A DNA stretch of 55,808 nucleotides from a virus. The translations under genes were made by a program, and so were the position numbers. Positions within the stretch are counted from its first letter, which is position 1; each line of letters starts with the position of its first letter. This document shows positions 1 through 55,808 of the stretch, one piece after another. The stretch lies in IMG/VR virus record IMGVR_UViG_3300013100_000002, positions 1 to 55,808 of that record. One strand, written 5' to 3'. The notes beneath the pieces were generated by a model that saw only the letters and a list, made by a program, of their open reading frames with translations, was not told where the DNA came from and made no database searches.

Positions 1-64
1 CAGGGCTCGAACCTGCGACCTGCCGATTAACAGTCGGACGCTCTGCCAACTGAGCTACCCGGGA
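1..64 (-). tRNA. tRNA-Asn (GTT), 5' part only
   Basis: This is the left-end duplicate of the tRNA at 55674-55749. Only the 5' part through the T-arm is present here; the 3' acceptor strand and CCA lie at the other end of the linearised circle. It is not an independent gene. Confidence 0.85.
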
Positions 65-123
65 CCGCGTTGTGAGGGGCGCGGCGCCCCTTGCTCCCGA
101 TCAAGGACTCGAACCTCGATTAC
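1..123. repeat. Terminal redundancy, left copy
   Basis: Bases 1-123 are identical to 55686-55808. The repeat cuts through tRNA-Asn, which is whole only in the right copy, so the natural molecule is circular or was closed by assembly, with about 55,685 unique bases. It could instead be a real short terminal repeat, but the cut inside a tRNA and between tRNA genes favours an assembly overlap. Confidence 0.9.
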
Positions 124-165
124 CTGATCCAGAATCAGGCGTCCTGCCAATTGGACGAATCGGGA
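94..165 (-). tRNA. tRNA-Gln (CTG)
   Basis: The cloverleaf folds with acceptor stem TCCCGAT/ATCGGGA, anticodon stem CCTGA/TCAGG, loop TTCTGGA (anticodon CTG, Gln) and a T-arm with loop TTCGAGT. The discriminator is G and CCA is not encoded. It is co-oriented with tRNA-Asn and lies between the Acb2-like gene and the terminase across the circle junction. Phage tRNAs of this kind can replace host tRNAs cleaved by defence nucleases or adjust codon supply. Confidence 0.9.
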
Positions 166-169
166 CCGC

Positions 170-421
170 TCAGGCCGACGGACCTGTGGCGAAGATGGCG
201 CGGTTGGCGCGCATCGAGACATCCTCGAGCGCGGTCTGTGCGAGCGACTGGTTCCGCGAGCGCGGAGTGTTCTCTTCGATCGCGACGGCGAGCTGCACGA
301 CGAGGTCGTTGATCTTCGCGACGGCGGCGCGTTGCTCGTCCGTCGGCGGCTTGCCGGCGCTCGCGGTGATGAACCGCTGACGAGCTCGGTCCTCGGCGGT
401 CTCGTTCGTGGGGGAAGCCAT
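170..421 (-). CDS. Probable Acb2-family anti-CBASS cyclic-nucleotide sponge
   Basis: This 83-residue acidic, helical protein carries the signature of the Acb2/Tad1 hairpin family: 'INDLVVQLAVAIEEN' followed by 'SRNQSLAQTALEDVSMRANR' and 'AI' (residues about 36-77). Family members are small oligomeric proteins that bind the cyclic oligonucleotides made by CBASS or Thoeris and so block effector activation in the cytoplasm. The ATG follows AAGGAGACACC. It lies between an HExxH protein and the tRNAs, upstream of the terminase in the leftward unit. Family assignment is from motif memory; ligand range cannot be told from sequence. Confidence 0.72.
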   Translation of the reverse strand: MASPTNETAEDRARQRFITASAGKPPTDEQRAAVAKINDLVVQLAVAIEENTPRSRNQSLAQTALEDVSMRANRAIFATGPSA

Positions 422-434
422 GGTGTCTCCTTCG

Positions 435-854
435 TCAGTGGATGAGGTGGTGCCGGTACAGGCCGGCGATGACCTCGGAGGTGAGGTCGCCGATCATGTA
501 CGCGAGAGGTTCGTGGTTGCCGATGAGGTACGTGCGAGCTCGGCTGTGCCACCCCGCGACGCAGTCCATGAAGAAGAACGCGGCCGCAGCGTGTGTCGAC
601 TCGTGCGCGACGGTGCGCGTCGTGAGCTGCCCCGTCCAGAGGCGCATCACGACGATCGGCGTCCGGTCTGGCCGTGGCCACGGGAAGCCGCCGTACGCCA
701 CTCCCCCGGCGATGCCGTCGTCTGGGTCGTATTCGTGGCCTCGGTGCTTCTGATGCGCCCGGGCCATCTCTTCGCGGTCGTCGTAGACGTGCACCCAGAC
801 CTGTCGGCGGATGCCGCTCGCTCGAGTGGCGACCCGGAACCGGACGAATGCCAT
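435..854 (-). CDS. HExxH zinc-metallopeptidase-like protein
   Basis: This 139-residue protein has 'TVAHESTHAA' at about residues 88-97, an HExxH zinc-binding motif, followed about 30 residues later by 'NHEPLAYMIG', whose Glu could be the third ligand as in gluzincin-like minimal peptidases. There is no signal peptide, so it is probably cytoplasmic. The ATG at 854 follows GAGG at good spacing; a longer reading upstream is low-complexity and unlikely. It is first in the leftward unit that continues into the Acb2-like gene, the tRNAs and the terminase. The substrate is unknown; it could be a degenerate or regulatory protein. Confidence 0.75.
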   Translation of the reverse strand: MAFVRFRVATRASGIRRQVWVHVYDDREEMARAHQKHRGHEYDPDDGIAGGVAYGGFPWPRPDRTPIVVMRLWTGQLTTRTVAHESTHAAAAFFFMDCVAGWHSRARTYLIGNHEPLAYMIGDLTSEVIAGLYRHHLIH

Positions 855-966
855 GCGATCGCCTCGATTCGGGGCCGGGCTCGAACCCCCCAGACCCGCG
901 CGCACCGCGAGAGGCAGAACGCTTGCGGGCGGGGAGCGGAGGGGGGTGGGGGGTGGTGCCCCCCAT

Positions 967-985
967 GTGTCGGGTCGGTTGACAC
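967..985. repeat. Inverted repeat GTGTC-N9-GACAC, copy 1
   Basis: Perfect 5-bp arms flank a 9-bp spacer, and the right arm overlaps a TTGACA hexamer. It matches the second copy 54 bp away in arm sequence and spacer length. The half-site GTGTC also forms the operators of the lysogeny switch, though there the spacer is 6 bp, so the same or a related regulator may bind both. Confidence 0.5.
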
Positions 986-1020
986 TGGCGCGGTGTCCTG
1001 CGGCGTGTGGCGGGCGGTGG

Positions 1021-1039
1021 GTGTCGTATCTCTTGACAC
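1021..1039. repeat. Inverted repeat GTGTC-N9-GACAC, copy 2
   Basis: Same arms and spacer length as the copy at 967-985, again with TTGACA overlapping the right arm. The spacers differ in sequence, so only the arms are conserved, as expected of a dimer-binding operator. Confidence 0.5.
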
Positions 1040-1225
1040 GTGCCGCCTGTACGGGGGTGTGTGTAAAGGGGGGCGACACGGGGCGTGTGTACGGCGTGGG
1101 CGTGACAGGCGGGGCGACGGTGGGCGTGTGTCTGTCGTGTCTGTGAGGTAGAGGCGTGTCTGCTACTCGCAGCGGGGCATCGATGCCGGCCGGCGTGGGT
1201 GTGTGGATGAATCTCAGATCAGGGG

Positions 1226-1254
1226 TAGACAACACACACGGTCGTGTGTATAGT
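1226..1254 (+). promoter_or_regulatory. Sigma70-like promoter of the rightward operon
   Basis: TAGACA (1226-1231) and TATAGT (1249-1254) are separated by exactly 17 bp. The spacer holds a perfect inverted repeat, ACACACG-GT-CGTGTGT (1234-1249), placed as an operator would be. The predicted start, about 1261, coincides with the first base of the leader hairpin, so the transcript would begin with that hairpin. Confidence 0.65.
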
Positions 1255-1260
1255 TATGAA

Positions 1261-1282
1261 TGTCGGAAGTGAAACACCGACA
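1261..1282 (+). promoter_or_regulatory. GTGAAACA-loop leader hairpin, copy 1
   Basis: TGTCGG and CCGACA pair around the 10-nt loop AAGTGAAACA. The sequence CCAACCGAAG follows. The hairpin sits at the predicted 5' end of the operon transcript. Sister hairpins with other stem sequences but the same loop lie upstream of later genes. Confidence 0.6.
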
Positions 1283-1335
1283 CCCAACCGAAGACATCAC
1301 CCGCAGCACGCGGGCACACACAAGGGATAGGCACC

Positions 1336-1572
1336 ATGGCTACCAAGACACTCACGGGCACCGTCGCACGCGTCATCAGGCACGGGCACACGGTCTACGG
1401 CAACCCCATCATGTCCATCGTTCTCGACGGTGATGAGTGGGGTGCCTCGCACCGCATCAGCGACAACGCTTCGATGGTCTACGAAATCGAGAACCCGGAA
1501 TTTCGGGATGATCCGCACACGTTCGCACTCACCCGCGCGGGACGTATCTCCCACGTCATCCGGGAGCGTTGA
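1336..1572 (+). CDS. Hypothetical small protein, first gene of rightward operon
   Basis: 78 residues with no family I recognise. It starts 'MATKTLTGTVARVIRHG', loosely similar to the N-terminus of the next gene ('MATLTATGVIVRVRASG'), which hints at an old duplication. The start is preceded by AAGGGATAGGCACC, close to the GGGATAGG start-associated sequence of cluster K mycobacteriophages, though the resemblance may be chance. The stop is 2 nt before the next ATG, so the two are probably cotranslated. Confidence 0.75.
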   Translation: MATKTLTGTVARVIRHGHTVYGNPIMSIVLDGDEWGASHRISDNASMVYEIENPEFRDDPHTFALTRAGRISHVIRER

Positions 1573-1574
1573 CC

Positions 1575-1790
1575 ATGGCCACGCTCACCGCTACCGGGGT
1601 CATCGTTCGCGTCCGTGCCAGCGGGGCAGAGTACGGCATGCATGACGAATGCGCCGATGCCCTGATTTCGGCCATCGTCGCCACCGGATACAGCGTGCTT
1701 TCCGATGACATGCCCGCTGTCATCATCGGGCCGTTGTTCGCTCCCGCTGACGAATGGACGTGCGCGCACAGCGATTGCGCGCACCGCTGA
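1575..1790 (+). CDS. Hypothetical small protein
   Basis: 71 residues, no recognised domain. The ATG at 1575 is preferred over a TTG two codons upstream that overlaps the previous stop. The N-terminus resembles that of the preceding gene. A structured element begins 8 nt after its stop codon. Confidence 0.7.
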   Translation: MATLTATGVIVRVRASGAEYGMHDECADALISAIVATGYSVLSDDMPAVIIGPLFAPADEWTCAHSDCAHR

Positions 1791-1797
1791 CATCTCC

Positions 1798-1841
1798 CCC
1801 GTGACCGCGTAGGCGGCATCCGGATCACGACCGGGCACGGG
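1798..1841 (+). ncRNA. Three-way-junction RNA element, copy A
   Basis: P1 is CCCGTG (1798-1803) with CACGGG (1836-1841). P2 is CCGC-GTAG-GCGG (1805-1816). After a CAT linker, P3 is CCGG (1820-1823) with CCGG (1831-1834) around a loop containing TCACG, and a single G joins P3 to P1. It lies immediately after a stop codon and about 45 nt upstream of the next gene. Three other copies share the plan with different, compensated stems. Class and function are unknown. Confidence 0.6.
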
Positions 1842-1886
1842 ACACGGCAGGATGAAACCACGTCTTGCACAACCGAAGGGAACACC

Positions 1887-2234
1887 ATGAACACGCCGAA
1901 CGGATACCGCGCCGCACACGTCATCCTGGGTGACAGCGAGCGTCTTCCCGCTTTCCTCCCGACGGATGGGCGTCACTGGAATGGGTTTGCGTTGCCCATC
2001 TTCGATGTCGCCGCGCTCGCAGAGCATCGGGAGATCCTCGCGAGCATCTTCCCGGATGAGCCGGATAACGAAGACGCTCCCGTGCTGTCGTGGGTCGGTG
2101 ACCGCCCGTCGGTGATCTATCCCGAGTGGCCGGATGTTGACGAAGTGCACGATGTCGTCATCGATGGCGCGGCGTTCGTCGGGATCGGTGGCGGATTCGT
2201 CTGGGAGGAATGGGACGCCGACGCCGACGCGTAA
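1887..2234 (+). CDS. Hypothetical acidic protein
   Basis: 115 residues, strongly acidic towards the C-terminus, no recognised domain and no membrane segment. The ATG is preceded by ACAACCGAAGGGAACACC, containing the GAAGGGAA ribosome-binding motif shared by several genes in this operon. It is flanked upstream by a three-way-junction element and downstream by a GTGAAACA hairpin. Confidence 0.78.
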   Translation: MNTPNGYRAAHVILGDSERLPAFLPTDGRHWNGFALPIFDVAALAEHREILASIFPDEPDNEDAPVLSWVGDRPSVIYPEWPDVDEVHDVVIDGAAFVGIGGGFVWEEWDADADA

Positions 2235-2268
2235 CCCGCTCCCCTACTTACATCACCTCCGGGAAGTG

Positions 2269-2288
2269 AAACACCCGGGGATCACACC
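2269..2288 (+). promoter_or_regulatory. GTGAAACA-loop leader hairpin, copy 2
   Basis: CCGGG and CCCGG pair around the loop AAGTGAAACA, followed by CCAACCGAAAG before the next gene's ATG at 2312. There is no three-way junction in this gap, so the hairpin can occur without it. Confidence 0.55.
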
Positions 2289-2311
2289 CAACCGAAAGAA
2301 AGAGAATCATC

Positions 2312-2743
2312 ATGCGTACATCACACAAGACCGGTCTTGCACTCATCGGCGGAATGGTCGCGGGCGTCGCGCTCATGTTCACCGTCGCGGCGACGGATGC
2401 CGACACGGTGCCGAAAGATCAGGACACAGTCACGGTTGCACCCGTCGAGACGATTGCACCCGCTCCCGAGGTCGTGGAAGCTCCCCCGGTCGTCGCGGTG
2501 CCGGAACCCGTCGAGACGGTTGCACCCGTGCCGACGCCCGCGGAAACGATCTCGCCCGTTCCCGAGACACCCGAGTGCGAGGATGCCGCCGTAGCGTGCG
2601 GGCCTGTCGCGACGTGGGATGACGGACGGCTGATCTGCGGGACGAACGCGGCACCCGCGATCGATCAGGATCGATATGGCAATTGGTGGGCGTATTGCGA
2701 GCCTGCCATGGTGAATGACGACGGCACGCTCTGGCAGGGCTGA
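2312..2743 (+). CDS. Predicted secreted or membrane-anchored Pro-rich protein
   Basis: 143 residues. A short basic N-terminus and a hydrophobic segment (about residues 8-26) form a signal peptide or membrane anchor. A Pro/Val/Thr-rich repetitive linker follows (about 30-85, repeated 'VAP/PVETVAP' units), then a C-terminal part with four cysteines that could form disulfides ('ECEDAAVAC', 'LICGTN', 'WWAYCEP'). Such a protein would work at or outside the membrane. A role in host-surface change or superinfection exclusion is possible but only inferred. Confidence 0.78.
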   Translation: MRTSHKTGLALIGGMVAGVALMFTVAATDADTVPKDQDTVTVAPVETIAPAPEVVEAPPVVAVPEPVETVAPVPTPAETISPVPETPECEDAAVACGPVATWDDGRLICGTNAAPAIDQDRYGNWWAYCEPAMVNDDGTLWQG

Positions 2744-2752
2744 CAGCACGAC

Positions 2753-2798
2753 CCCGTGTCATCGCGTAGGCGACGACGGTTCACGACCGGGACACGGG
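2753..2798 (+). ncRNA. Three-way-junction RNA element, copy B
   Basis: P1 is CCCGTGTC (2753-2760) with GACACGGG (2791-2798), 8 bp. P2 is CGC-GTAG-GCG (2763-2772). P3 is CGGT/ACCG around TCACG (2777-2789), joined to P1 by one G. It begins 9 nt after the preceding stop codon and is followed within 8 nt by a GTGAAACA hairpin. Confidence 0.62.
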
Positions 2799-2805
2799 AC
2801 AGCAT

Positions 2806-2823
2806 CGGGAAGTGAAACACCCG
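2806..2823 (+). promoter_or_regulatory. GTGAAACA-loop leader hairpin, copy 3
   Basis: CGGG and CCCG pair around AAGTGAAACA. GACCGAAGGGAA follows at once and supplies the RBS of the next gene, so hairpin and RBS may be one unit. Confidence 0.58.
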
Positions 2824-2845
2824 GGCACGACCGAAGGGAATGACG

Positions 2846-3418
2846 ATGAGCGCATACAAGGATGATTTCTCGGCATGGGCGGAATATGTCGCGGGTGAAC
2901 TTGCGAAGTTCTACGATCACACGGGCGGCATCACGTATCTATTCCAGAACACGCCCCGCGCGAACGCGTGGCTTGCCCGGGCGGCATCGCGTGGCATGAC
3001 GACGGAACAGGCCGCTTTCTACGGTGCCCCGCACATGGTGCGCGGGCTGGTGACGTCCGAATTCCGGCAATGGTGGATTGAGCACTGGGGAACGGAGCGT
3101 GTGACGTTCTCCGAGTGGCGGGAGCGCGCGGCAGAGCAGCGGGAGCAAGTCGCGTGGGAGGAATCCGCAGAGCGCGCGTTGGATCAGCTTGAGATGTTGC
3201 GTCGCCTCACGTCAGAGCGTGACGCGCTCATTCTCGACGCGGCGTCGAAGGGGGCGACGAAGGTCGCGATTGCCCGGGCGGTCGGTCTGTCGCGTCAGCA
3301 AATCCACACGATCCTCGCGAACGCGACCGTGCCCGATGTTGCGCCGTTCGCCGAGTGGGAGCAGAGCGCGCCGACGACGGTGGAAGCCGACGCCGAGGTG
3401 TGGGGCGAGGTGTTCTAG
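2846..3418 (+). CDS. Predicted helix-turn-helix DNA-binding protein
   Basis: 190 residues. The C-terminal part, about residues 118-165, reads as a helix-turn-helix ('ATKVAIARAVGLSRQQIHTI'), like the recognition region of sigma factors or resolvases. The first two thirds are helical, with many Trp and Glu, and are unrecognised. The ATG at 2846 is chosen over 2840 because GAAGGGA would be too close to the earlier one. It is a candidate regulator of this operon or of the nearby repeats. Confidence 0.72.
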   Translation: MSAYKDDFSAWAEYVAGELAKFYDHTGGITYLFQNTPRANAWLARAASRGMTTEQAAFYGAPHMVRGLVTSEFRQWWIEHWGTERVTFSEWRERAAEQREQVAWEESAERALDQLEMLRRLTSERDALILDAASKGATKVAIARAVGLSRQQIHTILANATVPDVAPFAEWEQSAPTTVEADAEVWGEVF

Positions 3419-3428
3419 TTGCAGGATC

Positions 3429-3473
3429 GCACGTTCCGCGTAGGCGGCATCCGGCGTCATGGCCGGGACGTGC
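3429..3473 (+). ncRNA. Three-way-junction RNA element, copy C
   Basis: P1 is GCACGT (3429-3434) with ACGTGC (3468-3473), unrelated in sequence to copies A and B but still paired. P2 is CCGC-GTAG-GCGG (3436-3447). After CAT, P3 is CCGGC/GCCGG around GTCATG (3451-3466), with a single-G joint to P1. It starts 10 nt after the preceding stop. Confidence 0.62.
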
Positions 3474-3494
3474 ACGGTTGCAGATTGCAGCTCT

Positions 3495-3512
3495 CGGCAC
3501 GTGAAACAGCCG
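3495..3512 (+). promoter_or_regulatory. GTGAAACA-loop leader hairpin, copy 4
   Basis: CGGC and GCCG pair around ACGTGAAACA. TCGAAGGGAAG follows and serves as RBS. The stem differs from copies 1-3 at paired positions while the loop is kept. Confidence 0.58.
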
Positions 3513-3535
3513 GGATGTCGAAGGGAAGTTGCACC

Positions 3536-3793
3536 ATGTTCGCATCACAGGATCTCGCCATTCGGCCTACCGCCGAGGGCTGGGATGAGCCGACGAATGA
3601 GCCGAACCCGATCCTGGTGGAGATCCGCCGGGTCTACCGGGCGAACGGGTGGAAGTTGCGGCCGGCGCTCGAGCTGCGGTTGCTCGACACGACCTATCCG
3701 AACGCACGGCCCGATCAGATCGCCCATGCTCGCGAGGTACTCACGCGTTGCATGACGGCGCGGTTGCCGCATCGGAAGTTGCGTCGGCGATGA
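3536..3793 (+). CDS. Hypothetical small protein
   Basis: 85 residues, unrecognised, predicted mostly helical with a basic C-terminus ('LPHRKLRRR'). The ATG at 3536 follows GAAGGGAAGTTGCACC. Its stop overlaps the next gene's start (ATGATGA), so the two are translationally coupled. Confidence 0.72.
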   Translation: MFASQDLAIRPTAEGWDEPTNEPNPILVEIRRVYRANGWKLRPALELRLLDTTYPNARPDQIAHAREVLTRCMTARLPHRKLRRR

Positions 3794-3957
3794 TGCTCGA
3801 GGGGCTCTTGCAGCCGCCCGTTGCGTCGCCCGAGTACGAGCGGCAGTTGCAGCCGCTCGCCGGCGTGCGGTGGCCGCAGGGCGAGCGCAGGGCGCCGGTG
3901 GCGGGCGAAGTTGCGATGTTCGACGTCACCGATCCGGGCGTATTGCAGGACTGGTGA
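3790..3957 (+). CDS. Hypothetical small protein, coupled to the preceding gene
   Basis: 55 residues, unrecognised. Its ATG overlaps the TGA of the upstream gene, and it probably depends on that gene's translation. The next element downstream is a GTGAAACA hairpin. Confidence 0.6.
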   Translation: MMLEGLLQPPVASPEYERQLQPLAGVRWPQGERRAPVAGEVAMFDVTDPGVLQDW

Positions 3958-3967
3958 CATGAAGATG

Positions 3968-4008
3968 CCCCGGCTCGACCTCCGATGGAGGGTGAAACAG
4001 AGCCGGGG
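3968..4008 (+). promoter_or_regulatory. GTGAAACA leader hairpin with nested stem, copy 5
   Basis: The outer stem CCCCGGCTC/GAGCCGGGG (9 bp) encloses an inner stem CCTCC-GAT-GGAGG, and GTGAAACA lies directly before the 3' strand of the outer stem, as in the other copies. CCAACCGAAGGGAA follows and precedes the ATG at 4037. Confidence 0.58.
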
Positions 4009-4036
4009 CGTGGAATCCAACCGAAGGGAAGGAACC

Positions 4037-4273
4037 ATGAGCGATTCTACAGCGCATGGGATGATTGCAGGTATGACCGATCAGTACCTAGGGCCAGCCG
4101 GAGTTGCGGCACGCATCGGTGTTGCGCCGGCGACGGTGCGCGGGTACGCGGCTCAGGGGAAGATGCCTCCGGCTGACGTCAAGATCGACGCGAACTCGGG
4201 ATGGTCGGAAGAGACGATCGAGGCGTGGATTGCGAGCCGCCCGGGTCGCGGCGTCCGCACGCCGGCCGACTGA
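4037..4273 (+). CDS. Small HTH protein, MerR/excisionase-like
   Basis: 78 residues. 'YLGPAGVAARIGVAPATVRG' (about residues 18-37) is a typical winged-helix or MerR-type turn, and the C-terminus has the pattern 'W-x-x-x-T-I-E-A-W' common in excisionase-like and small phage HTH proteins. It is last in the rightward operon and probably binds DNA as a regulator. It is distinct from the excisionase candidate at 27474-27662. Confidence 0.75.
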   Translation: MSDSTAHGMIAGMTDQYLGPAGVAARIGVAPATVRGYAAQGKMPPADVKIDANSGWSEETIEAWIASRPGRGVRTPAD

Positions 4274-4276
4274 ATT

Positions 4277-4304
4277 GCACCTACGGGAGCAATCCCGGGT
4301 GCCG
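4277..4304 (+). terminator. Possible terminator of the rightward operon
   Basis: GCACC pairs with GGTGC and GGGA with TCCC around GCAA, followed on the plus strand by GTCGTCTCTTT. It lies between convergent genes and overlaps the 3' end of the HNH gene. The stem has a bulge and the T-tract is interrupted, so this is tentative. Confidence 0.35.
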
Positions 4305-4589
4305 TCGTCTCTTTGCAGCTCTCCGACGCGCCGACGCGGCCTGACCGCCTTCTGACGAGCTCTTCACGCGGTGGTGGTACTCGCAGAGAGATTGCAGGTT
4401 CGAGGGCGAGTGGTCGTGGGACCGGCTCTGATCCTTGTGGTCGACCTGATTCGCGTATTGCAAGCATTTGCGTTCGGTGTCGACGCGCACGTGCTGGCAC
4501 TGGTGCCGGTCGCGGGTGAGGATGAACTTGCAGATCTGGGGCCAGTCGGGGGGAAGTTGCGACTTCCGGTTCGACGTCGACCATGCCAC
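4281..4589 (-). CDS. HNH endonuclease
   Basis: 102 residues. The HNH fold is visible: 'QCQH...RKC' then 'ANQVDHKD' and 'SNLQSLCEYHHRVKS', with a basic tail. HNH proteins nick or cut DNA; in phages they act in packaging, homing or recombination. The GTG at 4589 follows GAGAGG. It is the last gene of the long leftward operon and not next to the terminase, so a homing or recombination role is more likely than packaging. Confidence 0.82.
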   Translation of the reverse strand: MAWSTSNRKSQLPPDWPQICKFILTRDRHQCQHVRVDTERKCLQYANQVDHKDQSRSHDHSPSNLQSLCEYHHRVKSSSEGGQAASARRRAAKRRRHPGLLP

Positions 4590-4594
4590 GGCGG

Positions 4595-4738
4595 TCAGCC
4601 TCTCGTGTTGCGTGCTGCGCGGGTCTCGGCGGCGGCGAGGATCTCGCACTCGTCGGCGGCTAGTTGCGCCTTCCACGATGCGCCGCAGTCGCGGCACAGG
4701 AACTCGGCGTCGGTTGCCGGTTCGGTGGTGATGCTCAC
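4595..4738 (-). CDS. Small zinc-ribbon-like protein
   Basis: 47 residues with 'FLCRDCGASWKAQLAADECE', a CxxC pair plus a further Cys that could hold zinc. A GTG start follows GGAGGTCGAA, and GTGA overlaps the stop of the upstream gene. Function unknown. Confidence 0.6.
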   Translation of the reverse strand: MSITTEPATDAEFLCRDCGASWKAQLAADECEILAAAETRAARNTRG

Positions 4739-4893
4739 TTCGACCTCCGTGCGAGGATGCGGGCCATGATCTCGGGGCCGGTGATGAGGCCGAGGCCGAG
4801 GGGATCGCCGTAGCGGGCGGTCGGTGTCTTGCGTGCTTTCGCGTACGGGATGCCGGCGCGCTTGCGGGCCTTCCGAGCTGTGTTGCTCACCAT
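4735..4893 (-). CDS. Hypothetical small basic protein
   Basis: 52 residues, very basic N-terminal half ('MVSNTARKARKRAG') and a C-terminus with 'GLGLITGPEIMARIL'. The ATG at 4893 follows AGGAG and overlaps the end of the upstream gene. Possibly nucleic-acid binding; no family recognised. Confidence 0.62.
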   Translation of the reverse strand: MVSNTARKARKRAGIPYAKARKTPTARYGDPLGLGLITGPEIMARILARRSK

Positions 4894-5090
4894 TGCTCCT
4901 GTGAGGTCTCGACGCCGTGGTGGTAGGTCCGGTATCGCGGTTTGCAGTCGGGGTGGGTCGCGGGCGGGTTGTGCGTGAACACCCATGCGATTGCGTTCTC
5001 GGCGAGGCGGCGGTCGATGGCGGGTTGCCAGACGATGTAGCCGATGATCGTCGCGGTGATGCCCGCGACGATGCCGAGGATGACGCGCAT
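4887..5090 (-). CDS. Hypothetical single-pass membrane protein
   Basis: 67 residues. 'MRVILGIVAGITATIIGYIV' at the N-terminus is a membrane segment, followed by a soluble tail with 'NPPATHPDCKPRYRTYHHG'. The start has no strong RBS (GGCGG at 8 nt). Its leader to the right holds a strong hairpin at 5217-5259. Confidence 0.62.
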   Translation of the reverse strand: MRVILGIVAGITATIIGYIVWQPAIDRRLAENAIAWVFTHNPPATHPDCKPRYRTYHHGVETSQEQW

Positions 5091-5532
5091 GTTGCACCGC
5101 CGGGTTCGAAGGGAAGTGTGAGGGGGTGCGGGTCCGGCTCGGGGTGCCTTGGCGGGTTGGTTACCGCGCACCCGAAGTTGTCGAAAGGCCCGCACCGCCC
5201 GGCTCTGGGGGTGCACGAGAGCGGGGCAGCGTTTCGATGGGCTGTCCTGCCCCGCTCTCGGCGGGTGACCGTATGCGTCTCCGGTCAACGAGCTCGTGTG
5301 AAGTTGTGCCCCTATGCACGCCATGTGGTGCGCTCCGGCGGTGTAGTCCGGCTCTTCGGGGCTGTGCGCCGCTCTCTATGCGGCATCCTCGACCACGCTC
5401 GCCGGGACTGGGGATCGACCGACACTGTGGGAGGCTCTGTGCTCGAAAGCACGAAACCCCCGGGGGAGACCGAAGTCCGCAAGTCCGGGGGCGGGGTGTG
5501 GATTAGATCCAGCGTTTCACACTCTATCAGGG
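5091..5532. other. Gene-free gap with strong hairpins
   Basis: I see no convincing gene on either strand. The stretch includes a 13-bp perfect stem at 5217-5259, a nested stem near 5140-5172 (GGTGCC with GCACCC-like arms) and a CCCCCGGGGG palindrome near 5458. Frames that stay open here are high-GC artefacts without RBS or plausible composition. Confidence 0.5.
5217..5259 (-). promoter_or_regulatory. Strong hairpin with CGAAAC-containing loop
   Basis: GAGAGCGGGGCAG pairs perfectly with CTGCCCCGCTCTC (13 bp). On the minus strand the 17-nt loop ends in ATCGAAACG just before the 3' stem strand, a variant of the GTGAAAC hairpins elsewhere. It precedes the membrane-protein gene at 5090. Without a T-tract it is not an ordinary terminator. 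Confidence 0.5.
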
Positions 5533-5793
5533 CTACCGGTCAGATGTTCGACGAATCCAGCGTGTCGAGTCGGGATTATTCGTTGGTATGTCCCCCCACC
5601 TGATTGCCTGGTCGGGCATGCCCGGGCGGCTCTGTTCGGTCGGGTGGTCGAACGTGGAGATGTCGTCGGCGCGGAGCCAGCGGCGGATCGTCGACTCAGA
5701 GACGCCGAAGAGACGTGGGAGCCAGGCGATCGGCACGGCCGCTTCGTCGAGCTCGCCGGTTGCGACGTAGTCGCTCTTCCGGTCAGGCGTCAT
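5533..5793 (-). CDS. Small helix-turn-helix protein
   Basis: 86 residues. 'IAWLPRLFGVSESTIRRWLR' (about residues 21-40) is a clear helix-turn-helix, probably DNA binding. The N-terminus overlaps the DUF3039 gene by 11 nt. It might act as an early regulator or antirepressor; nothing in the sequence identifies its target. Confidence 0.72.
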   Translation of the reverse strand: MTPDRKSDYVATGELDEAAVPIAWLPRLFGVSESTIRRWLRADDISTFDHPTEQSRPGMPDQAIRWGDIPTNNPDSTRWIRRTSDR

Positions 5794-6031
5794 TGTCCAG
5801 GAACTTCCCGTCGTCTTCGAAGATCTCCTTGCAGGTGGGGCAGATCGGGTACTTCTCCGGGTCGGACGATGGCACCCACGTCTTCCCGCAGATGGCACGC
5901 GCCGGCACGCCGTTGATCTGCGCCTCGAGGATCTTCTCCTTGCGGACGTAGTGGGAGAACTTGTCGTGCTCGCCGTCGTCCGTGATCGGGGTGGTCGTGG
6001 TGTCCTGGTGCTCGAGCGTGTCGGTGCTCAT
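5783..6031 (-). CDS. DUF3039 family protein
   Basis: 82 residues. The core 'KFSHYVRKEKILEAQINGVP' followed by 'ARAICGKTWVPSSDPEKYPICPTCKEIFE' matches DUF3039, a small actinobacterial and actinophage family with a probable zinc site (C of CGK plus CPTC). Biological role is unknown. ATG preceded by GAAAGAGAACCC. Confidence 0.85.
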   Translation of the reverse strand: MSTDTLEHQDTTTTPITDDGEHDKFSHYVRKEKILEAQINGVPARAICGKTWVPSSDPEKYPICPTCKEIFEDDGKFLDNDA

Positions 6032-6456
6032 GGGTTCTCTTTCGTCTCGTGGGATGCGGGTTCGTCGGTCCAGAGCGGCACGTCGGAAGGTCTGGGGCTG
6101 TCCATGTCCGGCCAGTCATCCGCATGCACGCCGAGCTTGAACAACAGTCCGAACGCTCCGCGCTCTTCGTCGACCCGGTAGCTGTACACCGGGTAGTTGT
6201 CCTCGAAGTGGCTCAGCTCCCGCCGCCACCACACGGGCTCTCCGAGTTCATCAGTGAGCTGGTAGTAGTTCTCGTGGTCATAGAACTCGGCGGACATCTC
6301 GCGAATCACGAGCTCAGCGGTCGCTCGCGCGTCCCGCTGGTCGGCCGTCCCGAAGACGACGATGCTCTCGATCTCGTCCTCGTTGCCGAGGGTCTGCGTG
6401 CGGATGTGGCGAGGGCGGTAGATGCTCCCGTTTGGGCGAGTGATCTTCTCAGGCAT
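6028..6456 (-). CDS. Hypothetical protein
   Basis: 142 residues, acidic, no recognised domain; rich in Tyr and Glu in the middle ('EFYDHENYYQLTDELGEPVWW'). The ATG at 6456 follows a good RBS within CCGAACCGAAGGAGAGAAGG. Stop and start overlap its neighbours, as throughout this operon. Confidence 0.75.
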   Translation of the reverse strand: MPEKITRPNGSIYRPRHIRTQTLGNEDEIESIVVFGTADQRDARATAELVIREMSAEFYDHENYYQLTDELGEPVWWRRELSHFEDNYPVYSYRVDEERGAFGLLFKLGVHADDWPDMDSPRPSDVPLWTDEPASHETKENP

Positions 6457-7060
6457 GGCCCTTCTCTCCTTCGGTTCGGGTCGCCGCCATAGCGACTTCG
6501 GTCTTGCGCACGGCGCGTGCGAGAGCGACAACGATCGTCGTCGGCATCGGGATCGGGTCGCGGCGGCGCGGCTTGCGCACGACGCGGAGGCTCGCCCCGT
6601 GCGGGACGAGCAGCCCCCATCCGTCGGGGAGGTCGTCGCGAACGATGTCCTTCGAGGATGCGACGAGCCAGAAGTAGTGGCAGTAGCGTGCCCATGCTTC
6701 GGCTTTCTCGGGGTCGCGGAGCTCGGTGAGCCAGTCGGATCGGGAGACTTTCACTTCGAACCCGTGGATGGACTGTCGTGCACCCCATTCGCGGCGCTCG
6801 CGCTCTGCCTCGGTGATCTCGGCGGGTGGCGTCGACCATGTGTCGAGGACGATGGCGTCGGCGATGCGGTCGCCGACGTACGTGCCCGGCTTCGTGGGGA
6901 CATGCTCAGCGATGACGTATTGCCGGCCGACGTAGTCCCCGTTCTTGAACGTGCGCCCGTACCGGACGCGGAGACGATCGAGCATCGAGCGCTCGGTCTC
7001 GCGCAGCCTCGTCAGCGGGACGGGGGCGGGCGGTAGCTCGAGGCCTGGAAGCTCAGTCAT
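6449..7060 (-). CDS. Predicted PD-(D/E)XK nuclease-like protein (MmcB-like)
   Basis: 203 residues. 'GDRIADAIVLDTW' (about 64-76) and 'IHGFEVKVSRSDWL' (about 98-111) supply the D...E-x-K pattern of the restriction-endonuclease fold, and the following 'YCHYFWLVAS' plus 'LPDGWGLLVPHGASL' resemble MmcB-like DNA repair nucleases. It could process DNA in replication or recombination with the resolvase and exonuclease genes in this operon. The active site is inferred from motif only. Confidence 0.6.
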   Translation of the reverse strand: MTELPGLELPPAPVPLTRLRETERSMLDRLRVRYGRTFKNGDYVGRQYVIAEHVPTKPGTYVGDRIADAIVLDTWSTPPAEITEAERERREWGARQSIHGFEVKVSRSDWLTELRDPEKAEAWARYCHYFWLVASSKDIVRDDLPDGWGLLVPHGASLRVVRKPRRRDPIPMPTTIVVALARAVRKTEVAMAATRTEGEKGHA

Positions 7061-7331
7061 GCGGCTTCTCTCTTTCAGGTCGGGCGCCGATCACGACGCC
7101 ATATCGATCACGTACTCGGGTGGTGATCGCGAGGATCGCATCGACGGCGCGATGCATCTTTTCGTCGTCCGCGATCGCCTGCTCGAGCTTCGCGACCTGT
7201 TCGTCGGTCATGGTGTCGTTGACGAAGGCGCGGCTCTTGCCGTCGCTGAACATCGAGCCGGGCATGATGAGCGCTTCGGCGATCCGGACGTTCGGCGTTC
7301 GGATGATGCGGCCCGGCGGATCGGGGATCAC
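7053..7331 (-). CDS. Hypothetical protein
   Basis: 92 residues, unrecognised, C-terminal half helical ('TDEQVAKLEQAIADDEKMHR'). A GTG start follows GAAGGGTAGAGGTC. It overlaps the next gene downstream. Confidence 0.68.
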   Translation of the reverse strand: MIPDPPGRIIRTPNVRIAEALIMPGSMFSDGKSRAFVNDTMTDEQVAKLEQAIADDEKMHRAVDAILAITTRVRDRYGVVIGARPEREKPHD

Positions 7332-7336
7332 GACCT

Positions 7337-7765
7337 CTACCCTTCGGTCCGGGCGAGGGCGTCGCGCATGAGCTGCACGGCGCGCTCTTGCCGGTGGGGG
7401 TTGTAGGACTCGTACTGGCCGTGCGGGATGCTGCAGAGCGACGCGTCGGCGGCGTGGAGCAGCTCGACGATGCGTTCAGCACGGTCGCGCGGTTTTGGTG
7501 TGGCACGCGCGGCGCGGCGTCTGCTCTCCCGCATGCTCTCTTCGAGGGTCATCGGCGGGCGCAGTACGTCGCGAGGTTTGAACCCATCAGCGGGCGTGAC
7601 GACTCCCCGCGCGACGAGCGCTTCGAGAACTTGCTCGGCTTGGACGAGGCCGAGCTTCATCTTGCGTTGCAGCATCGAGGTCGACGCGAACTGCGCCGAT
7701 CGCACGAGTTCTTCAGCCTCGTCTACGAGCGCGCCGCCCGGGTCGATTCGTCGTTCGGTGGTCAT
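7337..7765 (-). CDS. FtsK gamma-like winged-helix protein
   Basis: 142 residues. Residues about 14-58 ('LVDEAEELVRSAQFASTSML' then 'QRKMKLGLVQAEQVLEALVARGVVTP') match the FtsK/SpoIIIE gamma domain, the winged helix that reads KOPS/SRS chromosome-polarity sequences. Here it is free of any motor. It could let the phage bind host polarity sites or recruit a motor, or it may simply regulate transcription. The ATG at 7765 follows GGAAGAGAGAAACG. Confidence 0.78.
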   Translation of the reverse strand: MTTERRIDPGGALVDEAEELVRSAQFASTSMLQRKMKLGLVQAEQVLEALVARGVVTPADGFKPRDVLRPPMTLEESMRESRRRAARATPKPRDRAERIVELLHAADASLCSIPHGQYESYNPHRQERAVQLMRDALARTEG

Positions 7766-8097
7766 CGTTTCTCTCTTCCGTCTCTGTCGAGTGGGATCGC
7801 CGAGCCACCCCATGAGACGGGGCGGTCGTCGATGAGGGACTGGCAGTTCGGGCACCGCCATGCGGTGCAGTCGAGGTATCGGTGCCAGTCGGTGAGTCGT
7901 CCGGTGTCGTGGATGTGGTTGCACCGGGTGCACTGATACGGGAACGTCATGCCGGTGACGTCGCCGACGACAGGGTTCCTCTCGACGACGGCAACCTGCA
8001 CGCCGCGGCAGACGTGCCACCGCGAAGAAGGTTCGTCGGCCTCCCACGAGTGCCGGCCGTGGATGCGCCCCTCCATGCACTGCTTCACGTCCGCCAT
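7762..8097 (-). CDS. Zinc-ribbon protein
   Basis: 111 residues with two knuckles, 'YQCTRCNHIHDTGR' and 'WRCPNCQSLIDDRP', preceded by a conserved-looking Trp/His-rich region. Likely a small zinc-binding protein. The function is unknown; such proteins in phages may bind host RNA polymerase or nucleic acid. Confidence 0.72.
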   Translation of the reverse strand: MADVKQCMEGRIHGRHSWEADEPSSRWHVCRGVQVAVVERNPVVGDVTGMTFPYQCTRCNHIHDTGRLTDWHRYLDCTAWRCPNCQSLIDDRPVSWGGSAIPLDRDGREKR

Positions 8098-8243
8098 CGG
8101 TCTCTCCTGCTCCTGCGGTCACGTATCCGATTGATGACCGCGTTCGCCGCCCACTTCGAGAGCTCGTTCGTGAAGGTCCATACGACCGAGAGAATCAAGA
8201 CCAGAACGCCGAGATAGATCGCGATCGCGAACTCCGGGCTCAT
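8085..8243 (-). CDS. Small single-pass membrane protein
   Basis: 52 residues: 'EFAIAIYLGVLVLILSVVWT' (4-23) is a membrane span, followed by a basic cytoplasmic tail. It overlaps the start of the zinc-ribbon gene by 13 nt in another frame. ATG at 8243. Confidence 0.62.
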   Translation of the reverse strand: MSPEFAIAIYLGVLVLILSVVWTFTNELSKWAANAVINRIRDRRSRRDRWRT

Positions 8244-8248
8244 CGCCG

Positions 8249-8527
8249 TCACCACTCTGAGTCCGGGGCGCAGTCAGGACCGCCGCAGTAGCTACCTGGG
8301 TAGCAGCGGCATCCGTCGGCACGGGCTCCGACGTACGCGACTTGGAGCAGTCCCATGATCGCGACAGACTCAGCCCCCATGGCCTCGGTGTTGGCGACGC
8401 GGACAGTGCACGTCCAGAGGCCTTCGTCGTCCTTCTGCCAGGCGTCCTGATCCTCGTCGATGACCACTGACTTCGGCGGCAGTGACTCCAACAGCTTCAT
8501 CATGTCGCCATGTGTTGCCTCAGCCAC
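8249..8527 (-). CDS. Hypothetical protein with Cys-rich tail
   Basis: 92 residues. The C-terminus 'DGCRCYPGSYCGGPDC' is Cys-rich and could bind metal. A GTG start at 8527 follows GGAGAGAGCC; an internal ATG eight codons later is possible. No family recognised. Confidence 0.68.
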   Translation of the reverse strand: MAEATHGDMMKLLESLPPKSVVIDEDQDAWQKDDEGLWTCTVRVANTEAMGAESVAIMGLLQVAYVGARADGCRCYPGSYCGGPDCAPDSEW

Positions 8528-8837
8528 GGCTCTCTCCTTCCTGCTTCACTGGCACCTCTGCGCGATCGGCGCGATCGCGCAACAACCTCGCGTCGATCCG
8601 GGTGCAGTTGATGTATGCGAGCTCGCTCGGGTTCGCTGGGTTGAGGTGGTGGATGCTTTCGTCGAGCTCGGTCGCCGCCGCGCGGAGCACTGCGGCATCG
8701 TGAGCGGCCAGCCAGCGCGAGAACGCCGCGTCGGCATCCTCCATCGACATGAACGACCCGTCGGGCCGCGCACGTTTCGTGGCCGCGTTGCAGAAGTCGA
8801 TGCAGATCCGCGCCTCGGTCGGTATGTACTCGCTCAT
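8520..8837 (-). CDS. Hypothetical helical protein
   Basis: 105 residues, alpha-helical, unrecognised ('DAAVLRAAATELDESIHHLN'). ATG at 8837 follows GGAAGGGGAGAAGC. It overlaps both neighbours slightly, indicating coupled translation. Confidence 0.72.
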   Translation of the reverse strand: MSEYIPTEARICIDFCNAATKRARPDGSFMSMEDADAAFSRWLAAHDAAVLRAAATELDESIHHLNPANPSELAYINCTRIDARLLRDRADRAEVPVKQEGESRG

Positions 8838-9106
8838 CGCTTCTCCCCTTCCTGTCCGGCGACACCGGGGGTCAGTGCTCGGCGCAGCGCGGCTTCTCTC
8901 AGCCCAGCGTCGGATCGTCGGACATCGCCCACATGCTGGAACGGGCTCAGCGCGTCGAGAGACACGGTTCCGTCCGACATCTGCCACACGACGAGCTTCA
9001 GCCCGCCGAATAGCGGATGCGCGGTCGCGGCGATGAATGTGGCGGAGAACAGCCCTCCGGGGCCGTCGACAACATCTCCCGGTGCGAGGTCTCTCACGGC
9101 GCTCAT
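8834..9106 (-). CDS. Hypothetical protein
   Basis: 90 residues, with a beta-rich N-terminus ('LAPGDVVDGPGGLFSATFIA') like a small SH3-type barrel. No family recognised. It lies between the MazG-like gene and a helical protein. Confidence 0.7.
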   Translation of the reverse strand: MSAVRDLAPGDVVDGPGGLFSATFIAATAHPLFGGLKLVVWQMSDGTVSLDALSPFQHVGDVRRSDAGLREAALRRALTPGVAGQEGEKR

Positions 9107-9906
9107 CGCACACCCCCAGAAGCGTCGAGAGCGTCGATCATCTTGACTGCGACGGTCGCCACCTGGACGAGTTCCTTACGCAACGCGGTGGGCTCGCTCT
9201 CTGCCGCCGCCTCGAAGACCTCTTCGCGGAGGATGTGCCACCACGTGCAGGTGTCATTACCGCCCTCGTTTCGGCTGTGGTACTTCGTGTCGGCGGTCGC
9301 GATCTCAGCGAGGTCTTCGGCGGGCAGGGTGTCGAACATCGCGGGGCCGTCCGTGGCGAGCGGGTACGTCTCCGGCCCCGTGCCCATCGGAAGATCACCC
9401 TGCTCGCCATGCTTCGCGATCGAGCGCTCAGCTTCGGTGATCACCTCGCTCACGATGCTTCCGAAGCGCGCGTCGGACGCTTCTCCCTGCGGCTCCGCGC
9501 GGCGATACCGCCACCCCGGCTTCAGGTGCCCGTGGTTGAGCACCTCGTCTAGCGTTCCTGTCACGGTGTTCCCACCCTCGTGCTCGATGGTGATGCGTGC
9601 GGGGTCGCTCGGCTCCGGCACCTCGGAACGACGGAAGCCCGCGAGAGCCGCCCGAAGTCGCTCCCGGTCGTAGGTAACGCTCGGCCCCCAGTATGCGAGC
9701 GCTACTGCGTTCACCTCGTCGTCGGTCGGCTCGTCCTCATAGATCGGCATCACGAGATCGTGGCGCTCGATCACCTTCGGTGTGTGCGCCTTCTCGAACA
9801 CGGCCAGAGCGGCACGGGCCAAGTCGCCACACGTCGCTTCCTCAACCTGCGCCTCGTAGATCGCCTTGGCTGTGTCCTCGATCAGCTTCTCGTTGCGGTC
9901 AGTCAT
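9103..9906 (-). CDS. MazG-like / NTP-pyrophosphohydrolase-type phage protein
   Basis: 267 residues. The last third has 'WHILREEVFEAAAESEP' followed by 'LRKELVQVATVAVKMIDALD': the EExxE metal-binding helix and the second helix of MazG-like pyrophosphatases, although the usual second ExxD reads ELVQ here. The N-terminal two thirds are unassigned. Such proteins hydrolyse non-canonical or signalling nucleotides. The ATG at 9906 follows GAAGGAGAGACCG. Confidence 0.65.
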   Translation of the reverse strand: MTDRNEKLIEDTAKAIYEAQVEEATCGDLARAALAVFEKAHTPKVIERHDLVMPIYEDEPTDDEVNAVALAYWGPSVTYDRERLRAALAGFRRSEVPEPSDPARITIEHEGGNTVTGTLDEVLNHGHLKPGWRYRRAEPQGEASDARFGSIVSEVITEAERSIAKHGEQGDLPMGTGPETYPLATDGPAMFDTLPAEDLAEIATADTKYHSRNEGGNDTCTWWHILREEVFEAAAESEPTALRKELVQVATVAVKMIDALDASGGVR

Positions 9907-10246
9907 CGGTCTCTCCTTCGGGGTTGGCGATCGCCAACAGCACGTCGGCATGGCAGGCAGAATCGAGCGGGCACCAGCACGCGAGGTCTTTCCCCGCGAG
10001 CTCGCGGCGGATGGTCTTCTTGACGTCGCGATCCCAGACGCCCAAGCCGTCATGACGAATGTGCGGTTCGACTCGGTCGCCTGACCATCGTTCGATGAGA
10101 TCCCGGTACATCCGCACGGCTTCCTCAGCGGGAGTCTCGGGCGTCACTCGGTAGGGGTTTCCCCACCGGGACGGCCGCGCAACGACGACCGCCCCTTCGG
10201 GCTTCCGGTATCCGCGCCGTCGGGAGAGCTGTACGCGTTTAGGCAT
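9899..10246 (-). CDS. DUF4326 domain protein
   Basis: 115 residues. 'RPSRWGNPYRV' near residue 25-35 and 'LAGKDLACWCPLDSACHADV' near the C-terminus are the two hallmarks of DUF4326, a small family common in actinophages. The conserved Cys and His suggest a metal or catalytic site. Role unknown. Confidence 0.85.
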   Translation of the reverse strand: MPKRVQLSRRRGYRKPEGAVVVARPSRWGNPYRVTPETPAEEAVRMYRDLIERWSGDRVEPHIRHDGLGVWDRDVKKTIRRELAGKDLACWCPLDSACHADVLLAIANPEGETDD

Positions 10247-10556
10247 CGGTGACCGCCTTTCGTTTCGGTGTCATGAGCCAGTTGCCGAGCTGGTGGTAGA
10301 GCTTCAGCACGGCGGCTTCGGAGAGGACGACGTCGGCGTCCTCGACCCGCAGTCGGAGGTACTCGGCGAGGTCTGTCGAGTCCTCCGCGTCTGCGTGTCC
10401 GGGGACGCACCACGCGGGGATGCTCGCGATCTCGATGTCGGTGTGGAGGTCGTCGGGAGCGGGGAACTTCGCCGAGCTGCGGTATGTGAGTACCGTGCCG
10501 TCGGCTTCCTCGTTCTCGTCGGCACCGATCAGCGGCCATGACGAGTAGATGCTCAT
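10239..10556 (-). CDS. Hypothetical protein
   Basis: 105 residues, acidic, unrecognised. Start codon overlaps the next upstream gene. Tail 'LYHQLGNWLMTPKRKAV' is a probable helix. Confidence 0.72.
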   Translation of the reverse strand: MSIYSSWPLIGADENEEADGTVLTYRSSAKFPAPDDLHTDIEIASIPAWCVPGHADAEDSTDLAEYLRLRVEDADVVLSEAAVLKLYHQLGNWLMTPKRKAVTDA

Positions 10557-10882
10557 CCGTTCCACCTCACGATGCCGTCTCGGTTCTCGGCGCAGATGAT
10601 CGCGGTGCGGGTGAGGATCTCGATGAAACCCTCGTACGAACCCCACTCGTTCGCAGGGGCGAGCGCCTTGAACTCGGCCGGTTTCGACACGGCACGCATG
10701 AGGCCTCGAGCCGCACGGTCGGCGAGCACGTCGGCGCGGATGCCTTCGAGCTGGTCGCTGTGCTGCTCGAAGATGCCGGCGAGCCGCCACATCGGTTCGA
10801 GGTTGTAGGTGTGCCCATCGACGATCTCGATCCAGTCCATGCGCTCGCGGCCCTCGTGCTCGATATCGAGTCCCCAGCTCAC
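10553..10882 (-). CDS. Hypothetical protein
   Basis: 109 residues, unrecognised. The GTG start overlaps the upstream stop in a GTGA, so translation is coupled to the zinc protein. Confidence 0.72.
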   Translation of the reverse strand: MSWGLDIEHEGRERMDWIEIVDGHTYNLEPMWRLAGIFEQHSDQLEGIRADVLADRAARGLMRAVSKPAEFKALAPANEWGSYEGFIEILTRTAIICAENRDGIVRWNG

Positions 10883-11661
10883 TTCGCCTTCTCCTTCTTC
10901 GCCGCTTTCTCGCGGCGTTTCATGTCGGCTTCGATGTGCTCAAATGCGGGCGCGTACTGCTTCGCCCACGCATCCCATCCGAGCTGGTACCCGCAGTCGG
11001 TTGTGCCGCAGACGACGCGGAGGTCGTCGCCGAAGTTCTCGGGTGCGGAGCGCCACAGGTGCGGCTCGTTGCAGGACGGGCATCGCACGAACGGGATCTG
11101 CCGGAACTGTGCTTCGGAGTCCGGCCACCGGCGCAGCGCGACGTCCATGCGCTTCAGCATCACGACGGCCTGAGTGGCACCCTCCGGCGTCGACACCCAC
11201 TGGTCGACGTCCTTCAGCACGGCGTCGTGAGCGAGACGGATCGCCTCGTCGATCGACGCCGTCGACCGGATGGGCCGCGCGCCGAGAGCGACCATGAGCT
11301 CGTCGGCGGCGATCCACGGATCGGGCATGAGGATCGACTTCTCCATGGAGGTGTCGACCCTCTCGCCGAGCGCCTGTGACGGCTTCTCGATGCTTCGGAG
11401 GTGGGAGATCAGCCAGGCGAGCCGCCCGAGCGCGTCCACGACGCGCCGGTAGCAGACGGGGCAGAGGTAGCCGTGCGTCGCGGAGCGCGGCACGCACCCT
11501 CTGCAGTCGTCGTTCTCGCACCCTGCGAAGTGCGCGGTCGGGATGCGGTCGCCGTTGCTGTCTCGGCCGCGCCGCCGACATGGGTAGGGGCGATCCGCTC
11601 GGTGGATCGCCCCCATGGCCTCGGTGTGCGTGGTGATGCACGTGGTCTGGTCGTCAGGCAT
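10879..11661 (-). CDS. Zinc-binding hypothetical protein
   Basis: 260 residues. It has an N-terminal cysteine cluster ('CENDDCRGCV', 'LCPVC') and a C-terminal zinc ribbon ('VRCPSCNEPHLW' with 'VCGTTDCGYQLGW'), joined by a helical middle. This architecture recurs in actinophage early regions. It could be a nucleic-acid binding protein; no activity can be assigned. Lys-rich C-terminal tail. Confidence 0.75.
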   Translation of the reverse strand: MPDDQTTCITTHTEAMGAIHRADRPYPCRRRGRDSNGDRIPTAHFAGCENDDCRGCVPRSATHGYLCPVCYRRVVDALGRLAWLISHLRSIEKPSQALGERVDTSMEKSILMPDPWIAADELMVALGARPIRSTASIDEAIRLAHDAVLKDVDQWVSTPEGATQAVVMLKRMDVALRRWPDSEAQFRQIPFVRCPSCNEPHLWRSAPENFGDDLRVVCGTTDCGYQLGWDAWAKQYAPAFEHIEADMKRREKAAKKEKAK

Positions 11662-11857
11662 CGGTGGCCTCTCCCTGGAAGGTCATGGTGACGGGGTTGG
11701 TGCCGTACCGGTGCCCCTCCCAGTTCCGCCGAACCTCGGGCACCTCGACGTCGGTGAGGTGCACGTTCGGGGGAACCTCGAGCAGAGCGTCGATGAGTGA
11801 CTTCGGGTCATCGTCAAGCGACTTGACGGTGAGAACCTCGTGACGGGTGACGGTCAC
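11654..11857 (-). CDS. Hypothetical small protein
   Basis: 67 residues, unrecognised beta-rich sequence. GTG start at 11857; 4-nt overlaps on both sides. Confidence 0.65.
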   Translation of the reverse strand: MTVTRHEVLTVKSLDDDPKSLIDALLEVPPNVHLTDVEVPEVRRNWEGHRYGTNPVTMTFQGEATDA

Positions 11858-12183
11858 CAGACACGCCGGTCTTCATCGTGGATGCCGAACCGGTCGGCCT
11901 CGGCCTGCTCGTGCTCGGACAGCTCGGGGGCGTGGGGGTGCATGGGGTTGTCCTCGTCTCGGATGGTGTACGGGCCGATAGGGCGGAAGCCGAACGCGAT
12001 GTAGGGCGGCGGGGCTGGACGCCAGAAGAGGTGGTTGACCGCTTCCATGAGGTCGTTCGGTGTCATGTACACCGGATGCTCGCTCTCCCACGTCCCGACC
12101 TCGACTGCTTTCGGGATGTTGACGATCGTGCGCTTCGGCCCGCGGTCGAAGATGATCGTGATGCCTGTGTGATCGGTGCTCAC
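11854..12183 (-). CDS. Hypothetical protein
   Basis: 109 residues, unrecognised. GTG start overlaps the stop of the J-domain gene in GTGA. The C-terminus is His/Glu-rich. Confidence 0.72.
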   Translation of the reverse strand: MSTDHTGITIIFDRGPKRTIVNIPKAVEVGTWESEHPVYMTPNDLMEAVNHLFWRPAPPPYIAFGFRPIGPYTIRDEDNPMHPHAPELSEHEQAEADRFGIHDEDRRVW

Positions 12184-12821
12184 AGCACACCTGCCTCTCG
12201 GAGTTTCGCCTCGGCGAGCGAGACGCGCTGGAAGGTCGCGTCGTCGCCGCCATGGTCGGGATGCGACTTCCGCTGCGCTGCTCGGACGAGCAACCGCGGC
12301 GGGACGCTCACGGCGTCGGGGATGGTGGGGTGGAACGTTGCCAGGAACGCGATCGCCGACTCGACCGTCGCGAACCCCGACGGCGCGGCCGTCGCTTCGA
12401 TCGCCAGGAACCCTCGGTACTGCTCGCTGCGCTTCGAGACGCCGTAGCGGTCGACCATGCGGAGCGCCTCGAGCGTCTTCGCGATCGCTCGAAGGTTGTC
12501 CTGCCAGGTCAGGAACGTGTCGCATGGGTACGAGAGGTGTCCGAACTTCGAGTCGATCGAGAAGATGACGCCCGGATGCTCGGCCTTCGCGTTCGCGTAC
12601 GGGCGTCCGTCGACACGGAACGCCCCGGGCGGGATCGCGATGAGCAGCTCGGCTGATTCCTGTTGCTTCTTCGTGTCGACGAGATGCCATATCTCTCGCT
12701 CGAGCAACGTGAGCGTGTCGGACAGCGTCGCGCTGAACTTCGACATCTGCCGGTTCGGTGTCAGCACCGTCGGCCACTCACCGATCGGGCCGACCTTCAT
12801 GGTCCCGGGCCAGGTGGTCAT
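12180..12821 (-). CDS. J-domain-like protein
   Basis: 213 residues. The C-terminus contains 'QRKSHPDHGGDDATFQRVSL' with the HPD tripeptide at about 187-189, the DnaK-stimulating motif of DnaJ proteins. The helices around it are short, and the preceding 150 residues are unassigned. Such proteins can steer host DnaK in replication or assembly, or may use the J fold only as a scaffold. Confidence 0.72.
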   Translation of the reverse strand: MTTWPGTMKVGPIGEWPTVLTPNRQMSKFSATLSDTLTLLEREIWHLVDTKKQQESAELLIAIPPGAFRVDGRPYANAKAEHPGVIFSIDSKFGHLSYPCDTFLTWQDNLRAIAKTLEALRMVDRYGVSKRSEQYRGFLAIEATAAPSGFATVESAIAFLATFHPTIPDAVSVPPRLLVRAAQRKSHPDHGGDDATFQRVSLAEAKLREAGVL

Positions 12822-13351
12822 AGCTTTCCCTTCAAGATTCTCGTCAGCCCCTTGGTGTGGACTGCGGGGAGCTCGATGATCGGGTGACCCTCGAGGATGG
12901 ATGCGCCGATCGCTGCCCAGACGGCGTCGGCCTCGTTGTCATTCGAGACGGCGGCTTCCGGGATGCGACGTTCGGTCGCGAGCAGCACGTCGCTCTTGTT
13001 CGCGTTGCCGCGTCCCGTGGCGAGCTTCTTCAGCGACGACGGGGCGAACACCCACGGGGCTTCGTGATGGTCGGAGAGATCGTTCACGGTGAGCCACCAG
13101 CCGCCGAACATGCGGTCCAACGCCGAGCTCTTCGCGCCGAGCGACGGTCCCTCGATTGCCCAGATGTCGCCGTCGGCGGGATCGGCCCAAGCGTCGATCT
13201 TCGCGGCGATGCCGTGCACCCTGTCGAGGTAGCCGTCGATCGTTCCGTCGTCGGGCTTGGTCGAGATCGTGCACCGATCCCATTCGCCGTTCACGTATGC
13301 GGCTATACCGCAGCCCGTGAGCGACCAATCGATTCCGATGAAGCCAGTCAT
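12818..13351 (-). CDS. RuvC-like Holliday junction resolvase
   Basis: 177 residues with the RNase H-fold acidic residues: D8 in 'FIGIDWSLTG', E67 in 'WAIEGPSLG' and D138/D142 in 'SNDNEADAVWAA', plus 'KKLATGRGNANK' typical of phage RuvC relatives. It would resolve branched DNA made in replication and recombination, before packaging. Its neighbours are the J-domain protein and methyltransferases. Confidence 0.85.
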   Translation of the reverse strand: MTGFIGIDWSLTGCGIAAYVNGEWDRCTISTKPDDGTIDGYLDRVHGIAAKIDAWADPADGDIWAIEGPSLGAKSSALDRMFGGWWLTVNDLSDHHEAPWVFAPSSLKKLATGRGNANKSDVLLATERRIPEAAVSNDNEADAVWAAIGASILEGHPIIELPAVHTKGLTRILKGKL

Positions 13352-13710
13352 GTGGTTGTCCCTTCTGGGAGGTCGAGGGCGTAGTGGTCGATGCCGTCGT
13401 GGCGTCCCCAGCCCTGAGGCCTCGGGCCACCGATGTGTCGCCAGAGGTTGTTGTAGGCGGGGAATGACCGCCCGCACGAGCACCGGTAGGTGTGCGCGAC
13501 GATGCACGCGTACTGCCACGGCGCCCACGAACGCCACCAGTACGGCTGGCTGAAGTCCGGCAGGCCGGCATGGCTGAGTGAGGTGCCGGAGCGACCGCAT
13601 AGGACGCACTCGACGCGTCCTGTGCGCAGCCGCACGAACCGGTCGTAGTCGACGATCGTGGGATCGTCGCGGATCGCGTGCTGGATGTCGATGATTAGCT
13701 CGTGGCTCAT
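13348..13710 (-). CDS. Zinc-finger hypothetical protein
   Basis: 120 residues with 'VECVLCGRSGTSLSHAGLP' and 'AHTYRCSCGRSF...H', a CxxC plus CxC/H set that could form one zinc site; Trp-rich centre. Role unknown. Confidence 0.72.
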   Translation of the reverse strand: MSHELIIDIQHAIRDDPTIVDYDRFVRLRTGRVECVLCGRSGTSLSHAGLPDFSQPYWWRSWAPWQYACIVAHTYRCSCGRSFPAYNNLWRHIGGPRPQGWGRHDGIDHYALDLPEGTTT

Positions 13711-14711
13711 GCCGCGAGTCCGTAGCGGATGTGCGGCACGCCGGGGCGCGCGAGCATGTCGCGGAGCGCCCACGCGGCCTGCAGGGTGACGACGCCGTTC
13801 CCGCACGCCTTGAGCTGCTCGGCGCGCTTCAGACCGATCACCGCGGCCGTGACCCAGCCGAGCGGCCAGCCCATCATCCACTCGGTGAGCTCGGGATTGA
13901 GGCGCGGCTTCCCGTTCTTCCCGTCATGGCGGACGGGAGCGGGCGCGGATCTGCCGATCACGATCTCCCAGCGTTCGATCGCCGCGGCGTACGGCCCCCA
14001 ATCGATTTCCCGCTCGACGGCGATGCCGCCGAGAAGCGGCTCATCCTTCCGGGCACCCGAGCGCGAGGGCTGTCCACCTTCAGCCATCGCCACGTTGGGC
14101 GTCGGAAGCAACTGGACAGCGATCGTAAGCGGCATCCCCATGCCGTTCCCGTTGATCCCGGTGGCTTTGACACGCTCACGGCGAGCCATCCACGTATCGA
14201 CGCCTTCGCCGTCCTGGCTGAGCACCGTCGGGGTCGGGAGCAGTGAGATCTTCCCGTCCTCCATCTCTTCGCGGATCTGGTCAGAGAGCCGCATCGTCGC
14301 ACCGGCACGGTTCCGATCCCGTGGCCCGCCTTCCGCCTCGGCCGCGGCTGGTGTCCGGAGAAGATGCCGCGGGTTCTCGAGCGCTCCGAGCTGCGTGCGC
14401 ACGACGGCGTCCGTCAGAGTCACGTCCTTCCGGGAGTTACCGCCCGAGGCTTCGGAGTCCATCGCTGTGGTCGTGGGGAGCAACTGCTTCGCTTCGCCAC
14501 GCGACGATGAAGATCCGGAACCGACCGTGGGGGGCACCGATGTCGGATGCTGATACACCCGTCCATTCCGCATCGAACCCGAGATCGGCCAGTCCCCGGA
14601 GAACGATGGCGATTGCTCGCTGAACAAGTCGACGCTCGCGTTTGAATCGAGCCACTGCCCACTCTCGCTGTCGAGCCATGCGAACGGCGGCGAACTTCCA
14701 TCGGCGCGCAT
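13707..14711 (-). pseudogene. Cytosine-C5 methyltransferase, C-terminal part (frameshifted)
   Basis: This frame holds the second half of the Dcm-type enzyme: repeated 'LLPTPT/LLPTPN' segments typical of the actinophage family, then 'LNPELTEWMMGWPLGWVTAA' and 'QLKACGNGVVTLQAAWALRD', motifs IX-X, which complete the catalytic fold. It is out of frame with the N-terminal half. Only about 13707-14490 is likely to be meaningful protein; the 5' part of this frame overlaps the other half antagonistically. No clear RBS exists for separate translation. Confidence 0.72.
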
Positions 14712-15207
14712 GTGCGGACCGTCCTTCCTTTCGGTGCGCCGGGTTGCCGGACGCGAACGCCTCGGCCATGTCGGCGAGGCGGGTGATGCGCAGCATGTCC
14801 GCGTGCGCTTCGATGAGCTCGTCGTGCCACGGCTCGCCCTCAGCCGAGAGCAGACCGCGCACGTTCTCGATGACGACCCAGTCGGGTCGGTCTTCCTCGA
14901 GCGATCTCAGGAACTCCGACCAGAGGCCGGAGCGGGTGCCGTTCGCCATGCCTCGTCGCCGGCCGGCGAGAGATACGTCCTGGCAGGGGAATCCGCCGGC
15001 GCGGATGTGGGTGTGCGGCACGGCCCCGAAGTCGACCTTCGTGACGTCGCCGTAGTTCGGAACGTCCGGGTAGCGGTGCGCGAGCACCTTCGATGGCGCG
15101 GCGTCGAATTCGCAGAACCATGCCGACTCCGACTCGAAGACCTCGTCGACCGCCATCCCAAGACCGTGGACGCCGGCGAAAAGCTCGCCCGACCTGAGGG
15201 CGGTCAC
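14437..15207 (-). CDS. Cytosine-C5 methyltransferase, N-terminal part (frameshifted)
   Basis: 256 residues as read. 'LRSGELFAGVHGLGMAVDEV' is motif I, 'GGFPCQDVSLAG' the catalytic motif IV (C75), 'VVIENVRGLL' motif VI and 'GAPHGRFRIFIVAW' motif VIII. It then runs 23 residues into a stop instead of the target-recognition and motif IX-X part, which lies in the neighbouring frame. Two CGAAG units at 14487-14496 mark the break: a third unit would restore one frame through 'AWRSEAKQLLPT'. As written, it is probably inactive alone. Confidence 0.8.
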   Translation of the reverse strand: MTALRSGELFAGVHGLGMAVDEVFESESAWFCEFDAAPSKVLAHRYPDVPNYGDVTKVDFGAVPHTHIRAGGFPCQDVSLAGRRRGMANGTRSGLWSEFLRSLEEDRPDWVVIENVRGLLSAEGEPWHDELIEAHADMLRITRLADMAEAFASGNPAHRKEGRSAHARRWKFAAVRMARQREWAVARFKRERRLVQRAIAIVLRGLADLGFDAEWTGVSASDIGAPHGRFRIFIVAWRSEAVAPHDHSDGLRSLGR

Positions 15208-15965
15208 GCGGCGTCCCCTTCGGGGAAGATGAACGTCTGCTGGGCGAGGCGTTCAGCCGCGCGATGTGCGTAGTCTTCTCGCCCCTCGAACGCGATGCAC
15301 CGCCGCCCCATCTGTCGCGCGGTGACGGCCGTCGTCGCGGAGCCCGCGAATAGGTCGACCACGAGTCCGCCCGGCGGCACGCTGTACTCGATCAGCGGGG
15401 CGACGATACCGACTGGCTTCTGGGTCGGGTGGATCGCTCGACCGTGCTCCGAGCGCACGTACTGGACCGAGCGCATGAGTCGGGGTCCGCCGTCTTCGGA
15501 GCGGTACGACGAGTCGTTGATCGTCCCGGTGTGCACAGGCCGCGTTTTCCGACGGACGGTGCGGGCGGTGGCGTCTGCGGTGGTGGGTGTCTCGTGGCGG
15601 AGGTTCGCCCACTCGCCTCGATACCAGAGCACCGCGAGTTCGTGCACTCGCTTGAACCGGTCGTTCGCGAATCCAGACCCGTTGTGCTTCTCCCACACGA
15701 TCTCTTGCGACAGTTGCCATAGCGGTTCGATCGTGCGGAACTCGTGAGCGTGCTCGTAGAACATCCGGAACGAACCGAAGCACCACAGGGCGTTGGTGAT
15801 CCCCGCGGCATCGCTGAGCCATCCAGTCGGCCACTGATCCCAGTCGAGTGACGTCTCCCCGTAGGGGGGATCTGTGATGATCGCGTCTGCTCGCAGACCC
15901 GCGAGGTGGTCGCGGTAGTCGGCGTGGTGGAGCGTGACCCACTCATCCTCGTAGACGACGGTCAC
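15204..15965 (-). CDS. N6-adenine / N4-cytosine DNA methyltransferase (beta class)
   Basis: 253 residues. 'AIITDPPYGETSLDW' (DPPY at 32-35) precedes the SAM-binding 'LVVDLFAGSATTAVTARQMG' near residue 210, the order of beta-class amino-methyltransferases. 'HPTQKPVGIVAPLI' between them is also characteristic. With no cognate endonuclease nearby it is an orphan enzyme, likely protecting phage DNA from host restriction. A GTG start overlaps the preceding stop; an embedded terminator lies just upstream. Confidence 0.9.
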   Translation of the reverse strand: MTVVYEDEWVTLHHADYRDHLAGLRADAIITDPPYGETSLDWDQWPTGWLSDAAGITNALWCFGSFRMFYEHAHEFRTIEPLWQLSQEIVWEKHNGSGFANDRFKRVHELAVLWYRGEWANLRHETPTTADATARTVRRKTRPVHTGTINDSSYRSEDGGPRLMRSVQYVRSEHGRAIHPTQKPVGIVAPLIEYSVPPGGLVVDLFAGSATTAVTARQMGRRCIAFEGREDYAHRAAERLAQQTFIFPEGDAA

Positions 15966-16414
15966 ACGTCCCCCTGAGACGAAGAAACCCCCGCGGAGGC
16001 GGGGGTTCGGGATGCGGGGTTGGCGGTTAGCCGGAGGCTCTTTCGGATGCCGGCGGCTTGATCTCGCGTCCTGTGGATGACGTCCGCGATCTGGCGGTCG
16101 GTCCTGCCCTTGTTGACGACGAGATCCCAGACGCGGCGCTGAAGGTCCGTGACCGGGGCGAGTGGTCCCGTGCTCGCGCTCTTCGTGGTGCCGCGTCGAG
16201 TGCGACCCTGCTTCGTCCCGTCCGCGCGCTGCGCGATCTGCTCCGGCGTGGTGCCGGCGTCGTATGCCTTCCGGAAGCCGTAGTCGCCCTGATACCGGAA
16301 GTGAACGTCGCGGCAGGCCATCGGCGCCGGGCAGTGGCTCCCCCGGCATCCCTTCGCGAAGCCCTCGACGGTTCCGTGAGGGTGATTGGGATCGGACAGA
16401 ATGTCGGCGGTCAT
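15962..16414 (-). CDS. Helix-turn-helix protein with N-terminal Cys/His motif
   Basis: 150 residues. The N-terminus 'HGTVEGFAKGCRGSHCPAPM' is a motif seen at the start of many actinophage proteins, likely a zinc site. 'DLVVNKGRTDRQIADVIHRT' further on is a helix-turn-helix. Probably DNA binding. Its last codons contain a stem and T-tract (15981-16007). Confidence 0.72.
   Translation of the reverse strand: MTADILSDPNHPHGTVEGFAKGCRGSHCPAPMACRDVHFRYQGDYGFRKAYDAGTTPEQIAQRADGTKQGRTRRGTTKSASTGPLAPVTDLQRRVWDLVVNKGRTDRQIADVIHRTRDQAAGIRKSLRLTANPASRTPASAGVSSSQGDV
15981..16007 (-). terminator. Intrinsic terminator embedded in a coding 3' end
   Basis: AACCCCCGC and GCGGGGGTT pair around a 4-nt loop and are followed on the minus strand by TTTCTTC. 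It lies within the last codons of the HTH gene, just before the methyltransferase start, so it should reduce methyltransferase expression unless antiterminated or translated through. Confidence 0.6.
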
Positions 16415-16632
16415 GCGACGTACTTCTCTCGTTCACCGGCGAGGTATCGCCGTAGTTGTTCGGTCTTCTCCTGGAAGGCGACGGCCAGCGCGTCCTTCAC
16501 CGGGAGCGCGAGGATCTGTTCTCTGCGGATGCGGCGGCGACGCACGGGTGTCGACTCGAGTTCGTTGATGAAGTCTGCGAACCACTCGTCGGACAGCCCC
16601 CAGTCGGCTGGTTTCCCTGGTGTTGAAGGCAC
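16411..16632 (-). CDS. Hypothetical small basic protein
   Basis: 73 residues, helical and charged ('PVRRRRIRREQILALPVKDA'), unrecognised. GTG start at 16632, just downstream of the terminator at 16652-16686, so it must have its own promoter or depend on read-through. Confidence 0.68.
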   Translation of the reverse strand: MPSTPGKPADWGLSDEWFADFINELESTPVRRRRIRREQILALPVKDALAVAFQEKTEQLRRYLAGEREKYVA

Positions 16633-16651
16633 GGGAATCTCCCCTCAATGG

Positions 16652-16686
16652 AAAAGGCCACTACCCGTTCTGCTGGGTCAGTGGCC
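16652..16686 (-). terminator. Rho-independent terminator
   Basis: On the minus strand GGCCACT-G-ACCC pairs with GGGT-AGTGGCC around AGCAGAAC and runs straight into TTTTCC. This is the best intrinsic terminator in the early operon and lies just after the replication-initiation-like gene. Confidence 0.75.
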
Positions 16687-16759
16687 TGTGGATAACTCAT
16701 CGCTCCGAACACCGCATCTTCGATAGAAGATGTAGCTGTAGGGGTAGATGTAGCTGTAG
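16687..16759. other. Possible origin elements: DnaA box and direct repeats
   Basis: TGTGGATAA (16687-16695) is a perfect complement of the DnaA box TTATCCACA. Two 14-bp direct repeats of AGATGTAGCTGTAG lie at 16728-16741 and 16746-16759. They adjoin a replication-initiation-like gene, as expected of an origin, but the repeats also encode a Thr-rich tail in one frame, so a coding explanation is possible. Confidence 0.4.
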
Positions 16760-16804
16760 TAGTAGTAGCGCCGGTCGTAGGCTCGACCGACGTTTGGGGT
16801 AAAG

Positions 16805-17356
16805 CTAGGTCGTAGCGTTGCCCGTAGTGTCCATTCCGTGGAACGGCAGGAAGCCCGGGAAGTCCCAGGCGAGCTCCGTCTTCGTCTCGCGCACCGGCAC
16901 CGCGGGTTGCTTCAGAACCGTCATCACCTGCGGCTTCTCCCACGCGGGGAGATCCGGGTTGAGCTTCTTGAACCGGATCAGCTCGTGGACGACGACGGCT
17001 CGGATCTTGTTCGACGCGATCGCGCCGTACGCCTTCGCCATCGACACCGCGAGCCTCGGCTGCTTCATCAGCCCGTCGTGCCGAACCCACGACCTCACGA
17101 GCACCTCGTCCGTGGACTGGTCGAAGACGCAGTACCACTTGTCGGAGAGCTCCTGAGCGGCGAGCATCACGTCCCCCGATGTCATCTCTCGAGACATCGC
17201 GGCGAGCCTGCCGGGGTGGAACTCGACGCATCCCGAGTAGTCGAGCTTCGGGTGCGTGACGAGCTTGAAGTAGAGCGACTGTGCCTGCGTTGTCAGATCA
17301 CGGAAGTCGGCATCGGACCAGATGTCGATGCTGATGTTCGCGCGATCACGTCCCAT
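16805..17356 (-). CDS. Replication-initiation-like HTH protein
   Basis: 183 residues. 'DIWSDADFRDLTTQAQSLYF' and 'VEFHPGRLAAMSREMTSGDV' plus 'VLVRSWVRHDGLMKQPRLAV' match the N-terminal winged-helix part of a family common in actinophage replication regions. It ends early ('MDTTGNATT'), whereas a Thr-rich tail like those of relatives continues in another frame to the left. It may therefore be truncated. A terminator and a DnaA box follow. Confidence 0.72.
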   Translation of the reverse strand: MGRDRANISIDIWSDADFRDLTTQAQSLYFKLVTHPKLDYSGCVEFHPGRLAAMSREMTSGDVMLAAQELSDKWYCVFDQSTDEVLVRSWVRHDGLMKQPRLAVSMAKAYGAIASNKIRAVVVHELIRFKKLNPDLPAWEKPQVMTVLKQPAVPVRETKTELAWDFPGFLPFHGMDTTGNATT

Positions 17357-17711
17357 CCCGGGCCTCCCCGAAGAGCTTCTCCCAGAGGTCGTCGCTCATC
17401 CTGTTCTCGACCTTGAACTGCATCGAGAAGCTCGGGTCAGGACGTGGCTCCGGAGCGGGTTCGACTCGCGTCTGAGGTCTCCCGATCTGCCTCCCCCAGC
17501 CGTCGGCGATCCTGTCGATCTGGATGCGCCAGCATCCTGGTTCCCATCCGGCGATCGCGGCGAACTGGTACGAGCCCGGTGCTGTTTGGGTCATCGTCGC
17601 GTGTGGGATGAGCGTGCGGTGCTTGTGGCGCGCTGCGCTCTTCGCGCGGTTCCGATGGCCGCGCACCTTCATGCGCGGGAAGTGCACGGGCGTGCGGGGT
17701 TTCTGAGCCAT
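17346..17711 (-). CDS. Hypothetical basic protein
   Basis: 121 residues, basic N-terminal third ('MKVRGHRNRAKSAARHKHRT'), Trp/Gly middle, unrecognised; could bind nucleic acid. It overlaps the replication-like gene by 11 nt. Confidence 0.7.
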   Translation of the reverse strand: MAQKPRTPVHFPRMKVRGHRNRAKSAARHKHRTLIPHATMTQTAPGSYQFAAIAGWEPGCWRIQIDRIADGWGRQIGRPQTRVEPAPEPRPDPSFSMQFKVENRMSDDLWEKLFGEARDGT

Positions 17712-18091
17712 CACGGCTCCTTTCTCACGACGTCGAGATTGTCGAGCCGTTCGCGGCGTCGGTGCGATGTCTCCCACTGACCTGACGCGAGCGCTTCGAT
17801 GATCTCTTGCGAGCCTTCTTTGACCCGGCCGTCCAGATCCCAGCCGCCACCCATCGTGTTCACGGTGGTGAGGATGAAGCCGGGGCCAACGAAGTTGTAG
17901 CGGTATTCGCTGTAGGTGATGATCGTGTACTGGTGCTCACCCTTCGGGCGGAAGGGTGCCTGTCGCACCGCGACGACGTACTGGTCGTTGCGGGCGGTGA
18001 TCGTCCAGGCGAGACGGTTGCCGTTGATCCGGACGCGATCGCCGACCTTCAGGTCAGCCGCGATCTCCTTGGTGGTTCGCTCATCTGTCAT
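17711..18091 (-). CDS. Hypothetical protein with beta-barrel-like fold
   Basis: 126 residues. 'LKVGDRVRINGNRLAWTITA' resembles a small SH3-like or KOW-type barrel start; the rest is unrecognised. ATGA overlap with the next gene. ATG at 18091 after AAAGGGAATCGCC. Confidence 0.7.
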   Translation of the reverse strand: MTDERTTKEIAADLKVGDRVRINGNRLAWTITARNDQYVVAVRQAPFRPKGEHQYTIITYSEYRYNFVGPGFILTTVNTMGGGWDLDGRVKEGSQEIIEALASGQWETSHRRRERLDNLDVVRKEP

Positions 18092-18105
18092 GGCGATTCC
18101 CTTTC

Positions 18106-18309
18106 TCAGTCGAGGCATCGGCATGGCCGGATGCAGAAGCAGTCCGGGCAGACGACGTCGGTGGGGCGCATGTCGAACTTCGACGGCTTCGGCACGCACT
18201 TCACGTGCCGGTAATCGCCGTCGTCGTCCTTCTCGATCTCGTCGCCCTCATGGATGCGCTCACCGCACTTCGCGGCGCACGTGCCGTTGTACTGCGCACG
18301 AAAGCTCAC
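18106..18309 (-). CDS. Zinc-binding small protein
   Basis: 67 residues: 'GTCAAKCGERIHEGDEI' and 'VVCPDCFCIRPCRCLD' give two cysteine groups suitable for zinc, a PARP-finger-like or treble-clef arrangement. A GTG start overlaps the preceding stop. Confidence 0.7.
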   Translation of the reverse strand: MSFRAQYNGTCAAKCGERIHEGDEIEKDDDGDYRHVKCVPKPSKFDMRPTDVVCPDCFCIRPCRCLD

Positions 18310-18560
18310 GTCTCTTCCGCCTTCATCCCGTCGAGGGCCTCGGCGATCGCGGTCACGGTCGCTGCCGCCATCTCGCCGAGAGAGCGAAGCGCCTGACCGA
18401 ACGCGACGGCGACCGCCGTCATCGATTCGATGTGCGCGGCGATCGCTTCCGCGTCGGGGTCTACGCCGATGCGGATGAGCGCCGCGCGGGCGTCTCGATC
18501 GATCTGTCGCTGGATGCGCCGGTTCGCCGCCGCGATCTCCTTGTCGACATCGATGGTCAT
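18306..18560 (-). CDS. Hypothetical helical protein
   Basis: 84 residues, almost entirely helical with heptad-like Ala/Ile spacing ('AAANRRIQRQIDRDARAALI'), likely a coiled coil. Unrecognised. Confidence 0.7.
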   Translation of the reverse strand: MTIDVDKEIAAANRRIQRQIDRDARAALIRIGVDPDAEAIAAHIESMTAVAVAFGQALRSLGEMAAATVTAIAEALDGMKAEET

Positions 18561-18706
18561 CGCGTCACCTTCGTGAGAGTCCGACAGAACGAGCAGATGC
18601 TCGACGCCCGAGGGCACGGGCGGTCGCAGTGCCCGCAGATGAGGATGCCCTTGACCTCTGTCTTCGGGTTGCCACACGCGCACACGATTCGCTGCTGAAC
18701 GGTCAC
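18557..18706 (-). CDS. Small zinc-ribbon protein
   Basis: 49 residues with 'VCACGNPKTEVKGILICGHC' and 'CPRASSICSFC', eight cysteines enough for two zinc ions. A GTG start overlaps the RNA ligase stop (GTGA), so it is cotranslated with the RNA-repair pair. Confidence 0.65.
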   Translation of the reverse strand: MTVQQRIVCACGNPKTEVKGILICGHCDRPCPRASSICSFCRTLTKVTR

Positions 18707-19767
18707 TCGCTCTCCCCCATCTTCGGTTCGACCATGCGCCACACGGCGTCGTCGATGCTCTTCCCGTCGAGCAGAGAGAACACCAGCCCTCGGATGCTGT
18801 CGCCGACGTGGGCCAGAACCCAGAGCGCCTGCTCCTTCCGCGTCGCGAGTCCTTCCGTGTGGAGGTGCTCGAGCGCGGCAGTCGCGAGACTGACGATCTC
18901 TGCGTGCTCGGCCTGCAACGGCTCGGCGGTGTCCTGCGCCCAGCCATGGAACTCGTCGGGGAGCGCGACGACGAAGTCGTAGAAGGTGTTGGCGCGGAGC
19001 TGCCGCCACACTTCCTTGACCGACAGGTTCGAGACGATGCGGTGCAGCTCGACGTAGTCGTCCTGCTTGATCTTCACGGCGCGCGTGTGGTCGAGCCACA
19101 CGACCATGCCCTCGGCGTTCGCACGCGGCGGGATCTCGAGCGCCTCGCGCAGAGTGTCAGCCCGCATCATCGCGGCAAAGGCGAAGTTCTCGTTGTACGG
19201 ATTGGGTGGCGAATACTGGCCGGAGGCGATATCCATCGCCCCGAGGTAGACGAGCTCGTCGCGGTCGCCGTAGTCGAGCACGATGCGGTTCTCGGGGAAG
19301 ATGATCTCCCACAGCCACGTGTATTCGTCGTGCCCGTAATGCACGAGCTCTCCCCACGGCGAGTCGCGAAGCCACCGAGTCGCGTGGAGCGCCTGGACGG
19401 ACGCGAACGATCCGCGCGTCGCGATCGCCGGAAGCCCGTCGGGCTGCATGTAGGTGATGCCGAGCGAGCCGTCGAGCTTGTCGAACGCGCCGACGATCGG
19501 GGCGTCGAGGTCGAGGTCGCCGACGTCCGGTTCGCTGTGGTTGTGGATCTTCGGGAACGCTCGAGCGACGACGGCGCGCGTGTCGGCGTTGTAGATCAGG
19601 CCGCGCGTGAGGCGCGTGATGTCCGTCCAGTGGCGATCGAACTGGCACCGGTCGGTGTAGTTCAGGATGCGCAGCTCGGGGAACTCCGGGTGCGTGCGCT
19701 CCGTGACGTATCCAGCGGTGATCTCGGCGCCGACGGCGTCCATATCGATGAGGTCATCGATCAGCAT
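18703..19767 (-). CDS. T4 Rnl1-like RNA ligase
   Basis: 354 residues. Nucleotidyltransferase motif I is 'FDKLDGSLG' with the adenylated Lys at K97; 'EGMVVW' (about 228) and 'VKIKQDDYV' (about 239) are motifs IV and V. The N- and C-terminal lengths fit T4 RnlA (374 residues). It seals 5'-phosphate/3'-OH RNA ends such as cleaved tRNAs. TGATG overlaps the preceding kinase-phosphatase, so the two repair steps are coupled in translation. In T4 the pair reverses anticodon-nuclease defence. Confidence 0.9.
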   Translation of the reverse strand: MLIDDLIDMDAVGAEITAGYVTERTHPEFPELRILNYTDRCQFDRHWTDITRLTRGLIYNADTRAVVARAFPKIHNHSEPDVGDLDLDAPIVGAFDKLDGSLGITYMQPDGLPAIATRGSFASVQALHATRWLRDSPWGELVHYGHDEYTWLWEIIFPENRIVLDYGDRDELVYLGAMDIASGQYSPPNPYNENFAFAAMMRADTLREALEIPPRANAEGMVVWLDHTRAVKIKQDDYVELHRIVSNLSVKEVWRQLRANTFYDFVVALPDEFHGWAQDTAEPLQAEHAEIVSLATAALEHLHTEGLATRKEQALWVLAHVGDSIRGLVFSLLDGKSIDDAVWRMVEPKMGESE

Positions 19768-20657
19768 CAGAATGCCCCTTCCTGGGCCTGCAGGGTCTTG
19801 ATTCCCATCGCGCGCCATCCAGCGACGACAGCGTTGCGGTCGTCGACCGCGAAGGCGACGTTGAAGCTGTTGCGAACGTGTCGGTCGAAAAGTTCGGCCT
19901 TCACGACGGTGTCGGGGCGGCGGTCGCCGGCGGCGCGCATGAAGAGGTGGTGCCACTGGATCGCGTTGTCGCGAAGCCAACGAAGCGTGTCGCCGCGGCA
20001 GATGTCCTCGCGACCGGACATCACGATCACACGGTGCGTCTTCCCCATCTCGTTCACGAGGGTTCGGACTGCGCGATCGACTTCGTCGCCACCGACCTTG
20101 TGCCAGTCGTACGGTCCGCGACGGTCGCCCATGTGAGCGAGGGTGCCGTCAAGGTCGACGATGATCGCTCGCGACAACGACTCGTCGGGCACATACTGAG
20201 CGACCGGTGCGGGCGGCTCGTCTGGCGTCGGCGGGTCGGGGAGCTTCCCCTTGTTCGTGAGCCGCTCGTACGTCGCGCGGATCACCTCTTCGGGCACCTT
20301 CCCACCGCGCGCTTCGTTCCTCGCGAGCGCGAGGTCGAGAGAGACCGGGAAGTCGATGAACTCGACCGGGTAGCCGAGGCTCAGCCACGTCCGCACGTAC
20401 CTCGAGCGGAGGTTCATCGCATCGATCACGACGCTCTTGCCGGCGCGGAGCGCGGTGAGCGCGATGCTCTTCTCGATCCGGGTGACGAACGACTCGAGGT
20501 CGTGGGAGAGCAGAGTCGCCGGCGTCCCGGTAATCATCTGGCGGATGTCGTCGCGGTTGACGCGCACCCGGTTCTCCGGATCGGACGCCGCCCAGTTCTT
20601 CGCGAACTCGGACTTGCCGGAGGCCTGGATGCCCCGGACGAGGATGATGGTGGGCAT
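19767..20657 (-). CDS. Polynucleotide kinase-phosphatase (T4 PseT-like)
   Basis: 296 residues. The N-terminal kinase has P-loop 'GIQASGKS' (9-16), and 'VIDAMNLRSRYVR' is the substrate region. The C-terminal HAD phosphatase has 'IIVDLDGTLA' with nucleophile D168 and acid D170, then 'VIVMSGRED'. Together they phosphorylate 5'-OH ends and remove 2',3'-cyclic or 3'-phosphates, preparing broken RNA for the ligase next door. Length and domain order match T4 PseT (301 residues). Confidence 0.93.
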   Translation of the reverse strand: MPTIILVRGIQASGKSEFAKNWAASDPENRVRVNRDDIRQMITGTPATLLSHDLESFVTRIEKSIALTALRAGKSVVIDAMNLRSRYVRTWLSLGYPVEFIDFPVSLDLALARNEARGGKVPEEVIRATYERLTNKGKLPDPPTPDEPPAPVAQYVPDESLSRAIIVDLDGTLAHMGDRRGPYDWHKVGGDEVDRAVRTLVNEMGKTHRVIVMSGREDICRGDTLRWLRDNAIQWHHLFMRAAGDRRPDTVVKAELFDRHVRNSFNVAFAVDDRNAVVAGWRAMGIKTLQAQEGAF

Positions 20658-20686
20658 TCTCAGCCCTTTCTCCGGGGCATCCCCGG

Positions 20687-21070
20687 TCAGTCTGGTGGTT
20701 CGGTGACGGCGCGGCCGTCGGCGGTGAGGTAGACCTCGCGGCCGTCCCAGCGGGTGAGCGGGATGCGCGCGGGGTTCGACCCCTGCGGGATGCGGAAGCC
20801 GCGCGCTGCGGCTTCCTTCGGGTGAGACTCGATGTCGTGGTGGCACCCGGTGGTCGCGGAACCGTGCACGAGTGCGCCGTTGTGCGCCTGGCCGGTGTCC
20901 TTGAGCTTCGAGCCGCCCATCCCCCGTGCGCGCCGATGCTGAAGCGAATACTCGCCCCACTCGATGCGGACGGGTTCACCGCACCACTGGCACCGCGGGG
21001 TGCCGTGCTCGTCGCTGTCGCGGGCGATGATGATCCAGCGCGTCTTCGGCGTGAACGCCCCGCTGGTCAT
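20687..21070 (-). CDS. HNH endonuclease-like protein
   Basis: 127 residues. 'PRCQWCGEPVRIEWGEYSLQ' followed by 'HRRARGMGGS' and 'GALVHGSATTGCHHDIES' are the CxxC, H-R-R and N/H-C-H-H parts of an HNH domain common in actinophages. The last 40 residues are a small beta tail. It could nick DNA during replication or recombination. Confidence 0.8.
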   Translation of the reverse strand: MTSGAFTPKTRWIIIARDSDEHGTPRCQWCGEPVRIEWGEYSLQHRRARGMGGSKLKDTGQAHNGALVHGSATTGCHHDIESHPKEAAARGFRIPQGSNPARIPLTRWDGREVYLTADGRAVTEPPD

Positions 21071-21231
21071 GCCGGCTCGACGACCAGACATGCGATCGTC
21101 GCGGCGTCGAACGCCTCGCGCATCGTGTCGTAGCCGCCCCACGCGGTGCCCGGGTAGAGCACCCCGTCGTCGCGGTTGGTGTCGACGTACCAGTACGCGT
21201 CGCCGACGCCGCGCCGCACGTACGGCTTCAC
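21067..21231 (-). CDS. Hypothetical small protein
   Basis: 54 residues, unrecognised ('GVGDAYWYVDTNRDDGVLYP'). The GTG start overlaps the stop of the annealing-like gene. Confidence 0.6.
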   Translation of the reverse strand: MKPYVRRGVGDAYWYVDTNRDDGVLYPGTAWGGYDTMREAFDAATIACLVVEPA

Positions 21232-21857
21232 GACGACCCGGCCTGGTCGTACCCGATCAGCCCGGCGAGCACGGTCACCTCCGCGGGCTTCAGCGGGCGG
21301 GTGCCGTTCTCGATCTTCGAGACGACGGCCTGCGACCACTTCACGCCGTTGTCGCGCATCGTCTCGGCGAGCTGACGCTGGCTCAGCCCCGCGGCCTCAC
21401 GCGCCACGGTCAGAGGGTGCACTTCACTCGCGGACGCGGCGGACGCCGTGGTGTTGGGCGGTGTCGCCGGCTTCCCGTGGGGAAGGATGCCGAGGTAGCG
21501 GAGCGCCCGAGAGACGGCGGACGTTTCGGCTGTCTCCTGCGGGAACGCCGCCGTCACCTCGTCGTCGTCGGCCTCGTCGCGGGTGGCGTGAGCGATCGCG
21601 TCGGGCCGCTCGGACTCCGAGTTCTTCCGGATGAACGCCCGCACCGTGTACGACCGGTACGGGAGGCTCTGCCCGTCGTCGATCGTGGTCTCTTCCACTT
21701 CGGGGAGGATGCTGCCTGCGGGGTACTTCTCCCAGAACGCCGCGATGCGGTCGGCGGCGGACGCGAAGTCGTCGGGTGCCTCGGTCTTGGGCGGGCGGTT
21801 GATGCGCGACTGGCGATCGTCCGTGGGGAACTCGATGTCGTCGTCGATGGTGGTCAT
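21228..21857 (-). CDS. Single-strand annealing-like protein fused to an XRE HTH
   Basis: 209 residues. The N-terminal part (about 1-125) has 'ETAETSAVSRALRYLGILPH', the motif by which Erf/Rad52-type phage annealing proteins are often recognised, and is followed by an Ala/Thr linker. The C-terminus (about 140-200) is an XRE helix-turn-helix: 'REAAGLSQRQLAETMRDNGV' then 'SQAVVSKIENGTRPLKPAEV'. Directly upstream lies the RecE-like exonuclease, the expected partner. The HTH is an unusual addition. Confidence 0.7.
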   Translation of the reverse strand: MTTIDDDIEFPTDDRQSRINRPPKTEAPDDFASAADRIAAFWEKYPAGSILPEVEETTIDDGQSLPYRSYTVRAFIRKNSESERPDAIAHATRDEADDDEVTAAFPQETAETSAVSRALRYLGILPHGKPATPPNTTASAASASEVHPLTVAREAAGLSQRQLAETMRDNGVKWSQAVVSKIENGTRPLKPAEVTVLAGLIGYDQAGSS

Positions 21858-22759
21858 GCGGTTGATCCTTCGAACTCGTCGATGTACTGGTTGATGTTCC
21901 ACACGGGCGCGCGGAGGATGCCGATCGGCCCGCCGCCTCGCGTGGTGTACCCCGGCCACTCGCCTGTCTCCATGCCGCGTGCGTAGCGCTCGCGCGCCAA
22001 CTGTGCACGCCGGCGGGCCATGAGGATCTCGTCGTCGCCGAGGCGATGGATGCCGGTGAGGTACGGGGCGGAGGTCTCGACGACGACCCACAGGTATGGG
22101 AGCGTGTCGCCGGTGATGAGGTTGTAGATGTGCTCGTAGTGCGCGAACTGGATGTCGTACCCGAGCCGGAACGCGTCCTTGGCGAACGCTTCCTCGGATG
22201 CCTCGCCGGCGGTCGTCTTCAGATCGACGATGCGCCGGCCGAGCCAGTCCGTGCGCCCGCGCTGCAACAACTGCGTGACAGGGTCGATGGCGAACATCGA
22301 CACCTCGGGGTTCCCGAACTCGAACAGCTTCCGGGCCGTCGGATTCGCGAGCACCGACTCGACGATGAGGTCGACCTTGCGGGCCTCGGCGCGCTTCACG
22401 GGAATCAGCCCTCGAGAGCGGGCGTCGGCCTCGAAAGCCTTCGCGGACTTCGTGCTCGCCGCACCGTTCGTGGCGAGCACGTTGTCCATCTCCGTGCCTT
22501 CGAAGACGAACGTCTCGTCGCCGGTGCCGTCGGGGTAGACCGCGATCGTCGCGCCGACGCCGAGCGTCTTCGAGTGCACCGACGCTCCGAGGTCGAACTC
22601 GGCCTTGGGTTCCTGCGGGTGCGAGATGTAGTGCTTGAAATGCGCCGACGACTTCAGGATCTTCTTCGCGCCGGTGGAGCTCAGCCCCGGAAGGCGGTGG
22701 TAGATCTGCTCGTCGAGGTCGTAGACGAGGCCGCTGTACTCGATCTCAGTCTGGGTCAC
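21854..22759 (-). CDS. RecE/Cas4-like PD-(D/E)XK exonuclease
   Basis: 301 residues. 'GLSSTGAKKILKSSAHFKHY' and 'FDLGASVHSKTLG' begin the family fold. 'GRTDWLGRRIVDLKTTAGEA' carries the D...D-L-K active site, and 'YDIQFAHYEHIYNLITG' is the conserved Q-x3-Y helix of exodeoxyribonuclease VIII-like phage enzymes (DUF3799). It would resect double-strand ends and hand single strands to the annealing-like protein downstream, with which it overlaps by 4 nt. Confidence 0.85.
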   Translation of the reverse strand: MTQTEIEYSGLVYDLDEQIYHRLPGLSSTGAKKILKSSAHFKHYISHPQEPKAEFDLGASVHSKTLGVGATIAVYPDGTGDETFVFEGTEMDNVLATNGAASTKSAKAFEADARSRGLIPVKRAEARKVDLIVESVLANPTARKLFEFGNPEVSMFAIDPVTQLLQRGRTDWLGRRIVDLKTTAGEASEEAFAKDAFRLGYDIQFAHYEHIYNLITGDTLPYLWVVVETSAPYLTGIHRLGDDEILMARRRAQLARERYARGMETGEWPGYTTRGGGPIGILRAPVWNINQYIDEFEGSTA

Positions 22760-22962
22760 GAGGTCTTCCTTCCGGGTCGCGTGCGCCGCATGAGCGCGGT
22801 GCCGGCGACGGTGAGGGCGAGTGCGACCGCGATCAGGCCGGTCGGGTCGGGGATGCCGGTGTCGGGTAGCTGCTCGAGGGGCGGGCGGTGCACGACGACG
22901 GTCGACGACGGCACCGAGTGCTCAGGAGGGCACGCGTATCCTTCACAGTCCGTCGCGTTCAC
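22756..22962 (-). CDS. Small LPXTG-motif membrane protein
   Basis: 68 residues. 'QLPDTG' (about 32-37) is a sortase LPXTG motif, followed by the span 'LIAVALALTVAGTAL' and the basic tail 'MRRTRPGRKTS', the full C-terminal sorting signal. There is no classical N-terminal signal peptide, and two Cys sit near the N-terminus. It could be displayed on the host wall or act as a sortase decoy; both are inference. Confidence 0.72.
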   Translation of the reverse strand: MNATDCEGYACPPEHSVPSSTVVVHRPPLEQLPDTGIPDPTGLIAVALALTVAGTALMRRTRPGRKTS

Positions 22963-23200
22963 GGTCTGCCTCCTTCGTCTCGGACATGAGGCGCTCGTAG
23001 GCCGCGACGTCGGCGACCATGATTCCCGTCGAGACGTCGATGTAGTGGACCCACGTCAGTTCTCGGTCGCGCCCGCGAGCCGCGGGGTCCGTCAACTGGA
23101 TGGAGACGCGCGAGTACAGACGTTCGGAGTAGAGCGGCTGCTGCGGTAGCTGAACCTTGGCGGGGTCGTCGCGGTGGAACGTGCCTGGGATGGAGATCAC
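22943..23200 (-). CDS. Hypothetical protein
   Basis: 85 residues, unrecognised, beta-rich centre ('SRVSIQLTDPAARGRDRELT'). A GTG start follows GAGAGCC. It overlaps the LPXTG gene by 20 nt. Confidence 0.68.
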   Translation of the reverse strand: MISIPGTFHRDDPAKVQLPQQPLYSERLYSRVSIQLTDPAARGRDRELTWVHYIDVSTGIMVADVAAYERLMSETKEADRERDGL

Positions 23201-23212
23201 GGCTCTCGCCTT

Positions 23213-23317
23213 TCAGAACGTGTGGGGGCAGGGCATGTGAAGGATCGGGTTGTTGGTGACGGGCACCACGCCGGAGCCGTGGCACAGCTCGCAGTCATCG
23301 GAGGGCACTGAGATCAC
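23213..23317 (-). CDS. Very small zinc-finger-like protein
   Basis: 34 residues with 'CELCHGSGV' and 'MPCPH', a CxxCxGxG half of a DnaJ-type zinc finger. GTG at 23317 or 23308; the former has GAGG at better spacing. It overlaps the upstream gene by 23 nt. Confidence 0.5.
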   Translation of the reverse strand: MISVPSDDCELCHGSGVVPVTNNPILHMPCPHTF

Positions 23318-23519
23318 CTGCCTCTACGGCCGTCTCGCGGCGCGCGAGGTCGTCGTTCGCCCGGTGCATCTCGGTCGTGATGTGGTGGCAGGCGGCGTAA
23401 AGGCCAGGAGTCCGGGTGGGTTCCTGGCCTGACTGGCTGTTGAGGTCTTCGTGGAGCTTCGCGAGAGTCTTGAAGGCGACGTCGTGCTCTCGACGCGAGA
23501 GCGCCGCCCAGTCGATCAC
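23295..23519 (-). CDS. Hypothetical helical protein
   Basis: 74 residues, helical, His-rich ('LYAACHHITTEMHRANDDLA'), unrecognised. GTG start overlapping the preceding membrane-protein stop. Confidence 0.65.
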   Translation of the reverse strand: MIDWAALSRREHDVAFKTLAKLHEDLNSQSGQEPTRTPGLYAACHHITTEMHRANDDLARRETAVEAGDLSALR

Positions 23520-23689
23520 GGCATCCCCGCATTCGCGTACGCGATCCCCATGGCGACGATCGCGAGAAGAACGACCGCGGACACGAGGTTCGCGATCGTC
23601 CTCGCGCGCTCCTTGCGAACCGGCGACCACTCGAGCGGGCCTTCGACCGCCGTGTGCTCGACAGCGGCGACCGGAGCCGGATCGGTCAC
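23516..23689 (-). CDS. Small single-pass membrane protein
   Basis: 57 residues: a soluble N-terminus, then 'TIANLVSAVVLLAIVAMGIA' near the C-terminus. GTG start overlapping the preceding stop (GTGA). Function unknown; it is one of several small membrane proteins in this stretch. Confidence 0.62.
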   Translation of the reverse strand: MTDPAPVAAVEHTAVEGPLEWSPVRKERARTIANLVSAVVLLAIVAMGIAYANAGMP

Positions 23690-23919
23690 GACAGGCCGTC
23701 CTTCCGGCGGCGCTTCTTCGTGATCTCGGCGTCGATCTCTTCGGCCGAGGCGCTCGTGGTGACACCTTCGAAGACGAAAGTGTCACCCGCTGGCGCTTTC
23801 CGCTTAGCGAAATGGCGCACTATGGCGACTGCGATCCAGATGCCGAACGCTACGAAGACGAGCGCGGCGACAGCGATGACGGCGGCGATCGCCCAGAGCA
23901 TGATGTCGAGAGGTGTCAT
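23686..23919 (-). CDS. Membrane protein with tape-measure-like C-terminal tail
   Basis: 77 residues. An N-terminal span ('MLWAIAAVIAVAALVFVAFG' and following) is joined to a cytoplasmic tail 'GDTFVFEGVTTSASAEEIDA' ending in 'EITKKRRRK'. That tail closely resembles the very end of this phage's tape measure protein ('GDTFEFHGVTTRTAATEIST', then 'EIEKTKRRR'). The likeness is visible directly; what it does is open, but interference with incoming tape measure proteins is one possibility. Confidence 0.72.
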   Translation of the reverse strand: MTPLDIMLWAIAAVIAVAALVFVAFGIWIAVAIVRHFAKRKAPAGDTFVFEGVTTSASAEEIDAEITKKRRRKDGLS

Positions 23920-24179
23920 TGTTCTTCCCAGAAGATCTGCGCGCCCTGCGGCGCGACGATGGTGATTTCGGACGCGAGGTAGTAGGTGGTCGCGCCGTCG
24001 TTGTGTTCGATGCGGAGGATGCGCACCGGGTGTCCGAACGACGTCACGGCGTCGTCGGCGATGATCGAGCGGAGCCTGTCGGTGACGACGGGCTGGGAGA
24101 CTGACGCCTCCCCCACCCATCCGCTGAGCACTGGGCGCTCCTGGAACCGGTGAGTGGCCGGCTTCCGCTTCGGACTCAC
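23916..24179 (-). CDS. Hypothetical protein
   Basis: 87 residues, beta-rich ('TTYYLASEITIVAPQGAQIF'), unrecognised. GTG start overlaps the upstream stop. Confidence 0.68.
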   Translation of the reverse strand: MSPKRKPATHRFQERPVLSGWVGEASVSQPVVTDRLRSIIADDAVTSFGHPVRILRIEHNDGATTYYLASEITIVAPQGAQIFWEEQ

Positions 24180-24547
24180 TCGCCGCCGCCCTGCATGTGC
24201 GCGGTGATCTTCCCGTGAGCGGCGAGCGGGTCGGTGGTGAGCTGCAGGCGCTCGGCGCCGCCCCACCGGGTTCCGGTGCCCTCGAGGATGCCGATGTGCT
24301 TCTTCATCTGCGACACCCGCTTGTGGACGCTGTAGAACGCGACCAGCGGCCAGTCGTTGGTCGCGGCGCGGGAGCGGTAGACGTGCTCGAGTTCGGCGGG
24401 CGTCTGCGGCCCGAGCTCTTCGAGCAGATCGACGACGATGTGCATCACGCGCTCGGTGTTCGTGCCGCTGAGGCTGATCGCGGTGATCTTGGAGACTTCG
24501 GGATCGTCGCGGTGCGCGAGGCGATCCGAGGTGAACTGGACGGTCAT
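24176..24547 (-). CDS. Predicted winged-helix protein
   Basis: 123 residues. 'VDLLEELGPQTPAELEHVYR' and 'VAFYSVHKRVSQMKKHIGIL' read as the helices of a winged helix, with 'GTRWGGAERLQL' as the wing. Probably DNA binding; target unknown. Confidence 0.68.
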   Translation of the reverse strand: MTVQFTSDRLAHRDDPEVSKITAISLSGTNTERVMHIVVDLLEELGPQTPAELEHVYRSRAATNDWPLVAFYSVHKRVSQMKKHIGILEGTGTRWGGAERLQLTTDPLAAHGKITAHMQGGGE

Positions 24548-24693
24548 GGGTTCGGCTCCTTCGGCTTGATGCCGGTGCCGCCGCAGTCGAGGCAGTCGGC
24601 TTCCTGATCGGGGTCTTTCGAGACGGAGTAGAAGCCCCATCCCCTGCAGGCGGTGCACGCGTCGGCGACGCGGGGGTTCCATCGGTCGCTCAT
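24544..24693 (-). CDS. Small DnaJ-type zinc-finger protein
   Basis: 49 residues with two CxxCxGxG-like knuckles ('CTACRGWGF' and 'CLDCGGTGI'), together a complete DnaJ-type zinc finger. It may bind unfolded protein or nucleic acid. It is distinct from the J-domain-like gene at 12180. Confidence 0.68.
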   Translation of the reverse strand: MSDRWNPRVADACTACRGWGFYSVSKDPDQEADCLDCGGTGIKPKEPNP

Positions 24694-25229
24694 CTGTCGT
24701 CCTTCGGTGGTCGGGGGTTCTGTTCCCAGAGGTCTTCGGTGGCCCAGAGGATCGTCCGGATTACGGTCGAGCCGTCGTCGTTGACTGCGGCGGCGACGAT
24801 GAGACGTCCGCGCACCCACATCCACGACTCGTGGAGCGGCGACCACATGATCCGTTCGGGCCAGAGCAGAGCGTCGGTGACCTCGGCGCGCGCGAGGCGC
24901 ACCTGCGAGGACATGAGCGCGAACCGCTCGTTGGCGTGACGCGACATCGTGAGCGCCTCGGGAGAGATCGTCGGCGGGTTCTCCCGGACGACAGCGCTGC
25001 GCAGCGGATCTGTGATCGACCGGCGATCGGTCTTCCCGTACCGCCTCTGGACGGTGTCGTGGATGAGCTTCGCGTTGCCCGGTCGCACACCCGTCGGGAT
25101 GACGAACACGCCGCCATCGGGGAAGCGGTACCGGACGCCGTGACGGGACGAGTCGAGACGTCGTCCGCCGAGAGCTTTGAACTCGCGCTCGAGCGTCTTC
25201 GTCGGCTGACGGTCGAAGTCACTGCTCAT
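24690..25229 (-). CDS. HicA-like N-terminus with DUF4258-like C-terminus
   Basis: 179 residues. 'FKALGGRRLDSSRHGVRYRF' and 'PDGGVFVIP' resemble the dsRBD-like fold of HicA, though the usual catalytic His context is not certain. The C-terminus ('RHANERFALMSSQVRLARAE' to 'ESWMWVRGRLIVAAAV') is like DUF4258-type RelE/barnase-related domains. No antitoxin partner is evident, so a simple toxin-antitoxin reading is doubtful. Confidence 0.5.
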   Translation of the reverse strand: MSSDFDRQPTKTLEREFKALGGRRLDSSRHGVRYRFPDGGVFVIPTGVRPGNAKLIHDTVQRRYGKTDRRSITDPLRSAVVRENPPTISPEALTMSRHANERFALMSSQVRLARAEVTDALLWPERIMWSPLHESWMWVRGRLIVAAAVNDDGSTVIRTILWATEDLWEQNPRPPKDDR

Positions 25230-25503
25230 CGGACGCCTCACCCTCGATGGGCGGGGTGAGAGCGGCGGTGACGATCCGCTCGAGGTACGCGACCCACCCA
25301 CGTGCACCGTGGATCTTGTAGTCGTCGACTTCGGCATCGATCGCGTCGATGCACTTGTGACAGACGGGTCTATCGCCAGCGCTGTCGACGCTCTCGCGAG
25401 TCATCACGCGCACGTCTCCGCACGGGGCGCTGATCTCGACGCCGAACAGCACCGAGTACGCGACGTCCAACTGCGGGTAGACGTGCGCGAGCTGGTCGCT
25501 CAT
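25219..25503 (-). CDS. Hypothetical protein with Cys pair
   Basis: 94 residues, 'APCGDVRVM' and 'PVCHKCIDAID' could bind one metal ion. Otherwise unrecognised. ATGA overlap with the upstream gene. Confidence 0.7.
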   Translation of the reverse strand: MSDQLAHVYPQLDVAYSVLFGVEISAPCGDVRVMTRESVDSAGDRPVCHKCIDAIDAEVDDYKIHGARGWVAYLERIVTAALTPPIEGEASDEQ

Positions 25504-25661
25504 CGCTTGCCACCTCGCTTCGCCTTCCGGCGGCGGTTGACTGCGCGGCGGTGCAGTTCTTCGCGGCGTCGCGTGCGTCGCGTCTGCTCTGCGTGCGACG
25601 GGCCGTAGACAGGCAGTCCCCATCCCATCGCGAGCTGCTCGGGGTACAGATCCGGGTTCAT
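25500..25661 (-). CDS. Small arginine-rich protein
   Basis: 53 residues. The C-terminal half is extremely basic ('TRRTRRREELHRRAVNRRRK'), suggesting nucleic-acid binding. The ATG follows CACGAAGGAGAGCACGG. Its leader carries both a three-way-junction element and a GTGAAAC hairpin. Confidence 0.65.
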   Translation of the reverse strand: MNPDLYPEQLAMGWGLPVYGPSHAEQTRRTRRREELHRRAVNRRRKAKRGGKR

Positions 25662-25688
25662 CCGTGCTCTCCTTCGTGCATAGAGAAG

Positions 25689-25714
25689 GCCCGAGCGGTT
25701 TCACACGCTCGGGC
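25689..25714 (-). promoter_or_regulatory. GTGAAAC-loop leader hairpin on the minus strand
   Basis: GCCCGAGCG pairs perfectly with CGCTCGGGC (9 bp) around the loop TGTGAAAC, which again lies just before the 3' stem strand. It is 28 nt upstream of the Arg-rich gene's ATG. The stem shares no sequence with the plus-strand copies. Confidence 0.58.
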
Positions 25715-25748
25715 CTCGGTCCTTCGGTTGGTGAGTGCGAGCACTCGT

Positions 25749-25795
25749 GCCCTGCCCGACCATGACGTCGGCACCGCCTCGAGCGGCCACAGGGC
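25749..25795 (-). ncRNA. Three-way-junction RNA element, copy D
   Basis: Read on the minus strand: P1 GCCCTG/CAGGGC, P2 CCGC-TCGAG-GCGG, P3 CCGAC/GTCGG around GTCATG, and a single G joining P3 to P1. It starts 6 nt after the stop codon of the SPFH gene. Compared with copy C, P1 and P3 change on both strands while pairing is kept. Confidence 0.62.
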
Positions 25796-25801
25796 GACCT
25801 A

Positions 25802-26746
25802 CTACTTGGTCACGTTGACGAGACCGTTGAAGCCCTCGGGGACGACGACGAGGTTGCCCTCCTTCGCGAGCTTCGCGAGCGTGTCGAGGTAGCGCTGCTG
25901 AAGCACCGGCCCCGACAGCGACTCGGAGAGGATGCGGTTCGCATCCGCCTCTGCCTGCGCCGATGCGATGAGCGTCTCGTTCTCGACTTCCTTCGTGCGC
26001 TGGTTGGCCTCGGCCTCCTGCGCCTTCTGGTTCGCCTGCTCGATGCTGGTCAGCGACTTCTCGACGTCTTCGGAGAACCGAACGTCCTGGATGGTCACCG
26101 CGGAGAACTCGACGCCGTACTTCCCGAGCTTCTCGTTGAGTGCATCCAGGATGCGGGTCTCTGCCTCGCCGCGCTTGGAGCCACGGAACTCGATCGCGCT
26201 GTACTCGGACGGCACCTGGCGGGAGATCGAGAGCACCTGACGCGTGACGATCTGCTCCGTGAACCGCTCCTGCGACCGGTACTCGGAGTAGAGATCCTCG
26301 ATCGCGTCAGCGTCGATCGAGTACACGAACGTCATGTCGACCTGCGCCTGAGTGGAGCCACCCGATACGCCGCCGACCGAGACTGTGATCTCGCGGCCGT
26401 TGACGGTGCCGCCTGTGTAGCTCGGTGCGCCACCATCGTTGCCGGCGAAGACGAGCTCCTGGGAGAAGAGATCGAAGTCGACGAAGTCTTCCCATGGTGC
26501 TCGGAAGCCGGAGCCGGGTTCCTCGACCGTGCCGACGACTTGCCGGTCGACCGAGTTGACCTTGACCTTCGCCTCGCCGACGCCGTTGGCGTAGAACGTG
26601 GCGAAGAAGATCGACACGGCCGCGGCGATCACCGCGATCACGGTGACGACGATCGAGCCGAATCTCAGGTCTTTGCTGAAGGTCGCGACGATGATCGCGA
26701 TCACGGCGATCACCGCGAGGATGATCGCAAGGATGAACAGGAACAT
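25802..26746 (-). CDS. SPFH/prohibitin-family membrane protein
   Basis: 314 residues. Two N-terminal hydrophobic segments (about 1-24 and 30-52) anchor an SPFH domain (about 55-235: 'FYANGVGEAKVKVNSVDRQV', 'SQAQVDMTFVYSIDADAIED' pattern, 'SAVTIQDVRFSEDVEKSLTS'), then a Glu/Ala coiled coil with 'QANQKAQEAEANQ'. SPFH proteins form ring assemblies at the membrane; some phage homologues guard against lysis inhibition or proteolysis. Here it may organise the many small membrane proteins nearby. Confidence 0.88.
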   Translation of the reverse strand: MFLFILAIILAVIAVIAIIVATFSKDLRFGSIVVTVIAVIAAAVSIFFATFYANGVGEAKVKVNSVDRQVVGTVEEPGSGFRAPWEDFVDFDLFSQELVFAGNDGGAPSYTGGTVNGREITVSVGGVSGGSTQAQVDMTFVYSIDADAIEDLYSEYRSQERFTEQIVTRQVLSISRQVPSEYSAIEFRGSKRGEAETRILDALNEKLGKYGVEFSAVTIQDVRFSEDVEKSLTSIEQANQKAQEAEANQRTKEVENETLIASAQAEADANRILSESLSGPVLQQRYLDTLAKLAKEGNLVVVPEGFNGLVNVTK

Positions 26747-26749
26747 GGG

Positions 26750-26878
26750 TTAGTTGTCTCCTTCGGTTTCACGTCGTGCCTTCCGGAGCTTCCGCTCGGC
26801 ACCGACGATGGTGATGACGACGAGGGTGATGAGCGCACCCACGATGATGGCGACCAGCCCTAGGCCAATGAGCACCAT
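26750..26878 (-). CDS. Small membrane protein upstream of SPFH gene
   Basis: 42 residues: 'GLGLVAIIVGALITLVVITI' is a span, followed by a charged tail ('GAERKLRKARRETEGDN'). ATG at 26878 follows GGGAGG. It is tightly linked to the SPFH gene and perhaps a partner. Confidence 0.62.
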   Translation of the reverse strand: MVLIGLGLVAIIVGALITLVVITIVGAERKLRKARRETEGDN

Positions 26879-27342
26879 GGGGACGCCTCCCTTCTTCGTG
26901 CAGTAGTTCTGCGTGCCCGCCGTGGACTGGCCCACGGTGTACTTCCTGGTTCGGGCGCCGGCGGTGTCTCGCCGCCGGTCGGAATGTCGTTGGGCTTCCC
27001 TTCGATGAGTCACCCGCGAGTGTTCAGCGCCGAGCGCGTCACGTTCGCTACGGGGCCACGACGCGACATAGCGTCATCCCCGTTCGAGCGCACCTTCTCG
27101 GCTTCACCTTCGGTGCGCTATCTCCCCCGCACAGTCGTCCTCCGCGTCGTCTCGGGCCTGCCACGGCCCGCCGACGCGGGTGCATGAGGGGTCGCAGCAT
27201 CGTGGCTTCGACTGGCCCCTCGTATCCCTGTGCGGGATTGTTCAGTGTGGAGTTGAGTTGGTGCGATCGCGGCCCGTTGGCATGGCATCGGGCGCGACGA
27301 GTACCGCTGGGGTCGGTGAGAACCCCAGAGCGGCGACCCGGT
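26879..27342 (-). other. Gene-free, highly structured leader region
   Basis: No credible gene on either strand. At least six stems are visible on the minus strand: CCGTGG/CCACGG (26920-26937), CCGGCGG/CCGCCGG (26958-26978), ACGGGG/CCCCGT with a nested GACGC/GCGTC (27050-27083), GCGCACC/GGTGCGC (27088-27118), GAGGGG/CCCCTC (27186-27221) and CTGGGG/CCCCAG (27307-27328). CGAAGGGAA, the motif of the rightward leaders, occurs between them. It may be a leader RNA of the SPFH unit or a small noncoding RNA. Confidence 0.5.
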
Positions 27343-27474
27343 TTAGCGACCTGGGCGGTCGGTTCCCTCGTCAGATGAGGTGGAGGATGCTCGGAACTCG
27401 AGCCGGAAGTAGAGGATCGTGGCGGCGATGCCGCCGAGGATGGCGAACCACGCGGGGATCTCGTCGGGGGCCAT
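27343..27474 (-). CDS. Small membrane protein
   Basis: 43 residues with span 'PAWFAILGGIAATILYF' and an acidic/basic tail. TGATG overlap with the excisionase gene; GGGAG precedes the start. It is the last gene before the structured gap. Confidence 0.6.
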   Translation of the reverse strand: MAPDEIPAWFAILGGIAATILYFRLEFRASSTSSDEGTDRPGR

Positions 27475-27662
27475 CAGGCACGCTCCGGGAGAGAGTCGAA
27501 GTAGCGGTCGAGTTCGGAGCGGTCGAAGAGGATCGTGGTGCCGCGCTTCTTCGCGACGATCCGGTTGTCGCGAAGCTCGCCGCGGAGAACCCATTCGGAG
27601 ATGCCGATGTAGACAGCGGCCTCGGCGACGGTGAAGCCACGCTTCTCGATGACGGCGGTCAC
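27474..27662 (-). CDS. Excisionase-like HTH protein
   Basis: 62 residues. 'FTVAEAAVYIGISEWVLRGE' and 'LFDRSELDRYFDSL' are the HTH_17 pattern of Xis and related factors. It would direct the integrase towards excision by bending attP/attL/attR DNA. A GTG start overlaps the preceding stop. Its place at the head of the early operon fits a gene switched on at induction. Confidence 0.78.
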   Translation of the reverse strand: MTAVIEKRGFTVAEAAVYIGISEWVLRGELRDNRIVAKKRGTTILFDRSELDRYFDSLPERA

Positions 27663-27829
27663 GCGAAGATCTCCAACCCGAGGGCGCGAGTGGCGCTGAG
27701 CAGCTCGACCGGCGTGAGATCGGCCGGCGCGGTCAGAAGGTGGGACGGCTCGATGCCATTCTCATTGGCGAATCGGGTGACAACAACCGCTGCGATGCGG
27801 TTGCTGAGCTGTGGTGTGCTGGTGTCCAT
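27659..27829 (-). CDS. First gene of the leftward early operon, unknown
   Basis: 56 residues from the ATG at 27829 ('MDTSTPQLSNRIAAVVVTRF'). A GTG at 27868 would add 13 residues but would lie upstream of the predicted transcription start. The -10 TACGGT ends 7 nt before this ATG, so translation may be leaderless. No domain recognised; a Cro-like or antirepressor role is conceivable from position only. Confidence 0.6.
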   Translation of the reverse strand: MDTSTPQLSNRIAAVVVTRFANENGIEPSHLLTAPADLTPVELLSATRALGLEIFA

Positions 27830-27838
27830 ATAGACACC
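27821..27838. promoter_or_regulatory. Operator 1 of the lysogeny switch
   Basis: GGTGTC-CATATA-GACACC, a perfect inverted repeat with 6-bp arms. It overlaps the predicted transcription start and the ATG of the leftward early gene, a good place to block early transcription. Confidence 0.6.
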
Positions 27839-27865
27839 GTACCCCTGCGGTGTCCGATCGGACAA
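27836..27865 (-). promoter_or_regulatory. Leftward early promoter
   Basis: TTGTCC (27865-27860) and TACGGT (27841-27836) with an 18-bp spacer on the minus strand, both overlapped or flanked by the two operators. The predicted start coincides with the ATG at 27829. Confidence 0.5.
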
Positions 27866-27866
27866 C
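27849..27866. promoter_or_regulatory. Operator 2 of the lysogeny switch
   Basis: GGTGTC-CGATCG-GACAAC, the same arms and spacer as operator 1 with one mismatch; its core TGTCCGATCGGACA is a perfect 14-bp palindrome. It overlaps the leftward -35 and is just upstream of the rightward -10, so a protein bound here can affect both directions. Confidence 0.6.
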
Positions 27867-27884
27867 ACTTCCAGAAACTTTTTT

Positions 27885-27890
27885 TAGAAT
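27885..27890 (+). promoter_or_regulatory. Probable -10 of the repressor promoter
   Basis: TAGAAT follows a T-run, about 39 nt upstream of the repressor ATG. No good -35 is seen at 16-18 bp; the region where it should be overlaps operator 2, so transcription may need or be limited by a bound protein. Confidence 0.4.
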
Positions 27891-27928
27891 CGATGTATCA
27901 GAACGAGAATCACGGACTCTAAATAGAT

Positions 27929-28198
27929 ATGACGAACATCCAGGACCAAAACGCTACGATTATCGGCGTGCCGATGACAGATGCCGAAGCGATCACCGCC
28001 GAGCTCAACGAGCGAGTGAACGCATACGGCGGCATCAACGCGTACTGCCGCGACTTCGACCTGGACAAGCGCAACTTCAACCGCTACCTCACGGGCCGTC
28101 AGATGCAGACGCCGGAGCTGATGAAGCACCTTCGGAACATGGGCGTCCCGATCGCCGAGTTCATGGAGTCAGCTGTCGCGCGCACTCTCGAGGCGTGA
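27929..28198 (+). CDS. Probable immunity repressor (small HTH protein)
   Basis: 89 residues. 'GGINAYCRDFDLDKRNFNRY' and 'LTGRQMQTPELMKHLRNMGV' form a helix-turn-helix resembling XRE-type repressors, with no protease or dimerisation domain visible. It is the only rightward gene of the module, divergent from the early operon and facing two operators. ATG at 27929 lacks a clear RBS; an ATG at 27974 is possible. Repressor function is inferred from position and fold. Confidence 0.72.
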   Translation: MTNIQDQNATIIGVPMTDAEAITAELNERVNAYGGINAYCRDFDLDKRNFNRYLTGRQMQTPELMKHLRNMGVPIAEFMESAVARTLEA

Positions 28199-28333
28199 GC
28201 GGAACCACGCGAGCAGATCGGCCGGCGAAGGGCAGATCGACCCGAGATCGTAGACGGGGCAGAGTGCGGCGCACGCTCCCCCTACGCATGTGCGGATCGA
28301 AACGTCGTTGGTCGATACAGCGGCGATGGTCAT
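28169..28333 (-). CDS. Small Cys-rich protein convergent with the repressor
   Basis: 54 residues with 'RTCVGGACAALCPVYDLGSI'. The spacing resembles the C-x2-C-x2-C-x3-CP ferredoxin cluster motif but lacks one Cys. ATG at 28333 follows GGGGG. It overlaps the repressor 3' end by 30 nt on the opposite strand, so its transcript is antisense there. No function assigned. Confidence 0.55.
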   Translation of the reverse strand: MTIAAVSTNDVSIRTCVGGACAALCPVYDLGSICPSPADLLAWFRSRLESARDS

Positions 28334-28410
28334 CGCGGTCCCCCGGTTGAGTGGTTGTTCAGTGAACGAACCGTATCTTTAACCGGCGACATTTCGCATC
28401 TCGGAAGACG

Positions 28411-29664
28411 CTATCCCTGGGTGATCGCCAGCTTCTCGGAGACCTTCTGCAGAGCGGCGGTGATGCGCGCCTGGTTGCCCTTGCTGCGGTACGACCGCGA
28501 CATCGCGCGCGTGGAGTGGCCGATGATCTCGGGGATGAGATCTTCGTCGACCTCGGCGGCGTAGAGAAGGTCAACGGTCGTGTGCCGGAGGTCGTGGAGT
28601 CGCACGTTGCCGCTGATCCCAGCCGCCTTGCGCACCTCGGGCCACACGCGGGATGCGAAGTCCGGGTCGACGGGGAGCGGGTCGCCAGCTTCGTTCGGGC
28701 GGGTGAACACGAGTCCCCACGGGTTCGTCGGGGCGATCTGCCTCCACTGCTCGAGCAGAGAGCGCAGCGGGTCGACGAGCGGGATGATGCGCCACCCCGA
28801 GCGGGTCTTCGGACGCACCCAGTACAGTCCGCCGCGGCACTGCCGGTGTTCGTAGTTGGCCGGCACGTTGATGCGTCGCTGAGGGCACCGTGCGGGCTTC
28901 TCGCCGCACGCCGTCTTGCACCCGTGCGAGTACTCGATGCGGGTGAGCTGCCAGGACAGGTCGATCGTCGGGTTCGGGCCTTCGGAGATGCGATCCCACT
29001 CGAGGCCGATGATCTCGCCGCGGCGTCCGCCGGTGAGGATGAACGTCGCCCAGAGCAGAGCGTCCGGCGTGCCGGCGAACGTCGTGAGCAGCCGGGCAGC
29101 TTCCTCGGGCGTCAGCGCGACGAGGTCGGTGAGGTTGCGCACGGGCGCGGGGACGAGCCCGCATGGGTTCCGGCTGATGCGACCCTCGCGCTCGGCGTCG
29201 GCGAACATGGCCGACATGATCGCGTGGACGTTGCGCTGGGTCGTCCCGGACATCGGCTTCGGGTCGGGGTTGTCGGCCGTGGGGTCGGGGTCGGACATGA
29301 GGCGGATGACGCGGCGGACGTGCTCGGCGGTCAGCTTGTCGAGCCGCGACGTGCCGATCGCGCGCGACACCCACCTGAGGTGGGAGCGGTAGCCGGCGAC
29401 GGTGTTGGGGCGCCGGGTCTTCACGGCGATCTCCCGCATCCAGTAGTCGATCCACGCGTCGACCGTCATACCGTCGGTGTGGAGGTCGCCCTGCATCTCG
29501 AACTGCTTCAGCGCCTTCGCGCGCTTCACGAGCAGCTCGGCCTTCGACTTCGAAGTGATCTCCTTGCGCCGACGCTTGCCGTCGCGCGGCGGAAGCTCGA
29601 TGCGCGTCACCCACAGTCCGTTGTCGCGCTGGAAGACTGCGCCTTCGCCCTTGCCTCGAGCCAT
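28411..29664 (-). CDS. Tyrosine-family integrase
   Basis: 417 residues. The N-terminal arm-binding part ('GAVFQRDNGLWVTRIELPPR') and a SAM-like core-binding domain lead to the catalytic domain, with the first Arg in 'TGGRRGEIIGLEWD', then 'RLHDLRHTTV' (H357, R360), 'IGHST' (H383) and nucleophile Y392 in 'SRSYRSKG'. A Cys-rich insertion ('HGCKTACGEKPARC') is typical of actinophage integrases. The ATG at 29664 follows GAGAGGGGC. The gene adjoins attP, as usual. Confidence 0.95.
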   Translation of the reverse strand: MARGKGEGAVFQRDNGLWVTRIELPPRDGKRRRKEITSKSKAELLVKRAKALKQFEMQGDLHTDGMTVDAWIDYWMREIAVKTRRPNTVAGYRSHLRWVSRAIGTSRLDKLTAEHVRRVIRLMSDPDPTADNPDPKPMSGTTQRNVHAIMSAMFADAEREGRISRNPCGLVPAPVRNLTDLVALTPEEAARLLTTFAGTPDALLWATFILTGGRRGEIIGLEWDRISEGPNPTIDLSWQLTRIEYSHGCKTACGEKPARCPQRRINVPANYEHRQCRGGLYWVRPKTRSGWRIIPLVDPLRSLLEQWRQIAPTNPWGLVFTRPNEAGDPLPVDPDFASRVWPEVRKAAGISGNVRLHDLRHTTVDLLYAAEVDEDLIPEIIGHSTRAMSRSYRSKGNQARITAALQKVSEKLAITQG

Positions 29665-29685
29665 CTCATTGCCCCTCTCGTCGCG

Positions 29686-29718
29686 GTACACCCCAAGTAC
29701 ACCCCAACAGTACACCCA
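29686..29718. repeat. Arm-type integrase sites, left cluster
   Basis: Three direct copies of GTACACCC(C/A) at 29686-29694, 29697-29705 and 29710-29718, upstream of the integrase start. Their position beside the core and their repetition fit P-arm binding sites for the integrase N-terminal domain. Confidence 0.7.
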
Positions 29719-29810
29719 TTGGCTCTCTGTGGTGCTTTAGTGCACGTTGGTGGGATACCCGCAACTTCCGCGTAATTCCGCGGGTTTCCGGTTTCAGCCT
29801 ACCCCCGATC

Positions 29811-29858
29811 TTTGGTTTCCGGTACCGAAGGTCGGGGGTTCGATTCCCTCCGGGGGCA
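29811..29858 (+). other. attP core matching the 3' half of tRNA-Arg (CCG)
   Basis: These 48 bases reproduce a tRNA from the anticodon arm to the discriminator: anticodon stem TTGGT/ACCGA, loop TTCCGGT (anticodon CCG at 29819-29821), variable loop, T-stem GGGGG/CCCTC with loop TTCGATT, acceptor 3' strand CGGGGGC and discriminator A. The D-arm and 5' acceptor are missing. Such a core restores the host tRNA after integration. I infer attB is the host tRNA-Arg(CCG) gene. Confidence 0.85.
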
Positions 29859-29897
29859 CTACAGAATGCAGGGATCGCGCGAGTCGCGAATCGGGAA

Positions 29898-29918
29898 GTA
29901 CACCCGAAACTACACCCC
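29898..29918. repeat. Arm-type integrase sites, right cluster
   Basis: GTACACCCG (29898-29906) and CTACACCCC (29910-29918), direct copies of the left-arm motif; an inverted copy GGGTGTAC lies at 29967-29974. Together with the left cluster they flank the attP core on both sides. Confidence 0.65.
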
Positions 29919-29931
29919 AGCGAAAACACGA

Positions 29932-29966
29932 GAAGCCCCACCAGACAGAACGTCTGGTGGGGCTTC
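29932..29966. terminator. Strong hairpin, probable bidirectional terminator
   Basis: A perfect 15-bp stem (GAAGCCCCACCAGAC with its complement) around a 5-nt loop. On the minus strand it is followed by TCGTGTTTTC. It separates the late operon from integrase and attP. Confidence 0.6.
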
Positions 29967-29992
29967 GGGTGTACTGGGGCTGGTGCCCTCGA

Positions 29993-30280
29993 TCACTCGT
30001 AGAACGATGGTGGGAATGGCCGGTTGTCGACGGGGGCCGGGTTCACTGCGCCGCTGACGAGTCGTCCGACCGCGCTCTGCGCGCCGGGGCGATTGTGCAG
30101 GGACATCTTGTGTCCGCACGCGCGGCAGTTAGCCGTGAACGCCATCGCGAGCTCGGAGATCCCCGCCGTCGCGATCGCCGCCGTGCCGCGGCCTCCGTTG
30201 CGCAGCGCGAGGCCGGCGTTGCTCGTGGTGCACTTCCCGCAGTCGGCGCATCCGGTGTGGACGTTGATCGCTCTTCCCAT
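29993..30280 (-). CDS. Zinc-binding hypothetical protein
   Basis: 95 residues with 'GCADCGKCTTS' and 'ANCRACGHKMSLH', two Cys knuckles likely for zinc; Pro-rich C-terminus. It sits between two strong hairpins and so is probably transcribed separately. RBS is weak. Function unknown. Confidence 0.7.
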   Translation of the reverse strand: MGRAINVHTGCADCGKCTTSNAGLALRNGGRGTAAIATAGISELAMAFTANCRACGHKMSLHNRPGAQSAVGRLVSGAVNPAPVDNRPFPPSFYE

Positions 30281-30323
30281 GGCCGAAGGGTATCGCGGCT
30301 CGGAGTCGCCCGGCAACGACAGA

Positions 30324-30357
30324 ACGCCCCCACCCTCCCGAGGGAGAGTGGGGGCGT
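30324..30357. terminator. Strong hairpin between two small genes
   Basis: ACGCCCCCAC pairs with GTGGGGGCGT, with an inner CTCCC/GGGAG stem. On the minus strand TTCTGTCGTT follows. Probable terminator of the tiny gene at 30371. Confidence 0.6.
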
Positions 30358-30370
30358 CCGGGTCAGGCGG

Positions 30371-30451
30371 TTACTTGAACCAGCCGAGGATGATCGACAG
30401 CCAGTCGAGCGACGGGCCTTCGGAACGGGAGTTGGTGCGGCTGAAGGGCAT
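30371..30451 (-). CDS. Tiny gene between terminators
   Basis: 26 residues, with 'LDWLSIILGWFK' as an amphipathic or membrane-active C-terminal helix. ATG preceded by AAAGAGAAAATC, the RBS style of this phage. Hairpins flank it on both sides. Its size makes it uncertain; a small toxin-like or lysis-related peptide is one idea. Confidence 0.5.
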   Translation of the reverse strand: MPFSRTNSRSEGPSLDWLSIILGWFK

Positions 30452-30472
30452 GATTTTCTCTTTCGTGTATCA

Positions 30473-30518
30473 GAAAGCCGGCATGCCTCTCCTGGTAGGA
30501 GATGGAAGACATGCCGGC
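30473..30518 (-). terminator. Terminator at the end of the late operon
   Basis: GCCGGCATG pairs with CATGCCGGC around a 24-nt lo op containing a second stem (CTCTCC/GGAGA), followed on the minus strand by TTTCTG. It lies about 70 nt after the last structural gene. Confidence 0.6.
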
Positions 30519-30590
30519 CGGTTTGGTGGAACGTATGGTGGCGCTCGTCAGGGCTGAGCTCGACGAGCAGAGGGAGGGTGGAGGGAGTGG

Positions 30591-30872
30591 CTAGCCGAGG
30601 TCTTCGCGGACGGCGAGCGTCGCGTACCCGTCGTTCGGGTACGTGACGATGACGCCGTCGCGGGTGACCTCGAGTTCGACGCGGTAGGTGCCGGGCGAGA
30701 GCGTGCCGGTGAGCGTGTGCGTCACTACGCCGCCGGCGGCGTCCGTGACCTCGGCGTCCAGGAAGATCGCCGGGCCGGTGCTGTCTCGCGCGATGAGACG
30801 GACCGATGCACCCGCGAGGTCGGTGTTCGCTCGCCATGACACCTCGTGGGTGTCGCCTGCCTTGACTTTCAT
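30591..30872 (-). CDS. BppU-N-like tail/baseplate protein
   Basis: 93 residues. 'MKVKAGDTHEVSWRANTDLA' then 'GASVRLIARDSTG' and 'GTLSPGTYRVELEVTRDGVI' and a final 'REDLG' match the N-terminal domain of BppU-type baseplate upper proteins, an Ig-like fold. Last gene of the late operon, overlapping the GDPD tail protein by ATGA. It probably decorates the tail tip. Confidence 0.72.
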   Translation of the reverse strand: MKVKAGDTHEVSWRANTDLAGASVRLIARDSTGPAIFLDAEVTDAAGGVVTHTLTGTLSPGTYRVELEVTRDGVIVTYPNDGYATLAVREDLG

Positions 30873-32932
30873 TCGTCCTCCAACGTGTGGGTGATGTCGT
30901 GGGCGACGAGAGTTCGGCTGCTCACGGGGATTTCGGTGAGGGTGCGCACCGTCGGGATCGCGGCGCTCGGCAGTCGCCCGACTCCGAAGAGCGCGAGCAC
31001 GCCGATCGCGGCGCGCGCGATCGCCGCGGCGAAGTCCGCGATACCCGAGACGGCGAGCTCCCCGACCGCATCTCGATCGACTGCAGACGTGGCGGTTGCC
31101 GTGCCGCCCGCGGAGAGCGCGCCGACGGCGACGCGCTCGATGCTGAGGGTGCGTTCTGCCCAGCCGTTCACCTCGAGCACACCGCGCGCGTCCCGCGTGG
31201 TGCCGCCGGACTCGAGAGTGCCGGAGCCGGTGAGTGTCAGCTCGCCGACGGCAGCGCGCGACACCGCGAGGGTGCGCTCGGCTGACCCGGTGACTCCGAG
31301 CGTCGCGACAGCGGTGCGATCGATCGACAGCCCGCTCGGTGCGGTGCCGGACGCCTCGAGGGTGCCGGTGGCCGTGCGCGCGATCCCGACCGCCCTTGCC
31401 GCGGTGCCGGAGAGCGTGAGCTTCCCCTCGCCGATGAACGACGTCGCGCCGACCGCGCTGATGCCCGCGACGTTCGAGCACTGCACCATGCGTGCGCCCT
31501 TGGCGATCGCGGTGTCGTAGTTCGCCTGCGACGCGGCGATGTGGCCGACGACGGGCTTCCCGTACGAGAGCACGGTGTCCCATGCCGCCTGCGATGCGCC
31601 GTACTCCATGCCGAGAATCGACCAGTGGCTCTGATCGGCCGCGAGGTCGCCGGTGCCGATGTTCGCCTCGTAGAAGTAGCCCCATGTCTGGTAGCCGCGC
31701 GCGGTGGCGGCGTCGGCGAGCGCCGTCGACCCGCTGCCGACGCCGAAGAACTTCACGACGAGCTTCGTGTTCCCGCCGTGCGCGTCACAGATGTCGAGGA
31801 ACTCGGCGATGCGCCCGACGTCGTTCTTGGGGTCGACGATGCACACGTGGGTGGATGCGTACTTGTCCAGGAACGCGTCGAGCCGGTAGTACGGCCGCGG
31901 CGTGCCCGCACTCGTGAGCGTGTTCATGTAGGTCTGCACCTGAGCCCACGTCATCGCCGAGATGTTGGGCAGGCCGGAGGTCTGCGACGTGCGGTTCAGA
32001 GACGGGTCGTGAGATCCGACCCAGACGCCGTCCGACGTGCGGTGCGCCGAGAACTCGAGCGCTCCGTAGCCGGCGAGCACGGCCTGGTCGTAGGCGTACT
32101 CGGACATCTCGGGCCAGTTCACGGACCCGCCGCGGTGCGCCCACGTGGCGCCGGGCGTCGCGAGCATCTGGGCGACGCTGTTGAAGCCGGGGCGACGGGG
32201 CACGACTGCGGTTGCCGAGCCGGAGAGGGTGAGTGTGCCGACGGCGGTGCGCTCGACCGGGCCGCTGCCGGACGGTGAGGGGATGACGATCTGCACGCCC
32301 ATGCCGTTGCTGGCCTGGGTGGGCACGTAGGTCGCGGTGACCGCAGCGGTCGCACCGGGTGCGGGCGTCGCGTACGCGATGGTGTGCTGCTCGATGACTG
32401 GCGATGCGTCGCCGCTGTTGAGCCAGATGGCCGCGCCGGACACCGTCGGCTCGCCGACGGCTGTCGAGACCTCGACGAGCACGGAGAGCACGAGCGCGTC
32501 GGAGGGTGCGGTGACGGACGGAGCGACGGAGGTGCTCGACGACCCCGCCTGGACAGACTGGCCGGAGACGACGTCGCCGGCGGCGCGAACGCCGATGGTG
32601 CCGAACGTCCATGCCGAGATCGGGGCGCTCCCGGTGCCATGGAAGACGGTGAGCCGCTTGTAGGCGGATGCCGCGCTGTTCCACGAGACGCTGTTGTCGC
32701 CGGCCTGCTTGATGCGGGCCGCGATGGAGGTGCGGCGCGTGCCGGTGGCCTGCTGGGTGCCGGCGGGGAGAAGAACGGTCCACCCGGACGGTGCCGGGCC
32801 GACACCGTTCGAGTCGGTCGTGATGACGGCGATCATCCACGAGCCGACCGCGGCGGCGCTGATGTCAGCGGTCGCCGCGGTCGTGCCGGAGGATGTGGCC
32901 GTGGCCGCATTGACTCGCGTAGGTGCGGCCAT
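30869..32932 (-). CDS. Minor tail protein with GDPD-like domain and C-terminal repeats
   Basis: 687 residues. N-terminal beta domain (about 1-235), then a glycerophosphodiester phosphodiesterase-like barrel from 'AHRGGSVNWPEMSEYAYDQA' through 'LEFSAHRTSDGVWVGSHD'. The His-Arg, Glu and His-Asp positions are kept, but E-x-D reads E-F-S. The last 180 residues are about eight degenerate ~20-residue repeats ('AVGELTLTGSG'-like). It may cleave wall teichoic-type polymers during adsorption. Confidence 0.85.
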   Translation of the reverse strand: MAAPTRVNAATATSSGTTAATADISAAAVGSWMIAVITTDSNGVGPAPSGWTVLLPAGTQQATGTRRTSIAARIKQAGDNSVSWNSAASAYKRLTVFHGTGSAPISAWTFGTIGVRAAGDVVSGQSVQAGSSSTSVAPSVTAPSDALVLSVLVEVSTAVGEPTVSGAAIWLNSGDASPVIEQHTIAYATPAPGATAAVTATYVPTQASNGMGVQIVIPSPSGSGPVERTAVGTLTLSGSATAVVPRRPGFNSVAQMLATPGATWAHRGGSVNWPEMSEYAYDQAVLAGYGALEFSAHRTSDGVWVGSHDPSLNRTSQTSGLPNISAMTWAQVQTYMNTLTSAGTPRPYYRLDAFLDKYASTHVCIVDPKNDVGRIAEFLDICDAHGGNTKLVVKFFGVGSGSTALADAATARGYQTWGYFYEANIGTGDLAADQSHWSILGMEYGASQAAWDTVLSYGKPVVGHIAASQANYDTAIAKGARMVQCSNVAGISAVGATSFIGEGKLTLSGTAARAVGIARTATGTLEASGTAPSGLSIDRTAVATLGVTGSAERTLAVSRAAVGELTLTGSGTLESGGTTRDARGVLEVNGWAERTLSIERVAVGALSAGGTATATSAVDRDAVGELAVSGIADFAAAIARAAIGVLALFGVGRLPSAAIPTVRTLTEIPVSSRTLVAHDITHTLEDE

Positions 32933-32947
32933 GGTCGCCTCCCGGGG

Positions 32948-33289
32948 CTAGTTGACGGTGATCGTGGGCGTGACGGTGACCGTCGTCTGGCCGGGCAGAG
33001 CGCCCGTCGGCGAAGCGAGCGGGAAGCCGGCGATGAACGTGCTCCCGTTCCAGATGCCGATCCAGCCGTAGTTGCCGGCCGGAACATCGAACGCGACCGG
33101 AGAACCCGACACGGAACCGTCGGATGCGCCGCCGGCCCACGTGGTCGTCTTGCGCGCGTACGCGGGAGATCCGCCGGTCGCTTCGCCTGCTCCGGTGGTG
33201 CCGGGGTCAGCGCTGTGGAGGCTGATCGTGTTGCCGAGCGCCGAGACGGCGAGCGCCGCGGCTTCCTTGGTTGCGGTGGTGAAGGCCAT
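32948..33289 (-). CDS. Hypothetical tail-region protein
   Basis: 113 residues, beta-rich and Gly/Thr-rich ('AGNYGWIGIWNGSTFIAGFP'), typical of small tail or appendage proteins of this phage group. No precise role. Encoded between the GDPD protein and the lysis genes. Confidence 0.72.
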   Translation of the reverse strand: MAFTTATKEAAALAVSALGNTISLHSADPGTTGAGEATGGSPAYARKTTTWAGGASDGSVSGSPVAFDVPAGNYGWIGIWNGSTFIAGFPLASPTGALPGQTTVTVTPTITVN

Positions 33290-33291
33290 GG

Positions 33292-33654
33292 TCAGTGCTT
33301 CCCGTCTTCCGAGCTGTTGATGAAGGCGCGCCACTGGCGGCGGGTCATGCCGACGGTGACTCCGTCGACGGATTCGTAGATGACGACGGCGGGCGCGGAG
33401 CCGGCACCGAAGTTCTTCAGCCACTCGTCGACTGCAGGGATCGCCATCACGCGGGAGATCGCGGCGCTGATTCCGGCGAGTGCGGCGATCGCACCGGCGA
33501 TCCACGCGACGACGGGGCCGGGCACGACGTCCTGCACGGCGGCGAGGATCTGTGGGGCGACGAGCACGACGCCCGCGAGGATGGCGGATGCCGAGACGAT
33601 CACCTGCACGGCGGTTCGGATGGCCCGCTGAGCGGGGAACCAGATCTTGTTCAT
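33292..33654 (-). CDS. Holin-like membrane protein
   Basis: 120 residues with two hydrophobic segments (about 14-35 and 43-66: 'IVSASAILAGVVLVAPQIL' and 'PVVAWIAGAIAALAGISAAI') and a charged tail. Class and position, three genes after the endolysin, fit a holin, though other membrane roles are possible. Confidence 0.68.
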   Translation of the reverse strand: MNKIWFPAQRAIRTAVQVIVSASAILAGVVLVAPQILAAVQDVVPGPVVAWIAGAIAALAGISAAISRVMAIPAVDEWLKNFGAGSAPAVVIYESVDGVTVGMTRRQWRAFINSSEDGKH

Positions 33655-33683
33655 GGGAGTGTCCTTTCGGGACGGATGAGGGA

Positions 33684-34109
33684 TTACGGGGACTCGAGGG
33701 TCTGAGCGTCGATACGCGCGGCGACGCTCGCCGAGAGGTGAGCGATGCCGAGCTTGGTGAGGATGGGATTCGGGAGCTCGGGCATCTGGCCGCTGCGCCC
33801 CTGGATGTTCCACATCCAGAGCTGCGTCTCGCGGGCGCGGACTGCGTCATGCATCTCGTGCGACTCGGCCTTCACCCGCTGCATCTCGTCGCGGATTGGC
33901 TGAACCTGACGCTCGACCTCGTCGCGGATGTACTGCGCGAGCTGCGACGCGTCGTCGAATCGGGCGGCGATGTCGGTCTGCGACGCCGCCTGGGCGGCGA
34001 GCCGGTTGTCGCCTCGCTTCATTCGGATGGAGCCCCAAACCGTGAGTGCGACGCCCAGGAAGACGAGCACTGGGCCGGAGATCTGAAGTACGCTCGACGG
34101 AATTTCCAT
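33684..34109 (-). CDS. Membrane-anchored coiled-coil protein of the lysis cassette
   Basis: 141 residues: one N-terminal span ('VLQISGPVLVFLGVALTVWG') then a long coiled coil ('EVERQVQPIRDEMQRVKAES') . The design resembles actinophage lysis-cassette proteins that assist holin or reach the envelope. Role inferred from context. Confidence 0.68.
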   Translation of the reverse strand: MEIPSSVLQISGPVLVFLGVALTVWGSIRMKRGDNRLAAQAASQTDIAARFDDASQLAQYIRDEVERQVQPIRDEMQRVKAESHEMHDAVRARETQLWMWNIQGRSGQMPELPNPILTKLGIAHLSASVAARIDAQTLESP

Positions 34110-34585
34110 CAGCTCTCCCTCTGCCGCTGGATCTCCCGCTGGATGCGCCGCCGCCTCTCTTCGCGGCAGAGCCACACGATGCGCCCGACAATGACGACGG
34201 AGAGCGCAGCGGTGACGCCCGCGACGAAGCCGCGCGCCGGATACTCACCAGCGGCGAGCACCAGGAGGAAGAGCGCGTAGGTCAGGAGGACGAACGCGAG
34301 ACCGCATTTGGCGCTCAGCTCGAGTGCCCAGAGCCGAGGGAATGAGATACCGAAGAGGCACCCGATCGCGAACAGCAACACCGCACCTGAAAGCACGGCC
34401 GCGACCGTGTGGTTGTAGACGATCGCGAACGTCGGGAGCCCCCCGTTGAGGCCGAGGTAGCTCCCGACGATCAGGAAGAAGTCGACCACGGGGAGCACCC
34501 AACGCTTCAGGTCGCGCGCGACCTCTCCCTCGTCCTCGGGGATGGCGTCCGGGTGCCAGATGGATCGCTCGTAGAGCCAACGCAT
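34109..34585 (-). CDS. Multi-pass holin-like protein
   Basis: 158 residues with four predicted spans (about 33-52, 64-84, 94-113, 121-142) and a basic C-terminus ('EERRRRIQREIQRQRES'). The start overlaps the endolysin stop in TGATG, tying its translation to the endolysin. A holin is the best guess for a gene so placed. Confidence 0.72.
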   Translation of the reverse strand: MRWLYERSIWHPDAIPEDEGEVARDLKRWVLPVVDFFLIVGSYLGLNGGLPTFAIVYNHTVAAVLSGAVLLFAIGCLFGISFPRLWALELSAKCGLAFVLLTYALFLLVLAAGEYPARGFVAGVTAALSVVIVGRIVWLCREERRRRIQREIQRQRES

Positions 34586-35406
34586 CAGTAGCCGAGCTTC
34601 TGCCACGTCTTGGTGCCGACGATTCCGTCGGCGACGAGCTTCTGCCGCTTCTGGAACGCGATGACCGCGGCGCGCGTCTTCGGCCCGAACACGCCGTCCT
34701 GCGTGAGCCCGAGCTTCTTCTGCAGGAGCTTGACGAGCGCGCCCTTCGAGCCCTGCTTGAGCGTGGCGCGACGGCTAACGACGATGCGGTTGTAGGCGCC
34801 GTTCGTGAGCGGACCCCACGCACCGTCTGCGACGAGACCCTGCGACTTCTGGAACGCGCGGATCGCGGCGACGGTCGCGGGACCGGCGATGCCGTCGACC
34901 TTCAGGCCGTGGCCGAGGGTGTTGAGCGCGGTCTGGATGCCACGGATCGCGGCCTTCGTCGTGTTGCCTGCCGAAGTGCCGCCGAGGCGTGCCGTGATCC
35001 ACGGGACGGAGTTGATCTGACCCGTGTTGTTGTAGTGCAGCGTGCCGAGCGTCAGCTCGAAGTGCAGGTGGGTGTCGGTGGCCGTGCCGGTGCGGCCCAT
35101 GATGCCGAGGGCGTCGCCCGCCTTCACCTTCTGGCCGGTCTTCACGAGCGTGGCGGACATGTGCAGGGATCGGGTGAAGAATCCGTCGTGCTGCACCCAT
35201 ACCTGCACGCCGCCGCCCGACCATCCCTTCGGCGTGCCGACGACCTTGACGACGCCGTCGGCGATCGCTCGGATCGTGGCGAACCCGACCATGTCGGTGC
35301 CCTTGTGGTTGGTCGATGCGCCGGCGACGGGCTGCTTGCGCGGCCCGAACGAACTCGTCACGTACGGCTTGGTCTTGAGGCCGTTGGGCCACAGAATCGT
35401 GCTCAT
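34585..35406 (-). CDS. Endolysin: M23 peptidase with two peptidoglycan-binding domains
   Basis: 273 residues. The peptidase has the zinc ligands H34 and D38 in 'NHKGTD' and H115 in 'HLHFE' (113-117), as in LytM-type enzymes. Two PG_binding_1 repeats follow: 'GIQTALNTLGHGLKVDGIAG' and 'KLLQKKLGLTQDGVFGPKTR'. It cleaves peptide cross-bridges of host peptidoglycan. No signal peptide, so export needs the holin. Length is usual for the class. Confidence 0.93.
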   Translation of the reverse strand: MSTILWPNGLKTKPYVTSSFGPRKQPVAGASTNHKGTDMVGFATIRAIADGVVKVVGTPKGWSGGGVQVWVQHDGFFTRSLHMSATLVKTGQKVKAGDALGIMGRTGTATDTHLHFELTLGTLHYNNTGQINSVPWITARLGGTSAGNTTKAAIRGIQTALNTLGHGLKVDGIAGPATVAAIRAFQKSQGLVADGAWGPLTNGAYNRIVVSRRATLKQGSKGALVKLLQKKLGLTQDGVFGPKTRAAVIAFQKRQKLVADGIVGTKTWQKLGY

Positions 35407-35437
35407 CGCACGCCCCTCTCATCTGAGATTCGGATGG

Positions 35438-35462
35438 GGGGCCGGGCAGAGCGCCCGGCCCC
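35438..35462 (-). other. Hairpin between endolysin and GDPD tail gene
   Basis: GGGGCCGGGC pairs with GCCCGGCCCC around 5 nt. No T-tract follows, so it is more likely an mRNA-stability or attenuation hairpin than a terminator. Confidence 0.5.
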
Positions 35463-35468
35463 TGTCGT

Positions 35469-37733
35469 TCAGTCCCAGGACTTGGCGGGCACGGATGCCA
35501 CGCCGGAGACCTGAAGGATGTCCGCGCCCTTGGAGCGCGCGATCGTCGCCTGCTCTGCGGTCGCGCAGATGTGCCCGACGACGGGCTTGCCGTAGCTCTT
35601 CACGGCGTCCCACGCCGCCTGCGAGGCGTCCCAGTTCATGCCGAGGATCGACCAGTGCGACTGCGAGGCCGCGAGGTCGCCGTCGGCGACGTCGGCCTCG
35701 TAGAAGTAGCCCCACGTCTGGTAGCCGCGCGCGGTGGCCGCGTCGGCGAGGGCAGTCGACCCCGACCCGACGCCGAAATACTTCACGATGATCCGGTCGG
35801 GACCGCCGTGGGCGTCGAGGATGTTCAGGAACTCCGTGGTGCTGCCGAGCTGGTTCTTCGGGTCGACGAGCACGATGTGATCGGTCGCGTACCGGTTCAG
35901 GAAGTCGACGAGACCGAAGTACGGCCGCGGCGTCGCGCCGGAGTTCAGCACGTTCTTGAAGTCGGCCTCGATCTGCGCCTGCGTGTAGAACGACGGCGGG
36001 AGCGACCCCGACACGCCACTGGTGCGGTCGAAGTTGTTGTCGTGCATGCCGAACCACCAGCCGTCTTTCGACCGCTGAGCGGAGAACTCGAGCACGCCGT
36101 ACCCCGCCGCCGCGGCCTGCTCGTAGGCGTACTGCGACATCTCGGGCCAGTCGACCGATCCGCCACGGTGGGCGATCGTCAGACCGGGCACCTCGAGCAC
36201 CTCGTCGACTGTCGGGTACGTCGCGACGAGCGCGCGCACCGACTCGGGAGAGACGGGGACACCGCCGAGCATCACCCATGCGTGTCCGATGCGTCCGTCA
36301 CCGAGGATGACGGGATGACCGGGAGACACGGGCGGTGTCGGCTTTCCTGCAACGGCGAACGCACTGTTGCCGTTGCCGGAGTTGGTGCCCCACTCGAGGA
36401 CGATGTCGCCGGACATCCCGGCCGCTGGGATCGGACGGGTGCCGATCCACAGGCTCGTGCGCGTGCCGAGAAGCGACTCCGGGGTGCCGAGCTGGTTCTG
36501 CACCACGCGCGTCGTGAACCCCGCGGGGGTCACGACGGGCGCTGTGGGGAAGCCGGCGGTCTCTTCGTTCGCGAACATCGCGATCAGCAACGCGGGGGCA
36601 TCGGTGATCGGGAACTCACGAATCGTCATCGCCCCGCCCGACGTCGTCCACAGGGACGATTCGCCGACGACGAGGTTGCTGAGATCCGCGTCACGGATGA
36701 TGAGCATCGAGGCGACGGTTCGCGTGTCCGACACGGTCTTGGTGAACGTGTAGAACGCCGGCTCTTCCGCCGCGTTGACGACGGGGTGGATCTGCAGGCC
36801 GGAGACGCGCTGCTCGGAGTTGAAGGGCTGGAACGGCGTGCCCACGCGGGTGAACGCGTCGTTGACGAAGTCGCTCGGACTGTTGGTGCCGTTGGTGCGG
36901 TAGCCGAAGACGAGCAGATCACCAGCGCGGACGCCGGCCGGCACGCTGAGCGCGAAGGACGATGCGCCTCCTGCGATCGTCGCGTACGTCGGTGCGCCGA
37001 CGACTCGAGGGGTGAGGAAGGATTCGTCACCGCCACCGCCGTCGCCGATGCCGCGGAGCGTGAGGCCCATGGCCGCGGGTGCGGATGGTGTCCCCCATGC
37101 GATCGACACGTTGTCGGCGATCGGGCCGGTCGACACCTTGCTTCCGAGGTAAGCGTAGGTGCGGCCTGCAGCGACATCACCCGATGTGGGGCGCGTGGAC
37201 TGGGCCACCGTCGCGAATCCTGCCGGAAACGCTGTCGGGGCGTGATTGTTGCCCGCCCCGAACTCGCTGCCTGCGAAGAACAGATCGAGCGCCTGGTCCG
37301 CGGAGTTGAACCCCGCGCGGGAGAGCACGCCGGACGCGAGGGTGCCGAGCGCCGTCGTGGTGCCGGCGATCGCGTTGTCGAGGTCGACGCCCGTGATGCG
37401 GACGGCGATGACGACGCATCGTGCTCCGGAGTGGACGCCCGGCTGGCTGAGGTTGACGGTCGCTGCGGGGATGTCGCCCGCGGTTCGGATCGCCTTGACG
37501 AAGATCGCCTGGTAGCGGTTCGTTGGCGAGCCGAGCGCGCCGGATGCGACGCGAGTGAAGCCGGCGAGCTCGGCTTCTGCGGAGTAGGACGAGTCCTGCG
37601 AGCGGAGGAAGACGGCCACGTAGTTGCCGATCGCGATGCCTGAGGGCATCGTCACGGCGTCCACCGATGCCGCGGCGAGCGGCGTGAACGTCGTGATCGC
37701 CGAGGTGGCGACGGCGGGAGGTGTGACAGCCAT
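35469..37733 (-). CDS. Minor tail protein with C-terminal GDPD-like domain
   Basis: 754 residues. Beta-rich repeats (two related ~200-residue modules) occupy the first 510 residues; the last ~240 form a GDPD-like barrel from 'IAHRGGSVDWPEMSQYAYEQ' onward. The stretch 'GVGSGSTALADAATARGYQT' is identical to that of the tail protein at 30869-32932 and the DNA is nearly identical there, so the barrel was duplicated. E-x-D is again altered (E-F-S). Likely tip or receptor-processing protein. Confidence 0.85.
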   Translation of the reverse strand: MAVTPPAVATSAITTFTPLAAASVDAVTMPSGIAIGNYVAVFLRSQDSSYSAEAELAGFTRVASGALGSPTNRYQAIFVKAIRTAGDIPAATVNLSQPGVHSGARCVVIAVRITGVDLDNAIAGTTTALGTLASGVLSRAGFNSADQALDLFFAGSEFGAGNNHAPTAFPAGFATVAQSTRPTSGDVAAGRTYAYLGSKVSTGPIADNVSIAWGTPSAPAAMGLTLRGIGDGGGGDESFLTPRVVGAPTYATIAGGASSFALSVPAGVRAGDLLVFGYRTNGTNSPSDFVNDAFTRVGTPFQPFNSEQRVSGLQIHPVVNAAEEPAFYTFTKTVSDTRTVASMLIIRDADLSNLVVGESSLWTTSGGAMTIREFPITDAPALLIAMFANEETAGFPTAPVVTPAGFTTRVVQNQLGTPESLLGTRTSLWIGTRPIPAAGMSGDIVLEWGTNSGNGNSAFAVAGKPTPPVSPGHPVILGDGRIGHAWVMLGGVPVSPESVRALVATYPTVDEVLEVPGLTIAHRGGSVDWPEMSQYAYEQAAAAGYGVLEFSAQRSKDGWWFGMHDNNFDRTSGVSGSLPPSFYTQAQIEADFKNVLNSGATPRPYFGLVDFLNRYATDHIVLVDPKNQLGSTTEFLNILDAHGGPDRIIVKYFGVGSGSTALADAATARGYQTWGYFYEADVADGDLAASQSHWSILGMNWDASQAAWDAVKSYGKPVVGHICATAEQATIARSKGADILQVSGVASVPAKSWD

Positions 37734-37735
37734 GC

Positions 37736-38236
37736 TCAGGCCTCCGGCAGCTCGACGACGATCGTGTAGTCGGGAGTCCCGAGCGGGATACTCCCGCCGA
37801 ACGGGATGAAGACGGTGCGGCCGATGCCGACCGTGTTGAGGCCTGCCCAGTCGCCGCCCACTCCCCCGCCGCCGCCTCCGACGGGGGCGCCGATCACCCA
37901 CGCGTCGCTGAGGATGACGAGCGCCTGGCCGTCTTCGCCGAGCGCGGGGTTAGGGATGACGGACATCACCGCGCCGAGAAGCGAAGTGAGCGGGGTGATG
38001 ACGTCGCCGGACTTGGCGAGCACCTGCGTCTGCCCCGACGGCACCTTGAACGCCGGGTAGACCCCGTTGGGCGCGGCGACGAGCGCCGGAAGGGGCGTGT
38101 CGGTCATGTCGGTGATCGCGAGCGGTGTCGCGAGGGCGGTGTCGTCCATCGCGTAGACCTGTGCGACCGCGTTGGGGACGGTGTTGCCGGTCTGCTCATT
38201 CCACGCGAGCGCCTGGTTGAAGTAGTCGATCATCAT
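37736..38236 (-). CDS. Hypothetical tail protein
   Basis: 166 residues. N-terminal beta domain 'VAQVYAMDDTALATPLAITD', a Gly-rich linker ('GGGGGVGGDWAG') and a C-terminus 'TPDYTIVVELPEA'. Pattern of short tail-tip connector proteins; no family assigned. The first of two ATGs at 38236 is used. Confidence 0.72.
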   Translation of the reverse strand: MMIDYFNQALAWNEQTGNTVPNAVAQVYAMDDTALATPLAITDMTDTPLPALVAAPNGVYPAFKVPSGQTQVLAKSGDVITPLTSLLGAVMSVIPNPALGEDGQALVILSDAWVIGAPVGGGGGGVGGDWAGLNTVGIGRTVFIPFGGSIPLGTPDYTIVVELPEA

Positions 38237-38244
38237 GTGGCCTT

Positions 38245-39153
38245 TCAGTCCAGGAACCAGAAGCCGTGGATCATCACGACGGAGCCGGCGGCGAACGAGC
38301 CCGATCGGTAGTCCGTGCTGAATGCCACGACGCCTGAGGTGGACACGAACATGTCTCCGACGTACGTGGAGCTCGTGTGGGTCGCACCGAGGGGCACGTT
38401 GGTCTTCGGTCGGAACCCGGATGGGACGGTGCAGAGCGAGGCGATGTTCGCGCCGGTGGTGTGCTTCACCGCCCCGCGGATCTCGACGAGCTTTCCGACA
38501 CGGCGGATCTGCAGTGCGTACGCGGAGACAGCGGCCCACTTCGACCCCCTGGGGACTGCGACCCAGCCGGTGTCGGTGCGGTCGTCGCCCTTCCACAGCG
38601 GGACGCCGGCGCTGTTGACCGTGCGCGTCCAGATGACGTCGTTGATGAGGATCTCTGTGCCGAGCTGCGTCATGAACGAGCGGACGAGCTCGTTGAATGC
38701 GACCGCGCCGCCGTTGTGGACTGCGACCCGGAGGTCGATGACTTCCTGGATGGCGGTCGACCCGGCAGCGACACGAACGAGCGCGAGAGGCTGGTCGTCC
38801 TTGTCTCCGGGCGTGGTCTGGCGAGCGGGCAGGGCCGCGACCGATCCACCGGGGATGACGACGATCTCGCTGAGCTTGGTCGCCCACGTGCGTCGCAGCA
38901 CGACGAGGTCGTAGCGGACACCGGCGGGGACGCTTCCCAGCGCCCGGGTCTCGATGGCGCTCGACTTGTCGAGGATGCCCGCTCCGGCCGCGGTGCCCGG
39001 TGCGACCTGGATCATTCGGGTGCCGGCTGCGGCGGTGACGCGGAATGAGGCGAAGTCGTCCACGGAGTAGAAGACGCCACCGGCGCGGGGCACCAGTTCG
39101 GCCCACTGGGCGTCACCGACAGTGCCGGCGTATCCAACGCTCGAGATAGCCAT
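38245..39153 (-). CDS. Minor tail protein
   Basis: 302 residues. The N-terminus 'VGYAGTVGDAQWAELVPRAG' and 'VRYDLVVLRRTW' are typical of actinophage tail proteins downstream of Gp37-like proteins; the C-terminal third is a beta domain that could form part of the tip or fibre. No enzymatic motif seen. Confidence 0.75.
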   Translation of the reverse strand: MAISSVGYAGTVGDAQWAELVPRAGGVFYSVDDFASFRVTAAAGTRMIQVAPGTAAGAGILDKSSAIETRALGSVPAGVRYDLVVLRRTWATKLSEIVVIPGGSVAALPARQTTPGDKDDQPLALVRVAAGSTAIQEVIDLRVAVHNGGAVAFNELVRSFMTQLGTEILINDVIWTRTVNSAGVPLWKGDDRTDTGWVAVPRGSKWAAVSAYALQIRRVGKLVEIRGAVKHTTGANIASLCTVPSGFRPKTNVPLGATHTSSTYVGDMFVSTSGVVAFSTDYRSGSFAAGSVVMIHGFWFLD

Positions 39154-39155
39154 AG

Positions 39156-40271
39156 TTACCTTCTCCCTTGGTCGCGCTGGCCTCGGGCCAGGGCGCCGAT
39201 TGCGCGCGCGAGCGCGACATCGATCTCGGCATCGACGTCGGCCGATCCGATGTGTGGTGTGACGAGTACGCCGTCGTCGGGGTCTTCGCTGATGGACACC
39301 GATGTGATCTGCTCGAGCGAGTCGATCGGCCCGAGGCGGACGTGGGCGAGGTCGCCCTCGCGGAACTGCTTGAGGTACTGGAACTTCTTCGTCTCGACGA
39401 TGTCGAGGGCAACGCCGACGCGCGGGGCGGCTTCGACGAGCGCTTCCGTGCCGTACGGCGCGATGTTCGTGCCGACGTCGCTGTTGCGGGAGTCGACGAA
39501 GGTCTCGATGATGTCGCCCCACTCGGCTTCGCGAGCGGAGTCAACGACCGTGACGAGCTCGCGCTCGACGCCTTCGCCGCGGCCTCCGACGATCGCGCGG
39601 GTTGCCGTGGGAGCTTCGACCGAGAACTTGTAGCCGTCTACGACGCCCGAGCCGAGGGTGATGACGCCCTGCACGGTGTCCGCTTCACGGATGTCCACCG
39701 TGGGGCGTCCGAGGCTGTCGTAGGTGAGCACGACGACGAGGTCGCTGTTGTCGAGGACGGGGATGAGCTTCTCAGCGAGCGGGTGGAACCGGAAGGACAC
39801 CGGCGAGCCGGTCGGGATGAGAGCGCCGCGTCCGAGAGTCGGAGCGACTGTCCACGGAATGCCCAGGCGGGCGATGTTCTCCGAGAGGGCGGTCTTGAAC
39901 ACCGACTCGGCACGGCCCGAGTAGTTCCGGTACTCGGACGTCTGCGCGGTGATCGCAGCGCCGGGGACGGGCCACCCGTACCAGTGCCAGAGCTTCCGAA
40001 TGTCGCTCTCGATGAAGATCTGCACGGCACCCTTCGGCCCCGTGCCCGGAGTGCGAGTCACCTTGCCGCGGAAGAGCTCGTGCCCGCGGAACTCGATCGA
40101 GCACCGCGCTCCCCGAGCTGTGAGCGCGGGGAGCGCGGCGTGGTCGTCGTCGAGGGTGAGCGTCGCCGTCGATGTCTGGTTCGACATCGGCTCGACTTCT
40201 GCCCTCACGCCGGAGAACTGCCGCCGAAACGTGCCGGCCTTGTCGTAGACGACGTACTTGAGAGTGTCCAT
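39156..40271 (-). CDS. Gp37-like minor tail protein
   Basis: 371 residues. Its layout ('RAEVEPMSNQTSTATLTLDD', 'RLWHWYGWPVPG'-like Trp-rich core, 'VEAPTATRAIVGGRGEGVER', 'FREGDLAHVRLG') matches the Siphovirus ReqiPepy6 Gp37-like family, a baseplate-hub-type protein next to the distal tail protein. Confidence 0.82.
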   Translation of the reverse strand: MDTLKYVVYDKAGTFRRQFSGVRAEVEPMSNQTSTATLTLDDDHAALPALTARGARCSIEFRGHELFRGKVTRTPGTGPKGAVQIFIESDIRKLWHWYGWPVPGAAITAQTSEYRNYSGRAESVFKTALSENIARLGIPWTVAPTLGRGALIPTGSPVSFRFHPLAEKLIPVLDNSDLVVVLTYDSLGRPTVDIREADTVQGVITLGSGVVDGYKFSVEAPTATRAIVGGRGEGVERELVTVVDSAREAEWGDIIETFVDSRNSDVGTNIAPYGTEALVEAAPRVGVALDIVETKKFQYLKQFREGDLAHVRLGPIDSLEQITSVSISEDPDDGVLVTPHIGSADVDAEIDVALARAIGALARGQRDQGRR

Positions 40272-40281
40272 GCCTCGCCCT

Positions 40282-41196
40282 TCAGAACGCGCGGAAGTAG
40301 AGCGGGATGAGGTCGTACTGGATCTCTCCGGAGCCGCTCGCGCCGACGTGCAGCTCGACTTCGTCACCGTCGGGAACCGGCGCGTACTCCTGCAGGCCGA
40401 GAGCGGTCGTCATGTCGACGCCGTTCATGGTGGCCGTGGGATTACGCGGGTCGGTGTCGATGACGAGAACCTGACCGGCGGGCACATCGAACGGGACCGT
40501 GATGACCGCGCCGCCTACGCCGAGCTCGACGTCGTTGAGCGGTCCGACTGCCGTCCAGACGCCCCACGACTCGAGGTCGCCGGGGTTGATGATGACTGCC
40601 TTCGCGAACGAGTTCGACGACGAGATGAAGAACGGCGGACCGCCCGCGCCGAAGAAGTCCCCGATCTCGGGTGCCTTCCATGGGCCGGCGGTGACCTTCT
40701 CGCCCTCCCAGTACGGCTGTGCGGCCTCGAGGGTGATCCCGTGGCGCGCCCAGCCAACGACGAAGGGGTCGAACTTGTACGAGTGGGCGTCGTCGAACAC
40801 GCCGGTCAGCCGGAGAGTTCGCGTGTGCCCGCCGGCGCGCACTCGCCACGTTCCCGCCCGATCGGGGTGGATCGTCTTGAAGAACGCCGAGTTGCGTCGC
40901 TGCCAGCCTTCGGAGCTGTCGCCGAAGAGGTAGATCGGCCAGAACACGTCGCGCGCCTCGGCGTGCCACCCGCGGAGTCGGTTGCCGGGGATGGCGAGCG
41001 ACGACGAGGTGTGGCGCGTGATGCGCGGTGCGTGGAGACCTTCCACCGACGAGAGAAGAACGACGCCGCCGTCTCGGTTGTTGAGATCCCAGACGGAGCC
41101 GTCCCAGCCTTCCCAGAGGACGCTCATCGCGCCCCAAGGGTTGGCCGGGACGTCCGGTGCCGCCGGCGGGCGGGAAAGGATGACGGGTGAGGACAT
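40282..41196 (-). CDS. Distal tail (Dit-like) minor tail protein
   Basis: 304 residues. 'NNRDGGVVLLSSVEGLHAPR' and 'DVFWPIYLFGDSSEGWQRRN' are typical of the first minor tail protein after the tape measure in actinophages. It would form the ring joining tube and tip. The ATG overlaps the tape measure stop (TGATG). Confidence 0.82.
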   Translation of the reverse strand: MSSPVILSRPPAAPDVPANPWGAMSVLWEGWDGSVWDLNNRDGGVVLLSSVEGLHAPRITRHTSSSLAIPGNRLRGWHAEARDVFWPIYLFGDSSEGWQRRNSAFFKTIHPDRAGTWRVRAGGHTRTLRLTGVFDDAHSYKFDPFVVGWARHGITLEAAQPYWEGEKVTAGPWKAPEIGDFFGAGGPPFFISSSNSFAKAVIINPGDLESWGVWTAVGPLNDVELGVGGAVITVPFDVPAGQVLVIDTDPRNPTATMNGVDMTTALGLQEYAPVPDGDEVELHVGASGSGEIQYDLIPLYFRAF

Positions 41197-44100
41197 CACT
41201 TCACCCCCGCTGCGCTCAGAGCGCCGGTCCTGTTGACCCGGCGCCGCTTCGTCTTCTCGATTTCGGTGGAGATCTCGGTCGCGGCTGTGCGCGTCGTCAC
41301 CCCGTGGAACTCGAAGGTGTCGCCGCCTCCACCGCCAATGCCCGAGGGCGAGCTGGCGGTGATGCCGGACAGGTCGACGGCCGCACTGGCCGACTTCCTG
41401 ATGCCGTCGATTCCCTTGCTGATGCCGACGCCGATGCCCTGCGCCCACGGCAGACCGATCTCGCGCGCCGATCGACGCGATGGAGAACGGATCTCAGCCT
41501 CGGCGCGAGCCTCGGACATCGCCTTCTGGATGGACGCACGCGCCATCCGGGCGATGCCGCCGCTTCCCGCTCCGATACCGCTGGCGATACCGTTGGCGAT
41601 CTGCAGACCGACGCCGAAGAACCATCCGCCGGCACCCGCGAGAGTGCCCGCGATCTGTGCCCGCAGACCGGAGAACGCACCGACGACTCCTGCACGCCCG
41701 GCAACTGCACCGGACTGCATGCCGGCCATCGTCGACAGGCCCGTCGGGTACAGCCACGAGCCGGAGCCCGACATGGCCGTGCGGAACACGCCGCCGAGAC
41801 CCGCGAGGGTGGTGTTGATCGGCGGTACGCCGCCATCGATGCCCTGCTTCAGTCCGCCGGAGATGGCGGTGCCGTCGGCGGTGAGCCAGGACTCGGAACC
41901 CTCCATACTGCGGAAGATCGAGTCCTTCATGGACTTCATCGACGCGTCGAGCTCGGGAAGCCCCGCGGTGATGCCCTGCGCGAGCTGGCGGGAGAACCCG
42001 CCGCCTCCGCCGGTGCGACCCTCGCGGTTGATGTCGAGCGCATCGCGCGCGTCATCGGCGAGGTCGCCGAGCTGGTCCATGATCTCGTTGCGCGTCTGGA
42101 CGTCGACCGACCAGAACTCGCTCATCCAGGCCTTGCTCTTGCTCCCGGTCTTGAACGCGTCCTTGATGCGATCGCTGATGCGCGTCGCCTCGGCCTTGAC
42201 GGAGTCCTCCGCGCTCGGGCCGAACTTTGGGTCGGGGAGCACGAAGCCGAAGTCCTTGAACTCCGACTCGGCCCATTTCCGGACGTTGTCCGTGAGCGGG
42301 TAGGCGGTGGGAGTCGCGAGAAGCTCTTCCCACATCTGCTGAGCGCCCTTCGCGCCGCCCTTCTTGAAGGCGTCGCGCACCTTTTCCACGACCGTGTCGA
42401 GCTTCGAGAGCTCGGTGGCGCTGAGATCCGGCAGGGCGAACCCGGCCTGAAGCTGCTCGTTGATCTTCGCGATCACCTCGGGCGGGATGCCCTCGATGTT
42501 CCGGAAGCTCTCGACGAGCGCGTCAGCGGCACCCTGGCCCTCGGTGGCGAGCACACGTTCGTACTCATCCATGAAGACCTTCGCGATGCCGCGTGCCTTC
42601 TCCGACGTCGTCATCTTCGAGTCGTTCCAGTACCGCTCGAAGTCGAACTTGACCTCGACGGTGAACGGGTTGCCGTCGTCCTTCGGCATGAAGTCGCCGA
42701 GCTTGCCGAGCTCCTTCAGCCCCTTGCTCCCGACGACGTCGTGTCCGAGGAACTTCCGCACGGCGTCGAAGAACTCGCCGTTGGACTCCGACCAGTCCCC
42801 CAGCGCCGCGATCCACTCGCCGAGCGTGTCGATGAGGGCCGTCAGGACGGGGGCGATGTCGACGAGCGCCTCGGCGAGCCCGACGAGGGCATCGACGAGG
42901 ACGGGGCCGACCGCTTCTGCGAAGTCCGCGAGAGCGGGACCGAGAGACTCTGCGATGTCGATGACGGCGTCGCCGAGGGTCTCGAGCACGCCCGAGTCGC
43001 GGATTGTGGAGATCAGACTGTCGACCGTCGGCATGAGCTCAGCGAGCACGCCTGCTGCCGTGGGCAGGAGGGTGCCGGTGAGGTCGCCGAGCAAGCCGAG
43101 GAAGTTGCCGAACGTGTCGGCGATCTTCGGCAGGTGCGGGAGGACGCCGTCGAGCGCCCGGATCAGCCCTTCGGAGAGGTCGAGCAGTCCCTTGTCGACA
43201 CTCGGCTGGACGAGCGCGTTGGCCGCGCCCTCGATGAGACCGCCGAGGAACTTTCCGGCCGAGCCGATGAACTTCTCGATCGATGTGTCGAGTCCGAGGA
43301 CCATGCGGCCCACAGCGGACACCGCGTCTCCGAACGCGCCCATGGCGACGCTCGATCCGCGGAAGATGGCGGTGAGGCCGCGCTGGAAGTCCGCGCCGTT
43401 GACGATGCGGTCCCACTCCTGCATCGTGTCCGCGAACCCGGCGAGCCCCTTCGAGCCAGCCGAGTCAGCCGCGCGCCACAGGCCGGCGAACACGCCGGAG
43501 AGTCCGGTGGTCGCGTCCCAGAGGTCGTAGAGCGACTTGATCGCGCCGTCCATCCAGCCGTCGAGACGACCGTCGGTCGACACCGACTCAAGCCAGTGGT
43601 CGAAGACGTTCGCCTGGCGCACGAACCACGTCGCGAGCCGGGGCGTGTACTTCGCCGCCACCTGCGAGAGAGAGGTCATCGCGCCGGCGAACGCCGGAGC
43701 GCCCGTAGCGAGGATGCGCCACCCCTCGGCGATGCCGCCGAAGATCTTCTCGAGGTTGCCGCCGCCGAGCTCCTTGCCGAACGCGATCGCGAGAGCAGAG
43801 GTGAAGTCTCCGATGCCGGCCGAGAGCTCGCGGAACGAGTTCCGGAGCTGCGGCATGAGCCCGGTGACGAGGTCGAGGATCGGCTGACGGGCACGCGACC
43901 AGAACGCGCCGTTGATGATCTCGCTGAGCTCGGACATGTCGTCCTTGAGCGGCGAGAGCTCCTTCTTCGTGTTCCGGAGCGCGACGACCAGTGCGGTGAT
44001 CGATCCGACGGCGTTGAGGATGAGGCCGGGGACGACCAGGAACGCCGGAAGGATCGAGAAGAGTCCCTGCCCGATGCCCACGAGGCCGGAGGTGGCGGCG

Positions 44101-44894
44101 AAGATCGCGCCGATGAGCGACGTGATGCTCGTCGTCCAGCCGATGATCGACGGGAGGTTCTTGTCGAGGTTCTTCATCGACGTCGCGAGGTCGTCGATCC
44201 ACTTCCACGACAGGCGCGCGCCGGACAGCGCCGAGAGCGTGGTGAGCGCGGCGGCGACGGATGCCTTCGAGACCTTGACGAACACCTCGACGGTGCGCGG
44301 TCGGGTCAGGAACGCGAGGCGGGCGGATGCCCACGCGGTGAACGGGTTGGCATCGATTCGCGTCTCGCGGTCGCGCGCGACGTGGTCGATGTGGTCCTTG
44401 ATGTCGTTGAGCCGGAGCCGGAGCTTCTCGGCGTCCTCGGCCGACAGAATGTCGTGGGCGAGACGGCCAGAGACGTTGTGGAACTCGCGTCGCAGAGCGT
44501 CGAGCTCCTGGCGGACGGCGCGATCTTCCATCGTCGGAGTCAGCACGACCTCGATGTCACGCATGGCCTTGTCGACGTCCTTGCGGAGACGTTCGATCGT
44601 GATCCGGTCCATCGTGAGACCGACCTTCGCGACGACGTCCTTGACGTCCTGCACTTCGGCCTGCGCCTTGAACTTCACGACCTCGTCGAGATCGCGCATG
44701 CTCGCGAGCTGCCGGCGGATGTCCTCGCGGATCTTCGCGCCGTCGAGCTTCGCCTTGCCGACGTTGACCGTCATGCTCGTCGTGCGCTCGATCATGTCGA
44801 GGCGACGCTTCAGGTCGCGACGGAAGTCGTTGGTGTTCGGGATGACGCGGATGGACAGTCGACCTGCGTTACGTCCGGGGTTGATACCAGCCAT
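41196..44894 (-). CDS. Tape measure protein
   Basis: 1232 residues, the longest gene. The N-terminal part is coiled coil, followed by central hydrophobic segments ('IGAIFAATSGLVGIGQGLFS', 'LPAFLVVPGLILNAVGSITA') and alternating helical, Gly-rich repeats. The C-terminal tail is 'GDTFEFHGVTTRTAATEIST' then a KRRR motif. It sets tail length and helps DNA entry. ATG at 44894 is chosen over a GTG 9 nt upstream because GGGG lies at good spacing. The tail motif reappears in an early membrane protein. Confidence 0.95.
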   Translation of the reverse strand: MAGINPGRNAGRLSIRVIPNTNDFRRDLKRRLDMIERTTSMTVNVGKAKLDGAKIREDIRRQLASMRDLDEVVKFKAQAEVQDVKDVVAKVGLTMDRITIERLRKDVDKAMRDIEVVLTPTMEDRAVRQELDALRREFHNVSGRLAHDILSAEDAEKLRLRLNDIKDHIDHVARDRETRIDANPFTAWASARLAFLTRPRTVEVFVKVSKASVAAALTTLSALSGARLSWKWIDDLATSMKNLDKNLPSIIGWTTSITSLIGAIFAATSGLVGIGQGLFSILPAFLVVPGLILNAVGSITALVVALRNTKKELSPLKDDMSELSEIINGAFWSRARQPILDLVTGLMPQLRNSFRELSAGIGDFTSALAIAFGKELGGGNLEKIFGGIAEGWRILATGAPAFAGAMTSLSQVAAKYTPRLATWFVRQANVFDHWLESVSTDGRLDGWMDGAIKSLYDLWDATTGLSGVFAGLWRAADSAGSKGLAGFADTMQEWDRIVNGADFQRGLTAIFRGSSVAMGAFGDAVSAVGRMVLGLDTSIEKFIGSAGKFLGGLIEGAANALVQPSVDKGLLDLSEGLIRALDGVLPHLPKIADTFGNFLGLLGDLTGTLLPTAAGVLAELMPTVDSLISTIRDSGVLETLGDAVIDIAESLGPALADFAEAVGPVLVDALVGLAEALVDIAPVLTALIDTLGEWIAALGDWSESNGEFFDAVRKFLGHDVVGSKGLKELGKLGDFMPKDDGNPFTVEVKFDFERYWNDSKMTTSEKARGIAKVFMDEYERVLATEGQGAADALVESFRNIEGIPPEVIAKINEQLQAGFALPDLSATELSKLDTVVEKVRDAFKKGGAKGAQQMWEELLATPTAYPLTDNVRKWAESEFKDFGFVLPDPKFGPSAEDSVKAEATRISDRIKDAFKTGSKSKAWMSEFWSVDVQTRNEIMDQLGDLADDARDALDINREGRTGGGGGFSRQLAQGITAGLPELDASMKSMKDSIFRSMEGSESWLTADGTAISGGLKQGIDGGVPPINTTLAGLGGVFRTAMSGSGSWLYPTGLSTMAGMQSGAVAGRAGVVGAFSGLRAQIAGTLAGAGGWFFGVGLQIANGIASGIGAGSGGIARMARASIQKAMSEARAEAEIRSPSRRSAREIGLPWAQGIGVGISKGIDGIRKSASAAVDLSGITASSPSGIGGGGGDTFEFHGVTTRTAATEISTEIEKTKRRRVNRTGALSAAGVK

Positions 44895-44905
44895 CCGCGT
44901 CACCC

Positions 44906-45798
44906 CTATTCCTTCATGAACTTGTCGAGCGGTCCGGCCAAGAGCTCAGCGAGCGTCTTCGGCTGGATCGTCGTTTCTGCCGCCTTCTCAGCGCCCGGCC
45001 AGTCGATGAACATGCCGGGGTCTTTCTCTCCGGCGAGCCCTTGAATGAGCGAGGCGATGAGGTTGTGGGTGCGGACGGCGACGATCGTCGCGGCGTCCCA
45101 TCCCTGAAGCTCCGGAGAGCCACCGCGGATCGCGTAGACGCGCGAGTGCGGGTTGAGCACGAGGTGCTCGGAGAGGTAGATCACGTGCCGGACATCGACG
45201 GCGCCCGTCCAGACGTCGTCGATGTTGAGCCCGTGATAGAACTGGGCGAGATCGGCGCGGAGCGCCCCGTGAGCATCGAGTTCGTCGATCAGCTCACGGA
45301 GCTGCGCTATTCCCCCAGTGCGTCCCGGTACTGCATGAACAGAGCCATGAAGTGGTCGTGGGTCTTGCCCTGAGCCCACACGGCGTACGCCTCGGGGTCT
45401 TCGGCGATCGTCTCGGCCCACTCGTCGATCTGAGCGACGAACTCGTTGAGCTTCTGCAGCCGCTCGATGTCTTCCTTGCGGGTCTCGTCGTACTCGAGCG
45501 GGCCTTCGGTGTCCTCGTCGAACGCGCCGGACTTGGCCGCGTCGAGAAGAAGGTTCTGGAAGTCGTTGCGGTGGCGCATCCGGAACGTGATCGCGGGGCG
45601 CAGCGGAGGGAGGTCGGCGAGCAGTTCCTCGCGGAGCTCCTTCTGCTCCTGCTCCATCTCGATCACCTCGGACGGGGTCGGCTCGGGCGAGTCGGTGACC
45701 GGCGGCGCGATCTGCTCCGGCTTCGCGGTCTTGGTGGCGCGCGGCTTCGCGGCCGTCTTGGGTGCCGGGGACCGGCGATCCTGCGGGGTGGTTGTCAT
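44906..45798 (-). CDS. Tail assembly chaperone GT, by -1 frameshift
   Basis: Reading starts at 45798, shifts -1 at the G-run (45312-45316) and continues to 44906, giving 297 residues: the G-part (162) plus 'GIAQLRELIDELDAHGALRA' to 'LAELLAGPLDKFMKE'. Such pairs coat the tape measure before tube assembly. The second part has no start of its own in a plausible place. Confidence 0.85.
45307..45798 (-). CDS. Tail assembly chaperone G
   Basis: 163 residues. An acidic, Pro/Ala-rich N-terminus, then 'ITFRMRHRNDFQNLLLDAAK' and helical 'EDIERLQKLNEFVAQIDEWA'. It ends five codons after the slippery region in 'DALGE'. The size and the overlap with the second frame are characteristic of the G protein in the G/GT pair. 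Confidence 0.88.
   Translation of the reverse strand: MTTTPQDRRSPAPKTAAKPRATKTAKPEQIAPPVTDSPEPTPSEVIEMEQEQKELREELLADLPPLRPAITFRMRHRNDFQNLLLDAAKSGAFDEDTEGPLEYDETRKEDIERLQKLNEFVAQIDEWAETIAEDPEAYAVWAQGKTHDHFMALFMQYRDALGE
45312..45316 (-). other. Slippery site for -1 frameshift
   Basis: Minus-strand CTGGGGGAATAG: tRNA-Gly on GGG can slip back to an identical GGG, then read GGA. The zero-frame TAG lies 3 nt after the run, and the other frame stays open for 135 codons. Confidence 0.82.
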
Positions 45799-45837
45799 GG
45801 CAGACCTCTTTCATGCGTTGCAGACCGATGAGGGAAA

Positions 45838-45879
45838 CGTCCCCCTGGGCGGGTCTGCGGCACTGCACCCAGGGGGACG
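45838..45879 (-). other. Attenuator-like hairpin between tail tube and chaperone genes
   Basis: CGTCCCCCTGGG pairs perfectly with CCCAGGGGGACG (12 bp) around 18 nt; TTTCCC follows on the minus strand. It may lower transcription into the chaperone and tape measure genes after the abundant tube gene. Confidence 0.6.
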
Positions 45880-45889
45880 GGCTTGGGGC

Positions 45890-46492
45890 TTACGGGGTGG
45901 GCGCGACGAGGCCAGACTTGAAGATCTGGAACACGCCGGCGCGACCGCCGATCGCGGGGATGATCGCGTTCGATGCCGAGAGGATCGAGACGCTGAGGGG
46001 CAGCTCGAGGAACTGCGCGGTGTCGACGGACGGGGCGTCGCCGAGGGAGACCTCCGTGTTCGGAATCCAGAAGCCGACCGAACCGGTCGTGTCCTGGAAG
46101 AACAGGAAGAGCGCCCGCTGGATGGGCGACGGCGTCGCGACGGTGTAGCCGCCGGTCGTCGCGTCGAAGTCACCGTTGAAGGCGAGGTCGAGCACGTCGG
46201 GGTCGAACTGCAGTGCGGCGACGGTCACGCCCCACGTGGTCGAGCCGGTCGTGGTGCGAACGCCGTCGGCGAGGAACGTGTCGAGCTGTTCCTTCTCACC
46301 GCCCTCCTTGGTGAAGGCGATGGTGTTCTGCTTCGACGTGTGGCCGAGGTTCTCCCACGGGGAGGGGCCATCGGCCTGCAGGTTGAAGCCGGTCGCCGGG
46401 TCGAGCGGACCCGTCGGGGGCTTGGTGTTGACCGGGGCGTGGAACACGGTGCCGTGCCCCGGGATAACGAGCTTGGTTGCGTCGACAGACAC
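45890..46492 (-). CDS. Major tail tube protein
   Basis: 200 residues. 'HGTVFHAPVNTKPPTGPLDP' at the N-terminus, 'WENLGHTSKQNTIAFTKEGG' and 'TGSVGFWIPNTEVSLGDAPS' are the signature of actinophage tube proteins of the gpV-like fold. A GTG start at 46492. Followed by an attenuator hairpin, as expected for a highly expressed gene. Confidence 0.88.
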   Translation of the reverse strand: MSVDATKLVIPGHGTVFHAPVNTKPPTGPLDPATGFNLQADGPSPWENLGHTSKQNTIAFTKEGGEKEQLDTFLADGVRTTTGSTTWGVTVAALQFDPDVLDLAFNGDFDATTGGYTVATPSPIQRALFLFFQDTTGSVGFWIPNTEVSLGDAPSVDTAQFLELPLSVSILSASNAIIPAIGGRAGVFQIFKSGLVAPTP

Positions 46493-46543
46493 GTTTCCTC
46501 CTGATTGGTGTGCAGACCCACCCCGAGAGGGGCGCAGAAGGGA

Positions 46544-46969
46544 TTAGTGGTTGCGGGCGGTGAGTTGCCACGAGCCGGTGTACTGGATCGCGGTCTTGTT
46601 CTCCATCTGCGCTTCCCCACCGACCCGGGAGAATGCGGAGAGCTCTTGCTCGATGCGTTCGACGGCACCGATGTTGGGGACGATTCCCTTGGTGGGGTCG
46701 TCCCAGCCCCAGATGCCCTTGTAGAGCTGCTGCACCCGCGCGAACGCGGTGGCCGGCTCGTCGAAGAGGCTGACGGTGAGGGTGACGGTCCACAGCCCGT
46801 TCGCGTTCGCGTCCTGGACGGCTGTGGAGAAGTGAGTGATGAACGGCATCTCGGCGTACGAGTCGACGTCGAGATCGGCGGCGACGTACGCACCCGGAGG
46901 TGCGATCTCGAGGATGAGCGTCTGAAAGAGCTGGTCGTTGTCGAGAAGCTCGACGTCGAAGAGACCCAT
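46544..46969 (-). CDS. Tail terminator
   Basis: 141 residues, beta/alpha pattern with 'LWTVTLTVSLFDEPATAFAR' and 'ERIEQELSAFSR', and position between the HK97 gp10-like gene and the tube gene. Tail terminators cap the tube before head joining. Assignment is by synteny more than by motif. Confidence 0.72.
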   Translation of the reverse strand: MGLFDVELLDNDQLFQTLILEIAPPGAYVAADLDVDSYAEMPFITHFSTAVQDANANGLWTVTLTVSLFDEPATAFARVQQLYKGIWGWDDPTKGIVPNIGAVERIEQELSAFSRVGGEAQMENKTAIQYTGSWQLTARNH

Positions 46970-47307
46970 CAGCTCATCTGCGCCAGAGCGCGGCCCATGA
47001 TGTGCTGTCCGGGCACGTATCGCACCCGTCGAGCGTTCTTGAAGCGGTAGAGGTGGCCGTACTCGATCGATACGGCCGCGTCGTCGTCGGCGACGATGAG
47101 ACGGTCGTCGATCGGGCCGACTTTCGACGGCAGGACCGACGGCACGGTCGCGACGAACGTCTTGGCGATGTAGGTGCCGGTGAGGCGGTGCGCCGCGGCG
47201 ACGCTTCGCACCGCGCGGAGGCCGCGGTTCGCGGCGTGATCCATCTCACTGCTTCCGCCGGCGATCTGCGCCGCCATGGAGCCCGCTCGAGGGTCGACGT
47301 AGGACAT
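46969..47307 (-). CDS. HK97 gp10-like neck protein
   Basis: 112 residues. 'AANRGLRAVRSVAAAHRLTG' plus 'RLIVADDDAAVSIEYGHLYR' fit the gp10-like tail-completion family. It bridges connector and tail terminator. ATGA overlap with the terminator gene. Confidence 0.75.
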   Translation of the reverse strand: MSYVDPRAGSMAAQIAGGSSEMDHAANRGLRAVRSVAAAHRLTGTYIAKTFVATVPSVLPSKVGPIDDRLIVADDDAAVSIEYGHLYRFKNARRVRYVPGQHIMGRALAQMS

Positions 47308-47316
47308 GCGGACCTC

Positions 47317-47664
47317 CTACAGCTCGCGGAGCCACTTGACGGTGACTCGGTAGTGACCGGTGCGCCGCGACACCGAGTGGCGCTGCGGGGCACCGACGGT
47401 CTCGTACAGCGCGCCGTCGAAGATGACGTGCGACTTGATGTCGCCAGGCCACCTCTGCGCGCGGATGATCGCGAGGTCGACGACCTGCAGGCCGAGGGAC
47501 TCGACTTCCTCGGAGGACGACCAGTCACGGACTGGCTCGACCATGCAGCGCACGGGGATCGGGTCGCCGACGTTCGCGTCAACTCGACCACCGCGCTCGT
47601 CGCGGGTCGTCTCCCGCAACTGCACCTGGACGGTGTGCGGTGCCTTCCGCGTGAGCAGAGACAT
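47317..47664 (-). CDS. Head closure (stopper) protein
   Basis: 115 residues, beta-rich ('PHTVQVQLRETTRDERGGRV', 'YETVGAPQRHSVSRRTGHYR'), the usual pattern of the small beta-barrel stopper protein. Position between adaptor and gp10-like protein supports it. Confidence 0.75.
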   Translation of the reverse strand: MSLLTRKAPHTVQVQLRETTRDERGGRVDANVGDPIPVRCMVEPVRDWSSSEEVESLGLQVVDLAIIRAQRWPGDIKSHVIFDGALYETVGAPQRHSVSRRTGHYRVTVKWLREL

Positions 47665-48071
47665 CAGCGCACTCCGATGTGTCGTCCGATCGTCGCCGTG
47701 CCGATCGGCCCGCTGGGGGGCTTCGGCGCGACGCTACCGGTGAGATCCTTCTCGTCGATGTCCGTGAACCACAGGTAGCCGGACGCGACCATCGCGTCGC
47801 GCTTGAAGCCGTACTGGCCTTCGTGCTCTTCCTTGTAGCCCTCCGTGTTGTCCCAGACGCGGCTTGCGGCTCGGACGACGACGGCACGGTAGAGCCGAGG
47901 GGGCAACGCTCCCGACGCGAGGCGGGATTCGACGATCGTCCCCCACCGGACGTTGATCTGGTCAACGACCTCGTCGAGCTTCCCCTGCAGGAACTCATCA
48001 CCGAACTCGGAGGTGTCCCCCGCGTAGTGGTTCGGGATCGCGGCGATGTTGACGTCGGGAAGCGTTGCCAT
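47664..48071 (-). CDS. Head-tail adaptor
   Basis: 135 residues, helical ('QGKLDEVVDQINVRWGTIVE', 'AVVVRAASRVWDNTEGYKEE'), matching gp6/gp15-like adaptors that bind under the portal. First connector gene after the capsid block. Confidence 0.75.
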   Translation of the reverse strand: MATLPDVNIAAIPNHYAGDTSEFGDEFLQGKLDEVVDQINVRWGTIVESRLASGALPPRLYRAVVVRAASRVWDNTEGYKEEHEGQYGFKRDAMVASGYLWFTDIDEKDLTGSVAPKPPSGPIGTATIGRHIGVR

Positions 48072-48074
48072 CGG

Positions 48075-48545
48075 TCACTCCTGGGATTCGGCGAGAGCCT
48101 GAAGCTCGGCGGCGGTGAGGTTCTCGTCGACCTCGATGCCCTTTGTCTTCAGGGACTCGATGAGCGCGGTGCGCTCTGCGTCCTCGGCGTCGGGTGCGGG
48201 TGCCGACTCGGCACGCTTCGCGCGGATCGCTGCGGTGAGTGCGGCCTTCGAGCCGGTCTTCTTCAGACCCAGCTCGCCGGCGATCTCCGCGAGCGCCTTG
48301 CCGTTGAGATCGGTGAGGTCGTCGACCGTCTCGTCGGCGCTCTTCCCCTTGTCGCCGGCGGGAGGCGTGTTGCCTGCCGGGTCCGGGGTATCTGTCGCCG
48401 ACGCCCCGCTGGGGTCGTTGTCGGTGAGCACCTTCGGGTTGGTCACCCACTCGGGAGCTTCCTCGCCGGCGTAGTGCGACTCGAGGACGCCCTCGTGGAG
48501 ACGGTGGACGGTTCCGGTCAGGAACTGCTTCTTGCTGTTGCCCAT
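48075..48545 (-). CDS. HeH/SAP-motif protein downstream of the capsid
   Basis: 156 residues. 'NGKALAEIAGELGLKKTGSK' is a SAP/HeH helix-extended-helix motif, and a shorter similar motif ('GIEVDENLTAAELQALAESQ') ends the protein; the linker is Asp/Pro-rich. It is common in actinophages just after the major capsid gene; may bind DNA or the connector. Confidence 0.75.
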   Translation of the reverse strand: MGNSKKQFLTGTVHRLHEGVLESHYAGEEAPEWVTNPKVLTDNDPSGASATDTPDPAGNTPPAGDKGKSADETVDDLTDLNGKALAEIAGELGLKKTGSKAALTAAIRAKRAESAPAPDAEDAERTALIESLKTKGIEVDENLTAAELQALAESQE

Positions 48546-48569
48546 GGCAGGCCTTCTTTCTGCATGCAG

Positions 48570-48600
48570 GTGGGGCGGCACCCGATGGATGCCGCCCCAC
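48570..48600 (-). other. Hairpin after the major capsid gene
   Basis: GTGGGGCGGCA pairs with TGCCGCCCCAC (11 bp) around 9 nt. No T-tract. It probably stabilises the capsid mRNA 3' end or attenuates downstream transcription. Confidence 0.6.
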
Positions 48601-48618
48601 TATGCGGATGCGTCAGCG

Positions 48619-49617
48619 TCAGAAGACGTCGAGCGACGCGGTGTTGTTGGTCGCGCGAGCAACCGGGAGGGCGATCGCCGAGACGAGGACGTTGTAACCC
48701 GAGGGGTCGTCCTGCTCGGAAGCGCCGGAGAAGAGGCCGGGAGCCTCGCCCTGCGAGATGCCGTTGTCGGCGCGCAGCGACTCGGCGGTGACGCCGAGCT
48801 CCGTGCTGCCGACCTGCGTGCCCGCGAGGATCACGACCTTGTCGGTCGCGTACACGGGCACCTCAGCACCGGCACGGTTCACGACCGTTTCGGTGTTGAT
48901 CTCGAGCTCGCCGACGTTGAAGTCGCGGAACACCGCCTGAACGTCCGCCCACGAGATGCGGGTGGGCAGGTCAGTGCCACGACCGAGCGCCGTCTTGATG
49001 AGGTCGACGTTGGTCTGCAGGTACGTTGCCGCCTGCTGAGAGACGATGCTCTTGACGATGCGCTTGCCGAGCACGTTGCGCATCGCCTCGAGGTCTGCGA
49101 GCGGCGTCGCCGTCGCGGTCGTGGACCACGGCGTGCCTGCGGTCGCGGTCAGCGCCGCCTTGCGGGCGAAGTTGACCTCGAGCACGAGGTTGCGCTCTGC
49201 GATCGTGACCTTGCCATCCTGGATGGCCTCGGCCTGGGCGAGCACGATACGCGAACCGACGGCCTGGGCGTTGCGGACAGCGCGCTTCTCGAACGCGGCG
49301 CCGATGCCCTCCTGGTTGTTGTACATGAAGAGCTGCTGCTCTTCATCGACGTGCGTCCGGATCGAGATCGGAGGCAGCTTGCCCTGGCGGGTCTCGCCAC
49401 CGACGAGCGTGCCGACCTCAGACTCGGTGCTGTACGAACGGAACGACGCCGCTGCGGGCAGGACGTCGTCGCCGGCACCGAAGGTGAAGTCCAGCGTGTA
49501 GTTCGCCTGCGACGGGAGCAGGGTCGCCGTGCTGTACTTCTCGAGGTGAGCGCGGAACGCGGCACGCGCCACAGCGGTGAGCTGGGCGGGCGTACGGAAG
49601 TTCTTGGTGAACGGCAT
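48619..49617 (-). CDS. Major capsid protein
   Basis: 332 residues. 'SFRSYSTESEVGTLVGGETR' followed by 'KLPPISIRTHVDEEQQ' and 'DLEAMRNVLGKRIVKSIVSQ' match the major capsid protein E family, an HK97-fold subunit. No protease gene adjoins it, so it is probably not proteolytically matured. Followed by a strong hairpin. Confidence 0.92.
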   Translation of the reverse strand: MPFTKNFRTPAQLTAVARAAFRAHLEKYSTATLLPSQANYTLDFTFGAGDDVLPAAASFRSYSTESEVGTLVGGETRQGKLPPISIRTHVDEEQQLFMYNNQEGIGAAFEKRAVRNAQAVGSRIVLAQAEAIQDGKVTIAERNLVLEVNFARKAALTATAGTPWSTTATATPLADLEAMRNVLGKRIVKSIVSQQAATYLQTNVDLIKTALGRGTDLPTRISWADVQAVFRDFNVGELEINTETVVNRAGAEVPVYATDKVVILAGTQVGSTELGVTAESLRADNGISQGEAPGLFSGASEQDDPSGYNVLVSAIALPVARATNNTASLDVF

Positions 49618-49620
49618 GGG

Positions 49621-50052
49621 TCAGTCCTCCACGTAGGTGAACGAGCCAGTCGCGGTCGCCGTGAGAACGGACGTGCGCTGTGCGGGGATGGGCAGGCGGG
49701 AAGCCTTGATGAGCGCGTGCTTCAGCACGGCGCATGTCGGCTTCGACGTCGCGGGGGTCGCGCCGAGCGAGACACCTGCGTTGTTGTTGAGGTAGCCGGC
49801 GAGCTTCTCGCGGCCATCGTTCGCGGTGGAGTCGTACGGGCCGTACAGCTTCGTCGCGGTGATCTGGCCGAGCGCCACACCCGAAGGGACGACGTTGTCG
49901 GTACGTCCGCCGAGGTTGTAGTGCGTGCCGGACACGAACTTGGTGGGGTCGAGCTGGCCCGGGCGGGCAGCGTCCTCACCGTGAGCAGATGCACGCCAGC
50001 GCGTGTCCTGGTTCTCACCGGTGATCCCCGAGGTGACCGAGAAATCAGTCAT
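49621..50052 (-). CDS. Capsid decoration protein
   Basis: 143 residues, 'GDNVVPSGVALGQITATKLY'-type sequence ('NVVPSGVALGQITATKLYGP', 'CAVLKHALIKASRLPIPAQR') typical of head decoration proteins placed just before the major capsid gene. It would stabilise the expanded capsid. Confidence 0.82.
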   Translation of the reverse strand: MTDFSVTSGITGENQDTRWRASAHGEDAARPGQLDPTKFVSGTHYNLGGRTDNVVPSGVALGQITATKLYGPYDSTANDGREKLAGYLNNNAGVSLGATPATSKPTCAVLKHALIKASRLPIPAQRTSVLTATATGSFTYVED

Positions 50053-50072
50053 GATTTTCCTCCTGGATTGGG

Positions 50073-50807
50073 TTACTGATTGGACTTGAGACGGTCGTAC
50101 GCCGCCTGCTCCATCGCTGCGACCGAACCGGTCGAGCCAGGTGCAGGAGTGCTCTGACGCTGCATCGCCTCGTGGAGCTGGAAGCCCTGCGAGGGTGTGC
50201 CGCCGCTGCCCGTCGAACCGATGGACGTCGCGAACGTCTGGACCTTTGCGGCGTCCAGCTCTCCGTTCTCGCCGACGAACTTCGTCAGATCGGCGAACTC
50301 GATCGCACCGGCCACGCGGGCCGATGCGTCATCGAAGGTCTCGGTCGCGCCCTTGGTGAGCGCGATGAGAAGCCCCTGCACGGCCGTGCCGAGGTGCTTG
50401 TTGCCGTGCTCGGCGACGGCCTCGGCTTTCGCGGCTGCTTTCGCGGCCTCGATCGCCTTCTGGTTGTCGTCCAGCGCGGCGATGCGTGCGGCTTCCGCGG
50501 CATCCGCGGCGCTCTGCAACTCTTCGACGGTGCCGAACTTCGAGTAGGCGGTCTTCGCCTTCTCGGCTTCTTCACGAGCCTTCTGCTGGGTCTTCGACTG
50601 GTTCTTCCAGTACGCGGCCTGCTCTTCGGGCTTCATCTGCTCGACGGGGGTGTCCTTGGGGAACCCAAGGTTGCTGTCGTCGGGCTTCGGATCTTCGTTG
50701 GGCTTGCCCTCGGCTCCCTCGACGGGTGCGAAGTAGCGGAAGTGCGGTCGGTGCCAGTACGGAGCGAACTGGGGGCCGAGAACGCGGATGGGCGTGGTTG
50801 CGGACAT
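50073..50807 (-). CDS. Scaffolding protein
   Basis: 244 residues. After a short N-terminus, a highly charged Glu/Lys/Ala coiled coil ('NQSKTQQKAREEAEKAKTAY' to 'AALDDNQKAIEAAKAAAKAE') and a flexible Gly/Ser/Gln C-terminus: the usual scaffold design that guides capsid assembly and is then lost. Upstream of decoration and capsid genes. Confidence 0.88.
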   Translation of the reverse strand: MSATTPIRVLGPQFAPYWHRPHFRYFAPVEGAEGKPNEDPKPDDSNLGFPKDTPVEQMKPEEQAAYWKNQSKTQQKAREEAEKAKTAYSKFGTVEELQSAADAAEAARIAALDDNQKAIEAAKAAAKAEAVAEHGNKHLGTAVQGLLIALTKGATETFDDASARVAGAIEFADLTKFVGENGELDAAKVQTFATSIGSTGSGGTPSQGFQLHEAMQRQSTPAPGSTGSVAAMEQAAYDRLKSNQ

Positions 50808-50838
50808 GGTGAACGAGCCTCCGAATCGGAAGGTGGAA

Positions 50839-50859
50839 CCTGCCCCGAATCAGGGCAGG
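50839..50859 (-). other. Hairpin between MuF-like and scaffold genes
   Basis: CCTGCCC pairs with GGGCAGG around 7 nt; only TT follows on the minus strand. Probably an attenuation or stability element. Confidence 0.45.
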
Positions 50860-50869
50860 GGGTATGGGG

Positions 50870-51946
50870 TCAGGCGGCGTTGGCCGTGGCGCGCGCGATG
50901 AGCGACTGGTGCCAGCGGATCGCCTGGTCGATGTCCTTGACGGCGACAGGCGGTGCGCCTCTGCCGGTGATGTCGACGAGATTGGTGCCGTTGGCTTTCG
51001 CGGCCTCGAGGATTTCGACGGAGCGTTCCGAGGTGGCGCGCATCGCGTCCCACTTCGCGCGATCGTCGGCCGGCGTCGGTTGCTTGAAGCTCCGGTACGT
51101 CTTCCGCTTCGAGTCGCGGTTGACGTCGGCGACGTCACGGAAGTTCTCGCCCTTGCGGGTAAGAATCGGGCCGAGCTCGCCGTTCTCGCGTACCTCGACG
51201 GTGATCCGCTTGAGGTCGTCCGCGTAGGTCGACCCGGCGGCGGCGTAGAGGCGCGCGAGGTCGTCGGCGTTGAGCTTCAGACCGAGATCCTGGTTCTTGG
51301 TCACCGGCGAGATCGTGCACTTGCAGTTGCCGTGCAGCGGCATGAGCTCGCTCTTGGTGTAGAACCGGTCGGCGGCGACGATGCAGAGACCACAGGGGCC
51401 GGTCCGCGAGAACTCCGGGTGGAGGACGCGCCGATAGCCCATGATCTTTGGTGATGCGCGCATCACCTTCTGCGCTTCGTCGCGCGCCACGGCGGCGAGG
51501 TCGTCACTGACGATGGTGGTGAGCCGTTCCTCGAATCGCTTCCACTCGTCGTCGGTGACCGACCACGTCGCCGTTTCGGGCTCGCGCTTGATCCGCTGTC
51601 GAATCAGGTGCTCGGTCTGCCGTGCGGGCCGCTTGTAGACCTCGACGATTTCGATACCGGAGCGCGGGTAGGCGTCTTCGATGTCGGGGAGCTCGGTCGG
51701 TGCGGCGTCGAGTAGTTCGAGCTGCCGAAGGATGTATGCCCGCGACATGCGTCGAGCTCGCCGGGTGGCGGCGTCAACGTGGACGGCGGATGCCGCGGCC
51801 GCGGCGTTCACCATGTCGGGGCGTCCCCACCAGCCGAACTGGAACCAGACGCCGAGCAGAAGACGGAGCAGAGCTTCGATGAGGGATGCCTGCTCGGCCG
51901 CGTAGCGGTCGACGAGCACCTCGTACTTCTGCTGCTCAGTCGCCAT
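50870..51946 (-). CDS. MuF-like minor capsid protein
   Basis: 358 residues. The MuF signature 'GPCGLCIVAADRFYTKSELM' with 'PLHGNCKCTISPV' (Cys and His spaced as in phage MuF domains) lies at about residues 185-217; helical parts surround it. It follows the portal gene, as usual, and is injected or lies inside the head. Confidence 0.86.
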   Translation of the reverse strand: MATEQQKYEVLVDRYAAEQASLIEALLRLLLGVWFQFGWWGRPDMVNAAAAASAVHVDAATRRARRMSRAYILRQLELLDAAPTELPDIEDAYPRSGIEIVEVYKRPARQTEHLIRQRIKREPETATWSVTDDEWKRFEERLTTIVSDDLAAVARDEAQKVMRASPKIMGYRRVLHPEFSRTGPCGLCIVAADRFYTKSELMPLHGNCKCTISPVTKNQDLGLKLNADDLARLYAAAGSTYADDLKRITVEVRENGELGPILTRKGENFRDVADVNRDSKRKTYRSFKQPTPADDRAKWDAMRATSERSVEILEAAKANGTNLVDITGRGAPPVAVKDIDQAIRWHQSLIARATANAA

Positions 51947-53360
51947 CCTGCGCTCCGGTGGTTACGCGCGCGGGCGTGGCGACCGGCGTCGCGAGGGCGG
52001 CGGTGAATGCTTCGTCCACGCGATCGCCGGCGGCGCGGCGCTGTTCCTGCGGCGACATCTCGAACACCTCCGTGTCGATGTACCGCTGGGTCGCCCCGCC
52101 GTTCTTGTACTTCGCGGCGGCTTCGGCCTTCTCGGACATCGTGGCCGGGATGATCTTCTGGAAGATCGTCTCGATCTTGGAAGCGTCGGCGCGGACCTCG
52201 TCGCCTCGGAAGGCGAAGTCGTTGGCTTGCGCCTGGCCGAGCGCGATGTCGAGCTGCTCGTTCATGGCCTTCACGGCATAGAAGAGAGGCTCGCGCGATG
52301 TCTGCGCGCCGAGAGCGGACTGGTTCTGCGATTCCCCGTCGAACATGTCCTGCGGGGTGCGGGTGAGCGAAGACAGCGTCTTCACTTCCTCCTTGCGGGC
52401 GTTGTAGATCGGGGTGACGTCGGTCGATGCCGATTCCCAAATCTCGGTGTCGTTCGGAAGCATCCACAGGGCGGCGGGGCCGGCCTTGAACATCTCGTCG
52501 TAGTCGATCTCCTGCCCGGCGTTCGGGTGGCCCTCCGGGTAAGTCGTCGGGAGGTTGCCCTTCACGCCGCGCTGCCGGAACGACTGCATGACGATGAGCG
52601 AGATCGCGTTGACGGTGATCTCGTTGATGCGATCGACGGTGTCGAGGTGCTTCTCGTAGATGCCGTAGCCGTCGGTCGTGCGGTTCTGCACCAGGAGCGC
52701 GTCAGGCGTCCACGGGGTGAGCACCGCGTCTCCGATCCACGTCCAGTCGGAGCCGGACGCCCACGGCGTGCCGTCCTGCGGGAGCGTGGGGATCGAGGTG
52801 CGGCGCCAGGCGATGCGGTAGTAGCCCGGGCGGAAGAGAGTGACGATCTCCGCGCCGGCGATCGCGTCGAAGCCGACGGAGATGCCAGCCGTGGTGAGCC
52901 ACGGGCGGACGCTGTCCTGCTCTGAGATGGTCGTCCACTCGTTGCGGATCGTCCACATCATCCCCGTCGGGGACGGGATCTGCAGGATGTACGCACGGCC
53001 GAAGTCTGCGGTGTCGTTGAAGAACTGCCGGGACTGGATGCCCATGCGGTTCCGCGTCCAGTTCTCCCACGCTTCGATGTCGCCGTTGTCGTCGCCGGCG
53101 GCTCCGGTGCGGAAGCCGACGACGCCCTGCCGGTCGGTCCGTGCGTCGCGCAGCGTCTCCACGATGTGGAGGCGCGCGCGGCGCAGGAACCGGCGGTAGG
53201 ACTCGCGGGTGCCGGCGTCGAGAGCGTTGTCCGGGAGCAGAGCGTCGCCGTCACGGTACGACTGAAGTCGTCCCATCCGGGGAAGACCTTCTCCGAGCTT
53301 GTTGCAGAGACGAACCAGCCACCAGTCGTCGGTTCCGGGGATACCCGTTTCGCTGAGCAC
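51936..53360 (-). CDS. Portal protein
   Basis: 474 residues, SPP1 gp6-like: 'NVRGVVGFRTG'-type start ('RTDRQGVVGFRTGAAGDDNG'), 'WENWTRNRMGIQSRQFFNDT', central 'KHLDTVDRINEITVNAISLI' and C-terminal helices 'VFEMSPQEQRRAAGDRVDEA'. Forms the dodecameric DNA channel. A GTG start at 53360. It overlaps the MuF-like gene by 11 nt. Confidence 0.92.
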   Translation of the reverse strand: MLSETGIPGTDDWWLVRLCNKLGEGLPRMGRLQSYRDGDALLPDNALDAGTRESYRRFLRRARLHIVETLRDARTDRQGVVGFRTGAAGDDNGDIEAWENWTRNRMGIQSRQFFNDTADFGRAYILQIPSPTGMMWTIRNEWTTISEQDSVRPWLTTAGISVGFDAIAGAEIVTLFRPGYYRIAWRRTSIPTLPQDGTPWASGSDWTWIGDAVLTPWTPDALLVQNRTTDGYGIYEKHLDTVDRINEITVNAISLIVMQSFRQRGVKGNLPTTYPEGHPNAGQEIDYDEMFKAGPAALWMLPNDTEIWESASTDVTPIYNARKEEVKTLSSLTRTPQDMFDGESQNQSALGAQTSREPLFYAVKAMNEQLDIALGQAQANDFAFRGDEVRADASKIETIFQKIIPATMSEKAEAAAKYKNGGATQRYIDTEVFEMSPQEQRRAAGDRVDEAFTAALATPVATPARVTTGAQDGD

Positions 53361-53384
53361 GGTACGACCACCCCCTTCGTGTGA

Positions 53385-55142
53385 TTAGCGGACGCGCCTC
53401 GGCACGGCCGTCGATTGCGGTTTGAACTGCTTGCGGTAGCGGGCGCGACCCTCGACGGCGAGACACATGCCGATCGCGGCGTCCATCTTTTTCGACGAGC
53501 CCTTGCGGTCCTTGCCGATGACGTCGCCGGCCGAGCGCTTCCACCGGTGCGCGTTGAGCACGTGCCGGGTGAGGACGCTGTGGTTTCCGTGTCGGAGGTC
53601 GCCCGACTTGATCGCGGTCTCGGTGCGCTCGACGAGCTTCGCCATCTGGACGTGCTGCGCCGTCTCGAACGAGATCGGCTTCGCTTCGGTCGCCTTCACG
53701 ATGAGATCCGGCCCGTACTTCGTCTCCCAGCGATCGACGTAGTCGCGCCACAGGGGCGGGTCGGCCAGGAACGCGACGACCTTGAACTTCTTGAAGGTCT
53801 CCGCGAGCTTGGCCTCGACCTCTTGGTGGTCGACGTGCCAGTGCTTCGCCTCTTTCGAGTCAGGCGCTTCCCAGATGCCGATCGGAAAGACGTATCCGTC
53901 GCTGATCCGACATCCGATGAGCACCGTGGCGTCGGAGTTGAACGATCCGTCGAACCCGAGTGCGATCTCGTCGCCGCGCATGGGCGGGCGGAACCCGAGC
54001 TTGTCCCCCGCGGCCTTCGCGTCGGCGAGAAGCTGCTGCAGACCGATCTTCGACCAGTCGGCGAGCTTCATCCAGGCGTTCTTGCCCGCCACGACCGCGT
54101 TGAAGAAGTACCGGATGGTGTCTTCTTCGGCGCGGCGCGTGTCGAAGAGGTCGTCGAGCATGCCCTCGGGGTCGTTCCACGCGATCGCGTCGCCGAAGGA
54201 CTCGTAGAACGCGGCGGTGAGGCGCGCGATGTACTCGTCCTCGGTCTCGATGCGCTTGCCGCCCCGCTTCGTGGGGTCGTCGACCTTGATCTTGTCCAGC
54301 GACGCGACGTCGGCCCACCGGTGGTCGAAGAGCAGACGCGGCCGGCGTGCCTTGCCGTCCTGAATCTGATCGGCGAGGAAGTACGTGTCCTCGGCGACCG
54401 ATTCGGCGCCGGGCTCGTACATCGTCGTCGTCTCGATGAACCACGTGCCCTCGGCCCGTCGCTTCGACAGGTTTCGGACAACGGTGTCGTACATCGCGCG
54501 CAGCGTGGGCGTCTCGTACAGGTGGGTCTCGTCGAAGACCGCGAAGGTCTCGAGGCCACCGTCCTTCGACGCCGCGCCGGCGGTCGACGGCGTGATCGAT
54601 CCGCCGTTGAACGGGATCAGCACACGGGTCTTGCCGACGTCGACCCCGTAGCTCGCCTTCAGGGCGTACAGCGGAGCGTTCTCGTCGGTCAGGTTGTAGT
54701 AGATGTTGTCGAAGACGTTGCCGGTCTGACCCTCTTCGGTCGCCATGATCTTGACCGTCGGGGACTTGACGGGCTTCCCCATCGGCTCGCCCGGCGCGTA
54801 CTCGTACGTCTGGCCGAGGAACTCGTAGGTCTCGCCACCCTTCGCCCAGCCGGCGAACCGTGCCGGACCGAAGGCCTCGAAGAGAACGAGCGCCGCGGCG
54901 AGCCCCGACTTGTCGGTGCCCTTGGGGCGGGAGAAGAACGCGGAGTTGTAGAACCGCTTGCCGGCGGCGTCGTGCGCGTAGCAGTCGACGATGAAGCCGG
55001 TGTACTCGTCGCCGTACTGGATGCGCGAACCTTGCGCGCCGCCACGTCCGTGGACGACGAACGTCTCGATCCACCACGTCGCGATCCAGCCGAGCGATCG
55101 CTTCCTGTCATGCCCCTTCGCGTGCAACAGACGCCGGGGCAT
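53385..55142 (-). CDS. Terminase large subunit
   Basis: 585 residues. A degenerate Walker A region 'FFSRPKGTDKSGLAAALVLF' near residue 70, Walker B 'FAVFDETHLYE' near 200 and nuclease aspartates in 'ALGFDGSFNSDATVLI' near 400 with 'KMDAAIGMCLA' at the end. ATP-driven packaging motor and headful or site nuclease. ATG at 55142. Confidence 0.95.
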   Translation of the reverse strand: MPRRLLHAKGHDRKRSLGWIATWWIETFVVHGRGGAQGSRIQYGDEYTGFIVDCYAHDAAGKRFYNSAFFSRPKGTDKSGLAAALVLFEAFGPARFAGWAKGGETYEFLGQTYEYAPGEPMGKPVKSPTVKIMATEEGQTGNVFDNIYYNLTDENAPLYALKASYGVDVGKTRVLIPFNGGSITPSTAGAASKDGGLETFAVFDETHLYETPTLRAMYDTVVRNLSKRRAEGTWFIETTTMYEPGAESVAEDTYFLADQIQDGKARRPRLLFDHRWADVASLDKIKVDDPTKRGGKRIETEDEYIARLTAAFYESFGDAIAWNDPEGMLDDLFDTRRAEEDTIRYFFNAVVAGKNAWMKLADWSKIGLQQLLADAKAAGDKLGFRPPMRGDEIALGFDGSFNSDATVLIGCRISDGYVFPIGIWEAPDSKEAKHWHVDHQEVEAKLAETFKKFKVVAFLADPPLWRDYVDRWETKYGPDLIVKATEAKPISFETAQHVQMAKLVERTETAIKSGDLRHGNHSVLTRHVLNAHRWKRSAGDVIGKDRKGSSKKMDAAIGMCLAVEGRARYRKQFKPQSTAVPRRVR

Positions 55143-55145
55143 GAG

Positions 55146-55613
55146 CTACATGCCCCCGAGTCGCTGGCGCCGGTCGTTGAGGTTGGTGACGTTCGCGCTC
55201 TTCGCGTTGCCCACCGCGTATTCCTCGGGAACCTCGACCTCGAGGCGCAGCCGGAGACGGTCAGCCGGCGTCGCGCCGAACGCGGCGACACGGATGCGGA
55301 TCTCCGCGAACCGGTCGCTGTTCCGACCACCGGACGACCACGCGATGTGGTGCATGAGCGCGGTGTCGAGAAGGTAGTCCCAGTCCGGGTCGGTCATCAT
55401 CCGGGTCGACTGCGGCGACGAGCGCCAGTTCTCCCAGAAGCGCACCGTCTGCGGGTGCCACTCTTCCCGGATGCCGGTCTCTTCGTCGATCGGAAGGACG
55501 TCGTCAGGGAGGGGGAAGCCGCCGAGCTTGCCGTCGGACTTGATGATGTCGCGCGTGGGGGTGTCGCGAGCTCGTGAGCGCTTCGCGGACGGTGCGGGGC
55601 CGTTGCCTGCCAT
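55146..55613 (-). CDS. Terminase small subunit
   Basis: 155 residues. Basic N-terminus ('SAKRSRARDTPTRD'), middle 'PQTVRFWENWRSSPQSTRMM' and C-terminal helices 'AEIRIRVAAFGATPADRLRL' match the actinophage TerS family. It recognises the packaging start and recruits the large subunit. First structural gene, directly after the tRNAs. Confidence 0.85.
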   Translation of the reverse strand: MAGNGPAPSAKRSRARDTPTRDIIKSDGKLGGFPLPDDVLPIDEETGIREEWHPQTVRFWENWRSSPQSTRMMTDPDWDYLLDTALMHHIAWSSGGRNSDRFAEIRIRVAAFGATPADRLRLRLEVEVPEEYAVGNAKSANVTNLNDRRQRLGGM

Positions 55614-55673
55614 GGTGGTTCCTTCTCCCGAAACGGAAGCCGCGACCGAAACGGCCGGCGGACGGTGATGATG

Positions 55674-55749
55674 TGGCTCCCGGGGCAGGGCTCGAACCTG
55701 CGACCTGCCGATTAACAGTCGGACGCTCTGCCAACTGAGCTACCCGGGA
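55674..55749 (-). tRNA. tRNA-Asn (GTT), complete copy
   Basis: Acceptor stem TCCCGGG/CCCGGGA, anticodon loop CTGTTAA (GTT, Asn), T-loop TTCGAGC, discriminator G and an encoded CCA. It is the complete version of the partial tRNA at 1-64 and is next to the terminase. It pairs with tRNA-Gln across the circle junction. Confidence 0.92.
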
Positions 55750-55808
55750 CCGCGTTGTGAGGGGCGCGGCGCCCCTTGCTCCCGATCAAGGACTCGAACC
55801 TCGATTAC
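55686..55808. repeat. Terminal redundancy, right copy
   Basis: Identical to bases 1-123; see the left copy. It marks the point where the circle was opened. Confidence 0.9.

Follow-up and report, generated by a model that had tools for sequence, protein, structure and literature searches.

The REP elements of E. coli are sequence-conserved single hairpins that occur in chromosomes, close to stop codons. Their position near stop codons was reportedly described by Stern and Higgins and, in 2015, by Liang, Rudd and Deutscher. The element considered here, a three-way RNA junction of phages, resembles them in being a stable intercistronic RNA structure that begins shortly after a stop. Unlike REP elements, it is a three-way junction whose helices covary and whose loops are conserved, and it is found in phages.

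Intercistronic RNA structures also occur in phage T7, where long hairpins at intergenic sites are cut by RNase III. Such a structure could define stable message units, and the same may be said of the junction. However, the longest helix of the junction is only about 8 bp.

A conserved bacterial RNA structure that lies 3' of a coding region, and not in a 5' leader, is the L17 downstream element (RF01708; PMC2864571). It is tied to one ribosomal-protein gene in Firmicutes, whereas the junction follows many unrelated phage genes and has no Rfam match.

The nearest described elements are SAS and ESAS of the cluster K and Microbacterium cluster EF phages (PMC3203893, PMC7302621). Like the junction, they are repeated, oriented and intercistronic, have no known function, and occur before unrelated genes in the non-structural part of actinobacteriophage genomes. 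They differ in being tied to the start codon and conserved in sequence, while the junction is tied to the upstream stop and conserved in structure, with compensating changes. For the cluster K elements, the authors find little support for a hairpin.

The junction is not the ESAS of cluster EF phages. In AnnaSerena, a cultured Microbacterium phage (L322), the ESAS (GTAGAG) is a different element with a location more downstream, and two models of the junction family, R1 and R2, find no match in AnnaSerena or Anaya. By our own reading, AnnaSerena has long plain hairpins without T-runs some 4-8 nt after several of its stops, so structures that follow stops seem to use this site quite generally.

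The junction and its family

The window, by which we mean the whole stretch of DNA analysed, is a virus record of 55,808 bases whose genes match those of Microbacterium and other actinophages. It has tRNA genes at both ends, at 1-165 and 55674-55749 on the minus strand (a partial tRNA, tRNA-Gln and tRNA-Asn). The window ends may therefore be host sequence flanking a prophage, or the genes may be phage tRNAs. Each copy of the junction has an outer stem (P1) enclosing two hairpins (P2 and P3, with loops L2 and L3), joined by short segments (J2/3 and J3/1). The copies and the features next to them are as follows.

1788 to 1790, plus strand: TGA stop of the ORF at 1569-1790, 7 nt 5' of copy 1
1798 to 1841, plus strand: copy 1; P1 CCCGTG (1798-1803) with CACGGG (1836-1841); P2 CCGC (1805-1808) with GCGG (1813-1816), loop GTAG, then J2/3 CAT; P3 CCGG (1820-1823) with CCGG (1831-1834), loop ATCACGA; J3/1 G
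2741 to 2743, plus strand: TGA stop of the ORF at 2312-2743, 9 nt 5' of copy 2
2753 to 2798, plus strand: copy 2; P1 CCCGTGTC with GACACGGG; P2 TCGC with GCGA, loop GTAG; P3 CGGT with ACCG, loop TCACG; J3/1 G
2801 to 2825, plus strand: second, variable hairpin (CATCGGGAAGTGAAACACCCGGG region) with a GTGAAAC loop, 3' of copy 2
3416 to 3418, plus strand: TAG stop of the ORF at 2840-3418 (weak HTH protein), 10 nt 5' of copy 3
3429 to 3473, plus strand: copy 3; P1 GCACGT with ACGTGC; P2 CCGC with GCGG, loop GTAG; P3 CCGGC with GCCGG, loop GTCATG
3497 to 3516, plus strand: hairpin with a GTGAAAC loop (CGGC...GCCG), between copy 3 and the next start at 3536
25687 to 25714, minus strand: hairpin with a GTGAAAC loop (GGCCCGAGCG..CGCTCGGGCC), between copy 4 and the next gene
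25749 to 25795, minus strand: copy 4; P1 GCCCTG with CAGGGC; P2 CCGC with GCGG, loop TCGAG; P3 CCGAC with GTCGG, loop GTCATG; J3/1 G
25799 to 25804, minus strand: tandem TAG TAG stops of the ORF at 25802-26746 (phrog_200), the first stop 6 nt 5' of copy 4

An earlier note on this DNA had described four such elements, and reading the sequence together with ViennaRNA places all four where it put them, folding as three-way junctions. The junction is the minimum-energy fold of each (4/4; z -1.6 to -2.9). A structural descriptor (P1 of at least 5 bp, P2 of at least 4 bp, P3 of at least 3 bp and TC[AG][CT]G in L3) gives four matches scoring at least 12 in the window, compared with 0.37 on average, and never more than 2, in 60 dinucleotide shuffles. 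The note had also placed each element 6-10 nt after a stop and ahead of another gene; the gaps from stop to P1 are indeed 7, 9, 10 and 6 nt for copies 1-4 (copy 4 counted from the first TAG), and a gene lies downstream in all four cases. It was right, too, that CCCGTG, CCCGTGTC, GCACGT and GCCCTG each pair exactly with the opposite strand of the stem. Its other sequence rules proved too narrow. P2 is CCGC/GCGG in copies 1, 3 and 4, but TCGC/GCGA, a compensated change, in copy 2. The single G between P3 and P1 is listed for copies 1, 2 and 4, but in the family this joint is mostly A, or paired. The TCACG or TCATG loop is present in the window copies, and its family-wide form is the broader TC[AG][CT]G.

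Pattern scans of viral contigs and bacterial genomes followed by a structure filter yielded 51 distinct curated copies, and about 45 distinct copies lie outside the window, in viral contigs and a few actinobacterial genomes. The curated set includes copies from a Demequina genome (L115), a Propionibacteriaceae MAG (L099) and the genome G185 (L163); a further copy, in G816 (L325), stands outside it. A protein search with the gene between window copies 2 and 3 led to a related viral contig with three copies (L003). One of these occupies the site of window copy 3, 3' of the homologous gene, with P1 GCGCGT/ACGCGC where the window has GCACGT/ACGTGC. Another has P2 in the form ACGC/GCGT.

The whole element measures about 45-50 nt. 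P1 has 5-9 bp of free sequence and is followed by 0-3 nt and then by P2, mostly CCGC/GCGG. L2 is 4-6 nt long with G at its 3' end (most commonly GTAG, GAAG or GCAG), J2/3 is usually CRN, P3 has 3-6 bp, and J3/1 is often A. L3 carries UC[AG][CU]G, mostly with U or C before it and A after it. The dinucleotide AC directly follows P1 in 41 of 51 copies, compared with 3 of 31 decoys, which are weak descriptor matches set aside by hand for want of the CCGC/GCGG core, the AC flank and the J features.

While L2 and L3 are conserved, helix sequences change completely. P1 differs between nearly all copies with its complementarity constant, as in GTGCTAGT/ACTAGCAC, TCCCCTG/CAGGGGA and GGTGTGG/CCACACC. 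P2 and P3 can be fully replaced, for instance by CCGGG/CCCGG (L163), CCCT/AGGG with CTG/CAG (L127) or GGCAC/GTGCC (L123). The most divergent copies (L127 6418-6463 and L099 3698-4836) have P2 and L2 fully replaced and keep L3 (TCGCG, TCGTG), the junction and the stop spacing; they are useful for defining a minimal element.

The earlier note took the repeats for a selected RNA structure and not a DNA repeat, and the further copies bear this out. In an alignment of 12 gap-free copies made without reference to structure, 96.9% of cells are paired, compared with 72.8% after shuffling and 31-47% when the partners are slid, and there are 42 double changes compared with 13.4. The corresponding figures for 39 distinct copies outside the window, whose alignment was fitted to the structure and leans towards it, are 95.9% paired versus 73.9% shuffled and 115 double changes versus 30.2, with none of 500 shuffles reaching either figure. 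Changes on both sides occur at all eight positions of P1 and at the outer pair of P2 and of P3.

A covariance model had been proposed in the same note. Many extra copies exist in other contigs and retain the pairing, and none of the outcomes that the note named as refuting its view was observed, with pair counts under shuffle and slide controls as the measure of covariation. Model R1 recovers most of the copies left out of its building. R2, built from 40 copies with the window and its closest relative (L003) excluded, matches window copies 1, 2 and 3 with E-values of 1.2e-9, 6.2e-12 and 5.7e-6. Copy 4 matches weakly (E 0.04), since its L2 loop has 5 nt and its P3 is altered; all of its structural parts and its stop spacing are present nonetheless.

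Within the helices, if neither the outermost pair nor the loop-closing position is counted, there are 14 wobble cells and 3 A.C cells. Such an excess is expected if selection is on the sense (mRNA-strand) RNA. The fold is under selection and acts on the sense strand, and it is near certain that the structured RNA family is real. That it belongs to no described family, as the note supposed, agrees with the lack of any Rfam 15 match. A gathering search of the whole window returned tRNAs only, permissive searches of window 1300-4500 and of the L031 copies gave nothing overlapping a sense copy, and the ribozyme (including hammerhead) and riboswitch families did not match. No description of the junction was found among the open-access papers searched.

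Placement between genes and among phages

The element sits between co-directional genes, on the sense strand of the upstream gene in every curated copy with an identifiable upstream gene, and it is anchored to that gene's stop. Pairing begins 5-10 nt 3' of the stop (mode 7) in 43 of 51 copies, which puts a stable structure within 15 nt of it, compared with 2 of 31 decoys (Fisher 1e-12). This contrast is somewhat favourable, as copies and decoys were told apart by eye while the gap values were visible. Of the eight exceptions, three also have a closer stop in a different frame. Independent of the decoys is a random-placement test on 33 intergenic cases, 32 of which fall at 5-10 nt; random placement in the same gaps gives 3.6 on average and at most 12. 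The identity of the stop varies (TGA 19, TAG 19, TAA 5).

The distance to the next start is loose. It ranges over 29-87 nt, and in the 33 intergenic cases it has a median of 46 and an sd of 12, while the stop distance has a median of 7 and an sd of 1.9. The start-codon location that characterizes SAS and ESAS is thus absent. A tight tie to the stop combined with a loose tie to the start also makes it less likely that the element is a riboswitch or a translational operator acting on the gene that follows. The flanking and downstream genes are unrelated small proteins with no common function or pathway, which likewise speaks against a riboswitch acting on the gene downstream.

Stop-codon readthrough or recoding was considered as well, since window copies 1-3 are in frame with the next gene. 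The family does not follow this pattern: the next start is in frame in about 10 of 25 cases, and several copies have tandem or early in-frame stops. Neither the fixed stop codon nor the conserved open frame across the element that mark recoding stimulators, for example those of selenocysteine, is found.

Most gaps contain a second hairpin between the element and the next start (23 of 35 with z < -1). Its sequence is variable and unrelated between copies, and the ribosome-binding site of the gene that follows stays accessible beside it.

In the window, the heptamer GTGAAAC is found at 1269, 2266, 2812, 3501 and 3992 on the plus strand and at 25698, 26766 and 5514 on the minus strand. Most of the plus-strand occurrences, and the one at 25698, form the loop of a short hairpin just 5' of a ribosome-binding site. 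The heptamer also occurs in the L003 contig, where one instance reads GTGAGAC and is matched by CTCAC in the junction loop, and at a comparable site in L274 and L289. A TATAGT box stands directly 5' of the first GTGAAAC hairpin (window 1244-1284), an arrangement kept in L003 (4160-4200); this region is probably the promoter and 5' end of the leftmost operon. In another contig (L123, 9381-13215), GGTGCATGATGGTCACATCACC follows at least four of five junction copies and represents a separate second repeat family.

A kissing-loop interaction between TCAC or CTCAC of L3 and GTGA of the GTGAAAC hairpin was rejected as a general feature, most other phages having no GTGAAAC. The pairing does fit copy 2 of the window and two copies in L003, in one of which both partners have changed together (CTCAC with GTGAG). 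In the phage group of the window and L003, such a contact may form.

The element is common to otherwise unrelated phages. The window, the L003 and L060 contigs and G185 have virion proteins in common; outside that one group, no protein family common to the carriers was found by blastp at 1e-6. Carriers range from 44% to 71% in G+C and have 1-5 copies each, ahead of unrelated genes. Some structural proteins of the carriers tested are related to those of Streptomyces, Mycobacterium and Arthrobacter phages, and one carrier's terminase also has a close relative in a Microcystis phage. An actinobacterial host range is likely, though not established for every metagenomic contig.

The junction is not a normal feature of host chromosomes, as it is rare in the actinobacterial genomes searched. 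There were few matches in 395 genomes of the class and 296 of the phylum, and two credible matches in 400 genomes of the family of G185; other inspected matches (L326-L330) look like one repeated sequence inside a gene. The scarcity of credible matches indicates that the element belongs to phages. Among 50,697 cultured-phage records, short blastn, which is insensitive to a structure-conserved motif, gave no credible copy, and the best matches inspected lie inside genes. R2 applied to 14 chosen cultured-phage records gave a best E of only 0.01.

Models for the function of the junction

The link of the junction to the stop, rather than to the start, favours a function that bears on what becomes of the upstream message or of the ribosome departing from it. 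The model we favour, though we would place it somewhat below an even chance, is that the junction is a conserved cis-acting element of phage mRNA that would serve as the 3'-boundary module, or cap, of the upstream cistron. In this model, the junction would lie just beyond the footprint of a ribosome whose A site holds the stop codon, and could therefore be folded during translation of the upstream gene. The folded junction would deny nucleases, and possibly Rho, access to the upstream message by way of the untranslated gap. The second hairpin and the ribosome-binding site would form the 5' boundary of the next cistron, and the polycistronic transcript would thereby be split into separately stabilised, separately translated units. 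The conserved L3 (UC[AG][CU]G) and the G-ending L2 may dock together, hardening the fold, or may be read by a common host factor; given that no phage protein is common to the carriers, a host factor would be the simplest partner.

Two points weigh against the boundary model. A plain hairpin could suffice for it, and the need for a three-way junction with conserved loops goes unexplained unless there is docking or a partner. Furthermore, the tight upper limit on the stop distance exceeds what pure 3'-end protection needs, and points equally to a role coupled to the ribosome. In such a role, the junction would sit at the mRNA entry and slow or modulate termination, recycling or re-initiation, and would in this way determine how much the upstream gene yields or uncouple the gene that follows. 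REP hairpins close to E. coli stop codons offer a comparison. Contact with a terminating ribosome would be expected to produce spacing that is tight on both sides, as observed, and independent of both the stop's identity and the next start. On the other hand, AnnaSerena has other stable hairpins at the same place, the spacing may only mirror avoidance of the footprint, and a roadblock would need no conserved loops, so we regard this role as rather unlikely. A broader idea, doubtful but not quite so unlikely, is that of a phage RNA device working on the terminating ribosome or read jointly with it: a stop-anchored three-way junction whose docked or protein-read loop pair would decide, at each gene end so marked, what becomes of the message, spread or kept across unrelated phages and with no catalogued counterpart.

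Conserved loops would be explained directly if a host-encoded or highly diverged phage RNA-binding protein read L2 and L3 to control decay, translation or antitermination. Complete replacement of the helices around these loops is consistent with this, as is the presence of 1-5 copies per phage before unrelated genes. A binding site is nevertheless less likely still, considering that the carriers have no phage protein in common at 1e-6, that a site serving purely as an operator should be linked to the start of the next gene, as this one is not, and that the element is rare in host chromosomes. A transcriptional role, as a terminator, an attenuator or a Rho-blocking or antitermination signal at the start of the untranslated gap, would suit GC-rich folds that occupy the first untranslated bases inside operons and are followed by a second hairpin. 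It appears improbable. No T-run follows the junction in 34 of 35 copies (TTTT lies within 20 nt in the other), so the element is not a classical intrinsic terminator, and with the ribosome-binding sites of the next genes close behind, termination there would silence those genes. Small self-cleaving or otherwise catalytic RNAs that process a polycistronic transcript could also take the form of a multi-copy, intercistronic three-way junction with conserved unpaired loops in unrelated phages. This is very improbable here: no Rfam ribozyme matches, the conserved residues are few and lie in the terminal loops rather than the junction, and no conserved cleavage-site pattern was recognised.

Structured RNAs that follow coding regions in bacteria and phages have been little studied compared with 5' leader elements. 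The present family combines a strict rule of about 7 nt from the stop with strong covariation, in carriers of 44% to 71% G+C without shared proteins, and this combination points to a common host rule for the fate of messages at the end of translation. It suggests that a stop-tied three-way junction controls message fate where translation ends. The junction is a testable, portable element of 45 nt, for which natural compensatory mutants are already at hand.
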